From: Deltaproteobacteria bacterium | GTDB taxonomy: Bacteria; Desulfobacterota; Desulfobacteria; Desulfobacterales; JAUWMJ01 | Length of the DNA: 45,980 bases | Reading direction: 5' to 3' | Assembly (NCBI GenBank): GCA_030638575.1 | Contig: DAOWEJ010000004.1 | Span: forward strand, 1-45,980 | In this document: one piece after another, positions 1 to 45,980 of the stretch | Layout of the letters: each line of letters begins with the position of its first letter | Numbering within the stretch: position 1 is the first letter of the stretch | Translations under genes and position numbers: made by a program | Notes under the pieces: generated by a model | Seen by the model: the letters and a program-made list of their open reading frames with translations, nothing else | What the model was told of the DNA's origin: nothing | Database searches by the model: none

Positions 1-840
1 GACTTTGAACCTGCCGGTGTGGTCTTTTCCCCCAAGGGAAGCCCTCTTTATAATCTCAGGTCGGATGCCAATAACAAGCTCGTTCTCTATCGCAAAAGGG
101 ACGGCAAGGCGTTTGCCTTTAACCGGACGGGTCGACCGGAAATACACCGCGCAGGTTTTCACGAACGGCTAAGCTGCCAGGCATGCCACAGCGCCTGGAT
201 GCCCCAGTGTTATGGATGCCACGTAGCCCTCCTGAAGGGACAGGAGCAGAAGGATTGGCTCACGGGTAGAAAATCCAAGGGCCGTTGGGTGGAAGGCAGG
301 AGCTATCTTCGCTTCGAACGGGCTTCCCTGGGAATATGGCCAACAGGGCAGATAGGGCCTTTTGCACCGGGATGCCAGGTCTTTTTGGATGTCTTTGATG
401 AAAATGATTCCCACCAGCCTGAGGCCTCTTTTAAATCACTGGTAATGGCCAGTTTTGACCCACACACCACAACCCTTTCAGCACCTGAATGCTCTGCCTG
501 CCACATGGATCCAAAGGTTTTGGGGTTGGGAGACGGGACCCTGAGAATAACAGACAAGGGTTTGGAATTCGATCCATTGTACGACAGCCGTGCATCAGGC
601 CTGGGGATCGGGTTCCCACTGGATGGTTTTGTCACCACTGACGGGAGGCCGCTACAGCATGCCTCCCGTCAGGGAGCTCGCCCCTTTAACGGGGAAGAAC
701 TCAAGCGAATCACCCGTGTGGCCCGATGCCTTCCCTGTCATGACAGTTACAGCGATCCCGTATACCTCCGGTACCATGAAAGTCTGGAACGATTTCGTGC
801 CGGCAGTACGCCATGCAATAAAAAGAGAAAAAAGGAGTGA
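1..840 (+). CDS. multihaem c-type cytochrome, 5' truncated
   Basis: The frame is open from base 1, so the N-terminus lies outside the window; the GTG at 19 is only an internal codon. The visible 279 codons carry four CXXCH haem-binding motifs (CQACH, CYGCH, CSACH, CLPCH), the first two only 12 residues apart, so the protein binds at least four haems c and must act outside the cytoplasm. The stretch around CSACH followed by a Leu-Gly-rich segment resembles multihaem cytochromes of Geobacter and Desulfobacterota electron-transfer clusters; this is family resemblance only. The stop overlaps the GTG of the next cytochrome gene by 4 bases (GTGA), so the two are translationally coupled and probably form one electron-transfer unit. 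Exact family and haem total cannot be judged from the fragment. Confidence 0.85.
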   Translation, partial: DFEPAGVVFSPKGSPLYNLRSDANNKLVLYRKRDGKAFAFNRTGRPEIHRAGFHERLSCQACHSAWMPQCYGCHVALLKGQEQKDWLTGRKSKGRWVEGRSYLRFERASLGIWPTGQIGPFAPGCQVFLDVFDENDSHQPEASFKSLVMASFDPHTTTLSAPECSACHMDPKVLGLGDGTLRITDKGLEFDPLYDSRASGLGIGFPLDGFVTTDGRPLQHASRQGARPFNGEELKRITRVARCLPCHDSYSDPVYLRYHESLERFRAGSTPCNKKRKKE

Positions 841-2513
841 ATAACAAATTGAGTCGCATTTCAATACTTGTCATCCTGCTCACGTTTTTGTCGATAACCT
901 GTTATGCTTCCAATGACCACCGTTCCTGTAAGGCATGTCATCAGGGGATAGAGCACATGGACCGGAATCACGATTTTTTGTGTCTCGATTGTCATATACT
1001 GCCCGAAGATCGAGGCTATGCCATCAGCGATCATGACAAGATTGTCAGGCATCCGTCAGCACCGGAACACGTCAAGACCTTTTGCGGTGAATGTCATCAA
1101 GAGGATATCGCTACCCTGCAGAACTCTGTCCACTATACTTTTGCAGGTATCATCGGCCAGACCCGTTATTTGTGGGGCGCACAGGAAGGTCCCTATTCCA
1201 GACATTCACCTTCCAACCATCCCAAGCTGAGTCCAATGCCCCGGGCAGCTCTTAACCCTGAAACTACTGCCGATCTGGTGGACGACCTTCTGACAAGGCG
1301 ATGCTTCAAATGCCATTTAGGCTCTCTTCCGCCCGGGGAAAAGGGATTCTATCGAGGGCTGGGTTGTGCTGCATGTCATGTGTTCTATGCCGATGACGGC
1401 ATTTACCGGGGGAGTGATAAGGCTATGCAGGGAAAGACGGGGTATCCTCTCAAGCATGTTTTTGCTAAACCCATTCCCGTTAAACAGTGCCTTCACTGTC
1501 ACAACGGAAACAATGTCGGAGCGGATTTTGTTGGAATGTTTGAACATGATTATCACCGGGCCTACCGGACACCATGGCGAAATGGGGGTCTGCCGGAGCC
1601 CGTATATATGATGGACCATCATTATCTTAGCCCCGATATACACTACCAGCGGGGTTTGATATGCGTGGACTGTCATGGGCGGGGTGACGTGATGGGGCGG
1701 GGTGACTTATCTGCACATGGGCAAGCGTCTGTGACCGTGCGGTGTGTGCATTGCCATGAACCTGAAAGAGATGCAACAGGAGAGAAGCTTATCACTGCAT
1801 CTGACAGGGAAAAAGAGCAGTTCCGGGATAAACAGGGGCAATGGCATCGACTGCCTAAGCGGCGGATGTCCATCGTTGAGCACAGGATCGAAGGCATGGA
1901 ACGAGTGCATTGCCTCGGGTGCCATGCCGCGTGGGGATTCCATGACTATGGTCTGAGTCTCATCAGGGACGACAGGAGGGATCTATCCCGCTGGGAGTCA
2001 TGGTACCTGCAAGGGGATGAACGTGTACTCAACATCTTCAATAAAAAGGGTCAGTTTCCCGAACACTTCGTGGAACCGGGACCCTGGTTTTTGGCCTGGG
2101 GATTTCGACGTTGGGAATACCAGACCCTCGGGGTAGATGCCGACAAAAGGATCGTCCCTTTCAGGCCTCGATACCAATATATGGTTTCTTATGTGAACGG
2201 AAACGGCGAGGTGATTCTAGATAGCGTTATACCGCAGAGAGGCGATAAAAGCGGCATCGGCTGGGCCTATATGCCTTTTTACCCTCATACAGTACGGAAA
2301 AGGGGCCGTTCGTGCGAAAGTTGCCACCGTAGCGATGTTGCAGCCGGTAGGGGGATATGGAAGGGAAAGGGTTTAGAACCTTCCCTCACAAAACCGAATC
2401 CACCAGTTTACCAGACGCTTCGATTACTTAAAGAGCAAGAGGTGAAAAGGTTGACAGGCAAGACTCTCCTATACCGCCAGTATCGTTTTCATGCGCTTAA
2501 TGGACGGCCCTGA
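837..2513 (+). CDS. exported decahaem c-type cytochrome
   Basis: The 558-residue product begins with a signal peptide (short basic start, hydrophobic residues 8-21, likely cleavage near Ala24) and carries ten CXXCH motifs: CKACH at 31-35, then CLDCH, CGECH, CFKCH, CAACH, CLHCH, CVDCH, CVHCH, CLGCH and CESCH. It is therefore a periplasmic or cell-surface decahaem cytochrome. Haems 9 and 10 are separated by more than 100 residues rich in Trp, Tyr and Arg, suggesting a folded region beyond simple haem packing. Many extra His residues could serve as distal ligands. The GTG start overlaps the preceding cytochrome stop (GTGA), which supports this start and an operon. Electron donor and acceptor are not evident; extracellular electron transfer or a membrane redox complex are both possible. 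Confidence 0.88.
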   Translation: MNNKLSRISILVILLTFLSITCYASNDHRSCKACHQGIEHMDRNHDFLCLDCHILPEDRGYAISDHDKIVRHPSAPEHVKTFCGECHQEDIATLQNSVHYTFAGIIGQTRYLWGAQEGPYSRHSPSNHPKLSPMPRAALNPETTADLVDDLLTRRCFKCHLGSLPPGEKGFYRGLGCAACHVFYADDGIYRGSDKAMQGKTGYPLKHVFAKPIPVKQCLHCHNGNNVGADFVGMFEHDYHRAYRTPWRNGGLPEPVYMMDHHYLSPDIHYQRGLICVDCHGRGDVMGRGDLSAHGQASVTVRCVHCHEPERDATGEKLITASDREKEQFRDKQGQWHRLPKRRMSIVEHRIEGMERVHCLGCHAAWGFHDYGLSLIRDDRRDLSRWESWYLQGDERVLNIFNKKGQFPEHFVEPGPWFLAWGFRRWEYQTLGVDADKRIVPFRPRYQYMVSYVNGNGEVILDSVIPQRGDKSGIGWAYMPFYPHTVRKRGRSCESCHRSDVAAGRGIWKGKGLEPSLTKPNPPVYQTLRLLKEQEVKRLTGKTLLYRQYRFHALNGRP

Positions 2514-2649
2514 CCTGCAATCCTCATGAAAAATTAACAGGGATGTTCGATGATGCACGACCTTTTTCTTTTTGCCATGAATCTGATTTATTTTATTCCC
2601 GCCGGTTTGTCCGGATGGTACAGCTGATATTCAAAACGCATGTTAAATT

Positions 2650-2663
2650 TTAACATATGTTAA
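2650..2663. promoter_or_regulatory. perfect 14-bp AT-rich palindrome, possible operator
   Basis: TTAACATATGTTAA is a perfect palindrome in the 441-base gap between the cytochrome operon and the next gene, about 290 bases before that gene's ATG. It could be a regulator site, but a chance AT-rich palindrome is possible. A GC-rich imperfect hairpin (CCGGCCC paired with GGGTCGG, about 2693-2723) follows and could end transcription of the cytochrome operon, although it has no clear T-run. I see no gene in 2514-2954. Confidence 0.3.
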
Positions 2664-2954
2664 GATTATGCTTTTAACCATTTTAACAATTACCGGCCCA
2701 GGGTCTAACGATCTCCGGGTCGGCTTCTTCTGGAACAGACGATACGGGGTTCGAAATATCAATTAATTTTGAAGATAACTATTTTAAATTATATGGAAAT
2801 TATATTCTTCCCCTGGAGGATGTGATTTTATTTTAATGCCGGGGCAAAAATGGCATCAGTTTTGCTCACTATATAGGAGCTATGAGAGGGATTTGGTCAT
2901 AACGTTCGGAAATGCAACTTATTAACAATCTCCATACCTAAGCGAGGGATCAAA

Positions 2955-3659
2955 ATGGAAAAAACTATTTTCAATAATCCACCGAGTCGTATCACAGACA
3001 TCGTGGGATTGAAACAAAGCGGCGCAGCCGTCACCTGTCGGACCTCATTTGAAATTCTGCCGGTGGATTTCCAACATAGGGACAATCCGTTTCAGGCCTA
3101 CATCTTTCTCTGCCGTTATAACGGTGCAATCGACGGCAAAGAATATGACTTCCGAAAATGCTACGCACGCGGCTGCCCACATAACCTGTGCCCACATGTT
3201 TCCCAGGCCGTAATGATTGCCAACCGGTACCTCCAAAGGGATTATCACAAGCTGGAACAAGCCGGGATAGAGATGGAAAAAAGCCTGTTTACGCTGGAGG
3301 AGATGACTGTCAAATTTAACGGGTATCAGGAAGAACATGGTCCAATTTTGGCTATTCACGACTATATTAATATCGCCAAAGAGGGTAACGAGGTTGCTGT
3401 GGATGCAAAGCTGGAATTTGTACCTGCCGTAGAGCACTTTGCCAATTATGAAAACCAGATGATCTTTCTGATGATCGACTTTTCCATAACATGCCTTGCA
3501 AAGACACACAATTATGAGCGCTGTCTGGCCTGTTATCCCATGGAAAAGGAAAAGGAAGAGAAACTGGAAAAAATCAATATCGCCAATGAACGCTTAACTC
3601 TGTTGTACGAAGAATTCGATCAGGCAGCAATAAAACATGAAAAAGTATTCTTTGATTAA
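2955..3659 (+). CDS. Cys-rich protein of unknown function upstream of metV-metF
   Basis: A 234-residue soluble protein starts at ATG 2955 after a GAGGGA ribosome site. I do not recognise a named domain. Residues about 70-82 contain a clustered Cys pattern (C-x4-C-x3-C followed by PH), and a second pair CLAC lies near residue 193, so metal or Fe-S binding is possible. The C-terminal 40 residues are highly charged and probably helical (EKEKEEK). There is no signal peptide or membrane helix. It lies on the same strand directly before metV and metF but is separated from them by a strong perfect hairpin, so it is probably transcribed alone or with partial read-through. A role near C1 metabolism is guessed from position only. 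Confidence 0.6.
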   Translation: MEKTIFNNPPSRITDIVGLKQSGAAVTCRTSFEILPVDFQHRDNPFQAYIFLCRYNGAIDGKEYDFRKCYARGCPHNLCPHVSQAVMIANRYLQRDYHKLEQAGIEMEKSLFTLEEMTVKFNGYQEEHGPILAIHDYINIAKEGNEVAVDAKLEFVPAVEHFANYENQMIFLMIDFSITCLAKTHNYERCLACYPMEKEKEEKLEKINIANERLTLLYEEFDQAAIKHEKVFFD

Positions 3660-3702
3660 TAGAATTTAAAAACATTTAGTAGTTTAGATTATTGAAAAGC
3701 CA

Positions 3703-3730
3703 TCCGGCACTCAGACGTCTGAGTGCCGGA
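3703..3730 (+). terminator. perfect 28-bp palindromic terminator-like hairpin
   Basis: A perfect inverted repeat (TCCGGCACTCAGAC and its exact complement, 14 bp per arm) lies 44 bases after the stop of the preceding gene. It would form a very stable hairpin in RNA. The downstream tail (CTTATTTAGG) is only moderately T-rich, so termination may be partial. A regulator-binding site cannot be excluded because the palindrome is perfect with no loop bases. Confidence 0.65.
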
Positions 3731-3794
3731 CTTATTTAGGAATGTTTTTCAATAAGCTAAAATAATACAAAAACATAATAAAGGAGATAGATCA

Positions 3795-4514
3795 TTGCAT
3801 GCTACCATTCAAAAGCCAATTCAAGAGATTGTAAGATACATAAAACCCGGAGAAAAAGTATTTGTTGTCGGATGTAACAATTGTGCATGGAAATGTCACT
3901 CCGGCGGCGAAGATGAGACCAAAAATATGGCCAGGCGCCTGGAGAAAAGAGGAGTTGAGATTGCCGGTTACAGCACACCTGGACCACAAGGCATGTCTTT
4001 ATGTAAATTGGACCATACCCGCAAGGTGTTGATGGAAGATTATGCCGACCCGGTTAAAAAGGCCGATTCCTTTCTGGTGCTCGCCTGCGGTCAGGGCATC
4101 CATACGGTAATTGATGCCACTGACGGCGGGATGGTGCATCCCGGATGCGATACAATTTTTGGAGGAGAGACGGTCTCAGAAACACAGATCGATGAGTTTT
4201 GTTCACTTTGCGGAGAATGTATCGTTGAATATACAGGCGGTCTTTGCCCTTTGACCCTTTGCAGCAAAGGCCTTCTTAATGGTGCATGCGGAGGAGCGGA
4301 AAACGGGATGTGTGAGGTCGATGCACAAAGAGAGTGTGGATGGGTATTGATATATGAAAGACTCAAAAAACTGGGTCGTCTTGACCTGATGCTGCCGTAC
4401 CGGGAACCCAAAAACTTTGCAAAATGGAGTCGTCCACGATCGTTGCAGGTAAGCCCGGAAGAAGCAATATTCTGTTCACAGGACGGTAAAATTACCATCA
4501 GCAATCAGGATTAA
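3795..4514 (+). CDS. metV: MetV-like protein (methylene-tetrahydrofolate reductase C-terminal family)
   Basis: The 239-residue protein matches the Cys-rich MTHFR C-terminal family known as MetV, the partner of short MetF reductases in acetogens and sulfate reducers. Visible features are an N-terminal CNNCAWKC cluster (residues about 27-34), a central CSLCGEC cluster and a C-terminal series of Cys (CPLTLC, ACGG, MCEV, ECGW), consistent with metal or Fe-S binding. In this family MetV pairs with MetF to reduce methylene-THF to methyl-THF in the Wood-Ljungdahl methyl branch. The start is TTG at 3795, 6 bases after AAGGAGAT; the nearby ATG at 3799 is out of frame. metF follows after 99 bases on the same strand, so they are likely co-transcribed. 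Confidence 0.85.
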   Translation: MHATIQKPIQEIVRYIKPGEKVFVVGCNNCAWKCHSGGEDETKNMARRLEKRGVEIAGYSTPGPQGMSLCKLDHTRKVLMEDYADPVKKADSFLVLACGQGIHTVIDATDGGMVHPGCDTIFGGETVSETQIDEFCSLCGECIVEYTGGLCPLTLCSKGLLNGACGGAENGMCEVDAQRECGWVLIYERLKKLGRLDLMLPYREPKNFAKWSRPRSLQVSPEEAIFCSQDGKITISNQD

Positions 4515-4613
4515 ACATGACGATTCTATTTATCATGAACATATATAGCTCACGCGGGAAGATTTGTTTTATCAGGAGTGTTCCCGATAAAATTCAACAA
4601 GGAGAAGAATTAA

Positions 4614-5528
4614 ATGAAACTTAACACCTATTTCGATAAAATAGGAGGATTTGTTATAACCGGTGAAGTCGGCCCGATTAAAGGGGCTATCCCCAGGGAC
4701 AGGGCTGTTGTTCCCAGGTGTGCACAGGAAGCCGAATTCCTCCATGGCCGGGTCCATGCAATCAATGTTACCGATAACCAGAGTGCCGTGATGCGGCTAG
4801 GATCCATGGCTGCCTGTGTAGGACTCAAAGCAAGGGGCCATGAACCCATTTATCAGCTAACCTGCAGGGATAGAAATCGCATTGCCCTTCAGTCCGATAT
4901 CCTTACCGCGTATTCGCTGGGTATGGATAATATGCTGTTTCTCACCGGTGATCATATCAGGCTCGGTGATCACAAAACCACAAAGCCCGTATTTGACCTT
5001 GATTCGGTTCAGCTCATCAAGATGGCGAAAGGGTTGCGGGAAGGCCATGATATTGTGGGTAATGAAATTGAAAATCCGCCGGATTTTACCATCGGTGCGG
5101 TAGTGAATCCCAATTTCGTTCCCCTTGATTTGCAGTTGATGAAGATGAAAAAAAAGATCGATGCCGGGACGGAGTTTTTCCAGACCCAGGCGGTTTATGA
5201 CGATAAAATTTTCGATGAATTCATCAAAAAGGCTGAAAAGTTCGGCAAGCCTGTTCAGTTAGGTGTAGTGATCCTTAAGTCTCCTCAGATGGGTACCTTT
5301 ATGAACAAGAACGTGTCCGGGATTACCGTTCCCCAGGAATGGATAGATGAGATCGGTTCCGTGAATAAGGCGGATCGAAAGAAAAAAGCTGCCGAAATGA
5401 TGGCCGGATTCATTAAAAAGCACAAATCCAAAGTGCAGGGTGTTCACATTATGCCACTGGGCTGGACCGACATTGTGCCCGACATTCTCGAACAGGCAGA
5501 AATAAAAATCAATGGAGTTGAAGGATAG
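4614..5528 (+). CDS. metF: methylenetetrahydrofolate reductase, short MetF type
   Basis: The 304-residue protein covers the FAD-binding TIM-barrel reductase. Recognisable segments are ITGEVGP near the N-terminus, the HEPIYQLTCRDRN block (residues about 80-92), LFLTGDH (about 108-114) and the FFQTQAVYD block (about 183-191). It reduces 5,10-methylene-THF to 5-methyl-THF in the cytoplasm. It lacks a C-terminal extension; the MetV protein encoded just upstream would be its partner. The start is set by AAGGAGAAG seven bases before ATG 4614. In a sulfate reducer the pair would act in the Wood-Ljungdahl pathway, in either direction, and supply methyl groups for methionine. The gene converges on the next gene with only 10 bases between stops. 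Confidence 0.92.
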   Translation: MKLNTYFDKIGGFVITGEVGPIKGAIPRDRAVVPRCAQEAEFLHGRVHAINVTDNQSAVMRLGSMAACVGLKARGHEPIYQLTCRDRNRIALQSDILTAYSLGMDNMLFLTGDHIRLGDHKTTKPVFDLDSVQLIKMAKGLREGHDIVGNEIENPPDFTIGAVVNPNFVPLDLQLMKMKKKIDAGTEFFQTQAVYDDKIFDEFIKKAEKFGKPVQLGVVILKSPQMGTFMNKNVSGITVPQEWIDEIGSVNKADRKKKAAEMMAGFIKKHKSKVQGVHIMPLGWTDIVPDILEQAEIKINGVEG

Positions 5529-5538
5529 CACTTAATCT

Positions 5539-6471
5539 TCAGGTTTTCTGATAAAAAAATCCTCGTTTTTGTTTCACAACTTTTATTTTTTTATCTGCTT
5601 CAAGAACATCGAGGTATTTATTTACTTCAGCAGCGTGCAGGCCCAGCAATTGGGTCAGGTCCTGCAAGGTACAGGGACGTCTCGCAATTGTTTCAAGAAT
5701 AGCTGATTCGGCGTCTTTTCGATATGAAAGAAGATTTTTTCGTTTTGGTGGTTTAGCAATTATCTCAGCAATATCAAGCTGCCAGAAATCGAGAATGCTT
5801 TCCAGCTCCTGCCGGGTGGCTGAGCGAATATCCGGGATGGTTCCCGGTCTGTCCAGCGTATTAAGATGAACCTGGTCCGGCCTGATATTTTCTATAGCGT
5901 CCTTTAATGCTGTTAATTCTTCCTTTGTATCATTGATGTTCGGAACTATGAAAATTTCCAGCCAGATTTGTCCGGCATATTCTTTTCTAAACTGGATTAA
6001 GCCTTCGATAATGATATCGATACTTAGTTTTGGATCAGGCCGGACGATTTTTGCAAAAGCTTTTTCAGTAGCAGCGTCTAAAGAGGGTATTACCACCGTT
6101 GCATTTTTTATATCGCCACGTACCTCTTTATGAAAAAGGAGTGTTCCATTTGTAAGGACTGCCACTGGAACATTCGAATCCTGTGTTTTGATGAAATGTA
6201 TCACATCCCCGATACGGGAATTTAAAGTTGGCTCACCTGAACCTGAGAATGTCATATAATCCGGCCTGGGATTATGAGACAAAAAATGAGAAAGTTCTTT
6301 TTTGATCTCTTTAAAGGGAACGTATTCTTTACGATTTAAGGTAAGATGAGTTGTTCGTCCGCATTCACAGTAGATACAGTTTAATGTACACGTTTTCATC
6401 GGAACCAGGTCGAGTCCCAATGATATTCCCAATCGCCTTGAAGGAACCGGGCCGAATAGATGATTATACAT
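5539..6471 (-). CDS. radical SAM protein with C-terminal winged helix
   Basis: The product begins with the family signature FGPVPSRRLG followed by KTCTLNCIYCECG, the CxxxCxxC motif that holds the SAM-cleaving [4Fe-4S] cluster. A GSGEPTLN segment marks the SAM-binding strand. The last 60 residues look like a winged-helix domain (RRPCTLQDLTQLLGLHAAEV). Members of this group are usually uncharacterised and annotated only as radical SAM proteins. The frame is open to a TTG at 6534, but I prefer ATG 6471 because the family normally starts a few residues before FGPVPSRR; an AGGAG lies too close to the TTG to serve it. Neither start has a good ribosome site. Substrate unknown. Confidence 0.8.
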   Translation of the reverse strand: MYNHLFGPVPSRRLGISLGLDLVPMKTCTLNCIYCECGRTTHLTLNRKEYVPFKEIKKELSHFLSHNPRPDYMTFSGSGEPTLNSRIGDVIHFIKTQDSNVPVAVLTNGTLLFHKEVRGDIKNATVVIPSLDAATEKAFAKIVRPDPKLSIDIIIEGLIQFRKEYAGQIWLEIFIVPNINDTKEELTALKDAIENIRPDQVHLNTLDRPGTIPDIRSATRQELESILDFWQLDIAEIIAKPPKRKNLLSYRKDAESAILETIARRPCTLQDLTQLLGLHAAEVNKYLDVLEADKKIKVVKQKRGFFYQKT

Positions 6472-6704
6472 ATCAAACACCGAATGCGCAGTTTTCAGGT
6501 AAATAAAAATATTATTAAAACAACCGCTTAACAACTCCTATCTGAGTGCAGGCACGAACAGGCAGGCAACGATTTAATCACTTAACGGGGTCTGGACTTA
6601 GAAGTCAAGGAGAAATTTTCTAAAAAAAATAACCATGCAGGACATCCCACAGGGACGATAATTAATCCTATGCAAACCCCCGGCTTTGTCGGAGGACTCC
6701 CAGA

Positions 6705-6798
6705 GTTTGACATTTCAGGTAATATAAGAAAACCTCCTAAACGTGAATCGCTTAAGGTATAAGGCGATGAGGAGGTCTTTAATATGAAATGTTCAAAG
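6705..6798. repeat. nested imperfect palindrome, about 94 bp
   Basis: TTTGACATTTCA near 6706 pairs with TGAAATGTTCAAA ending near 6797. Inside lie AACCTCCT paired with AGGAGGT, and ATCGCTTA paired with TAAGGCGAT. The whole segment would fold into one long interrupted hairpin. It lies in the roughly 550-base gap upstream of the PocR gene and contains no ORF. It looks like a non-autonomous palindromic element or the end of a lost insertion sequence. Confidence 0.55.
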
Positions 6799-6893
6799 TT
6801 TAAGTCACTCTAAATGGTAATGCATATATCATATAACCTGGATACCGAAATATACAAAGAAGAAAAATTATAAAGAACTGAGAAAAGAGAGGG

Positions 6894-6920
6894 TTGACAA
6901 TACAATCAGCAGCCTATATT
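6894..6920 (+). promoter_or_regulatory. possible sigma-70 promoter of the PocR gene
   Basis: TTGACA at 6894-6899 is followed 15 bases later by TATATT at 6915-6920, or 17 bases later by TATTTG. It lies about 100 bases before ATG 7020. The -35 box is perfect; the spacing is short for TATATT. The leader between it and the gene has GC-rich pairs (CTCCGCAGGGAG) but matches no riboswitch I can recognise. Confidence 0.4.
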
Positions 6921-7019
6921 TGATTTTCAGAACTTTAGTACAAAAATGAGGCCTGGCACTCCGCAGGGAGGCGAAAAGCTGCGTTCTGTAAAGGTCTCGA
7001 AACTCAAGGAGGAATAACC

Positions 7020-7529
7020 ATGACTCTTACGGACCTGTTAAGTGAAAAAGAGTGGAACGATTTTGTAAAAGACCTTCACGAGAAATTCGGTATATGCTGT
7101 GCCGTCTCGGACGCGGAGGGCGCTCACGTGAGCCATTATGAAAACTGGTGCAACCGGCTTTGCCCGGCCATTAAGAAGAAACCCGAGGCAATCGGGGCCA
7201 TCTGCGCTGTGGCGGCGCAGAATTTCACTTCGGAAACGAAGGCGACCTGGAAACCGGTGATCGGGGAGTGCGACATCGCACTGGTTAAAGTCGCTGCTCC
7301 GATTTTCGTGGGCAACACCTTTCTTGGTACGGCCGGTGGATGCGGCCTTCTTCCTGAGGATGGTGAGGTGGAGGAGTTTATGGTCCAAAAAGCAACCGGG
7401 CTGGATGAAGAAAAGATCGCAGAGCTGGCGGACGGAATCGAGACCATGTCCGAGAAGCGAGCCAGAGAGTTTGGCGACTACACAGCTGCACGCATAGAGG
7501 AAATCGTAAGCCGGTATGAATCGAAGTAA
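7020..7529 (+). CDS. stand-alone PocR-type sensory domain protein
   Basis: The 169-residue protein is essentially one PocR ligand-binding domain: an opening WNDFVKDLHEKFGICCAVSD segment, conserved Cys residues at about 26, 27, 45, 49, 62, 84 and 108 (including CNRLC), and the glycine stretch FLGTAGGCGLLPEDGE. PocR domains are PAS-like sensors, originally described in the 1,2-propanediol/cobalamin regulator and proposed to sense small organics or corrinoid-linked signals. There is no DNA-binding or kinase domain, so it must signal through a partner or act as a binding protein. The start is fixed by AAGGAGG eight bases before ATG. A small unknown gene follows after a palindromic repeat. Confidence 0.78.
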   Translation: MTLTDLLSEKEWNDFVKDLHEKFGICCAVSDAEGAHVSHYENWCNRLCPAIKKKPEAIGAICAVAAQNFTSETKATWKPVIGECDIALVKVAAPIFVGNTFLGTAGGCGLLPEDGEVEEFMVQKATGLDEEKIAELADGIETMSEKRAREFGDYTAARIEEIVSRYESK

Positions 7530-7556
7530 ACCATAAAGTTTTTGCAAATTTATCTA

Positions 7557-7694
7557 TGATGAATTCGTAAAAAGACGAATTCATCAGGTTTTAAGTTAAA
7601 GCAATTAACCGTTTTATCAAATACTCAAAACTTAACACCTAAAACCTAAAACGTTTCGTAAAAAGTTCTTTTTTGACTTTTTACGAAAACATCA
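7557..7694. repeat. palindromic repeat with TGATG..TTCGTAAAAAG ends
   Basis: The outer arms are TGATGAATTCGTAAAAAG (7557-7574) and its near complement ending CATCA at 7694. Nested inside are two smaller perfect hairpins: 7557-7586 (12-bp arms) and 7654-7688 (13-bp arms, TTTCGTAAAAAGT). Related copies are at 9233-9262, 13913-13928 and 27043-27228. No ORF. Either hairpin could act as a terminator for the PocR gene. Confidence 0.7.
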
Positions 7695-7713
7695 TCTATT
7701 GGAGGCAGTAGAT

Positions 7714-8115
7714 ATGCAGGGAATGGAACATTTTATCGAATCCTGGAAGGACACTAACGGGATGAAAAGCATATTCCTTCGGATGAAAAGCTTTCTGGCG
7801 GCACAAAAGAAAGCTGACCTTTCATTCAATGCCCGGCCTGGGGTCAGTTACTCACTTCGAGCAGCGCATCCCAGCCAGAAAGAGCGATCTTTATATGTGA
7901 TGGTGGATGTCGTGGACGACGACCCAAAGGACAGGTGGCTGTCAGTGTGTTTTTTTGGAGACATGATCACGGACCCCGAACAGGAGGGAGATCTGATTCC
8001 CGGCGGCCTGCTTGGTGAGGACGGGTATTGCTTTGACCTAACAGAGCCCAGTGATGATTTGGCTGCATATGTGGAAGGTCGGATCGAGGAGGCATATCGT
8101 AGCGCAGCAGGATAG
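7714..8115 (+). CDS. hypothetical protein
   Basis: A 133-residue acidic, soluble protein of unknown function. The start is ATG 7714, eight bases after GGAGG at 7701-7705; the upstream in-frame TTG at 7699 overlaps that ribosome site and is unlikely. The middle contains a beta-rich stretch with an acidic VDVVDDDPKD turn, followed by a Gly-Leu-rich segment (DLIPGGLLGEDGY). No Cys cluster, signal peptide or membrane helix is visible. It follows the PocR gene after a palindromic repeat, so the two may be functionally linked, but nothing in the sequence proves it. Confidence 0.65.
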   Translation: MQGMEHFIESWKDTNGMKSIFLRMKSFLAAQKKADLSFNARPGVSYSLRAAHPSQKERSLYVMVDVVDDDPKDRWLSVCFFGDMITDPEQEGDLIPGGLLGEDGYCFDLTEPSDDLAAYVEGRIEEAYRSAAG

Positions 8116-8194
8116 ATCGACGGAGAGAAACCCCATGATAAATATCTGAAGCATTAACGATCCATGAATCTGATACCCCCAGGAAAAACCTTAT

Positions 8195-8330
8195 GAGACT
8201 TTTGCAAAACGTCCCCTTTCGAAGTCTGCGCTTATCTGCCCAATCTCTGCGTCAGGCTCAAATTTTGGCAATTTAGTAACACGAAGTGAAGCATCAGCGC
8301 TAACCTTCGACGCTATCCTCAAAATATTCA
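8195..8330. repeat. partial copy of the GAGACYTTTGCAAAACG palindromic family
   Basis: 8195-8268 resembles the left arm of the element at 28881-29037: GAGACTTTTGCAAAACG, then CTGCGTCAGGCTCAAATTTT. It also carries CGAAGTCTGCGCTTATCTGC, which in that other copy is found, inverted, in the right arm. Similarity fades after about 8330 and no right arm is evident. It fills much of the 361-base gap before the TerB-DnaJ gene. A TATAAT at 8380-8385 could be a -10 box but has no good -35. Confidence 0.6.
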
Positions 8331-8476
8331 ATGTCAACAGACAGACAATGAATCAAAGCATGACTGCGTCTAAATGGTATAATTGCTTTGAAAATATATA
8401 TTTAGATTCTGAAAATAGCATATTGACGAATTTTACTACTTAACCACTTAGAAATAAGTGAAATAAGGAGATTTAA

Positions 8477-9232
8477 ATGAGTTGGCTTGGAAAAATTTTA
8501 GGAGGCACAATAGGATTTGCACTGGGGGGTCCCCTTGGCGCAATTGCAGGTGCCGCCTTTGGTCATGCATTTGATAGAAAAAATGAAAGGGTATACATCA
8601 GTGAGCAGACACGTCTTTCAACGGGTGAAGAAGCACAGTTTACCTTTTTTGTTGCAGCATTTTCGATGTTGGCAAAGCTGGCAAAGGCAGATGGCCGCAT
8701 ATCAGAAGAAGAAATCGATACAATAAATAAATTCATGCTGCAGGATCTGAATTTAAACCCTGAAAGCAGAATGATTGCCATGAATATTTTTAATGTAGCT
8801 GTAGAGTCTGCTGAGAGTTTTAATAATTTTGCCGCTCAATTATATAGCCAGTTTCATCTTCAACCCCAGATACTGGAACTCATGATAGACATTTTGCTCA
8901 GAGTATCTATAGCGGACGGCGCTATGAGCGAAAATGAGGAGAAACTCATTAGATCTGCTGTCAGGATATTTAATTTTAGTGAGGAAAGTTATAAAAAACT
9001 CAGATCAAAATATGTTCAAGAGTTTGAAAAATATTACGCAATCCTGGGATGCGGGGAAAATGATACCAATGAGCATATAAAAAGCCAGTATCGAAAACTT
9101 GTTATGGAATTTCATCCGGATAAAATCGTATCAAAGGGTCTTCCTGAGGAGTTTACAAAGTTTGCTCAGAATAAATTTCGAGAGATTCAAGAGGCTTATG
9201 ATATAGTAAAGAAGGAGCGGGGCATCAAATAG
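8477..9232 (+). CDS. DjlA-like TerB/DnaJ-domain protein
   Basis: The 251-residue protein starts with a Gly/Ala-rich hydrophobic segment (residues about 8-28: GGTIGFALGGPLGAIAGAAF), likely a membrane-inserting glycine-zipper hairpin. A TerB-like helical domain follows at about 55-175 (KLAKADGRISEEEI; a second half with SIADGAMSENEE), and a C-terminal J domain at about 188-251 carries the diagnostic HPD in EFHPDKIV. This is the DjlA architecture: a membrane-anchored co-chaperone that stimulates DnaK ATPase, probably at the inner-membrane face. The order TerB then J and the family length agree. ATG 8477 is preceded by TAAGGAGA. The stop is followed directly by a TGATGAATTCG palindrome. Confidence 0.82.
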   Translation: MSWLGKILGGTIGFALGGPLGAIAGAAFGHAFDRKNERVYISEQTRLSTGEEAQFTFFVAAFSMLAKLAKADGRISEEEIDTINKFMLQDLNLNPESRMIAMNIFNVAVESAESFNNFAAQLYSQFHLQPQILELMIDILLRVSIADGAMSENEEKLIRSAVRIFNFSEESYKKLRSKYVQEFEKYYAILGCGENDTNEHIKSQYRKLVMEFHPDKIVSKGLPEEFTKFAQNKFREIQEAYDIVKKERGIK

Positions 9233-9262
9233 TGATGAATTCGCAAAAAGTCGAATTCATCA
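9233..9262. repeat. TGATGAATTCG hairpin directly after a stop codon
   Basis: A perfect 11-bp inverted repeat (TGATGAATTCG with its complement, loop about 8) begins the base after the TAG of the preceding gene. It is followed by AGGTTTTAAG and TTAAAGCAA segments that also follow the copy at 7557. It probably serves as the gene's 3' hairpin. Confidence 0.65.
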
Positions 9263-9411
9263 GGTTTTAAGATTTAGGTTTTAGATTAAAGCAACTATCT
9301 GTGCGGTATAAGGGAGGTAAACAGAAAACCTCATAAGCTTCGCTTCATTTGATTGTATCTATGACTCTGCTCACTTATCTGAATATCTTAGTTGATCGAA
9401 ATTTGCGTGAT

Positions 9412-9525
9412 CTGCCCGAAGGGCTTAGGTTTATTTCTTTTCGCACCTCTCAGCGAAAAGAAATAAGATGAAACTCTCTGTGTGCTCTGCGCCTCTAATG
9501 AGCAGAGCGAATGGGCGGTGATATA
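9412..9525. repeat. palindromic element with ATTTCTTTTCGC hairpin
   Basis: A perfect 12-bp inverted repeat (ATTTCTTTTCGC, loop ACCTCTCA) is followed by a GCTCTGC/GCAGAGC hairpin (9484-9509) and ends GGGCGGTGAT. The same layout, including a CCTCTCA loop and a closing GGGCGGTGA, recurs at 12933-13051. No ORF is seen in the 341-base gap 9233-9573 apart from repeats. Confidence 0.55.
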
Positions 9526-9573
9526 ATATCCTTTGAATAGATAAAAGAAATTTAATATCATTTCAATTTCAAA

Positions 9574-11433
9574 ATGAAAGAAAAGCAAATCAGAACATTT
9601 AAAAGCGTAGTTCTCTTATCAACGCCCTGGCCTCTTTTCAGCCGCCCCTCTATTCAGCTCGGTACGCTGAAATCATATTTAAAATCACAATTTTCCAGCT
9701 TGGAAGTAGTAACCCATCATTTTTATCTAAAAGTTGCGGAAAGCATAGGATATAAACTCTATCACGCCATCTCTGAAAGGACTTGGCTGGCTGAAACTGT
9801 TTATGCCGCTTTATTATACCCTGAACGTTCAGCGTCGATTGAAAAGCTTTTTATTAAAGAAGCAAAGGGCAAACCCAGGCTTCGTGAAGTCGATTTTAAA
9901 GACCTGACGAAACGGGTTGCTAAAGTTACAGATGAATTTATAAATAACATGAACTGGAGCGTTTTTGGCCTTGCAGGTTTTTCAATTTGTCTTTGCCAGC
10001 TTACTTCTGCTCTTTATTTTATACGCCGTATAAAGAGAAAGTTTCCCGATCTTCCAATTGTAATAGGCGGCTCTATGTTCACAGGAGTTTCAGCTAAAAA
10101 CCTTTTAAAGATGTTTCCTGAAATAGACTTTGTGATTATTGGTGAAGGTGAGCTTCCCCTAAGCCGATTGATCAGTTATCTAAAAGATTCAAGTAACCTT
10201 GAAGATATTTCTCATATTCCAGGAATCGTTACTCCTGAAACTTTTAATTTAGAATATCCTGTTGTTTTCAGCCAGATAGAGGATTTGAATAGTCTTTTGC
10301 CTCCTGATTATGACGACTACTTTGATATATTGAAAACATTTAATGAGGAAAAAACATTCTTTCCGACCCTGCCCGCTGAAATATCCAGGGGATGCTGGTG
10401 GCAACGTTCAGCCGTCAGTGATAATAAATCAGGTTGTGCTTTTTGTAATCTAAATCTCCAGTGGAAAGGATACCGGTCTAAAAATCCAGATCAGGTGGTT
10501 GCCGAGCTCGATCACCTGACTTCAAAATATCGGAGTTTATCAGTGGCATTTATGGATAACCTGGTTCCTGAGAAAACATCCGGAGAGATTTTTGACAAGC
10601 TAAGTAAATTAGAAAAAGATTTTCGCCTATTTTGCGAAATTAGGGCTACTACCAAAAGGCGTGTTCTGGAGAGCATGGAAAGGGCAGAGGTGCAGGAAGT
10701 TCAGGTAGGTATTGAGGCTCTTAGTACCCGGTTGCTTAAGAAACTGAACAAAGGGACAACTGCCATTCAGAACCTGGAAATCATGAAAAATTGTGAAGAA
10801 CTCGGAATAGTTAATACTTCAAATTTGATACTTCATTTTCCCGGCAGCGACAGTGATGATGTAAAAGAGACCGTGCAGAATCTGGAGTTTGCAGTCTCTT
10901 TTCGCCCTATGCGATTCGTCCATTTTTGGCTTGGACTCGGAAGTCCGGTATGGCAAAATCCAAAAGATTTCGGAATAAAGGCGGTTTTCAACCATCCTAA
11001 TTATGCGACTCTTTTCCCACCGGAAATTTACCGCCAAATGGTTTTTATGATACAGGCTTATCGAGGTGACCTTGGGTATCAAAGAAAGCTATGGCAACCG
11101 GTTAAGAGAAAAGTAAAAGAATGGAAAAAGGCTTATGATGAAATTCACAGTGGCCACGTACATTCTCTCATTCTCAGTTATCGGGATGGAAAAGACTTTT
11201 TGATAATACGCCAGAAACGCCTTTCAGCCGATCCCCTGACCCACCGCCTTGAGGGTATGTCCAGAGAGATTTACCTGTTTTGCAGGCAGCATCGTTCGCT
11301 GAAAAGGATTTTGCAACAATTTCCAAAATTGACAGAAGACAGGCTTATACCTTTCCTGAAAATGATGGTAGATAAAAAATTGATGTTTGAAGAGAATCGA
11401 AAATATCTAAGCCTTGCAGTGCCGATAAAATGA
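9574..11433 (+). CDS. RiPP-maturation-type B12-binding radical SAM enzyme
   Basis: The 619-residue protein has an N-terminal cobalamin-binding-like Rossmann region (residues about 10-220, with VIGGSMFTG and VIIGEGE), a radical SAM core starting at SRGCWW and a C-terminal helical region (REIYLFCRQH ... YLSLAV) as in the family called RiPP maturation radical SAM protein 1. Such enzymes C-methylate ribosomal peptides. The cluster Cys are C274, C288 and C291: the last two keep the CxxC spacing (CAFC) but the first is 13 residues upstream instead of 3, extending the already wider spacing of this family. No precursor-like small gene is visible within 350 bases upstream or before the convergent gene, so it appears to be an orphan. 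It stands alone on the plus strand. Confidence 0.75.
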   Translation: MKEKQIRTFKSVVLLSTPWPLFSRPSIQLGTLKSYLKSQFSSLEVVTHHFYLKVAESIGYKLYHAISERTWLAETVYAALLYPERSASIEKLFIKEAKGKPRLREVDFKDLTKRVAKVTDEFINNMNWSVFGLAGFSICLCQLTSALYFIRRIKRKFPDLPIVIGGSMFTGVSAKNLLKMFPEIDFVIIGEGELPLSRLISYLKDSSNLEDISHIPGIVTPETFNLEYPVVFSQIEDLNSLLPPDYDDYFDILKTFNEEKTFFPTLPAEISRGCWWQRSAVSDNKSGCAFCNLNLQWKGYRSKNPDQVVAELDHLTSKYRSLSVAFMDNLVPEKTSGEIFDKLSKLEKDFRLFCEIRATTKRRVLESMERAEVQEVQVGIEALSTRLLKKLNKGTTAIQNLEIMKNCEELGIVNTSNLILHFPGSDSDDVKETVQNLEFAVSFRPMRFVHFWLGLGSPVWQNPKDFGIKAVFNHPNYATLFPPEIYRQMVFMIQAYRGDLGYQRKLWQPVKRKVKEWKKAYDEIHSGHVHSLILSYRDGKDFLIIRQKRLSADPLTHRLEGMSREIYLFCRQHRSLKRILQQFPKLTEDRLIPFLKMMVDKKLMFEENRKYLSLAVPIK

Positions 11434-11463
11434 TAATGACGTTTATAATCGATTGAAGAAACA

Positions 11464-12708
11464 CTATTCATATATTTTCTCATCAACTGCATCAGCTTCC
11501 TGTGCGTCAGATTCCCAGTCTCTTAAAAAACCGGTTTCATTCTTTTGAAAATATTCTCTATACCATTCATTGGCGATGATCATGGACATAACTTCGTTTG
11601 TGCCTGTCCAAATAGAGGCAAGTCGCAGGTCCCGGACGATGCGTTCAATGGGAAATATGTTTGTATAACCGATACCCCCCATGACCTGCATGGAGTTATG
11701 AGCTACCTTCTGGCATGATTCTGTAACAAATTTTTTAGTTTCAGAAACCATCCTTCTAATTCGGCGAGGTTCGAGGTTGGTGTCAACCCCGCGGGCGGTT
11801 GTATAAACCATGGAGCGTGTTGCATCAAGAAGCATTGCAGCTTCTGCGATCTGAAAACTTACGCCCTGGAATTGATTAATCGTGTTACCAAAAGCCTTTC
11901 GTTTGGTCGTATAGGCAGTGGCAATTTCAAGGGCAGGTCTTGCAGCGCCGATTGTCATGGCTGCTGTTCCCAGGCGTTCAGGTATCATCATTGTATTAAA
12001 AACAGTATATGCTCCGTTGTTTTCTCCTACAACGTTTTCTTTAGGCACTTTTACATTTTTAAATACAATGCGACCTGCGCCACCACCACGGCAACCCATG
12101 AGGCCATATAAATATTTGGTTTCAACCCCGTAACTTCGATCTACAATGAAACATGTAAGTGACTTGTGAGGCTGTGCGTCGGGATCGGTTTTTGCATATA
12201 CAAGGAAATAGTCGGCTCCTTCGGCACCAACGATAAATCTTTTTTGACCGTTTAAAAGAAAGTAATCTCCCTTGTCTTCAGCAGTGGTGGTTGTACCGAA
12301 AAAATCAGATCCGCCTCTGGGCTCGGTGAGACATTCGGCTGCAAAGATTTCTCCTTTTAATAGCGGCTTGACATATTTTTCCTTCTGTTTGTCCGTTCCG
12401 TGAAGAATAATTGCATCACAAACAAGTTCGGCGCCTACGCCAAAGACACATGCAAAAATATACCCCAGGGTGCCGACTTCCTCCATGACCATGCAGGTTG
12501 TTACCCAATCCATATCACGGCCGCCCCATTTTTTGGGAAAACGGCATCCCATAAGGTTGCGTTTACCAGCTTCACGAAGAAACTCCTTTGGAAACCGTAT
12601 CAGGTCTTTGTCCATATCAAGAATCATTTTTTTGGGGACCCATTTAACGAGATCCCGCGTTTCCTTTCTTAATTTTATTGCTTCTTTTGATAAAAGGTAG
12701 TCAAACAT
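11464..12708 (-). CDS. acyl-CoA dehydrogenase family protein
   Basis: The 414-residue flavoprotein shows the usual three parts: an N-terminal helical domain, the middle beta domain with CLTEPRGGSDFFG (flavin- and substrate-binding) and a C-terminal helical domain with AFGNTINQFQ and QVMGGIGYTN. It would oxidise an acyl-CoA to the enoyl-CoA and pass electrons to ETF. The common catalytic Glu position in YEGT motifs is Thr here (IWTGTNEV); a Glu in IPERLG could take over, as in the isovaleryl-/long-chain enzymes. ATG 12708 is chosen because it follows GGGAG; the frame extends eight codons further. It is monocistronic, convergent with the radical SAM gene, and its upstream region is a long palindromic element. 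Confidence 0.85.
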   Translation of the reverse strand: MFDYLLSKEAIKLRKETRDLVKWVPKKMILDMDKDLIRFPKEFLREAGKRNLMGCRFPKKWGGRDMDWVTTCMVMEEVGTLGYIFACVFGVGAELVCDAIILHGTDKQKEKYVKPLLKGEIFAAECLTEPRGGSDFFGTTTTAEDKGDYFLLNGQKRFIVGAEGADYFLVYAKTDPDAQPHKSLTCFIVDRSYGVETKYLYGLMGCRGGGAGRIVFKNVKVPKENVVGENNGAYTVFNTMMIPERLGTAAMTIGAARPALEIATAYTTKRKAFGNTINQFQGVSFQIAEAAMLLDATRSMVYTTARGVDTNLEPRRIRRMVSETKKFVTESCQKVAHNSMQVMGGIGYTNIFPIERIVRDLRLASIWTGTNEVMSMIIANEWYREYFQKNETGFLRDWESDAQEADAVDEKIYE

Positions 12709-12761
12709 TTTTTTCTCCCTTAGTACGTACATTCTTAAATACGATTACATATAATGTTTTA

Positions 12762-13051
12762 TTTTCACCGCAGAGCCTCAAAGCATGCAAAGAGTCATTT
12801 TTTTATTGCTTTCCGCTGAGCCCCGCTAACTAAACGGGATAAAAGGGCGGAAAGCAATAAAAAATTTATCCCTACTGGGAAAAATAATTTAATATAAAAA
12901 CATATAGTTGTAACAATATAAACGCTAATTGATTTTCCTTTGCCGTCCTCTCAACGGCAAAGGAAAAAACTTTAAACTCTGCGATCTCAGCGTCTTTAGC
13001 GACTTGTCGGGTCGTAGCTTGCAGAGCGAAGCCCGAAGCGGGCGGTGAAAA
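12762..13051. repeat. 290-bp palindromic element with TTTTCACCGC ends
   Basis: Terminal inverted repeats TTTTCACCGC (12762-12771) and GCGGTGAAAA (13042-13051) enclose two internal hairpins: ATTTTTTTATTGCTTTCCGC pairing to 12865, and a perfect 14-bp TTTTCCTTTGCCGT hairpin at 12933-12967. A shorter relative is at 9412-9525. No ORF. It occupies most of the gap between the divergent-facing ends of the acyl-CoA dehydrogenase start and the hydrolase stop. Confidence 0.65.
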
Positions 13052-13113
13052 AAATCTATATAAAATACTTCATCGAATTAACGAACTAGAGCACTTATCA
13101 AGTTATAAAGATT

Positions 13114-13815
13114 CTAACTTGAAAGTATAAAATCGGTTATATAAGGATTCTCCTTTATTTCCCTGCCTATGGTGGAGGTTGGGGTTTCGCCGTAATCATG
13201 GCCAGGCCAGATTGCAGTATCCTTTGGGAGCACGATTACTCTTTTTTCCAGAGATTCTAAAAGAGTATCGAGATTGCCGCCTGTCAGATCGGTTCTTCCT
13301 ACTGCACCGACAAAAAGTGTATCTCCGGTGAAAAGATTACCGTTAACAAGAAAGCAGACAGAGCCGGGCGTATGTCCTGGTGTGTGAATTACTTCAATCC
13401 CGAGCGATCCTACTTCAAGTGTTTCTCCATCTTTCAGTATTTTATCCGCGGGATCAGGTGGCGGAAGTCCAAGTTCCTTTGCGGATTGTTCATTGACCTT
13501 ATTGTCTGAAAAGAAAAGGACATCTGCTTCATGCATACAGACAGGAACTGAAAGGATGTCTTTCAATTTACTGTTTCCAAGTACGTGATCCGCATGACCG
13601 TGCGTGTTCAAAATGTATTCGATATGTGCATCCTCATCCCTAATCAATGAAAGAATTTTATCTTCATCTCCTGCCGGATCGATAATTACTCCCTTTTTAG
13701 TTTGCGGACACACTACCAGGTATGTATGCACCTGGAGGGAGCCGATAGAAACCTGCTTAATAATTACTTTATTTTTCAAAGGTCTCGTGTCCTTTATCAG
13801 ATAAACCAGAACCAT
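13114..13815 (-). CDS. metallo-beta-lactamase-fold hydrolase, glyoxalase-II-like
   Basis: The 233-residue protein carries the metal motif THGHADH (residues about 71-77), a HTPGHTPGS block, LFTGDTLF with the bridging Asp, and a final PGHDYG His. This is the glyoxalase-II branch of the metallo-beta-lactamase fold, binding two Zn/Fe ions and cleaving a thioester such as a glutathione conjugate. Persulfide dioxygenases share the fold and are possible. The ATG at 13815 lacks a ribosome site; a TTG at 13779, just after AAGGA, is a credible alternative that would remove 12 residues. It lies 110 bases downstream of mtaB on the same strand and may be the last gene of that operon. Confidence 0.8.
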   Translation of the reverse strand: MVLVYLIKDTRPLKNKVIIKQVSIGSLQVHTYLVVCPQTKKGVIIDPAGDEDKILSLIRDEDAHIEYILNTHGHADHVLGNSKLKDILSVPVCMHEADVLFFSDNKVNEQSAKELGLPPPDPADKILKDGETLEVGSLGIEVIHTPGHTPGSVCFLVNGNLFTGDTLFVGAVGRTDLTGGNLDTLLESLEKRVIVLPKDTAIWPGHDYGETPTSTIGREIKENPYITDFILSS

Positions 13816-13912
13816 AAAATATTTATCACGAAAGCACGAAAAGAGGAAAATACAAAAAAGGGTCTTGAAACAGCTTCGGGTTATTTTTTGAAATAATATC
13901 GCGTAACGTAAC

Positions 13913-13928
13913 TTTTACGAATTCATCA
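13913..13928. repeat. fragment of the TGATGAATTCGTAAAA repeat covering the mtaB stop
   Basis: On the minus strand the sequence reads TGATGAATTCGTAAAA, matching one arm of the repeats at 7557 and 9233. Its first three bases are the TGA stop codon of mtaB, so the end of mtaB is defined by the repeat. Confidence 0.5.
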
Positions 13929-15263
13929 AGATATTGTGCCAAACACCAGGTTATTGTCGTCAATTTTATCAATTGTGACATGAGTTATCGTGTTTTTCAA
14001 CTTGTCTTCACCTTTAACTAAAACAGGAATATAATTTGATGTTGTTCCTCTTAAAAGTCCGCTTTCTTTGCTTTGTTTGCCCTCTATCAGGATTTCAAGA
14101 GTTTTGCCTTTAAATTTATTATAAAAAACATTCCTTTTATGCTTTCCTATCGTTCTCATCTTATGGCATTGCTCCTTGATAACGTTTGAATTGACCCTGT
14201 CAGGATATGTATATGCAGGAGTTCCTTTGCGGGGAGAAAAGGGAAAGACATGAAGATAGGAGACGGGCAGCTCTTCAATTAAAGAAAATGTATTTTCGAA
14301 AGTCTTTTTCGATTCCCCTGGAAACCCTATTAGTGTGTCAACACCGATTGCTGCATCAGGTAAAAGTTTGTGAATTTTTTCCACCAGGTCAATGAAAAAT
14401 GATCTCGTATACGGCCTGTGCATTCTTTTCAATATAACGTCATCGCCACTTTGCAATGGAATGTGAAAATGATGACAGATTCTTCCTGCACCCGGACCTG
14501 ACTCAGCAACGAACTTAATGATATCGTCGGTGAGTTCGCAAGGTTCTATGGAGCTAAGGCGCACACGATCAATAGTGCATGATTTATAAATACTATTTAA
14601 CAGGGCATAAAGATTTGTTTGTTGCGGGTAAAGGTCGAGTCCGTAGTTTCCGAGATGTATACCGGTAAGGACGACTTCGTGGTAACCGGCTTGATGAATT
14701 TTGTTAACATTATTCAGTACCTGTTCCGTTGGAAGACTACGGCTGGGACCCCTTGCATAAGGGACGATACAGTAAGTGCAAAAGGAGTTGCAACCGTCCT
14801 GTATCTTTAAAAACGGTCTTGTCCTGTATCCTAAACCGGTTGATGGAATTGGGTCGAAACTGTGCACATTTTGGCTGGTAACAGGGCAGGGGCAGGGTTG
14901 AAATATTTCTTTTCCGGACAGGATAATCTCCGGAATCATATGTTTGTCAAAATGGCCGATTACATCGTTTACACCTTCAATCTTTTTGATTTCATCAGGC
15001 TCGATCTGAGCGTAGCATCCTGTTACAATGATGCGTGCTTCGGGATTGGATCGTATAGATCGGCGTATAGCCTGTCTTGACTGCATTGATGCTTTTTGTG
15101 TGACAGTACATGTATTAACAATGCACAGGTCAGCCTCTTTATTATCTTGTGCCAGGATCCAGCGGTTATCATCCGAACATGAATCCTTCAAGTGTTGTGC
15201 AATGGCTTCTGACTCGAACTGGTTTACCTTGCAACCTAATGTTGTAATGGTAAATTTAGGCAT
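13926..15263 (-). CDS. mtaB: tRNA t6A37 methylthiotransferase MtaB
   Basis: The 445-residue protein has the three-part methylthiotransferase layout. The N-terminal UPF0004 domain shows TLGCKVNQFES (the signature that separates MtaB from MiaB and RimO), NTCTV and VTGCYAQ, whose Cys hold the auxiliary cluster. The radical SAM core begins with DGCNSFCTYC. A C-terminal TRAM domain lies around GKTLEILIEGK. It converts t6A37 of tRNA to ms2t6A using two [4Fe-4S] clusters. The start overlaps the end of mnmA by 8 bases, so both tRNA-thiolation enzymes are translationally coupled. The stop lies inside a dispersed repeat. Confidence 0.93.
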   Translation of the reverse strand: MPKFTITTLGCKVNQFESEAIAQHLKDSCSDDNRWILAQDNKEADLCIVNTCTVTQKASMQSRQAIRRSIRSNPEARIIVTGCYAQIEPDEIKKIEGVNDVIGHFDKHMIPEIILSGKEIFQPCPCPVTSQNVHSFDPIPSTGLGYRTRPFLKIQDGCNSFCTYCIVPYARGPSRSLPTEQVLNNVNKIHQAGYHEVVLTGIHLGNYGLDLYPQQTNLYALLNSIYKSCTIDRVRLSSIEPCELTDDIIKFVAESGPGAGRICHHFHIPLQSGDDVILKRMHRPYTRSFFIDLVEKIHKLLPDAAIGVDTLIGFPGESKKTFENTFSLIEELPVSYLHVFPFSPRKGTPAYTYPDRVNSNVIKEQCHKMRTIGKHKRNVFYNKFKGKTLEILIEGKQSKESGLLRGTTSNYIPVLVKGEDKLKNTITHVTIDKIDDNNLVFGTIS

Positions 15264-16359
15264 CTATCCATCCGCCTCCAATTACCTCATCATCTATATA
15301 AAACACAGCCCCCTGTCCGGGTGTAATAGCAGATTGTGGAGTATTAAAAGTGACAGTAGCAGAAAAATCATCATCAGGAATAAGCCTGGATCGGGCAGCC
15401 TTATGACGGTATCTCACGCGGGTATATACATCTAACGGTGAAAAAGGCTTCTCGATAATCCAGTTTATTTTGCTGACTCTGCAACGCGATGAGAGGAGAT
15501 CTTTTTTCAATCCGACAATAAGCCGGTTTTGGCTTATGTCTATTCGTACAACATAATAAGGCTCGGAAGCAGGGCAGTTGATACCGCGCCTTTGGCCGAC
15601 GGTAAAAAGATGGAGTCCATTATGCCTGCCAAGAATGTTGCCTCCAACATCTACAATATCCCCTGGTTTTGGTTTGAAGTCCTGCTGCTGCATAAGGAAA
15701 TCTCCATACTTATTTCCTTTAATAAAACAAATATCCTGGCTTTCTTCTTTTGTTTCCGGGCGAAGCCCTTTTTCCTTTGCCAATCTTTTGACATTTGATT
15801 TTGTAATTTTTCCCAATGGAAAGCAGGCACGGGCCAGTTGCTTTTGTGTCATAAAAGCAAGAAAATAAGACTGGTCTTTTTTCCTGTCAATGCCACGAAG
15901 CAAATGAAATCTGCCCATACTGTCTGTTGATATTCCGGCATAATGGCCGGTGGCAAGGCGTGATGCTCCAAGCTTGCGGGCACAGGTAAGAAGGGTGCCG
16001 AATTTTATGGAAGGATTACAAACAAGGCATGGATTAGGGGTTTTACCGGAAAGGTAAGTTTGTGTGAAATAATCGACAATTTTTGTTTTAAACTCGGCAC
16101 TTATATCTATGATTTTAACCGGAATACCGAGCCGGTCTGCAATATCGGAAATATTGTGAAAATGTAAATCCTGATGATTTTCATGACTGGACGTATGCGG
16201 GATTTTTAATAAATTGTTATCGTGATTACGAAAAGCTTTTGTTTCATATCCTGTAATGAAGTGGATTCCAATAACACTGTGCCCCTGCTGTTTTAAAATA
16301 TATGCCGCAGTAAGAGAATCTATGCCTCCGCTTAAGGCAATGGCTGTTATCTGCTTCAT
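15256..16359 (-). CDS. mnmA: tRNA-specific 2-thiouridylase MnmA
   Basis: The 367-residue ATP-pyrophosphatase has the PP-loop ALSGGIDSL at residues 8-16, the first catalytic Cys in NPCLVCNPSIKFG (about 104-116), GASRLATGHYA, and the second catalytic Cys in SQDICFIKG (about 206-214); the C-terminus ends GGGWIDA as in the family. It adenylates U34 of Lys/Glu/Gln tRNAs and inserts sulfur at C2. Its start overlaps the end of the NIL-ferredoxin gene by 4 bases (ATGA) and its end overlaps mtaB, a tight three-gene operon. The coupled ferredoxin suggests an electron- or cluster-linked sulfur delivery variant. Confidence 0.93.
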   Translation of the reverse strand: MKQITAIALSGGIDSLTAAYILKQQGHSVIGIHFITGYETKAFRNHDNNLLKIPHTSSHENHQDLHFHNISDIADRLGIPVKIIDISAEFKTKIVDYFTQTYLSGKTPNPCLVCNPSIKFGTLLTCARKLGASRLATGHYAGISTDSMGRFHLLRGIDRKKDQSYFLAFMTQKQLARACFPLGKITKSNVKRLAKEKGLRPETKEESQDICFIKGNKYGDFLMQQQDFKPKPGDIVDVGGNILGRHNGLHLFTVGQRRGINCPASEPYYVVRIDISQNRLIVGLKKDLLSSRCRVSKINWIIEKPFSPLDVYTRVRYRHKAARSRLIPDDDFSATVTFNTPQSAITPGQGAVFYIDDEVIGGGWIDA

Positions 16360-16784
16360 TCAAAAAAAGTTTGGGATATCTGGCGAATTTCCATTGCCCG
16401 TGTGGGGCAGGCAGGTACGCAAAGTTCACATATACTGCATTTTTTCTGTTCGAACTTAACAGACATTTCAGGTCGTTTAATGGAAAGGGCACTGGTTGGA
16501 CAAACAGCAATACATGCACCGCAGTGGGTGCATTTCTTCTTGTCACGACTAATTTCCTGGGAGGCGTTTTCTACATGTATCCCCTGGTTCTTAAGATATT
16601 TTACTCCATCCTTAAAATTTTTTTTAGTGCCGGACAGTTCGAGAACCATGACGCCTTCTTTTCTGGGCAAAACAGTTGCATTGAGAATATTAAAAATCAG
16701 GTCATAATCCCTGGTCAGATAGCAAACGACCGGTTTTTGTACCTCCTGTCTGGGAAAGCGAAGAATAAGTATCTTTGAATACAC
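16356..16784 (-). CDS. NIL-domain ferredoxin with two [4Fe-4S] motifs
   Basis: The 142-residue protein joins an N-terminal NIL domain (residues about 1-75, an ACT-like fold) to a two-cluster ferredoxin: CTHCGACIAVCP at about 85-96 and CSICELCVPACP at about 117-128. NIL-ferredoxins occur in anaerobes beside sulfur-transfer enzymes and are implicated in homocysteine and tRNA sulfur insertion. Here the 4-base overlap with mnmA, itself overlapping mtaB, argues strongly for a role in tRNA thiolation. The start is GTG 16784, seven bases after a perfect GGAGG. It is the first gene of the operon. Confidence 0.87.
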   Translation of the reverse strand: MYSKILILRFPRQEVQKPVVCYLTRDYDLIFNILNATVLPRKEGVMVLELSGTKKNFKDGVKYLKNQGIHVENASQEISRDKKKCTHCGACIAVCPTSALSIKRPEMSVKFEQKKCSICELCVPACPTRAMEIRQISQTFFE

Positions 16785-16984
16785 AATAAACCTCCGGAAA
16801 ATGCTTTATTTTTTTTCGTAATGATATTATCATAAAGACAATTAAAAATACTGTCAACAGTAACTTAGAACCTGAACAGAGTAAACGCATTTTTATAATA
16901 ATGTTACCTTAAAAACCAAGTTCTTTGAGCCGGGGCAGAGATATTTGGCTATACCCGATCAACCATAAAAGGTTTTGTTATTTT

Positions 16985-17102
16985 GAACGTCGAACATCGA
17001 ACGTTCAACATCGAATAATGAAATCGCTTCGCTCAGCCGATCTATAAATAGGCAGAATACATTATTCAACATTCGATGTTGGACGTTCGATGTTGAATGT
17101 TC
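16985..17102. repeat. 118-bp palindrome built from GAACATCGAACGTTC units
   Basis: The left arm (16985 onward: GAACGTCGAACATCGAACG) pairs with the right arm ending TGTTGAATGTTC at 17102, around a short centre with TCGCTTCGCTCAGCCGAT. Both arms contain sub-repeats of CATCGAA. It fills the intergenic space between the divergent NIL-ferredoxin operon and the acyltransferase gene, so it could affect both promoters. No ORF. Confidence 0.65.
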
Positions 17103-17176
17103 ATTTCTTTGTCCTGAGGACCTGGATAAGGAAAAGTCAAAAAGCATAATATTATAGTAATAAGGATAGTCGCTAC

Positions 17177-19327
17177 ATGAACCGTTTTGCTTATCGTACA
17201 ACAGGACTTGCCATAAAGACGCTCGCCGGCCTTTCAAAAGCAAAAATTAATATGCATGGGACGGATAATATCCCTGATGGCTCTGTAATTTTTGTAATAA
17301 ATCATTTTACAAGAATTGAAACGCTCCTTATGCCGTATCATATCTTTAAATTAACAAAAGCTCCGGTATGGTCTCTTGCTGATTACGGGCTATTTAAGGG
17401 GGCACTGGGTACTTTCCTTGATATGGTAGGTGCTGTTTCAACTAAAGACCCGGACAGGGATCGGCTTATCGTAAAAAGCCTTCTTACAGGAGAGGCTTCC
17501 TGGATAATTTTTCCCGAAGGCAGGATGGTTAAAAATAAAAAAATAATAGAAAAGGGGCGCTTTATGATTTCATATGCAGGCGGTAAGCACCCCCCACATA
17601 CCGGCGCTGCTACACTTGCACTAAGAACGGAATTTTACAGGCAGCGCCTGGCAAAAATGGCTGAAGAAGCTCCTGAAGAAGCAAAATATATAATGGATCT
17701 TTTTCAGATAGATTCCATTAAGCCAGTATTGGAAAAAAATACATATATTGTTCCTGTAAACTTAACTTATTATCCGATTAGAGCCAGGGAAAACACTTTA
17801 AGCAATCTGGCTGTTAATCTGGTCGAAGGCATTTCTGAACGTACTATAGAAGAGATTATGACTGAAGGCACAATGCTTCTTTCCGGAGTTGATGTGGACA
17901 TTAGATTTGGTGAGCCTATTTCGATAAAAGAATATGTTCAATGTAAAGCTATAAGCAGGGATATTTCAAAAAAGCAAAGAATAAAATTTGATGATAAGCT
18001 TTCTTCATTGCGGAGAATGCGGAAGGAAGCTTTAAAGATTATGCAGAGCTACATGTCATCGATTTACTCTTTGACAACAGTAAATCACGATCATTTGTTT
18101 GCTTCAATGCTTAGGATGATTCCACGAAAAAAAATCTATACCAACGATCTGAGAAGAAGAGTATTTCTTGCAACAACGCTTATCCGGGGTAAGACGGAAG
18201 TCTATCTGCATAAAAGCTTGGAAGTTGATCAGGTACATCTGCTTACAGACGACCGATACAATAAATTTGCCGATTTTCTCGAAATTGCCCTTGAAAAGGG
18301 TATTTTAAAGAAAAAGGGAAATGTTCTGATTAAGGATCGGTCGAGATTCTCTTCTCCCTATGATTTTCATCGTGCGAGAATAGATAATCCTGTCGAAGTT
18401 ATGGCAAATGCAGTTGAGCCGCTATCAATGCTTCAACGCAAAATTCGTAAGCTGGCAAGGCAGCCCGCTTTCTGGATAAAGCGCAAAGTTGCCGGATATC
18501 TGATTAAAAATGCCCTGCATGAATATGAAGAAGACTACAACAAATATTATGTTGAAGGTGAATCTAAGAAAAAAGATGTAGGGAGGCCCTATCTTGTCAA
18601 AGGGAGATCACGGGATATGGGAATCGTTCTCATTCATGGCTACATGGCTGCTCCCCCTGAGGTAAAAGAGCTTGCAAACTATCTTGGGCGAAAAGGATTA
18701 TGGGTATATGTGCCCAGGGTGAAAGGGCACGGCACTTCTCCTGCAGATCTTGCTGTTCGATCATATAAGAACTGGATTGAGTCAGTTGATGACGGGTATG
18801 CCATAATAGACAGCCTCTGCAAACGCGTGGTAGTCGGAGGATTTTCCAACGGTGCTGGTCTTGCGCTTGACCTGGCGGCCAGAGTTAAAAATATTGAAGG
18901 TGTTTTTGCAGTATGTCCTCCTTTAAGGCTTCAAGATTTCTCAACAAAGTTCGTACCTGCCGTGGATGTCTGGAACAAGTTGATGAAAAGGGTTCACCTG
19001 GAGGATGCAAAGATAGAGTTTGTTGGAAACAACCCGGAAAATCCTCATATAAACTATATTCGCAATCCGATTTCCGGTGTGAGGGAACTTGTGCGCCTTA
19101 TGGATGAGGTTGAGTCAAAATTACCCAAAATAAAAATGCCTGCCCTTGTAGTCCAATCCCAGGGGGACCCTGTAGTCAACCCTAAAGGTTCAAAAAAAAT
19201 TTTTGAGCTTCTGGGTTCAGAAGATAAGGAATATACTCTTTTAAACTTTAACCGGCACGGAATATTATTAGGTGATGGTGCAAAAAGGGTGCATAAAGCT
19301 GTATGGGAATTTATTAATCATTTGTAG
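17177..19327 (+). CDS. acyltransferase / alpha-beta hydrolase fusion protein
   Basis: The 716-residue protein combines two lipid enzymes. Residues about 25-270 are PlsC-like: NHFTRIE at 42-48 is the catalytic box but has Glu48 where HX4D has Asp, and FPEGR near 113 is the phosphate-binding motif. Residues about 475-715 are an alpha/beta hydrolase with IHGYMA, the nucleophile Ser557 in GFSNG, a late Asp (VQSQGDPVV) and His in NRHGILL, close to monoacylglycerol lipases and carboxylesterases. A helical, basic linker lies between. A single polypeptide could both remove and attach acyl chains, hinting at phospholipid remodelling. There is no signal peptide. The start at ATG 17177 is weakly supported: GGATAG lies about eight bases upstream. 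Confidence 0.82.
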   Translation: MNRFAYRTTGLAIKTLAGLSKAKINMHGTDNIPDGSVIFVINHFTRIETLLMPYHIFKLTKAPVWSLADYGLFKGALGTFLDMVGAVSTKDPDRDRLIVKSLLTGEASWIIFPEGRMVKNKKIIEKGRFMISYAGGKHPPHTGAATLALRTEFYRQRLAKMAEEAPEEAKYIMDLFQIDSIKPVLEKNTYIVPVNLTYYPIRARENTLSNLAVNLVEGISERTIEEIMTEGTMLLSGVDVDIRFGEPISIKEYVQCKAISRDISKKQRIKFDDKLSSLRRMRKEALKIMQSYMSSIYSLTTVNHDHLFASMLRMIPRKKIYTNDLRRRVFLATTLIRGKTEVYLHKSLEVDQVHLLTDDRYNKFADFLEIALEKGILKKKGNVLIKDRSRFSSPYDFHRARIDNPVEVMANAVEPLSMLQRKIRKLARQPAFWIKRKVAGYLIKNALHEYEEDYNKYYVEGESKKKDVGRPYLVKGRSRDMGIVLIHGYMAAPPEVKELANYLGRKGLWVYVPRVKGHGTSPADLAVRSYKNWIESVDDGYAIIDSLCKRVVVGGFSNGAGLALDLAARVKNIEGVFAVCPPLRLQDFSTKFVPAVDVWNKLMKRVHLEDAKIEFVGNNPENPHINYIRNPISGVRELVRLMDEVESKLPKIKMPALVVQSQGDPVVNPKGSKKIFELLGSEDKEYTLLNFNRHGILLGDGAKRVHKAVWEFINHL

Positions 19328-19330
19328 TAA

Positions 19331-19452
19331 ACTACTCACGTAGTCAGGCTGAAGCTGTTTAGACTGAAGGCTGAAGGAAGGCACCCATGCTTCGCCTCCG
19401 GCTACGCAGGGCTCCGCTTTTCCCTAACAGTCTTCAGCCTATCCACCTGAGT
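19331..19452. repeat. left copy of an inverted repeat flanking doxX-ste24
   Basis: It starts four bases after the preceding stop with ACTACTCACGTAGTCAGG and continues through GCTGAAGCTGTTTAGACTG to CCACCTGAGTG, followed by seven T. The copy at 21304-21466 is the same sequence inverted, with a different centre. The T-run makes this copy a plausible terminator for the fusion gene. Confidence 0.7.
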
Positions 19453-19479
19453 GTTTTTTTTATTGATTTACAGGTAGGA

Positions 19480-19534
19480 TACAGGGTAGGGGATACTGGA
19501 TGCTCGATACTGGATACTCGATGCTGGATACCAA
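19480..19534. repeat. short degenerate tandem repeat (GGATACTGGATGCTCGATAC)
   Basis: GGATACTGGATGCTCGATAC-like units follow each other about two and a half times 5' of the DoxX gene. They resemble the GATGCTCGATACTGGATAC simple repeats often found between genes in Desulfobacterota. No function is evident. Confidence 0.45.
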
Positions 19535-19594
19535 ATAATAAAAAAGAAAAATTACAATCTTCAAACAATATTAAGAGCAAAGCTGGAGGAAAAA

Positions 19595-20014
19595 ATGTTC
19601 TTCAATTCTCAGGAAAGAAAAATAAATTTTGGTTTGCTTGTTATGCGTGTCGGTTTGGCTGTACTTCTTTTAATACATTCTCTGCCGGTGTTGTTGGGGG
19701 GGGCTGCCCAGTGGAAAAGAGTGGGGACAGGTTTAAGCTTTATAAATATAGGCCTTCCTCCGGAAGCAATAGGTTTTGTTATTATGCTTCTGGAATCACT
19801 TGGCGCACTTAGTCTGTTATTCGGCTATCTATTCAGGACGTTCAGCATTGTTCTGGCGGTCGTTTATTGTCTATATTTCTTTAATTATTACAACATTGGC
19901 TATAGAACGTTGATGTTGTATTCATTAAGCCTTGCTTCGGTCTTTATCGGTTTTTTTAATACCGGACCAGGACGATATTCAATAGCGGTCAAACTTGAGA
20001 AAAAAAACAGATAA
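19595..20014 (+). CDS. DoxX family membrane protein
   Basis: The 139-residue protein has four hydrophobic segments (about residues 11-32, 57-77, 82-100 and 105-122) and the DoxX pattern LLVMRVGLAVLLLIHSLPVL near the start, with an LLESLGALSLLFGYL helix. DoxX family members are small inner-membrane proteins, some linked to quinone oxidation or oxidative-stress complexes; the exact role of this one is unknown. CTGGAGG eight bases before ATG 19595 fixes the start. It is followed 18 bases later by the Ste24-like protease gene, and both are enclosed by inverted repeat copies. Confidence 0.78.
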   Translation: MFFNSQERKINFGLLVMRVGLAVLLLIHSLPVLLGGAAQWKRVGTGLSFINIGLPPEAIGFVIMLLESLGALSLLFGYLFRTFSIVLAVVYCLYFFNYYNIGYRTLMLYSLSLASVFIGFFNTGPGRYSIAVKLEKKNR

Positions 20015-20032
20015 GGGCCCGACTGAAATAGA

Positions 20033-21289
20033 ATGAATATCATCGCTATCATCATTCTGGTAACCATTTTTGCGGAATTTATATTAAATCTCATCGCCGA
20101 TTTCCTCAATCTGAGGATGTTACAGGTCGAGCTGCCCAAGCCCTTCCGTGGATGGTATGATGAGGATCGTTATCGTAAATCCCAGGAATATCTCCGGGTG
20201 AATACACAATTCGGGTGGATCATTTCCTTTATTGACTTGCTTGTTATTTTTATTTTCTGGTTTGGAAAAGGGTTTCCCCTTCTGGATAGATGGGCGCAAG
20301 CATGCCAACAGGGACCTGTTATAACAGGTATGATTTTTATCGGTGCCCTGGTATTTATAAAAGTCGTTTTATCGCTTCCGTTTAGCGTTTATTCTACTTT
20401 CGTGATAGAGGAGCGCTTTGGCTTTAATAAAACAACATGGCCCACATTCATAAAAGATTTAATAAAAGGGTTAATACTGACAATACTTCTCGGGGGGCCG
20501 ATTCTTGCAGCAGTACTGACATTTTTCCAATATGCCGGTCCAGGTGCATGGTTGTACTGCTGGATTGCTGTTGGCCTGTACATGCTTGCCGCCCAGTACA
20601 TCGCACCGACCTGGATTATGCCTCTTTTTAATAAATTTACTTTACTTGAAGAAGGCAAGCTCAAAGAGGCGCTTTTTTCTTACGCACGTTCCATAGATTT
20701 TCCTTTAAAGAATGTTTTTGTAATGGACGGTTCAAAGCGTTCTGTCAAATCAAACGCCTTTTTTACAGGATTCGGCAAAAATAAACGTATTGTTTTGTTC
20801 GATACTTTGATTAAGCAGCATACGATTTCAGAGCTTGTGGCAGTGCTGGCCCATGAAATGGGACATTACAAGAAAAAACATATAATGAAATCGCTGGTTA
20901 TGGGAATTATTCAAATAGGGCTGATGTTTTTTCTACTGTCTTTGTTCATTTCCTATCAGGGACTGTTCGATGCGTTCTTTATGGATAAAAAATCTGTTTA
21001 TGCAGGTCTGATATTTTTCTTTCTATTGTACTCCCCGGTTGACCTGTTTATAGGTCTTTTTTTGCATATTCGCTCACGAAAGAATGAGTACGAGGCAGAC
21101 AGGTTTTCCGTGGAAACTACCAAAGATCCGGGTTCTATGGTAAAAGCATTGAAAAAGCTTTCAGTTCACAACCTTTCAAATCTTTTGCCTCACCGGCTGT
21201 ATGTGTTTTTAAATTATTCCCATCCACCGGTTTTAAAGCGGGTGGAAGTTATCGAGAATTTAGCGCCGGCCATAGTCGAAACTGAATAA
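20033..21289 (+). CDS. M48 family zinc metalloprotease, Ste24 type
   Basis: The 418-residue integral membrane protease has the zinc motif HEMGH at 274-278 with the third ligand Glu354 in NEYEADRFS, the layout of Ste24/CAAX prenyl endopeptidases rather than the shorter HtpX. Hydrophobic segments surround the motif (about 1-22, 60-80, 100-125, 145-170, 175-195, 290-310, 325-345). Bacterial Ste24 homologues probably clear misfolded or jammed membrane proteins because bacteria lack prenylation. Start ATG 20033 has only a weak ribosome site, and the 18-base gap from doxX suggests coupling. Confidence 0.88.
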   Translation: MNIIAIIILVTIFAEFILNLIADFLNLRMLQVELPKPFRGWYDEDRYRKSQEYLRVNTQFGWIISFIDLLVIFIFWFGKGFPLLDRWAQACQQGPVITGMIFIGALVFIKVVLSLPFSVYSTFVIEERFGFNKTTWPTFIKDLIKGLILTILLGGPILAAVLTFFQYAGPGAWLYCWIAVGLYMLAAQYIAPTWIMPLFNKFTLLEEGKLKEALFSYARSIDFPLKNVFVMDGSKRSVKSNAFFTGFGKNKRIVLFDTLIKQHTISELVAVLAHEMGHYKKKHIMKSLVMGIIQIGLMFFLLSLFISYQGLFDAFFMDKKSVYAGLIFFFLLYSPVDLFIGLFLHIRSRKNEYEADRFSVETTKDPGSMVKALKKLSVHNLSNLLPHRLYVFLNYSHPPVLKRVEVIENLAPAIVETE

Positions 21290-21303
21290 TAAGAAAGATC
21301 GTA

Positions 21304-21466
21304 ACTACTCAGGTGGATAGGCTGAAGGCTGAAGACTGTTAGGAAAAAACGCATTTTGAAACCACGTTTGGTGCAAAAATCACATTCCACCAAAATACGG
21401 CAATCGTACTCTTCTGACCCCTTCAGCCTTCAGTCTAAACAGCTTCAGCCTGACTACATGAGTAGT
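21304..21466. repeat. right, inverted copy of the repeat flanking doxX-ste24
   Basis: Read on the minus strand it begins ACTACTCATGTAGTCAGG and ends CCACCTGAGTAG, matching 19331-19452 over both outer parts (about 50 and 40 bases) but with a longer, unrelated centre. It ends exactly at the stop codon of the GTPase gene on the minus strand, so it could terminate both convergent units. Confidence 0.7.
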
Positions 21467-22854
21467 CACGAATATAGTTCCTTTTCGATTTCTCTCACAC
21501 AATACTCAAAAAGATCAACCAAAGAGATTTCAAAACGACTATTTGTTTGTGCATCTTCCATCAAGCCGGCAACTCGGCCTTTAAGTATCGGCCATATTTT
21601 ATTGACAGTTTCTGATAAAAATGTTGTCGGTTCCTCCAGTGCAAGAGTTCCTTTTCCCCGGCCATGATGTTCGGCCAAAAGATAAATCACCAGCAATCGT
21701 TTAAAGATCTCGACCAGGGCATCATTTTTCCATGAAACGTCATCTTTTTTCAGACGGTCAATGAGTTTTTTAATGGAGAAACCGCCCAATCCGCCGATAA
21801 GGCCGCCAAGCAAAGCACCGCCTCCAAGTGAAAGACCGCCGGCCATAATATCAGCGGCCAGTCCCGAAAGAACACCGGAAATAAAACCCGCGAGAAATCC
21901 TATCTCTTTTTCCGAATAACTATCGCCGGCCAAGCCTGAGATCTGTTTAATATCTGCTTCGAATTGAGCACGGCCCTCAGCATCAATACCCCACTGCTCC
22001 ATCAGGTGTTTTACATATTCGTCGATTTGATTCTGCAGCTCGGATTCAAGTTTCCTAAAAACTTCCTCAGGATCCTGGTCATCCTCTAATGAAAATCGCT
22101 GGTGTGAGGTGTGGAGAACCACCTGAGCAGCAGCCTGGGCACAGGTTTTTAAAACCTGGTTCTGTTGATCCTGAAAAATATTAATCAGCCTTAACAGACC
22201 ACTTTCCTTTGTTGGTTCAAGCAGAGGCAGAATCTTATTTAACAGTTTCAATTCTTGTAGCCAGTTTCGGGAAAAAGCATCCAGTACCGCTACATTCTCA
22301 AGGCATTTATAATGACCAAATTGAGAGAAATAGGCTTTTTCCAGGTTTTTAAGGTCAGTGACCGAAAATTGCGAGGCTATATCGATCCGGTTTAAAACCA
22401 TAATCGTTGGCTTTCCAAGGGCATCAAGAAGTTTCAACTCATCATTGATATAACCGGCGTCTTCGGGTTTCTCCTGGGCGTTTACCTGGTAAAGGACAAC
22501 ATCGGCCCGGGCGCGAACATTTCTGGCAGCAGAAAAAGAGCAATAGAGTGCACGGTTAAAAAGCTTGTCTACCACCTCGTTCATGATCCAGCCGATCCTA
22601 CCGTTTTCCCGTTCAAGGCGGGTCAACAACTTCCCCACATGTCCGAATCCCGGTGTATCCCAGAGCCATATGACATCATCTTTCCCCTCGAGATATACAT
22701 GCCGTTCCGGTTCGGAAGTCACATGGGGAGCATCATTTATCTCTCCAATGTCCTTTCGAAGCAGCGTACGGGCTAAAGTGGTTTTTCCGATATTGGTATG
22801 CGAGATGATGCTGATTAATATTTCAGTTTTTTTGCTCAATGATTTTTTCTCCAT
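21466..22854 (-). CDS. GTPase with DUF3482 C-terminal region
   Basis: The 462-residue protein has an N-terminal TRAFAC-type G domain: P-loop SHTNIGKTT (about residues 18-26, Ser replacing the usual first Gly), switch II DTPGFG and specificity motif NRID in VLNRID. The C-terminal half contains a Gly/Ala-rich hydrophobic hairpin (GLAADIMAGGLSLGGGALLGG region), likely membrane-inserting, as in GTPase/DUF3482 proteins. These genes are regularly paired with DUF2868 membrane proteins, and here the pair overlaps by 19 bases. Function unknown; a membrane-associated dynamin-like or stress GTPase role is a guess. Confidence 0.83.
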   Translation of the reverse strand: MEKKSLSKKTEILISIISHTNIGKTTLARTLLRKDIGEINDAPHVTSEPERHVYLEGKDDVIWLWDTPGFGHVGKLLTRLERENGRIGWIMNEVVDKLFNRALYCSFSAARNVRARADVVLYQVNAQEKPEDAGYINDELKLLDALGKPTIMVLNRIDIASQFSVTDLKNLEKAYFSQFGHYKCLENVAVLDAFSRNWLQELKLLNKILPLLEPTKESGLLRLINIFQDQQNQVLKTCAQAAAQVVLHTSHQRFSLEDDQDPEEVFRKLESELQNQIDEYVKHLMEQWGIDAEGRAQFEADIKQISGLAGDSYSEKEIGFLAGFISGVLSGLAADIMAGGLSLGGGALLGGLIGGLGGFSIKKLIDRLKKDDVSWKNDALVEIFKRLLVIYLLAEHHGRGKGTLALEEPTTFLSETVNKIWPILKGRVAGLMEDAQTNSRFEISLVDLFEYCVREIEKELYS

Positions 22855-24203
22855 AATGCGGCGGCAAGTTCTGAGTCATTTTCCCTGCCTATTATCTCTA
22901 AATTTGTCCAAAAGAACTTGTTTAATCCTACAAAATCTTCAAGCAGGGTCTTCCAAAGTAAAAAACGGGAGTTTTGCTGCTGCTGAGTAAGTCGTGAATA
23001 ATCCACAATAACGATACATGAGTTCAAACGCTGAAGAATCCTGCTCAAAAACTCGCCATGGACTTCGTTTTCAGGAGTTTGTGCGGCATTAAAGCAAAAC
23101 ACGGGAATTCTTTCTCGATTCTGTGATTTGGAAAGGTTTCCTCCCCACGGGATATTTTCTACAATGAGTTTGTCCTGATGTCCGTAAACCCTTTCAAGAG
23201 TCTCATTTAGCAAGAAAAGATTTTTATCATCCAGAGTGTAACTGTAGGAGTAAAGGGCAAGGTTTGTTGAATCCAGGCGCCATTTCTTAAAATAAGGCAG
23301 TGTCAGATCCAGCTCAATAGATCTGGATAGTTTCTTTATTTTAAGTCTTGTATGAAAAAGGAGCAGAAATCTTGGTAAAAGGATATAAAAAACAGCGGAT
23401 GCTGCGAAAAGATGTATCCATGCAGCACCCATATTTTCTTCAGGCATGCTTCCTTGCGTTAACAAGAGGACAGGTGCGAAAATGACTTTGCCAAGACTCA
23501 TGACAATCGATTTATCGAAGGTGGAGAACCATGCAAACTGGTATTCCTGAAAAAGGCCTCTTAAGTAAAGGCCGGCCACCACACCACACGTAAGGGCAAT
23601 AGCCATACCATGGAGGATTAAGGAGAGTCGGGCTGCCGACAAAGCATTGGCCTGTTGTAGCCATAGTTCGATAAAATAAATCCGGGCATTTCGTAAAAGT
23701 GCGGCCTTTTTAGATCTCTTTAGAAAAAGGAGATTAAATTTTTCTATTATACTCCTGGCAAAGTTAATCAGTTGAAATGCCGTGTTTGCTGGTGGAAGGC
23801 TGTATTTTCGAAAGATTATGCCCTTAAATAGCAATAAAAGATAGACGGCAAAGTTCCAGCCAAGGAGAATCATTAAGGGGTTTAGCAGAATGTTGATCTT
23901 GGGGCCGGAGCCAAGATAGTTGGAGCCTAAGCCTATGAGGAAACTTATTAAAAAGAGCAAACCTGATCTGCCAAGCTTGAAGTCAAAGACCATGTAATAG
24001 GTCGGAAAGTTAATATTATGGCGACCTGCTGCTAATTTTTCAAGGCTTCGACAGAACCTGGCAAAATAATCCGAATCTTCAAGAAAAGGCTCCATTTTTT
24101 TTCGAACCGTTTCTAAAAGAGAGGAGGGAAGGATAACGCCCTCATGGTCTGTTTCACCAAGTGCCCTGAAAAATAATATTCTTCGCGCGTCCTTTTCCAG
24201 CAT
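22836..24203 (-). CDS. DUF2868 membrane protein
   Basis: The 455-residue protein has several hydrophobic segments (about residues 80-100, 107-132, 190-215, 240-260 and 265-290) and a soluble C-terminal domain (about 310-455) with short hydrophobic strands such as CIVIVDYSRL. This matches DUF2868 proteins, which are encoded just before DUF3482 GTPases. The 19-base overlap with the GTPase gene makes co-translation likely. I use ATG 24203; an in-frame GTG at 24233 exists but also lacks a ribosome site. A 254-bp palindrome starts one base beyond that GTG, so the promoter must lie within or beyond the palindrome. Confidence 0.75.
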   Translation of the reverse strand: MLEKDARRILFFRALGETDHEGVILPSSLLETVRKKMEPFLEDSDYFARFCRSLEKLAAGRHNINFPTYYMVFDFKLGRSGLLFLISFLIGLGSNYLGSGPKINILLNPLMILLGWNFAVYLLLLFKGIIFRKYSLPPANTAFQLINFARSIIEKFNLLFLKRSKKAALLRNARIYFIELWLQQANALSAARLSLILHGMAIALTCGVVAGLYLRGLFQEYQFAWFSTFDKSIVMSLGKVIFAPVLLLTQGSMPEENMGAAWIHLFAASAVFYILLPRFLLLFHTRLKIKKLSRSIELDLTLPYFKKWRLDSTNLALYSYSYTLDDKNLFLLNETLERVYGHQDKLIVENIPWGGNLSKSQNRERIPVFCFNAAQTPENEVHGEFLSRILQRLNSCIVIVDYSRLTQQQQNSRFLLWKTLLEDFVGLNKFFWTNLEIIGRENDSELAAALWRKNH

Positions 24204-24233
24204 AAAATATCCAGAATTGATTTTTTGTAACAC

Positions 24234-24487
24234 TTTAGCTTTTTGAAAAGTAGCATTCAGGTGATCCGGTTTTAACGGCGAGTCCCTGTTTGAACGTATT
24301 AGTAAGCGTTAAGAAAAAACAACAAATAAGCAATTCTATTTGTAAGTCAGACAATATGCTGATTTAGCAAGTTTTTTATAAAAGGATTGCACCTGTTTTT
24401 TCTTTACGCTAACTTATGCGTGAGTTCGACACGTCTTAAAACCGGATTATCTTAATGCTACTTCGGGCTACTTTTCAAAAAGCTAAA
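24234..24487. repeat. 254-bp palindromic element with TTTAGCTTTTTGAAAAGTAGC ends
   Basis: The terminal arms match for 20 bases (TTTAGCTTTTTGAAAAGTAG). Further paired blocks are ATCCGGTTTTAA with TTAAAACCGGAT, and TTAGCG/AAGAAAAAAC with its complement near the centre. It separates two minus-strand genes, has no ORF and looks like a MITE-type element. Confidence 0.68.
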
Positions 24488-24506
24488 ATAATTTGATTTT
24501 GTAAAG

Positions 24507-24743
24507 TTATCTTGGCTTTATTTCGCCTTTCAAAAGCTGCTTGAGCCCTGTTAATGTCCCTTTCCAGCCCACGCCTTCGCCGGCCATAATAGAAACAATC
24601 ACGTCTTCTTCCACGCTAACTTCTAAAATAATTTCTTCCTCATCTATCTTAAAGACTGCTTCTCCCCACCTTTCTGCAGGCAAGCCTGTTGTTTCACAGT
24701 CGTAATCCGTACGAATCTCTCCGGTCATGCGTATTTCGCTCAT
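24507..24743 (-). CDS. small acidic hypothetical protein
   Basis: A 78-residue soluble protein. ATG 24743 follows GGAGGAG by five bases, a strong ribosome site; the frame extends 11 codons further upstream without support. The sequence is mostly predicted beta strand with a run of acidic residues (KIDEEEIILEVSVEED) and a GEGVGWKGTL turn near the C-terminus. I do not recognise a family. It is flanked by a large palindrome downstream and the divergent MFS gene upstream. Confidence 0.6.
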   Translation of the reverse strand: MSEIRMTGEIRTDYDCETTGLPAERWGEAVFKIDEEEIILEVSVEEDVIVSIMAGEGVGWKGTLTGLKQLLKGEIKPR

Positions 24744-24975
24744 TGTGCTCCTCCTTTCCTCCTCGCTCCCTTGCATCCCTGTTTATTATGCAACATGTTC
24801 ATTCTGTATCAGAGAAGAGGGTAGGTTTGCAACCATCCGTTATTTGTAATATCAACTTAACCCTTGACGCGTAACATTAAACCACATATGCTGCAAAGTG
24901 TCTATGATGTTGAAATAACTTAATTATCATTCTTAGCTGTTGATAGAAGACAAAAAACAGGGCGGCAAACATTTT

Positions 24976-26412
24976 ATGAAAGATACTGCTATTACTAAAA
25001 AAAAGTGGGTTATATTTTCACTTGTGGCTATTGCGGTCTTTATGTCGACACTTGACAGCAGTATCGTAAATATTGCTCTGCCCGTTATTATGAAAGATTT
25101 AAAGGTACCGCTTACAACAATTGAATGGATACCAATGATCTATCTTCTAACAGTATCATCACTTCTGCTTTCTTTCGGGCGGCTCAGCGATATAAAGGGG
25201 AGGAGATGGGTCTATTGCAGGGGATTTTTTATTTTTTCAATTGCGTCCTTATTATGTGGAGTATCACCGGATGCTAAATGGCTGATTGCTGCCCGATCCT
25301 TGCAGGGGATTGGTGCTGCAATGCTAATGGCCTGTTCACCGGCACTTGTTGTCGATACTTTTCCTGTATCAGAAAGAGGGAAGGCGCTGGGAATGGTCGG
25401 CACCGTTGTTGCTGCAGGATTAACTGCCGGACCTGTACTTGGCGGCCTGATTATTAATTTTTTTTCATGGAGGGCAATATTTTTAATTAATATTCCCATT
25501 GGTATCGTATCTGCGATTTTAGCTTTTCGAATTCTTAAAGGCGGAAAAGGAGACATTGTTAGAAGAGAACCTTTTGACTGGAAAGGGGCGCTGTTGCTGG
25601 CATTTGGTTTAAGTCTGTTTGTTATGGCACTTTCACATGCTTATGACTGGGGATTTATTTCAGTGCGAACATTATTATTTTTAATTGGTTCAATTTTTTC
25701 CCTGATATGGTTTCTTCAGATTGAAAAAGGGATGGATTATCCCATATTCCAAACGTCTCTTTTAAGTATTCGCCTCTTTTCTTTGCCGGTTATCTCAGCA
25801 GCTATACTTTTTGTCAGCCTTTTTACAATGGTCTTCCTTATGCCTTTTTATCTGGTTCATCCCTACGGATTCTCTATTGATAAGGTTGGATACACAATGG
25901 TAATTCCTTTTACCTTCCTTTTCTTTATAAGCCCTCTGTCAGGTTACATTTCAGACAGGATCGGATCACGCATGCTTTGCACACTTGGGATGTTGCTGAT
26001 GTCAATAGCACTATTTTATTTGTCACAGCTTACATCATCAAGCACATATATTTCGGTTGCCTGGCCCCTTGCTCTGGTGGGAATCGGAACCGGGATTTTT
26101 ATTTCTCCAAACAATTCAACAATTATGAGTGCAATTCCGCAGGCCCACAGGGGTGTAGCATCCGGCGCTGTTGCAACATCAAGAAACATTGGTATGGTTA
26201 TCGGCGTTGCGCTGTCGGGACTTATTTTTAACAGTATCTTTCATACACTTAGCGGGGGACTCACTTTAAAAGTATATAAGCCGGAACTAGAAGCGTTTTT
26301 CATGACTTCTTTTAAATGGGCTATGCTTACAGGGGGATCGGTTGCAGGAATCGGTGTGATTGTATCATTTTTACGCGGACCTGAACCCGGACGAATAAGA
26401 ATGAAAACTTAA
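24976..26412 (+). CDS. MFS multidrug exporter, DHA2 (EmrB/QacA-like) family
   Basis: The 478-residue transporter has about 14 hydrophobic helices, as expected for DHA2 drug/proton antiporters. Typical blocks are FMSTLDSSIVNIALP in helix 1 (family motif with Asp), LSFGRLSDIKGRRWVY between helices 2 and 3 (MFS motif A) and GTVVAAGLTAGPVLGG in helix 5 (antiporter motif C). The substrate cannot be predicted. I choose ATG 24976; the frame opens at TTG 24940 without a ribosome site. The last 105 bases of the reading region are duplicated 631 bases downstream, beyond the PilZ gene. It is not linked to a visible membrane-fusion partner. Confidence 0.85.
   Translation: MKDTAITKKKWVIFSLVAIAVFMSTLDSSIVNIALPVIMKDLKVPLTTIEWIPMIYLLTVSSLLLSFGRLSDIKGRRWVYCRGFFIFSIASLLCGVSPDAKWLIAARSLQGIGAAMLMACSPALVVDTFPVSERGKALGMVGTVVAAGLTAGPVLGGLIINFFSWRAIFLINIPIGIVSAILAFRILKGGKGDIVRREPFDWKGALLLAFGLSLFVMALSHAYDWGFISVRTLLFLIGSIFSLIWFLQIEKGMDYPIFQTSLLSIRLFSLPVISAAILFVSLFTMVFLMPFYLVHPYGFSIDKVGYTMVIPFTFLFFISPLSGYISDRIGSRMLCTLGMLLMSIALFYLSQLTSSSTYISVAWPLALVGIGTGIFISPNNSTIMSAIPQAHRGVASGAVATSRNIGMVIGVALSGLIFNSIFHTLSGGLTLKVYKPELEAFFMTSFKWAMLTGGSVAGIGVIVSFLRGPEPGRIRMKT
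26295..26399 (+). repeat. 105-bp direct repeat, copy 1 (inside the MFS 3' end)
   Basis: From GTTTTTCATGACTTC to GGACGAATAAG this segment is repeated at 26926-27030 at a constant offset of 631 bases with one visible difference (AGGGGG against AGGAGG). This copy is the functional C-terminal coding part of the MFS gene. Confidence 0.9.
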
Positions 26413-26446
26413 AGATTCAATAAGAGAACATTGAAAGAGTGGAGCT

Positions 26447-26758
26447 TTAATTTTTGAAGAGAATGTTAAATTTTACTCCAATTCCTGAATATGCAGTTCT
26501 GACTATTTTACCGCTTGCCATCATCTTTTTTCCGGATTTGGGAAAACAAAAAGTTAATGAAATTTCTTGCCCGATAGAAAATTTCCTGTCAGTACTAATA
26601 AAAACTCCAGAAGTGCACAAATCTTGAATAGACGCTTTAAAATGAGAATTCATTATAGAACATTCCGCTATTACCGGATTTTTTCCATTAAAAATTATTC
26701 TTGAATCTTTTCTGGCTTGAGAATCCTCTATAATGGTATTTTGTTCCGAAGCTCCCAT
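26447..26758 (-). CDS. PilZ-domain protein
   Basis: A 103-residue single-domain protein. The c-di-GMP motif RxxxR appears as RKDSR (residues about 16-20) and the second motif as DLCTSG (about 46-51), where the usual Ser of DxSxxG is Cys. A closing VRTAYSGIGVKFN segment is typical of PilZ proteins. It probably binds c-di-GMP or a relative and controls motility or surface behaviour through a partner, but the Cys substitution may reduce binding. It lies between the two copies of the MFS 3' duplication, on the opposite strand, so it may have arrived with that rearrangement. No clear ribosome site. Confidence 0.75.
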   Translation of the reverse strand: MGASEQNTIIEDSQARKDSRIIFNGKNPVIAECSIMNSHFKASIQDLCTSGVFISTDRKFSIGQEISLTFCFPKSGKKMMASGKIVRTAYSGIGVKFNILFKN

Positions 26759-26925
26759 AACAAACCTTTAATTATCGTTAAACATTTTGTCAAGTATTTT
26801 TATGAATAATTTCAAATAGTAAGTGCAAGTTAATACCATTATTTTGTAAAATAATACCACTTGAAAGTAAAATATTACCAACAATTATTGACGAGCACGT
26901 AAAAAGTTTGTTTACAAGCGATATT

Positions 26926-27030
26926 GTTTTTCATGACTTCTTTTAAATGGGCTATGCTTACAGGAGGATCGGTTGCAGGAATCGGTGTGATTGTATCATT
27001 TTTACGCGGACCTGAACCCGGACGAATAAG
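26926..27030 (+). pseudogene. duplicated 3' fragment of the MFS gene (direct repeat copy 2)
   Basis: A near-identical copy of 26295-26399, ending a few bases before a TAG, without the rest of the gene or a ribosome site. It has no coding role of its own. The rest of the 26759-27255 gap is AT-rich sequence and a palindromic element. Confidence 0.85.
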
Positions 27031-27042
27031 TTAGAATTACAG

Positions 27043-27228
27043 GATGATATCGTAAAAAGTCTTTGAATAATCACCAGATGGCATCGTTCCAAGGCTCATA
27101 TACCCCCGCTAAAAATCAGCGGGATAAAAAGGCGTAGCGGGTTTTCAGGGACGAGACTATACACATAGTATGTCTAGACCCTGAAAGACCGCTACAACGC
27201 AGTAGATGAGACTTTTTACGACGCCATC
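27043..27228. repeat. 186-bp palindromic element with TCGTAAAAAGTCT arms
   Basis: Perfect 13-base arms TCGTAAAAAGTCT (27050) and AGACTTTTTACGA (to 27221) sit within longer imperfect arms starting GATG. An inner hairpin pairs GTAGCGG-TTTTCAGGG with CCCTGAAA-ACCGCTAC around a TATACACATAGTA centre. The outer arms belong to the same family as 7557-7694. Confidence 0.65.
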
Positions 27229-27255
27229 AAGTTTGGAGGTATAAAACAGGAAAAA

Positions 27256-27822
27256 ATGGGCGGAAATCTGTTTCGTATTGAAGGTATCGGGGAAATTTTG
27301 TTTGAACGTAGTACAAGGGCAAAGCGAATCAGTATTTCCGTGCGGCCTTTCAAAGGTGTTCGAGTTGCAGTCCCTTATAGGATTTCATTCGAAAAAGCCA
27401 TGGAGTTTGCCGGTTCCAAGAGGGGCTGGATAAAAAAGAATCTGGAAAAAATGAGACAAATGGAAAGGGATCATAAAATCCTTTCCATAAAATTCAATGA
27501 TATTGATCGATATGAAGCCAGGAGAATCCTTGTCAAAAGGCTGGATGAACTGGCAAAAGCGCATGGCTTCAAATATAACCGTGTATTCATTAGAAACCAG
27601 AAGACCCGCTGGGGGAGTTGTTCGTCAAAAAACAACATCAGCCTCAATGTCAAACTTGTCAGGCTGCCTGAAAGATTGACAGATTATGTCATCATTCACG
27701 AGCTTGTTCATACCCGGATTAAAAGTCATAATAAGAAATTTTACGCCGAGTTAGAGGAGATTGCAAATGATCGGAAATCGTTGGATAGAGAACTGAAAAA
27801 ATATGGCGTAGGGTTGCTGTAA
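27256..27822 (+). CDS. YgjP-like (DUF45/WLM) metallopeptidase
   Basis: The 188-residue protein has the family signatures TRWGSCSSKNNISLN (about residues 116-130) and the zinc motif HELVH with a further His (HELVHTRIKSH, about 148-158), followed by FY. This is the YgjP/DUF45 group of M48-related, SprT-like peptidases, often encoded beside restriction-modification or as a solitary gene. The N-terminal part (IRF-type beta strands, RAKRISISVRP) also fits. Substrate is unknown. ATG 27256 has only a poor ribosome site (AACAGGAAAA). Palindromic elements lie on both sides. Confidence 0.85.
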   Translation: MGGNLFRIEGIGEILFERSTRAKRISISVRPFKGVRVAVPYRISFEKAMEFAGSKRGWIKKNLEKMRQMERDHKILSIKFNDIDRYEARRILVKRLDELAKAHGFKYNRVFIRNQKTRWGSCSSKNNISLNVKLVRLPERLTDYVIIHELVHTRIKSHNKKFYAELEEIANDRKSLDRELKKYGVGLL

Positions 27823-27851
27823 TCAAAAGATTTAAATTTCGTACTTACAGA

Positions 27852-27995
27852 TGAGCCAGTTTCAAAATGTTCAATTTTGTCCAAGGTCAAGAAAGGCGAA
27901 AATTTTAACCAGAGGAATACATTGAGTATTTCGAGGATTAAAATTTGAGCCTGACGCAGAGATTGGGCAAAAGGAGACGTTTTGAAATTGGCTCA
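27852..27995 (-). repeat. 144-bp palindromic element, TGAGCC family
   Basis: Arms TGAGCCAGTTTCAAAATGTTC and GACGTTTTGAAATTGGCTCA. Read on the minus strand it matches the element at 36214-36357 almost along its full length (CTGCGTCAGGCTCAAATTTT, then TTAATCCTCGA, then AAAATTTTCGCC). Only the central 15 or so bases differ strongly. No ORF. Confidence 0.75.
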
Positions 27996-28077
27996 GATAT
28001 GCACAAAAGACATAACAATGCGGCCTTACTTGAGCAAAGATTCTATAATGAGTTTTGTGACCTTAGATCAGGCTTCT

Positions 28078-28758
28078 TCAAACCACAGGATGGAGTGAAC
28101 CAAATAAGCTTGCAGAATATTTGCAAACCTTCAATGCCGCAAATCGACTCCATCTGGAATCTTTTTGTACATCATTCAACAAGACAGACTCTCCTGTTTG
28201 CGCTACATATCCGCCAATGCCTTCTCCAAGTGGCAATTTGATCTTTTTTTGAAAAAATTCAGATTTTTCACCTCTTGAAACCTCCCAGTACAGCTCTTCT
28301 CCCTTGGAATTCAGGAGGATGACCGCAGTCACCTCAGGGTTGAGTATTTCCTCCGAAAGGCTCATCACCTTGTTAAGCATGGGATCAAGATTTAAGTTGG
28401 AAGAGATTGCCACACTCGCCTGAAAAATTGTATCAACAATTGAGGTAACTTTGATATCTCTTTCAAGTTCTTTGGCTAAAAAAATCAAGGCTGTGTACAT
28501 TAATGGACGGTGAGGGAACAATAAAGATCAATTTACCGCCGGCAAGAGAGAAAGTCTTGATATTAGAGCTGTTTTCCAGGTAGGCAGCTAAACTGTAATG
28601 GCTTCCGGATACTGTAATTTTTTTATTGCATTCAGCGTTTCCTTATAGTAAGCGTAAAAAAGATTATCAGCTTCGAAAGCGATAATCGAACAATCAGAAA
28701 AACGCATGAGTGATCTAAGCTTATGTCCAATCCTTATCAGAGCAAAATGCTTTTCCAT
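28078..28758 (-). pseudogene. decayed GAF-domain sensor gene
   Basis: On the minus strand a 56-residue opening (ATG 28758, MEKHFALIRIGHKLRSL) runs into a stop at 28588, while the next frame continues plausibly (SGSHYSLAAYLENSSN ... GGKLIFIVPSPS), suggesting a one-base indel near the A-run around 28620. A third frame then encodes a GAF domain (28521 to 28078: ASVAISSNLNLDPMLNKVM, LNSKGEELYW, LPLGEGIGGYVAQTGESVL, NDVQKDSRWS) that ends early in an unrelated tail. Together they look like one gene broken by at least two frame changes and cut at its 3' end. The GAF domain would have bound a small molecule. Confidence 0.6.
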
Positions 28759-28880
28759 AGAATTATTTTTGTATCGACGTTAACAGGTTGAAATAAATCT
28801 TAAATTTCAATTTAGATATAATATCTACTGAAAGTCAATACAAATGTACTCCACATATACACGCTTGTTGAAAAAGCAAA

Positions 28881-29037
28881 GAGACCTTTGCAAAACGCCA
28901 CTTTTTTCCCAATTCCTGCGGCAGACTCAAATTTTAATCCTCGAAATATTCTATATATTCCTGTGGCTGATTTTCGCCTTCCTTGAACTTGAGCAGATAA
29001 GCGCAGACTTCGAAAATTAGCGTTTTTCAAAGGTCTC
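28881..29037. repeat. 157-bp palindromic element, GAGACCTTTGC family
   Basis: Arms GAGACCTTTGCAAAACGC and GCGTTTTTCAAAGGTCTC. The inner part shares CAGACTCAAATTTTAATCCTCGA and TTTTCGCCTTCCTTGA with the elements at 27852 and 36214, and the right arm shares an inverted CGAAGTCTGCGCTTATCTGC with 8195. It occupies a large part of the gap before the Asp-box gene; no ORF is seen in 28759-29235. Confidence 0.72.
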
Positions 29038-29235
29038 GCAAAGTCTTTAAGTAATTTTCTGACTTATTAAGCTGCTTTCTCTGTAGGTTCTCAAGTGACA
29101 AAATCATCTTACGCTTTCACATAGTCCCTCCCTACCGGCAGCAATTCTGAAATTGAGAACCCTTTACTCAAAGACTATGAATTGTTTGAGTCATTCAATC
29201 AGAAACGTGATTCTTGCAAAAGGAGGGAAATAATA

Positions 29236-32200
29236 ATGAAAAGACATTTAATAACATATGTTTTGGCAATTTTAAGTGTTGCAGTTATTTTGGCCATTCC
29301 GTTTCCTTCAAATTCCGCGGTCTGGACAAACCTTGACCTCTATGGAGGCCAGGTCTATGACATCGCCATTGACCCGGTTACTCCGGATAAAATGTTTGCA
29401 GGAATCTATATGGGGGACGGTCTTTATTTGTCCGAAGATGGAGGAAATACCTGGCAGGGAGTAAATTCAGGAGGTCAAATTCCAGGTGAAGATGAATTTA
29501 AGGACCACGCAGTGTACGCAGTAAAGATTGCACCAAGCGATAATAACGTGGTCTGGGTGGCACACAACTACTGGGTTGAAAAAAGCATGGACGGCGGACA
29601 GACCTGGACTCACATATTTAACAGGGACATGCAGCGGGATTGTACCGATTGCGGTGGTTCTGGTGACGATATGCGTTTTTGCAGGGCTCTTGCTGTTGAT
29701 CCTTCCGACCCCCAGACAGTATTTGTGGGTACATCCGGAGCAGATGGGGCTTTTGGTTTACCGGGAGCTATTTATAAGACCCAGGATGGGGGAGTTACCT
29801 GGAAAAAAATAAACCAGGGAAATGACTTCGATTACACGATTATGGATATCGATATTGATCCTCAGAATAATAATATTATCTGGGCTGTGACAAGCTCCTG
29901 GGGTATTGGGGGCTGGTTCGGCACGCTCTACCGAAGTGAGGACGGGGGAGAGACTTGGACCAACATACATACTTTAGCCGGGGGACGTGTAACGGTTGCG
30001 GTAAAGCCTGATGATTCAAATACTGTCTTTACCGGAGGCGCCTGGGGTATGGAAAGACACTATTTTGATGGTACTGTGTGGCAGTACATCTGGCCGGTAA
30101 TTCCCGAGGATTATCCAAATTTTGGCTGTCGTCTGGCGTGGGACATAGCCTTTGATCCTCAAAATCCGGAAATCATTTATGTGCCCTGGAGAAACACGTA
30201 TTTTGGAGATTATCTTCCAAGGGTTTCAAGAAGTATAGATGGCGGAATCGTCTGGGAGACCTATATTGTGGACTACGAGTTTCAATGCCTCAAGGTCCAT
30301 CCTGCAAACGCCGAGGTTCTCATGGGAGGGGGAATGTATCTTGGAATGAACAAGAGTCAGGACCATGGACAAGGCTGGACTCCTGTTAATGATGGGTTAA
30401 ATGGAGTCATTGTCTATGATGTCCAAAATGGTCCAAATGATTCCACGCACATGCTTGCAGGTACGCTCTCAGGGTTATTTGAAAAAAAACAGGGCCAGGA
30501 CTGGACGCGGCTGCTGCCATATTCAGTCCAGTCGGTTGAGTTTGACCCTGCAGACAGCCTGACATTTTACTCAGGCCTTTATAGCGGTTATGTTGCAAGG
30601 ACAACAGATGGCGGCTTTATATGGGATTACTATTATCTTGGATCGAGTATATTTGACATCACCATCGACACCACTAACACCAATACGATTTATATAGCTG
30701 CAGCAAGCGGGGTTGATCCTGGAAAGATATGGAAGAGTATCAATGGCGGAGATTCATATTCAGAAAAACTGGATGGAGCAAATCTTTCAAATAAAGCATA
30801 CGATTTTAACGTAGTCACAATTGATCCGTTAGACTCCCAGCATATCTTTGCCGGTGGTGGTAATTTTTATTCCCCAAAAGTCTTTGGAGATCTGTGGGAG
30901 AGCACGGATGGTGGAGACAACTGGGTTCGAAACCCACTTAGCCTAAATGACGTAATTGTAAACGACGTGTTGGTTGATCCGGTAAACGCCGATATCATAT
31001 ACGCCGGTTGTGGGTACAGCGGCGGCACATCAGTTCCCCTATATAAGAGCACAGACAAAGGGGTTACCTGGGCTGGATCCTTTGAGGGAATCCCTGATGA
31101 GTTAATTATATTAAAAGGACTCTGGGGCAACTCCGAAACAGATGTATTTGCAGTGGGTTATAATGGCACCGTACTCCACTATGACGGAATCAACTGGTCT
31201 TCCATGACCAGCGGAACGACGGAATTTCTTTATGGTGTATGGGGCAGCTCCGGAATAGATGTGTTTACCGTGGGTTTAAATGGCACCGTAATCCACTATG
31301 ACGGAATAAACTGGTCTTCCATGACCAGCGGAACGATAGAACATCTTAATGGTGTATGGGGCAGCTCCGGAACAAATGTGTTTGCCGTGGGTTACAATGG
31401 CACCGTACTTCACTATGACGGAATAAACTGGTCTTCCATGACCAGCGGAACGACAGAACATCTTGATGATGTCTGGGGCAGCTCCGGAACAGATGTGTTT
31501 GCCGTGGGTGATAATGGCACCGTAATCCACTATGACGGAAACAACTGGTCTGCGATGGCCGGCGGAACGATAGAACATCTTCATGGTGTCTGGGGCGGCT
31601 CCGGAACAGATGTGTTTGCCGTGGGTGATAATGGCACCGTAATCCACTATGACGGAATCAACTGGTCTGCGATGGCCGGCGGAACGACAAGAAATCTAAT
31701 GGATGTTTGGGGCAGCTCCGGAACAGATATATTTGCCGTGGGAAACATGGGCACAATTCTTAACTATGATGGAATCACCTGGTCCGACATGGGGCAAGAT
31801 TCAAAAGAACAGTACCGGGGGGTGTGGAGCAGCTCGGGATCAGATGTCTTTGTCAGCGGGGGTTCAGGGAGCATCCTTCATTACAACGGCAGCACCTGGT
31901 CCTTCATGAGGCCCGAGGGGAGCTGTGATAATGCTGTTGTAGACATGGAATTTCATAATCAGGATAATAATGTACTGTATGCTGCCAGCTTTGGAGCAGG
32001 AGTGTACCTTTCCCCCAACCAGGCCGGAAAATGGCTTAATTTGGGAACACCGGAACATCATGTGTTTGCCATTTCAACCGGTTCTCTTTATGCCGCTACC
32101 GAAGACGGGGTCTATCAATGCACAGGCACTGGTGTTATTGCCGGGGATGTAACAGATGCCGGTAATCAATCGGTCATTGATGGTGCAACTGTCTTTAATG

Positions 32201-32496
32201 ATCTGGGAGCAACGACTATCAGCGTAAATGGAGAATACATGATGGTCTCCCCGGCTGCTGCAAGCTGTATGGTTACTGCCATTAAAAACGGTTATATTAA
32301 TAAATCTGTTGATAATGTTATTGTTTACGGTGGAGATATTACCTGGTTAAATTTTGCTATGGAAGCAGGTAGTTCCACCCCGCCACCAGATGGTGACGGT
32401 AACGGCGGCGGTGTGTGTTTCATAAAAACCGCAGCTATAGACTTTACAAGTGATGAGAAACGATTGATGTATGCATGGCCCTTCATTAATTTTTAG
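29236..32496 (+). CDS. large secreted Asp-box / seven-repeat beta-propeller protein
   Basis: The 1086-residue protein starts at ATG 29236, after AGGAGGG; a longer frame upstream lacks support. Residues 1-28 are a signal peptide. The first part (about 30-620) carries Asp-box loops of the SxDGGxTW type (SEDGGNTW, SMDGGQTW, TQDGGVTW, SEDGGETW, STDGGDNW, STDKGVTW), as in sortilin/sialidase-like propellers. From about 627 to 898 there are seven 39-residue repeats of the form VWGSSGTDVFAVG-NGTVIHYDG-NWS. A carboxypeptidase-regulatory-like segment follows (GVIAGDVTDAGNQSVIDGAT), then a Pro/Gly linker and GGGVCFIKTAA, a shortened relative of the CFIATAAYGS tails common on deltaproteobacterial surface proteins. 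Probably a cell-surface or extracellular binding protein. Confidence 0.82.
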   Translation: MKRHLITYVLAILSVAVILAIPFPSNSAVWTNLDLYGGQVYDIAIDPVTPDKMFAGIYMGDGLYLSEDGGNTWQGVNSGGQIPGEDEFKDHAVYAVKIAPSDNNVVWVAHNYWVEKSMDGGQTWTHIFNRDMQRDCTDCGGSGDDMRFCRALAVDPSDPQTVFVGTSGADGAFGLPGAIYKTQDGGVTWKKINQGNDFDYTIMDIDIDPQNNNIIWAVTSSWGIGGWFGTLYRSEDGGETWTNIHTLAGGRVTVAVKPDDSNTVFTGGAWGMERHYFDGTVWQYIWPVIPEDYPNFGCRLAWDIAFDPQNPEIIYVPWRNTYFGDYLPRVSRSIDGGIVWETYIVDYEFQCLKVHPANAEVLMGGGMYLGMNKSQDHGQGWTPVNDGLNGVIVYDVQNGPNDSTHMLAGTLSGLFEKKQGQDWTRLLPYSVQSVEFDPADSLTFYSGLYSGYVARTTDGGFIWDYYYLGSSIFDITIDTTNTNTIYIAAASGVDPGKIWKSINGGDSYSEKLDGANLSNKAYDFNVVTIDPLDSQHIFAGGGNFYSPKVFGDLWESTDGGDNWVRNPLSLNDVIVNDVLVDPVNADIIYAGCGYSGGTSVPLYKSTDKGVTWAGSFEGIPDELIILKGLWGNSETDVFAVGYNGTVLHYDGINWSSMTSGTTEFLYGVWGSSGIDVFTVGLNGTVIHYDGINWSSMTSGTIEHLNGVWGSSGTNVFAVGYNGTVLHYDGINWSSMTSGTTEHLDDVWGSSGTDVFAVGDNGTVIHYDGNNWSAMAGGTIEHLHGVWGGSGTDVFAVGDNGTVIHYDGINWSAMAGGTTRNLMDVWGSSGTDIFAVGNMGTILNYDGITWSDMGQDSKEQYRGVWSSSGSDVFVSGGSGSILHYNGSTWSFMRPEGSCDNAVVDMEFHNQDNNVLYAASFGAGVYLSPNQAGKWLNLGTPEHHVFAISTGSLYAATEDGVYQCTGTGVIAGDVTDAGNQSVIDGATVFNDLGATTISVNGEYMMVSPAAASCMVTAIKNGYINKSVDNVIVYGGDITWLNFAMEAGSSTPPPDGDGNGGGVCFIKTAAIDFTSDEKRLMYAWPFINF
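31117..31930 (+). repeat. seven tandem 117-bp coding repeats
   Basis: The codon block GATGTGTTTGCCGTGGG or close variants recurs at 31141, 31258, 31375, 31492, 31609, 31726 and 31843, always 117 bases apart. The middle five units are nearly identical; the first and last are more diverged. The high identity points to recent unit duplication or gene conversion inside the propeller gene. Confidence 0.9.
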
Positions 32497-32500
32497 CTAA

Positions 32501-32658
32501 GGGTTCACTCATAAATTAATTCACAATTTTTTAGCGTTGAGGCGCCTGGCTGGCAAGGCGCGAAAACGCAGTAATATCTGGCATATTGCGAGTTTTCGCA
32601 ACGCAGCCAGGCGGGATGCATCGTTGCGACAAATGTGAAGTTATTTTTGAGTGAGCCC
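32501..32658. repeat. 158-bp palindromic element, GGGTTCACTCA family
   Basis: Arms GGGTTCACTCATAAATTAAT and its near complement ending TGAGTGAGCCC. Inner pairs include CGCCTGGCTG with CAGCCAGGCG and CGAAAACGC with GCGAGTTTTCG. It begins four bases after the stop of the propeller gene. A short relative (GGCTAAGGGTTCACG) lies at about 37049. Confidence 0.68.
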
Positions 32659-32663
32659 TAAGG

Positions 32664-32689
32664 TGCAAGAAAGCCCGAATATTTACGTC
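32664..32689 (+). promoter_or_regulatory. predicted ECF sigma promoter of the FadL-like gene
   Basis: TGCAAG (32664-32669) - 16 bases - CGTC (32686-32689), extended as TGCAAGAAA-N12-ACGTCTAT. The same motif with identical spacing is at 37011-37036. The -35/-10 layout and 16-base spacing resemble ECF promoters such as the SigW/SigM type (TGAAAC-N16-CGTA/C). The FadL-like ATG lies 69 bases downstream of the C of CGTC. Confidence 0.65.
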
Positions 32690-32754
32690 TATTAATATAC
32701 GAGTTAAGATATTGCTGCATGCACAACTGAACGTATTATTGAAAGGTGGATGAA

Positions 32755-34104
32755 ATGAATAATAAAAGGAGGTTTTGCTATTGTATCATATTTACCGGAC
32801 TTGCTATTCTCCTTTTTTTAAATAATGAGCTTTGGGCTGCTACACTCTTTCAACAAATGGGAATTTCTTCTTCACCCAACCCTGTAGGGTCCGGAGCAAG
32901 AGCAATGGGAATGGGCGGGGCATTTATTGCCATTGCCGATGATGCTACGGCAGCCTCCTGGAATCCGGCAGGTCTCATCCAGTTAGAAAAACCCGAGCTG
33001 TCAATGGTCGGAGCGTATCTCAACAGAAGAGAGGAATTTTCTTCGGATAGCCATCCTGAAATTAATAATACCGGGGAAGTTGATGACGTCAACATAAATT
33101 ATTTCAGTGTTGCTTATCCTTTTCATTATTTTCGTAACATAGTGGTTTCTGCTAATTATCAACGGCTTTATGAATTTGAGCGTGGTTTTGATTATCGTTA
33201 TGACTTATCTGGTGCGGGCCTGGATCTTTTACAGGACAAACACTTCAATCAGGAAGGTTCTGTGGGCTCTCTCGGGTTGGCTGCTGCGATTGAGATAACA
33301 CCCGACCTTTCTTTTGGGGCCACCTTAAACATCTGGACAGACAAGTTATTATGGAAAAACGGATGGAAAGAAACCTATTCAGAACATGGTGTTGGGACTG
33401 TGGGAGGTAATCCGGTCACCATTGATACAAACATTACCGACAAATATTCCGGTTTTAGTGGCGTTAATGCAAATTTTGGTTTCCTGTGGAACATAACCGA
33501 GTACCTCGCGCTCGGGGCCGTCGTTAAAACGCCTTTTGACGCCTCTATTGACCACGAATTCAGCTTCACACAAACAAGTGTATTTGGTCCTCCTTTAAAT
33601 ACTACCGTAACAAATCATCAGACTATAAAGGAAAACGTGGAGCTTCGTATGCCTTTATCATACGGCCTCGGGTTTGCCTGGAGGTTTTCAGACACATTTA
33701 CCATAGGTCTGGACGCTTACAGAACCGAATGGAGCAAATATATTTTAACCGATGGTCAAGGCAATGAATTTAGCCCTATAGATGGCCGGCCAAAAAACGA
33801 ATCCGATATCAAGGACACCTCTCAAATCCGAATCGGCGGGGAATTTCTATTTGTCATGCCAAAAAGGAACATGGTCGTTCCGGTCAGGGCAGGCCTTTTT
33901 TATGATCCAGAACCATCACACGGAAAGATTAATGATTTTTATGGGTTTGCCGTTGGATCGGGAATAGCCTATAAGCAATTCATTTTCGATGCAGCCTACC
34001 AATTTAGGTGGGGAAGGAATATAGATACCGGTGATTTAATTGCCGGTTCAGAGGCTGATTTAACTCAGCATTCGTTCCTTGTTTCAATGATTTATCATTT
34101 TTAG
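32755..34104 (+). CDS. FadL/OmpP1-like outer-membrane beta-barrel protein
   Basis: The 449-residue protein has a signal peptide (hydrophobic residues about 10-25, cleavage near LWAA) and the family N-terminal block GARAMGMGGAFIAIADDATAASWNPAGL, followed by alternating beta strands and a C-terminal strand ending YHF, typical of outer-membrane barrels. FadL-type proteins import hydrophobic molecules; others of the PorV/PorQ type assist secretion. ATG 32755 is chosen over GTG 32746 because AGGTGG precedes it. The lipoprotein-like gene follows after 90 bases on the same strand. A predicted ECF promoter precedes it, linking it to the sigma factor gene 3.6 kb downstream. Confidence 0.82.
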   Translation: MNNKRRFCYCIIFTGLAILLFLNNELWAATLFQQMGISSSPNPVGSGARAMGMGGAFIAIADDATAASWNPAGLIQLEKPELSMVGAYLNRREEFSSDSHPEINNTGEVDDVNINYFSVAYPFHYFRNIVVSANYQRLYEFERGFDYRYDLSGAGLDLLQDKHFNQEGSVGSLGLAAAIEITPDLSFGATLNIWTDKLLWKNGWKETYSEHGVGTVGGNPVTIDTNITDKYSGFSGVNANFGFLWNITEYLALGAVVKTPFDASIDHEFSFTQTSVFGPPLNTTVTNHQTIKENVELRMPLSYGLGFAWRFSDTFTIGLDAYRTEWSKYILTDGQGNEFSPIDGRPKNESDIKDTSQIRIGGEFLFVMPKRNMVVPVRAGLFYDPEPSHGKINDFYGFAVGSGIAYKQFIFDAAYQFRWGRNIDTGDLIAGSEADLTQHSFLVSMIYHF

Positions 34105-34194
34105 GTATCCGACAGCAAATCAATTTTCATACCTGTTGGGTTTTAGAGAACCCGGTCTTGCCTTTGCCGGAAAAATATGGGTGAATACCAGATC

Positions 34195-36216
34195 ATGAAG
34201 AAGTCGATACGATCAGTCCTCTTTCTTATTTTATTTTCCTTATCAATATTATCACTTTGGTGCTGTGCCGAACCTTCACGGAAGCCCGCTTATTTAAAAG
34301 ATGGCAAAGAATATGGCAAAGTCAGCGGAACTTTCAGGCATCGCTGGTGGAACTACTATGAGCGCGCGCTCTCTTTTACTGAAGGAAAATATTATAGCAA
34401 TGCGATTTCGGATCTTAAGGAAGCTATCCAGCAACGGGAAAAAGATCAACGCATGGCCCGCACTTACGGGATGCACTTTATTGATTACTTCCCTCACAGG
34501 GAAAAAGGTATAGTCTATTATGAAACGGGTAATCTGGAAGCAGCAAAAGAGGAGTTAGAATTATCATTACGCCATTATCCGAGTGCAAAGGCCAGATATT
34601 ACCTCGATCAGGTCCGGAAGAAATTGATTTTTCGAGAAGGAAAGGCCGTATCACCGCCCTGGCTCCGGCTGGATTATAAAGCCGGTGAGATCTGGACATG
34701 TGACGATCCAGTGATAATTTCCGGTGTTGCAGAGGACGTCCACTTTGTGTCGGCCATTAACATCAAAGGGCTGCCTCTTTTCCTTGAAGGTTCAAAAAAG
34801 CAAATATCCTTTAGAAAAACCTTGAGACTATCTCAGGGACTACATTCAGTTGAGATTAGGGCGGAAAATCTTGCTGGAAAGGTTTCAAAAAAGAAAATCC
34901 TTTTCCACGTAGATAGACAGGGACCTGTTATTACTATAGAGGATGTCAGGTTTAATAAGGACAAAGCAAAAAAAATTGTCACTATCAAAGGCTCTGTTTA
35001 TGATATCTCTGATGTTTTTAGCTTAACTATCAATGATAGAGAAATTCTTGATAGAAAAGGCAATGAGGTTTTTTTCACTGAAATAATAATCACAGATAGA
35101 GACAGTTTAAAGTTGGCAGCACGCGACAGACTGGGAAACCAGACGTCAGCCCAACTCCCGCTGAAACAGCGCATAGCTGGTAAAGCGCCCATAATGCTCG
35201 CCGATACAGGTTCAAGTTATCAGGCCATTCTTATTGCAGGCCTTTTTGGACCCAGGGATGCAAACCCTCCAGTCATTAAGCTTAAGGGATGGACTGATAC
35301 ACAAACCGTTTTCTTGGAAAAGATTTTTCTTGAAGGCCAGGTCAGTGATGAAAACCAGATTGTAAGTCTTACAATCAATAAAGCTCCCATACTTCGTCGC
35401 ACAGGCCCCTATATTTTTTTCAACCACGTGATAGAACTTAAAGAAGGGAAAAACACAATCGTAATTGCTGCAAAGGATGACGCCGGCAATACGGCAATTA
35501 AGAAAATCACCGTCATAAGGCGGATTCCTAAAGCACTTCAATTGAATGAACGGTTAAGTTTGACAGCATTGCCGTTTGAGCAGAAAGGAGCTGTTTCCAA
35601 GGCAAGCCTTGCATTTCAGGATAACCTGATCGATGCCCTGGTCAATCAGAATCGTTTTCGGGTAGTTGAAAGAGATAGTCTTGATCTGATCTTGCAGGAA
35701 CAAAAACTGAGCCGTACAAAACTATTTGATAGGCATACAGCCCTGCAACTTGGAAGATTAACGGCTGCTCAGGCGGTTATTACCGGAAGTATCATTGAAA
35801 CTCGTGCAGGCATTGAAGTCGTAGCCAGGATGATAGATGCTGAAACATCCGAAATCCTTGCGACAGAAGATGTCTTTGATAAAAACAGGGACCTTCCAGC
35901 CTTAATGAATCTTGCCGAAGGAATGGCCATTAAATTTCATATAGAATTTCCATTAGTAGATGGCCTGATTATTAAGTCCACGGGGGAATATATATTTACA
36001 ACTCTAGGACAGGATGTAATTAAGCCCCAAAGAAGGATTATTGTTTACCGGGATAAACAAATAAAACATCCTTTAACAGGAAAAGTGCTTGGAGTAGAAA
36101 TGCAAATCATTGCTAACGCCATTGTTACACAGGTGCAGTCTGAAATCTCAAAGGCCGAGTTGATAGAAAAAAAACATCAGCTTATCAGTAATCTGGACAA
36201 AGTAATAACTAAATGA
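34195..36216 (+). CDS. exported TPR / Ig-like / CsgG-FlgT-like envelope protein
   Basis: The 673-residue protein starts with a signal sequence ending in LSLWCCAE; the Cys pair suggests a lipoprotein, but the lipobox is not standard. A TPR-like region (about 35-150) is followed by three Ig-like modules with endings such as LAGKV, RLGNQT and DAGNTA (about 165-250, 255-330, 370-445). The C-terminal third (about 460-600) is CsgG-like: ALPFEQKGA, FRVVERDSLDLILQEQKLS, ITGSIIET, and a last FlgT-like beta segment. The same C-terminal module closes the CHAT fusion protein. The TGA stop is the first three bases of a palindromic repeat. ATG 34177 is an alternative start. It is likely co-transcribed with the FadL-like gene. 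Confidence 0.75.
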   Translation: MKKSIRSVLFLILFSLSILSLWCCAEPSRKPAYLKDGKEYGKVSGTFRHRWWNYYERALSFTEGKYYSNAISDLKEAIQQREKDQRMARTYGMHFIDYFPHREKGIVYYETGNLEAAKEELELSLRHYPSAKARYYLDQVRKKLIFREGKAVSPPWLRLDYKAGEIWTCDDPVIISGVAEDVHFVSAINIKGLPLFLEGSKKQISFRKTLRLSQGLHSVEIRAENLAGKVSKKKILFHVDRQGPVITIEDVRFNKDKAKKIVTIKGSVYDISDVFSLTINDREILDRKGNEVFFTEIIITDRDSLKLAARDRLGNQTSAQLPLKQRIAGKAPIMLADTGSSYQAILIAGLFGPRDANPPVIKLKGWTDTQTVFLEKIFLEGQVSDENQIVSLTINKAPILRRTGPYIFFNHVIELKEGKNTIVIAAKDDAGNTAIKKITVIRRIPKALQLNERLSLTALPFEQKGAVSKASLAFQDNLIDALVNQNRFRVVERDSLDLILQEQKLSRTKLFDRHTALQLGRLTAAQAVITGSIIETRAGIEVVARMIDAETSEILATEDVFDKNRDLPALMNLAEGMAIKFHIEFPLVDGLIIKSTGEYIFTTLGQDVIKPQRRIIVYRDKQIKHPLTGKVLGVEMQIIANAIVTQVQSEISKAELIEKKHQLISNLDKVITK

Positions 36217-36357
36217 GCCAATTTCAAAACGTCCCCTTTTGTCCGATATCTGCGTCAGGCTCAAATTTTAATCCTCGATCCGCCTCAGGCGGACCTGTGG
36301 TTAAAATTTTCGCCTTCCTTGATCTTGAACAAAATTGAACATTTTGAAACTGCCTCA
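36214..36357 (+). repeat. 144-bp palindromic element, TGAGCC family
   Basis: Arms TGAGCCAATTTCAAAACG and CATTTTGAAACTGCCTCA. The element's first three bases are the stop codon of the preceding gene. It matches the inverted copy at 27852-27995. An additional small palindrome, TCCGCCTCAGGCGGA, lies in its centre. It separates the envelope-protein operon from the sigma factor gene and could stop read-through. Confidence 0.75.
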
Positions 36358-36389
36358 AATAACAAGTTCATTAGATTTGATTATTTTTT

Positions 36390-37004
36390 ATGAAGCATTT
36401 GACAGACCAGACCCTTCTGGCCGGATGTATTTCCGGTAACAGGCTCACACAGGAAGCATTCGTAAAGCGGTTTTCCAACCTTGTTTATACATCAGTTCAA
36501 TATATATTAAAGGCCAGAAATATTTCATACTGCCGGTCTGACCTTGAGGATCTGCATAATACTATCTTTGTTAAGCTTTTTGAGAGAGGATGTAAAAAAT
36601 TAAGGCAATACAAAGGGAAGAATGGGTGCAGTCTTTCCTCCTGGATCAGGCTTATAGCGATTCGAACCGTCCTAGATCACATCCGTAAAGAGCGCACTGA
36701 TGCCTTGAACTGGAAGGGAAGAGCTTTGTCGCTCGATCCCTTTATTAACATAAAAAGCAAAACACCTGAGATATGGACTCTGATAAACAAGACACAACAG
36801 TTTAATCTGATCCGAGAAGGGCTCCGCTCCTTGTTACCAAGAGACAGGCTTTTTATAAAACTCCACTGTCTGGAAGGACTGTCCATCAGTGAAGTGGCGG
36901 GTATGCTGAGAATATCTGAAGGAAACGCCTACTCACTAAAACATCGGGCAATCAAGCGACTAAAGACAAAAATTGACTTAACTACGGAAGATATCACTTC
37001 ATAA
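36390..37004 (+). CDS. ECF-type RNA polymerase sigma factor
   Basis: The 204-residue protein shows sigma region 2 (about residues 20-105: DLEDLHNTIFVKLFERG and SSWIRLIAIRTVLDHIRKER) and region 4 (about 140-195: LRSLLPRDRLFIKLHCLEGLSISEVAGML and a helix-turn-helix with NAYSLKHRAIKRLK). Regions 1.1, 1.2 and 3 are absent, as in ECF sigma factors. It would guide RNA polymerase to promoters such as TGCAAG-N16-CGTC, found twice in this window. ATG 36390 has no good ribosome site, so translation may be weak. The anti-sigma gene starts 100 bases after its stop, across one of the predicted promoters. Confidence 0.87.
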   Translation: MKHLTDQTLLAGCISGNRLTQEAFVKRFSNLVYTSVQYILKARNISYCRSDLEDLHNTIFVKLFERGCKKLRQYKGKNGCSLSSWIRLIAIRTVLDHIRKERTDALNWKGRALSLDPFINIKSKTPEIWTLINKTQQFNLIREGLRSLLPRDRLFIKLHCLEGLSISEVAGMLRISEGNAYSLKHRAIKRLKTKIDLTTEDITS

Positions 37005-37010
37005 TTCACA

Positions 37011-37036
37011 TGCAAGAAAAATCGATTTATTACGTC
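37011..37036 (+). promoter_or_regulatory. predicted ECF sigma promoter of the anti-sigma/CHAT operon
   Basis: TGCAAG (37011-37016) - 16 bases - CGTC (37033-37036), again TGCAAGAAA-N12-ACGTCTAT. It lies just after the sigma gene stop and 71 bases before the anti-sigma ATG. It would let the sigma factor activate its own inhibitor and the CHAT protein, a usual ECF feedback layout. Confidence 0.65.
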
Positions 37037-37103
37037 TATAATAAGTAAGGGCTAAGGGTTCACGAAACATCTGTAACCATAACCGAATAGATTGGAGCAT
37101 ACG

Positions 37104-37772
37104 ATGAAAACAAAATGTAACACAGAAGAAGTCCTGGCAGGTTATGTGGAAGACCGTCTTTCCGATAAAGAGCGGTCGAAAGTCGAGCACCACCTTGCCT
37201 TCTGTGATACATGCCTGCAAGAGGTTGTGGTTGCTAGAAAAATAATTCATGGCTCAGAATTTTTTGAGACAGATACTGTGCCGGATGATGTAACTAAGCG
37301 CGCCATCGAAGCCATTAGGGTGATCAGGGGTAATTCATTGCTTGACGGAATTTCAATATATTTGAACCTATTGTTTTCCAAATGTATAGACACATTAATC
37401 TTGTTCTGGCCATGGAAAACACCTGGACTTGCACCTGTGCGCGGCAGCAAAACGGTTATTGCAAAAGATTTGATTTTACTTAAAAAATCCTTTTCTGATT
37501 TGGACGTGGAGATTGAAATCGAAAAAAGAGACCAGGATAAAGCGTCTATTAGAGTTATGTTGTTGAGAGATAACGCTCCCAAAAAGCCCATTAGAGTTAC
37601 CCTTTTCAAAATGGAACGGGAAGTGGCCTCTTTCCCTCTGAACAGATCGGCTAAGCTATTTGAGGAAATACCGTTTGGGCACTATGTGCTGGTATTTACT
37701 AGAAAGGGAATAAAGGCTGGAGAATATTCATTCGAAATCAAGGAAACTCGTTATGAAAAACAAAAAGACTGA
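37104..37772 (+). CDS. zinc-finger (ZAS/zf-HC2) anti-sigma-type protein
   Basis: The 222-residue protein begins with an anti-sigma zinc domain: CNTEEVLAGYVEDRLSDKER, then HHLAFCDTC (H-x3-C-x2-C, about residues 30-38). A moderately hydrophobic segment near 80-100 (GISIYLNLLF ... LILFWPW) contains Lys and Asp and is not a clear membrane helix. The C-terminal half is beta-rich with a prealbumin-like FEEIPFGHYVLVFTRKG-IKAGEYSFEI segment. It probably binds the neighbouring sigma factor. ATG 37104 follows TTGGAG. Its last 20 bases overlap the start of the CHAT fusion gene, so the two are co-translated, which suggests direct interaction; it may be the CHAT protease's substrate. Confidence 0.8.
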   Translation: MKTKCNTEEVLAGYVEDRLSDKERSKVEHHLAFCDTCLQEVVVARKIIHGSEFFETDTVPDDVTKRAIEAIRVIRGNSLLDGISIYLNLLFSKCIDTLILFWPWKTPGLAPVRGSKTVIAKDLILLKKSFSDLDVEIEIEKRDQDKASIRVMLLRDNAPKKPIRVTLFKMEREVASFPLNRSAKLFEEIPFGHYVLVFTRKGIKAGEYSFEIKETRYEKQKD

Positions 37773-40700
37773 TAAAAATGGTTCCGGGTCGAGCAATATC
37801 GAAAAAATACTTAAACAACGGGAGCACCTTGAACAGATCCTGAAGGAAAAGTACCGTAAAAAAGTAGTTATTCTTTTCACGGATATCTGTGGTTACACAG
37901 AATATATTGATAAAAGAGGCGATATCAGCGGTCGGGCTTTGCTCGTGAAGCACAATAGCATTTTATTGCCGATTGTTGAGGAAAACCAGGGAAAAGTCAT
38001 CGAAATCATCGGAGATGCAGTAATGGCGTCTTTTTCAAACTCATTGGACGCAGTAAAGAGCGCAATTGCAATCCAGAAAAGACTTAAGGAATACAACCTT
38101 GAGACGGAAGCGGCAGATAGAATCCATGTGAAGATTGGGATAAATACCGGTAAAGCCCTGGTGGACGAAAAGGCAGTCTTTCAGAGCCTTACTGGAGCTG
38201 TATCAAATGTTGCTTCACGCATCCAAGCCCAGGCTGGGAAGGATCAAATTCTTCTTTCTAAATCTGTCTACAGCCACGTCAGTGGAAGCGAAGATATCCT
38301 GTGCAGATTTCACAGCAGAGTTAAACTAAAAGGGAAGTCCGAGTCATTGGAACTTTACAGGTTAGTGTGGCAGGACGAAGAGGCTGTCCTGGAAGCTGAG
38401 CCAAAGATTCGGCTTCACGAGAAACCATTGGAGAAAAAGGAAAAGCAACTTCCAAATGTGCTCCACCTTGAGGTTACGCGGGTTGGAGATCGTTTGAAGA
38501 TGAGTGTTTATGAAAGAATTAAAGGCGATGAGAATACCATCCGCCATTATGAAGAAATCACGGTTTCTATGAGTTTGATCCAGAAGAGATGCAAAGATCT
38601 GGTAGATATATTGAATAGCGCAAATCGAAAAGGCAGAGTGTCTCGTGAAGTTATGGTTAGACTGCGAGAAGTGGGGCAGGTCCTACACGACGAGTTGCTT
38701 ACTTTAAATGTAAAGGACAGATTAAAAAAGACCTTTGCCGAATATCTGCGCCTGCATATTGATGACCAGCTTGTCCATATTCCATGGGAATTGCTTAACG
38801 ATGGTCAGAAATTCCTGTGCCAGAAGTTCAATATGGGTCGGCTTGTAAAAACTCGTCAGACACTCTTGGGTGTAAAAAGCCGTGCATTAGCCCGTCCTCT
38901 AAAGATGCTGATATTGGCTGACCCTGACGGAGATTTAAAAAGAGCATACGAAGAAGGGACCCAAATACGTGATTATATGGACCAAAACAGAGAGTTTATC
39001 AACGCAACTCTGCGTTCCGATAATATTGTGGCAGATTTGATAAAACAAAAGATTAGAAACTTTGACATGGTCCACTTTGCCGGCCATGCGGATTACAATC
39101 CGCAAAAACCGGAAGAAAGTGGATGGCGGCTGAGCGGTAGTAGCTTTAGTGCCAGAGATATTGCAAAAATGGCTGGAACGGCGACCATGCCTGCACTTGT
39201 TTTTTCAAACGCCTGTCAGTCTGCCCGTACCGATGAATGGACACTTCAAGAATACTTTCAAGATAAACTTTTCGGACTTGCCAATGCTTTTTTACTGGCA
39301 GGTGTAAAACATTATGTCGGGACCTTTTGGGAGATACTGGATGAACCAAGCAGACTTTTTGCACTTGAATTCTATAAGCACATATTTTCCGATGTAACCA
39401 TCGGTGAAGCTATCCAACAAGCCAGGAAAGCCCTGATCAATCAGTATGGAGAACAGACTATAGTCTGGTCAAGCTATCTTTTGTATGGAGATCCCACTTT
39501 TAATTATATGGATCAGATAAAAGACCAAAAGCAAAAGGAGGAGGTAGAGTCGCCCAATGTTGAAAGCTCTGCAGCAAAAGTTAGGACCAGGGAGGAGGTA
39601 ATTGACTTTACCGATAAAGAGGATAATAAAAAAAGCCGGACGTGGTGGACTATAGCTGCTGGAATCGTTGTATTGGCTGTTGTGATCTTTTTGCTATCCC
39701 CCTGGTTTTTAAAGAGAAACGCGAAAGATTTTGAACAAAAGGCTATGGCCTATTTTAAGGCTGGAGAATATATAGAAGCTATCAAGACCTGCAAAGTTCT
39801 TTACGAAAATAATCCTAAACGAAGTTTGGCATACTTGATCTTAGGCAATATTCATTTTCTTGAAGGGGATTTAGGAAAAGCGAAATGGCAATATGAAAAG
39901 GCATTCAAAGCCGAACAGGGGTCTGATGCTGAGAAATCAGAAGCATTGATCAGACTCGGCAGAATAGCTTCTGTTGAGAATAAGCCTTACCAGGCTCTGG
40001 ACCTTTACCAGCAGGCGGCTCAACTTATGCCTGAGAAATGGCAGCCATATGTCTCTCAAGCCATAATACAGGAACGCCGGGGACAGTATGATGATGCCCT
40101 CAAGTCTCTTTGCAGAGCCCGGGCCCTTTCTCCTGATGATCGCAGTATTGAAGCAATTGCAAATGAAACAAGAAACAAAGCCGTTTTTCTCAAAGATAAG
40201 GAAAAACGAGATAGAATTGACAGACTTGTAAAAGAACTCCTGAATAATTTTAATAAATCTGCCTCCCATGCCCTTTGGGACGGCTGGACCTCTCTACCCC
40301 TGACTGTTTGGATAATGGATTTCAGGAGCCGGGGATATGGTTTGCAGGAAGGAGAGGCAAAGCTTATAACTTACGGAATAATGCAACAGTTGGTTGAAAA
40401 ATCCAGAGTGCAAATTATAGAACGGACTATACTGGACAAACTTTTAGAAGAATTGAAGCTTAGCACCTCAAAGCTGGTGGATAAGGGTACAGCTCTTTCT
40501 CTTGGAAAAATTATGGCCGCCAGGGTGATTTCAACAGGGCTGATCGTCCATAACAGAGCTCAGACTCAGGTAGCAGTCCGCCTTATTGAAACTGAGACTG
40601 GCCGGATAACGGCATCTATCAGTGAAGTTTTCTCCAATCCTGTTATGCCTTCTGAGATCGCAGAAAAATTGTCGAGTATTCTTTTGACAAGGCTGCAAAC

Positions 40701-40938
40701 TATTTATCCACTTCGGGGTAAGGTTACGAGAGTTAGTGAGAAGGAAATTGTGCTCAATATCGGTCAAAAACATGGCGTTCGAATCGGCCAACAATTTAAA
40801 GTTATTGATACGGATTGGATATTAGAGGTGAATACGGTTCAAACCGATTTGAGTATCACAACAGTACAAAAAGGCCATGGGATTTTAAAGGCTGATCTTC
40901 GTGTAGAACTCCAACAGGTTAAGGCTCCGGATAGCTAA
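37753..40938 (+). CDS. class III cyclase - CHAT protease - TM - TPR - CsgG-like fusion
   Basis: A 1061-residue multidomain protein. Residues about 35-190 are a class III nucleotide cyclase with metal ligands Asp44 (FTDICGY) and Asp88 (IIGDAV) and transition-state residues Asn152 and Arg156 (SNVASR); Glu84 and Ser145 replace the usual adenine-selecting Lys and Asp. Residues about 360-590 are a CHAT (caspase-like) protease with His445 (HFAGHAD) and Cys488 (FSNACQS), both intact, ending YGDPTF. A membrane helix follows at about 631-653, then TPR repeats (about 656-800) and a CsgG/FlgT-like domain (about 845-1061). Cyclase and CHAT are thus cytoplasmic and the TPR/CsgG part periplasmic, if the positive-outside reading of WW...KRN is reversed accordingly. 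It likely senses envelope state and signals inward by cyclic nucleotide and proteolysis. Its ATG lies inside the anti-sigma gene. Confidence 0.85.
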   Translation: MKNKKTDKNGSGSSNIEKILKQREHLEQILKEKYRKKVVILFTDICGYTEYIDKRGDISGRALLVKHNSILLPIVEENQGKVIEIIGDAVMASFSNSLDAVKSAIAIQKRLKEYNLETEAADRIHVKIGINTGKALVDEKAVFQSLTGAVSNVASRIQAQAGKDQILLSKSVYSHVSGSEDILCRFHSRVKLKGKSESLELYRLVWQDEEAVLEAEPKIRLHEKPLEKKEKQLPNVLHLEVTRVGDRLKMSVYERIKGDENTIRHYEEITVSMSLIQKRCKDLVDILNSANRKGRVSREVMVRLREVGQVLHDELLTLNVKDRLKKTFAEYLRLHIDDQLVHIPWELLNDGQKFLCQKFNMGRLVKTRQTLLGVKSRALARPLKMLILADPDGDLKRAYEEGTQIRDYMDQNREFINATLRSDNIVADLIKQKIRNFDMVHFAGHADYNPQKPEESGWRLSGSSFSARDIAKMAGTATMPALVFSNACQSARTDEWTLQEYFQDKLFGLANAFLLAGVKHYVGTFWEILDEPSRLFALEFYKHIFSDVTIGEAIQQARKALINQYGEQTIVWSSYLLYGDPTFNYMDQIKDQKQKEEVESPNVESSAAKVRTREEVIDFTDKEDNKKSRTWWTIAAGIVVLAVVIFLLSPWFLKRNAKDFEQKAMAYFKAGEYIEAIKTCKVLYENNPKRSLAYLILGNIHFLEGDLGKAKWQYEKAFKAEQGSDAEKSEALIRLGRIASVENKPYQALDLYQQAAQLMPEKWQPYVSQAIIQERRGQYDDALKSLCRARALSPDDRSIEAIANETRNKAVFLKDKEKRDRIDRLVKELLNNFNKSASHALWDGWTSLPLTVWIMDFRSRGYGLQEGEAKLITYGIMQQLVEKSRVQIIERTILDKLLEELKLSTSKLVDKGTALSLGKIMAARVISTGLIVHNRAQTQVAVRLIETETGRITASISEVFSNPVMPSEIAEKLSSILLTRLQTIYPLRGKVTRVSEKEIVLNIGQKHGVRIGQQFKVIDTDWILEVNTVQTDLSITTVQKGHGILKADLRVELQQVKAPDS

Positions 40939-41066
40939 CCCGGCTTGTAGTGTAATTAATCCCTGATTTGAGACATTGTCTCAGAAACGCGCCGATATGC
41001 ATATCTATAAACTTTTCTCAATAATACTCAAATTTGACGTTCTTGCAAAATCGATGGGCTTATTAA

Positions 41067-41332
41067 GCGCTAAAGGGAGACAAGGAAACTTTTTTAACAC
41101 AGCATCACGAAGGCGATTTCTTTGGTGAAATCGCAATTTTTGAACGCACTGTCTGATCGGGTACCGTACGTGCCAAAGGAGAAGTACGTGTTCTTACAGT
41201 GGATAAGAAAACGCTTCTCGGCAGAATACAGGAAGGCCCGTCACTGGCATTTCGGATTATAGAAAAGGTGTCTGCCAGGATCCGTGATTTGAGCGATCAG
41301 GTTAGCAAAATCTCAACGGAGTGGAATTCACT
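41067..41332 (+). pseudogene. remnant of a cyclic-nucleotide-binding domain protein
   Basis: The frame reads a typical cNMP-binding (Crp-like) core, HHEGDFFGEIAIFERT, an in-frame TGA at 41154-41156, and then SGTVRAKGEVRVLTVDKK and a C-terminal helix segment (LAFRIIEKVSARIRDLSDQV). Upstream the frame closes at 41064 and no start or beta-roll N-terminus is evident. Beyond about 41332 the similarity is lost. The 3' half could be expressed from GTG 41199, but it lacks the nucleotide pocket. It sits between two cyclase genes, so a cyclic-nucleotide receptor may once have worked with them. Confidence 0.7.
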
Positions 41333-41485
41333 CAATTGTCTGTTGCGTGTTGCCTGTTGTTGGCGAGACCAACTTAGGGACCCCCTAAGTCTTCCCCACG
41401 CCGGAAAGAAACAGTCCCCGTAAACTAAGTTTTCAAAACCCTTTGATTATTTTAAGTAAATAGTTTATATACCAATCTGGTATTA

Positions 41486-41674
41486 ATGACCAATGAAAAG
41501 TTCGGGCAGCTTTTTAATACGAATCACTCCGTTATCAGTCATTGTGTGAAAGCAATTAATGAGAAGATGAACAAAGATAAAAAGTTAAACACCAATTTGA
41601 AATATCTAATTCAAAATGCAAGCTATGACACCAAATACCCCCAATTTCGTTTAGTTTGCGCTTTACTATCCTGA
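41486..41674 (+). CDS. small DnaA-C-like helix-turn-helix ORF, possible transposase remnant
   Basis: A 62-codon frame whose first 45 residues (TNEKFGQLFNTNHSVISHCV, then KAINEKMNKDKKL) resemble the DNA-binding domain IV of DnaA and the similar tail of REP-associated tyrosine transposases. There is no ribosome site and no upstream transposase domain, so it is probably a remnant. The abundance of palindromic repeats in the window makes the REP-transposase reading attractive but unproven. Confidence 0.35.
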   Translation: MTNEKFGQLFNTNHSVISHCVKAINEKMNKDKKLNTNLKYLIQNASYDTKYPQFRLVCALLS

Positions 41675-41794
41675 ATTGATCTCATTTTCCTCCGGAAACT
41701 CAACGACTTTAGAATCTGCAATTCTATCTCGTTGTCATTTAATTTCCAAAGCAAAAGATAACCCTAATCGTTTTTTTAAATAAGGAGGTGTGAA

Positions 41795-42262
41795 ATGAGA
41801 TTGAAAGTGATAATTGTAACTATGATGATTTTTTTGAGCATGGCTTTTATCTGTGCATGCAGCGAAGAAAAGACAGCTTCGCTTGAAGGAAATGAGGATA
41901 TTGTAGCCGTTTTACAAAAAACACTTAAATGTCTTGATAAACCTGAAGTTAATAGGGAGATTTATGCAGATAATGCGATATTAAAGCAGGAAGACGGTTG
42001 GACAGGGCATATGCTTGAATTCAAAGGGTTGAAGGAAATCGAAAATTGGAGAAAAGATAGAAGCAGGATCTGGCGTCGAACTGGCTTATCCATCAGCAGC
42101 ATCGAAAAGGAAGCTGGTATAGCTCATGTTAAATATAAGATTGACATTCAGGGCGTTCATACCGATGCGGAATTCAGTGTGCTTAGTTGCTCAGCCGAAA
42201 TGTTAAAAATTGGACCATCATGGAAAATTAAGGAAGAAATAGCTAAGATTAAGCATAGGTAA
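41795..42262 (+). CDS. small lipoprotein, possibly NTF2/SnoaL-like
   Basis: The 155-residue protein starts at ATG 41795, seven bases after a perfect AAGGAGG. Residues 1-21 form a lipoprotein signal ending in a good lipobox (ICAC, Cys22 followed by SEE), so it is anchored in the inner or outer membrane. The rest (about 33-150) has an alpha-beta pattern with a YADNAILKQEDGW segment and a closing WKIKEE strand, suggestive of SnoaL/NTF2-like folds, which bind small molecules or act as accessory domains. No enzymatic residues can be assigned. It converges with the second cyclase gene. The 280 bases after it show no gene. Confidence 0.7.
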   Translation: MRLKVIIVTMMIFLSMAFICACSEEKTASLEGNEDIVAVLQKTLKCLDKPEVNREIYADNAILKQEDGWTGHMLEFKGLKEIENWRKDRSRIWRRTGLSISSIEKEAGIAHVKYKIDIQGVHTDAEFSVLSCSAEMLKIGPSWKIKEEIAKIKHR

Positions 42263-42542
42263 GATCGATTATTCAATTGCATGACATTTTAACAATTCGA
42301 GCTTGATACTTTCTATATAGCAAAGCCTTTTGTACAGTTCTAAAACCTGATGTTTTACTCCAACTTATATGTAAAATTATCCTCCCATAAAAAGCTGTGA
42401 TATCAACACATGAGCTTAACGTGGGTGATTTGCAGATTTCTTTCCAAAGGAGACATTTAACAGCCCGAAATAGTTAGGTATTCCATTTGCAAGATTAACC
42501 GGTTTTTGTGAGAATGCTTGAGCACCTTATGGCAAGTATACT

Positions 42543-45500
42543 TCACTTCAGCCCTGCCTTGCGCAACGCTTCAAAGAAAAAATCCCTATCCGCTTGATTT
42601 TTATAGGGCAATCTCTTTGCATAAGACAGAGCAGAAAATTTTGGATTTATCTTAAGGACTTCTTCGGCTTCAGCACGGGCCGCATCTCTAAGGCCTGCTC
42701 GACCATATATGGCTGCACAGGTCACATGTGTCAATATATCATTCGGTGCTTGATCGAGCCCTTTCTTACATGCCGTTATAGCCTCATCATATCTTCCCGC
42801 GTATAGGTAGTTCAGCGCTAAGCCCCGAAAGTACCAGCTTGGAGGGATAGGGTTGAGCCGTACCGCTCGTTCAGAATATCGAATTGCTTCTTGGTTCCTA
42901 CCCGCAAGTCTGAGAACGTAACTCATCCACATATGGGCATTAGCGTCATTGGGAGCGAGTTCAAGTGCCCGCTCAATTTTGGTAATGCCCTCCTCATGCT
43001 TCCCGGTCATTGTATAGAGCCAGCCCAATTGGCAGTGGGCTATACTGTAAGAGTCATCCAAGGCGATGGCTTTCTGATTCAGTTCCATAGCCTTTGCAAT
43101 GGATTTCTTAGGGGACTTACTTAAGCCAAAGAACACATCCATCCAGTAGGTTGCACCCAGGAGTCGGTATGCAGCAGCATACTGTGGATCCAATACAATG
43201 ACATCCTCAGCAATCTTCCGGGCCAGTGCATTATCCTCTTTAGTTATCCTTAATAAAGTTTCGCTTCCTTGAATGTACTTTAGGTAGGCCTGAAGATTTT
43301 CTGTGCCTTTGGCGCGCAAACGAGCACTCTCCCCTACCGTTAAATTCACTCGGAGCTCTGCTATGATCCTCATAGTGATCTCGTCTTGTAGAGCAAATAT
43401 ATCTTTCAGCTCCCGATCATAGCGTTCCGCCCAAAGGTGATGGCCTGTTTGAGCATCGACAAGCTGAGCAGTTATACGCACTTTGTTACCGGCCTTGCGG
43501 ACGCTGCCCTCCAGGACATAACGTGTACCTAATTCTCGGCCTACTTGTTGAACCATCACCGATTTGCCCTTATACGTAAATGATGAGTTGCGAGCAATCA
43601 CGAAAAGTTTTGGAGTCTTGGACAGAGCTGTGATAATTTCCTCGGTAATTCCATCACTGAAGTACTCCTGCCTGGGATCATCACTCATGTTGGTAAAAGG
43701 CAGCACGGCTATGGAGGGCTTATCAGGGAGAGGTAGCGGTGCTTTGTCAGGTAGCCCGGCCTTGCGTAGGGCAACAACATAGCGCTCTATATCGGCTCTG
43801 TTTTTATAGGGGAGGGTCTTTGTATAAGACTCAAGAGAAAATTTGGGATTTATCCTGAGAACTTCTTTAGCTTCAGCGGCAGCCTCCGCTTGACGATCTA
43901 ATGAAATATAACAAGCTGCAAGAAAAGCGTGGGCAACCAAGTAATCGGGGTTAACATGCACTGCCTTCTTGAATGTTTCAACTGCTTTGTCATATTGGCC
44001 AGTCATGAAATATGAGCGACCTAAAAGCCAAAAATAGTAGGTCGGAGGGAAAGGTGCGAGGCGCATTGCCTTCTCCGCAAATCCAATGCTTTCCTCCCAC
44101 CTACCCGAACATCCTAAAGCCCCCGCCATAAAGATATTGTTGTGAGCCCCATTGGGATTGAGAGAGATAGCACGCTCCGCTTGAGCGATATTCTTTTCAT
44201 ACTGACGTTTCAAAAGGTAGATGCCACCAATCAAGGTGTGGGCATAGTCCAAGGTGTCATCCAGCTCGATAGCCTTTTGCGCGTATTTAAAAGCCATCTT
44301 CATAGATTTGGCACGAGATTCAACCCATCCAAACCTCGCATCATTCCAGTGAGTCCAACCCACCATCGAGTAGGCATTTGCATACCCAGAATGCAAGGCA
44401 ATAGCTTGCTCGAATAACTGCCGTGCTCGAGTATTATCCTCTTTCGTATAACGATAATTATAACTCATTCCCTCAAGGACTTTTTCATACGCCTTAAGGT
44501 TCGTCGTCGTACCTCTATGCCAAAGGCGGGCTTGCTCGCCTTCTATGAGCTCTATTCGCATAGCTTTTGCGATTTCCAGGGTAATGTCATCTTGTATGGC
44601 GAATATGTCTTCCAGCACTCGGTCGTAGCGCTCCGACCAAACGTGATGTCCTTTTATCGCATCGATTAGCTGGGCAGTGATCCGGATCCGATCGCCTGCC
44701 TTCTGGACACCGCCCTCTAGGACATACCGCACCCCCAATTCCTCACTCACCTGCTGAACCTTCACCGGTTTGCCTTTGTAGGTAAACGTTGAGTTGCGGG
44801 AAATTACAAATAAATTTGGGATCTTAGATAGACCGTTTATGATTTGATCGGTAAGCCCATCGCTAAAATACTCTTGCTTCGGTTCTCCGCTCATGTTTTC
44901 GAAAGGCAGCACCGCAATTGATGGTTTATCAGGGAGTGGAAAGGCCATTTTCTCAACCGATGCAACTTCCATAGGAGGAGGAAAATAGAAGTGCCAGATA
45001 GCGAAAGCTCCAGCCACCACAATTAGCACAACCGCTGAGGCTACGGCTGCCCAACGCCATTGTTTTTGCTTTGGCCTCTCTTCTCCGATAACCTTGTCAG
45101 CATATTCGGGCTCCATCAGCACCTTATAGACACGCACAGGCTCAGCAATGTTTTTTATCGAGTGCTCACCCAAATACTCATACCCAACGTCCAGCTTGTT
45201 CTTGACCTGGTCGAAGGCTGTTCTTGAGATACAGATTCCTCCACCTTCTGCCAGCCCCTCCAACCTGGCCGCGATATTTACACCATCTCCATAGATAGTC
45301 TCTTCTTCCTCGATCACATCCCCGAGATTGATACCGATGCGAAATTCCATTTTCTTGTTTTCAGGAAGTTCGTTATTCCTCAGCTTGAGTTCCTTTTGGA
45401 CCTTTACAGCGCATCGAACGGCATCCACCACACTGGGAAACTCGGCGAGCAAATTGTCACCCTTAGCGTCGACTACCTTGCCGTTTTGCCCCTCGATAAG

Positions 45501-45635
45501 ACCTGTCATCACCTCACGGTATCCAGTGATAGTGCGGACAGTGGCCTCTTCATCATCTTCCATAAGGCGACTATACCCTTTAACATCTGCGCTGAGAATT
45601 GCGGCCAATTTACGTTTGGCCTGCTTTTCATTCAT
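42543..45635 (-). CDS. class III adenylate-cyclase-type protein with duplicated TolB-like/TPR halves
   Basis: The 1030-residue protein has a cyclase domain (about residues 8-170) with metal ligands Asp17 (SADVKGYS) and Asp60 (AKGDNLL), plus Asn and Arg in GVNIAARLE. A basic stretch and a membrane helix follow (about 193-216). Then a TolB-like/FlgO-like module plus TPR repeats occurs twice: KPSIAVLPFENMSGEPKQEY (about 238) with TPRs to about 625, and KPSIAVLPFTNMSDDPRQEY (about 640) with TPRs to the end. Both TPR halves finish with YKN-RAD/QAD segments. This is a known architecture for bacterial cyclases that sense through a periplasmic TolB/TPR part. The strong start (GGGGGTG before ATG 45635) is certain. 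Upstream is a promoter followed by a hairpin-terminator leader. Confidence 0.87.
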   Translation of the reverse strand: MNEKQAKRKLAAILSADVKGYSRLMEDDEEATVRTITGYREVMTGLIEGQNGKVVDAKGDNLLAEFPSVVDAVRCAVKVQKELKLRNNELPENKKMEFRIGINLGDVIEEEETIYGDGVNIAARLEGLAEGGGICISRTAFDQVKNKLDVGYEYLGEHSIKNIAEPVRVYKVLMEPEYADKVIGEERPKQKQWRWAAVASAVVLIVVAGAFAIWHFYFPPPMEVASVEKMAFPLPDKPSIAVLPFENMSGEPKQEYFSDGLTDQIINGLSKIPNLFVISRNSTFTYKGKPVKVQQVSEELGVRYVLEGGVQKAGDRIRITAQLIDAIKGHHVWSERYDRVLEDIFAIQDDITLEIAKAMRIELIEGEQARLWHRGTTTNLKAYEKVLEGMSYNYRYTKEDNTRARQLFEQAIALHSGYANAYSMVGWTHWNDARFGWVESRAKSMKMAFKYAQKAIELDDTLDYAHTLIGGIYLLKRQYEKNIAQAERAISLNPNGAHNNIFMAGALGCSGRWEESIGFAEKAMRLAPFPPTYYFWLLGRSYFMTGQYDKAVETFKKAVHVNPDYLVAHAFLAACYISLDRQAEAAAEAKEVLRINPKFSLESYTKTLPYKNRADIERYVVALRKAGLPDKAPLPLPDKPSIAVLPFTNMSDDPRQEYFSDGITEEIITALSKTPKLFVIARNSSFTYKGKSVMVQQVGRELGTRYVLEGSVRKAGNKVRITAQLVDAQTGHHLWAERYDRELKDIFALQDEITMRIIAELRVNLTVGESARLRAKGTENLQAYLKYIQGSETLLRITKEDNALARKIAEDVIVLDPQYAAAYRLLGATYWMDVFFGLSKSPKKSIAKAMELNQKAIALDDSYSIAHCQLGWLYTMTGKHEEGITKIERALELAPNDANAHMWMSYVLRLAGRNQEAIRYSERAVRLNPIPPSWYFRGLALNYLYAGRYDEAITACKKGLDQAPNDILTHVTCAAIYGRAGLRDAARAEAEEVLKINPKFSALSYAKRLPYKNQADRDFFFEALRKAGLK

Positions 45636-45707
45636 AGAATCACCCCCTTAAAACGGTGAAAGCGGAATACAGAAATAGATTGAGAAAGGTCAGCTTCGTA
45701 AGACCCT

Positions 45708-45847
45708 AAAAAACAAAAGCCTCCAAAAAGGCATAATGATGCTTCGGAGGCTTTGTGTCAGCACCTTCTGGAAACATCTTTTCATGGTCTCCCTCAGAAG
45801 GTTGGGGTTATGTTGTTGTGTTTACTGGTAGTTTAACATATTTAGTT
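45708..45847 (-). ncRNA. candidate small RNA or attenuator leader upstream of the cyclase gene
   Basis: From a predicted start near 45847, the minus-strand transcript would contain hairpin 1 (ACCTTCTG/CAGAAGGT, 45763-45802), then hairpin 2 (AAAGCCTCC/GGAGGCTTT, 45716-45754) directly followed by a T-rich tail (TGTTTTTT). That is the layout of a short independent RNA or of a leader with a terminator in front of a gene 73 bases further on. A short frame with a plausible ribosome site (GAGGGAG) runs through it, 45785-45690, 31 codons. I do not recognise a known riboswitch class. Confidence 0.5.
45716..45754 (-). terminator. intrinsic terminator before the cyclase gene
   Basis: A 9-bp stem (AAAGCCTCC with GGAGGCTTT) with a 21-base loop, followed on the minus strand by TGTTTTTT (45714-45708). 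It terminates transcription coming from the promoter at 45854-45882, unless an alternative fold with hairpin 1 prevents it. Confidence 0.7.
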
Positions 45848-45853
45848 ACCTTC

Positions 45854-45882
45854 ATTTAAACTAAAAATACAGCTGTTGTCAA
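45854..45882 (-). promoter_or_regulatory. sigma-70-type promoter on the minus strand
   Basis: On the minus strand TTGACA (45882-45877) is followed by a 17-base spacer and TTAAAT (45859-45854). The -35 is perfect and the spacing ideal. It would produce the leader RNA and, on read-through, the cyclase mRNA. The remaining bases 45890-45980 show no feature. Confidence 0.6.
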
Positions 45883-45980
45883 ATGAAATTGGAGAATCCA
45901 GCTTACAGACTGAACCAAAGGATAGACAACGGCACAATGTGTGGTAGTTTTGAATGGAAAATCAGGTTACAATTAAGTCA

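Follow-up and report, generated by a model that had tools for sequence, protein, structure and literature searches.

Does a CHAT protease encoded beside an ECF sigma factor and a putative anti-sigma protein control the sigma factor by cutting its inhibitor? The question is raised by three consecutive genes in the window, as the whole stretch of 45,980 nucleotides analysed is called here. The initial annotation described a row formed by an ECF sigma factor, a ZAS anti-sigma protein and a cyclase-CHAT-membrane helix-TPR-CsgG protein, with 20 bases common to the last two genes. Coordinates and strand were found to be correct, Pfam agrees with the assignments, and the shared segment spans exactly 20 nt (37753-37772). 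The trio and two neighbouring genes are the following.

36390..37004, + strand: 204-aa ECF sigma factor with regions 2 and 4, first gene of the conserved trio (Pfam; NCBIfam sigma70-ECF)
37104..37772, + strand: soluble anti-sigma protein, 222 aa (zf-HC2; AlphaFold2; alignments)
37753..40938, + strand: cyclase-CHAT-TM-TPR-CsgG protein, 1061 aa (Pfam; relatives)
34195..36216, + strand: TPR/Ig/CsgG protein with a lipobox-like N-terminus, kept beside the module in relatives (Pfam)
32746..34104, + strand: FadL/PorV-like outer membrane protein, kept near the module in relatives (Pfam)

The three proteins

The first protein matches Sigma70_r2 and Sigma70_r4_2 in Pfam and, by Pfam and NCBIfam, has sigma regions 2 and 4 only, as expected of an ECF factor. 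ZAS (zinc) class I anti-sigma factors are recognized by the motif H-x3-C-x2-C, an upstream Cys or His ligand, and the vicinity of an ECF sigma gene. The second protein, matched by zf-HC2, lies beside such a gene; it more likely starts at the ATG at 37104 than at the TTG at 37092. An AlphaFold2 model built with 31 homologues (pLDDT 82.9) includes a ZAS zinc finger (Cys5, His30, Cys34, Cys37), helices extending to residue 101 or so, a linker, and an Ig-like beta domain (residues 115-212). PDB sequence searches retrieved ZAS domains only, plus weak noise for the beta domain, which Foldseek relates to generic Ig-like sandwiches (best E 5e-3). The zinc-finger domain is predicted to bind and inhibit the sigma factor.

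The third protein is subdivided as follows.

37852..38343, + strand: class III nucleotide cyclase domain, residues 34-197 (Pfam Guanylate_cyc; alignment with relatives)
38668..39492, + strand: CHAT protease domain, residues 306-580 (Pfam, 2.6e-35; AlphaFold2, pLDDT 87.2; Foldseek)
39580..39588, + strand: Val610-Arg611-Thr612, between CHAT and the membrane helix, a motif that may serve for autocleavage or as a pseudosubstrate (motif count versus shuffles)
39649..39705, + strand: single transmembrane helix, residues ~633-651, N-side in (hydropathy; charge bias)
39739..40152, + strand: TPR repeats, residues 663-800, predicted periplasmic (Pfam)
40381..40938, + strand: CsgG/FlgO/LpoB-like C-terminal domain from residue 877, predicted periplasmic (Pfam)

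The fusion is not as singular as initially thought, since about 12 relatives with the same domain order were found. The catalytic dyad His445/Cys488, already annotated as intact, is invariant in 28 relatives. All CHATs examined that are linked to an anti-sigma gene have the complete dyad, the only losses being in two relatives lacking the sigma gene (L142 and L144); CHAT is presumably an active protease. The closest PDB folds retrieved by Foldseek are Csx29 (top match, E 6e-11) and separase, in line with the analogy to type III-E TPR-CHAT drawn at the outset; DdvA also matches. In the separase model, P1-Arg is bound by the Glu of a PWE motif and a downstream Asp (PMC4626109). Motif matching to separase points to Glu346 (PWE) and Asp530 (FWEILD) as putative pocket acids, conserved in 44/44 and 42/44 CHAT sequences, respectively. 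Both are largely retained even in dyad-less CHATs, and their conservation is therefore no proof of the predicted Arg specificity; the equivalence with separase is drawn by motif and not by residue-level structural alignment.

The N-side of the membrane helix is the more positive in 41 of 52 homologues, which would place CHAT in the cytoplasm and the TPR/CsgG part in the periplasm. The C-terminal CsgG domain resembles that of the neighbouring lipoprotein. Envelope sensing by the TPR/CsgG part, as first suggested, is plausible in view of this charge bias, of the periplasmic-type domains, and of the lipoprotein and outer membrane protein neighbours. The cyclic-nucleotide output proposed along with it fared worse. 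Class III cyclases require two metal-binding Asp, transition-state Asn and Arg, and substrate-specifying residues, either Lys/Asp (ATP) or Glu-type (GTP). The window domain keeps the metal-binding Asp44 and Asp88, as well as the Asn and Arg residues. At the substrate-specifying positions the Lys and Asp of relatives are replaced by Glu84 and Ala141, four residues (QSLT, 144-147) are inserted, and one whole clade of anti-sigma-linked CHAT proteins lacks the cyclase. Such an output is hence weakly supported, and doubtful for the window copy.

Gene linkage and the linker arginine

A count over 146 genomes from the order of the source gave 40 CHAT genes of the same subfamily, and the anti-sigma gene adjoins CHAT in 39 of these loci. 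The trio as a whole is preserved in dozens of genomes. Reciprocally, CHAT is present in all 19 genomes of the order carrying a full-length anti-sigma protein. Linkage was confirmed in a phylum sample (11/11) and in 20 loci left out of model building. Overlap or near-contact of the two ORFs is the rule, up to four paralogous protease/anti-sigma pairs occur in a single genome, and pairwise distances among sigma, anti-sigma and CHAT proteins correlate (r 0.57-0.68 versus a permutation maximum of 0.33). The association of anti-sigma and CHAT is not due to chance. The initial suggestion of the anti-sigma protein as the target of CHAT would have been refuted had most CHAT homologues occurred apart from such genes; in fact nearly all CHAT relatives adjoin the anti-sigma gene, and the suggestion gains accordingly. 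It is tempered by early-branching members of the subfamily, in which the anti-sigma gene is missing. CHAT genes without this partner include L046, L135, L136, L137 and L138-L142; CHAT therefore has, or had, another substrate. Further CHATs retrieved from plasmids (Rhizobium, Agrobacterium) have no adjoining sigma gene. Defence-system models (PADLOC) matched the module proteins only as a generic cyclase (PycC) and weakly as BovA, and no CRISPR model was hit. A gene of ~570 aa found upstream of several loci was considered as a sensor and discarded, being RecJ in L030 and L033, and encoding unrelated proteins in L046 and L054.

Homologues of the anti-sigma protein (mean identity 22%) have one Arg in common, within the motif [VIL]-R-[GSN]. 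It occupies the aligned column in 49 of 51 proteins. The residue is found in 30 of 31 homologues, being offset by one position in the 31st, and in 19 of 20 held-out homologues, the remaining one carrying Lys. The linker (residues 101-112) is poorly ordered in the AlphaFold2 model (pLDDT <50), and connects the sigma-binding part with the Ig-like domain. Arg113 is among the most conserved residues of the protein, yet it is found at the least ordered segment, and marks a candidate site.

37437..37445, + strand: Val112-Arg113-Gly114, predicted to be cut after Arg113 (conserved Arg; low-pLDDT linker; Leptospira Arg)

An akin motif, Arg followed by a small residue, occurs in 40 of 52 CHAT-TM linkers versus 19.8 expected by shuffling (14/17 versus 6.2 in held-out linkers), and CHAT may possibly cleave itself near Arg611. 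Cleavage of the anti-sigma protein between Arg113 and Gly114 is predicted because of the conserved linker Arg, the intact dyad, the near-invariant acids, the gene linkage and the Arg-small motif preceding the membrane helix. Being located on the edge of the first beta strand, Arg113 may have a different role, such as a contact with sigma or CHAT. A three-gene version is found in Leptospira, thus in another phylum. The aligned linker Arg, the beta domain and the CHAT dyad are kept, while the zinc finger, the membrane part, the cyclase part, and the CsgG-lipoprotein and FadL neighbours are missing.

A proposed switch and its competitors

The reading we favour, and regard as fairly probable, is that the trio is a non-CRISPR regulated-proteolysis switch, in which a membrane-tethered CHAT cuts the anti-sigma protein and frees the ECF sigma factor. 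The sigma factor would be held captive by the zinc-finger domain of the soluble anti-sigma protein. CHAT would be anchored in the inner membrane, with the protease on the cytoplasmic side, and be controlled by the periplasmic TPR/CsgG part, probably together with the adjacent lipoprotein and outer membrane protein. Once activated by an envelope signal, CHAT would cut after the linker Arg (Arg113-Gly114), parting the sigma-binding portion from the Ig-like domain; cleavage would presumably result in sigma release. A self-cut at Arg611 may free the protease-cyclase half from the membrane.

Alternatively, the trio may be a regulator plus its regulon, sigma and anti-sigma controlling the CHAT, CsgG-lipoprotein and FadL genes, and CHAT acting on itself or on an envelope partner. 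ECF operons are often autoregulated (PMC10028731), and CHAT accompanies CsgG-lipoprotein and FadL genes without sigma and anti-sigma in L136 and L138-L140. This scenario seems unlikely, as it leaves unexplained both the conserved linker Arg and the restriction of the CHAT-linked anti-sigma, among the sampled genomes, to those hosting CHAT. Moreover, no promoter motif is shared by the regions upstream of CsgG-lipoprotein (33) and FadL (17) genes, in which only A/T runs exceed shuffles, and the Leptospira trio has CHAT yet lacks both neighbours. It is still less probable that CHAT frees sigma by binding the anti-sigma protein uncut, or is itself inhibited by the latter, Arg113 being a docking residue. 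Conserved pairing, the CHAT domain borne by the Myxococcus anti-sigma DdvA and the persistence of E346 in dyad-less CHATs all suit binding, but the dyad is invariant in all the CHATs examined that are linked to an anti-sigma gene. A further reading takes the zinc-finger protein for an independent redox sensor, as soluble zinc anti-sigmas often are (PMC7406223), whose gene stands in one operon with that of a CHAT protein to which it is unrelated. The presence of the zinc ligands agrees with this reading, but it is very improbable: both the additional Ig-like domain and the linker Arg are features of the CHAT-linked family, and the Leptospira member, which has no zinc finger, retains the linker Arg as well as the beta domain and an adjoining CHAT gene.

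Bacterial CHAT proteases are common, and few have a known substrate. The trio family offers a co-encoded candidate with a residue-level prediction, and a way to test the origin of CHAT anti-sigma cleavage outside CRISPR. Paralogous protease/anti-sigma pairs are a natural set for studies on specificity.

Relation to known systems

A literature search for CHAT with anti-sigma proteins retrieved only papers on Craspase and ECF54. ECF54 sigma factors have CHAT proteins encoded in their conserved neighbourhood, and control by proteolysis has been suggested for them (PMC8999054). They are described as controlled without an anti-sigma factor, whereas in the trio a ZAS anti-sigma gene lies between sigma and CHAT. 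The DdvS-DdvA pair of Myxococcus xanthus consists of an ECF sigma and a transmembrane anti-sigma with its own CHAT domain (PDB 8rot, 8rw5). ZAS, TM and CHAT are joined in one chain in DdvA; in the trio, ZAS and CHAT are encoded by separate genes. Inactivation of DdvA results in active DdvS (PMC4374960), which drives an antiphage island (PMC12288465). The succession of envelope signal, protease, anti-sigma and sigma release proposed for the trio is that of DegS-RseA-RpoE (PMC10028731), in which the protease is periplasmic and the anti-sigma membrane-bound, in contrast to the cytoplasmic CHAT and soluble anti-sigma hypothesized here. Trio CHATs have in common with separase and clan CD Arg-specific proteases the CHAT fold, the PWE Glu and downstream Asp motifs and the Foldseek match, but are bacterial and, by prediction, membrane-anchored.

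In type III-E CRISPR, Csx29 (TPR-CHAT), Csx30 and CASP-sigma act together, and inhibition is lifted once the inhibitor is cleaved (PMC10028731). In both systems a CHAT protease with a His/Cys dyad is encoded together with an ECF sigma and an inhibitor of the latter. No match to the Cas7-11/RAMP effector was found in the source genome as far as it is assembled (76% complete), and RNA as the activator would be replaced by the envelope. The inhibitor, Csx30 in type III-E, is in the trio a ZAS/Ig-like protein not recognized as Csx30; its profile retrieved from the PDB ZAS anti-sigmas only, besides noise, and no Csx30 chain. Cut sites are not conserved in Csx30 (PMC11106740), in contrast to the one near-invariant Arg of the trio anti-sigma. 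Tentatively, non-CRISPR sigma switches of this kind may be widespread, with an Arg-specific, self-cleaving tethered CHAT converting each envelope signal into two outputs, self-release (with or without cyclase) and the anti-sigma linker cut; type III-E CRISPR might then have arisen, as one RNA-guided branch, from a more ancient pairing of CHAT and anti-sigma.

The gene trio and its linkage

As the initial annotation had it, genes for an ECF sigma factor (regions 2 and 4, nothing else), a zf-HC2 anti-sigma protein and a fusion of cyclase, CHAT, TPR and CsgG domains lie in a row, in that order, and the last two reading frames share 20 nt; translation of the anti-sigma more likely begins at ATG 37104. 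CHAT relatives, sought among 58 relatives and GTDB contigs, are present in many genomes, several of which host 2 to 4 copies of the locus, and sigma and anti-sigma genes lie directly upstream in nearly all. In 146 genomes of the order, 40 CHAT genes belong to the subfamily (E at most 1e-70), and a full-length anti-sigma gene adjoins 39, the lone exception being at G052:C2; this is the opposite of a CHAT family mostly devoid of sigma and anti-sigma partners. CHAT is present in all 19 genomes of this sample with full-length anti-sigma. Partial anti-sigma matches in G049 and G008:C968 sit at contig ends, and a CHAT fragment is visible at the latter. About half of these loci had gone into building the profile, and twenty new loci (L155-L174) therefore represent a fair test: CHAT adjoins anti-sigma in 19, and the remaining one, L173, stops at a contig edge. 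Among 395 genomes of the phylum, 18 carry CHAT and 11 full-length anti-sigma, all 11 with CHAT as well. Genome G133 has both, but unlinked. Probabilities calculated for these co-occurrences take no account of how closely the genomes are related. Pairwise distances of the three proteins correlate (r 0.57-0.68, against a permutation maximum of 0.33).

Sigma and anti-sigma are missing beside CHAT in loci L046, L136, L137, L139, the early branches L138 and L140-L142, and L135. In the latter (same as L033) CHAT, TPR and CsgG parts are separate ORFs, with RecJ alongside, which gives the impression of a decaying module, or of errors in the assembly. On the CHAT tree, the root of which is not fixed, presence of the pair requires 8 changes, against 13 after shuffling. 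The distribution fits a CHAT core that had CsgG-lipoprotein and FadL genes beside it and gained, or repeatedly lost, the pair. A clade of CHAT-TM-CsgG proteins of about 650 aa lacks the cyclase and always has anti-sigma, and the cyclase is thus dispensable to the pairing.

Linker arginine and protease

The anti-sigma model (pLDDT 82.9) features a zinc-finger helical part, with helices to residue 101, and a beta sandwich (115-212), separated by a low-confidence stretch (101-112). Since alignment A5 reveals no family-wide TM helix, the protein should be cytosolic. Though 31 homologues average 22% identity, Arg113 is kept in 30, and the last has Arg one residue later; in 20 held-out homologues the residue is Arg in 19 and Lys in one. 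The surrounding motif, [VIL]-R-[GSN], in a predicted disordered linker between two folded parts, looks like a protease site.

His445 and Cys488 of CHAT are invariant across 28 relatives. The dyad is complete in all of 44 CHAT domains except those of L142, L144 and L147, and these three lack anti-sigma. Glu346 (PWE motif) is kept in 44/44 and Asp530 in 42/44; by motif they correspond to the separase acids modelled to bind P1-Arg, Glu917 (beside Trp916) and Asp1082 (PMC4626109). The resemblance to a P1-Arg pocket is suggestive only, because both acids are largely kept in dyad-less copies. A hydrophobic-Arg-small motif also occurs between CHAT and the TM helix in 40 of 52 proteins, against 19.8 expected from shuffled sequences, and in 14 of 17 held-out ones, against 6.2; it may serve for self-cleavage or act as a pseudosubstrate.

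A similar set was found outside the phylum, in Leptospira interrogans plasmid pLiSL25:
L175:3062-6086, sigma / zinc-less anti-sigma / CHAT trio
A sigma factor gene is followed by one for a protein of 242 aa and one for a CHAT protein of 403 aa, the last missing from the plasmid's gene table. The 242-aa protein, which lacks the zinc finger, aligns to the latter half of the anti-sigma profile, its Met-Arg-Ser falling at the linker Arg column. The CHAT protein has dyad, PWE and Asp, and lacks cyclase, TPR and CsgG. The two phyla share the sigma factor, the Arg in the linker, the beta domain and the protease, which, in this one case, fits a protease and its substrate.

Envelope side and cyclase

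In 41/52 proteins the TM helix has its more positive flank on the N-side, which would place CHAT in the cytoplasm and TPR/CsgG in the periplasm. Two neighbours, we infer, may act as sensors:
34195-36216, protein with a lipobox-like start and a CsgG domain related to that of the CHAT protein
32746-34104, FadL/PorV-like protein, a recurrent neighbour of the module, as is the first
The protein encoded at 29182-32496 is a secreted propeller of the Sortilin/Vps10-like type, in which nearly identical repeats occur (GTTEHLxGVWGSSGTDVFAVG...); since homologues also adjoin the module in L045, L089 and L136, it may belong to the regulon. Downstream of CHAT, on the same strand, a small predicted lipoprotein (41795-42262) found no match in Pfam and NCBIfam.

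The cyclase retains the metal-binding Asp44 and Asp88, but differs from relatives at Glu84 (for Lys) and Ala141 (for the substrate Asp), and by a QSLT insertion. Its best PDB match, the Ma1120-like entry 5d0g, likewise has Glu at the Lys position; the enzyme may act on GTP or may have no activity. A second cyclase protein (42543-45635, minus strand), whose gene converges with that of CHAT, carries TPRs and two TolB_N/FlgO-like segments, and its halves look duplicated. A protein that by eye is CRP-like and cyclic-nucleotide-binding (L140:2501-3217), whose gene immediately precedes a cyclase-CHAT gene without sigma, is a possible cyclase readout in that branch. A cyclase-TPR-CsgG protein without CHAT (L054:7448-9967) adjoins a sigma-54 activator and a CsgG lipoprotein; output domains seem to be exchanged on the sensor part.

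Relation to known systems

The initial proposal that CHAT acts on the co-encoded anti-sigma is partly supported, by linkage, conserved linker Arg and intact dyad, and has become more specific: CHAT would cut at the linker Arg, in the manner of Csx29 on Csx30. Such cleavage, working as a sigma switch, is in our opinion the probable, though by no means assured, explanation. Identity with type III-E CRISPR was rejected, as no RAMP protein was found in the genome (76% complete) and the trio has no Csx30 match. A description of the trio family was not found in the open-access literature; CHAT is reported in the gene context of ECF54 (PMC8999054).

The CHAT model (pLDDT 87.2) has Csx29 as top structural match (8eey, E 6e-11), followed by separases, SAVED-CHAT and DdvA. 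The Csx29-Csx30-CASP-sigma system (PMC10028731) works in the way proposed for the trio, but the cut site of Csx30 is variable (PMC11106740), whereas that predicted here is conserved. The single chain of Myxococcus DdvA combines a CHAT domain with an anti-sigma finger, which provides an independent tie between the two functions.
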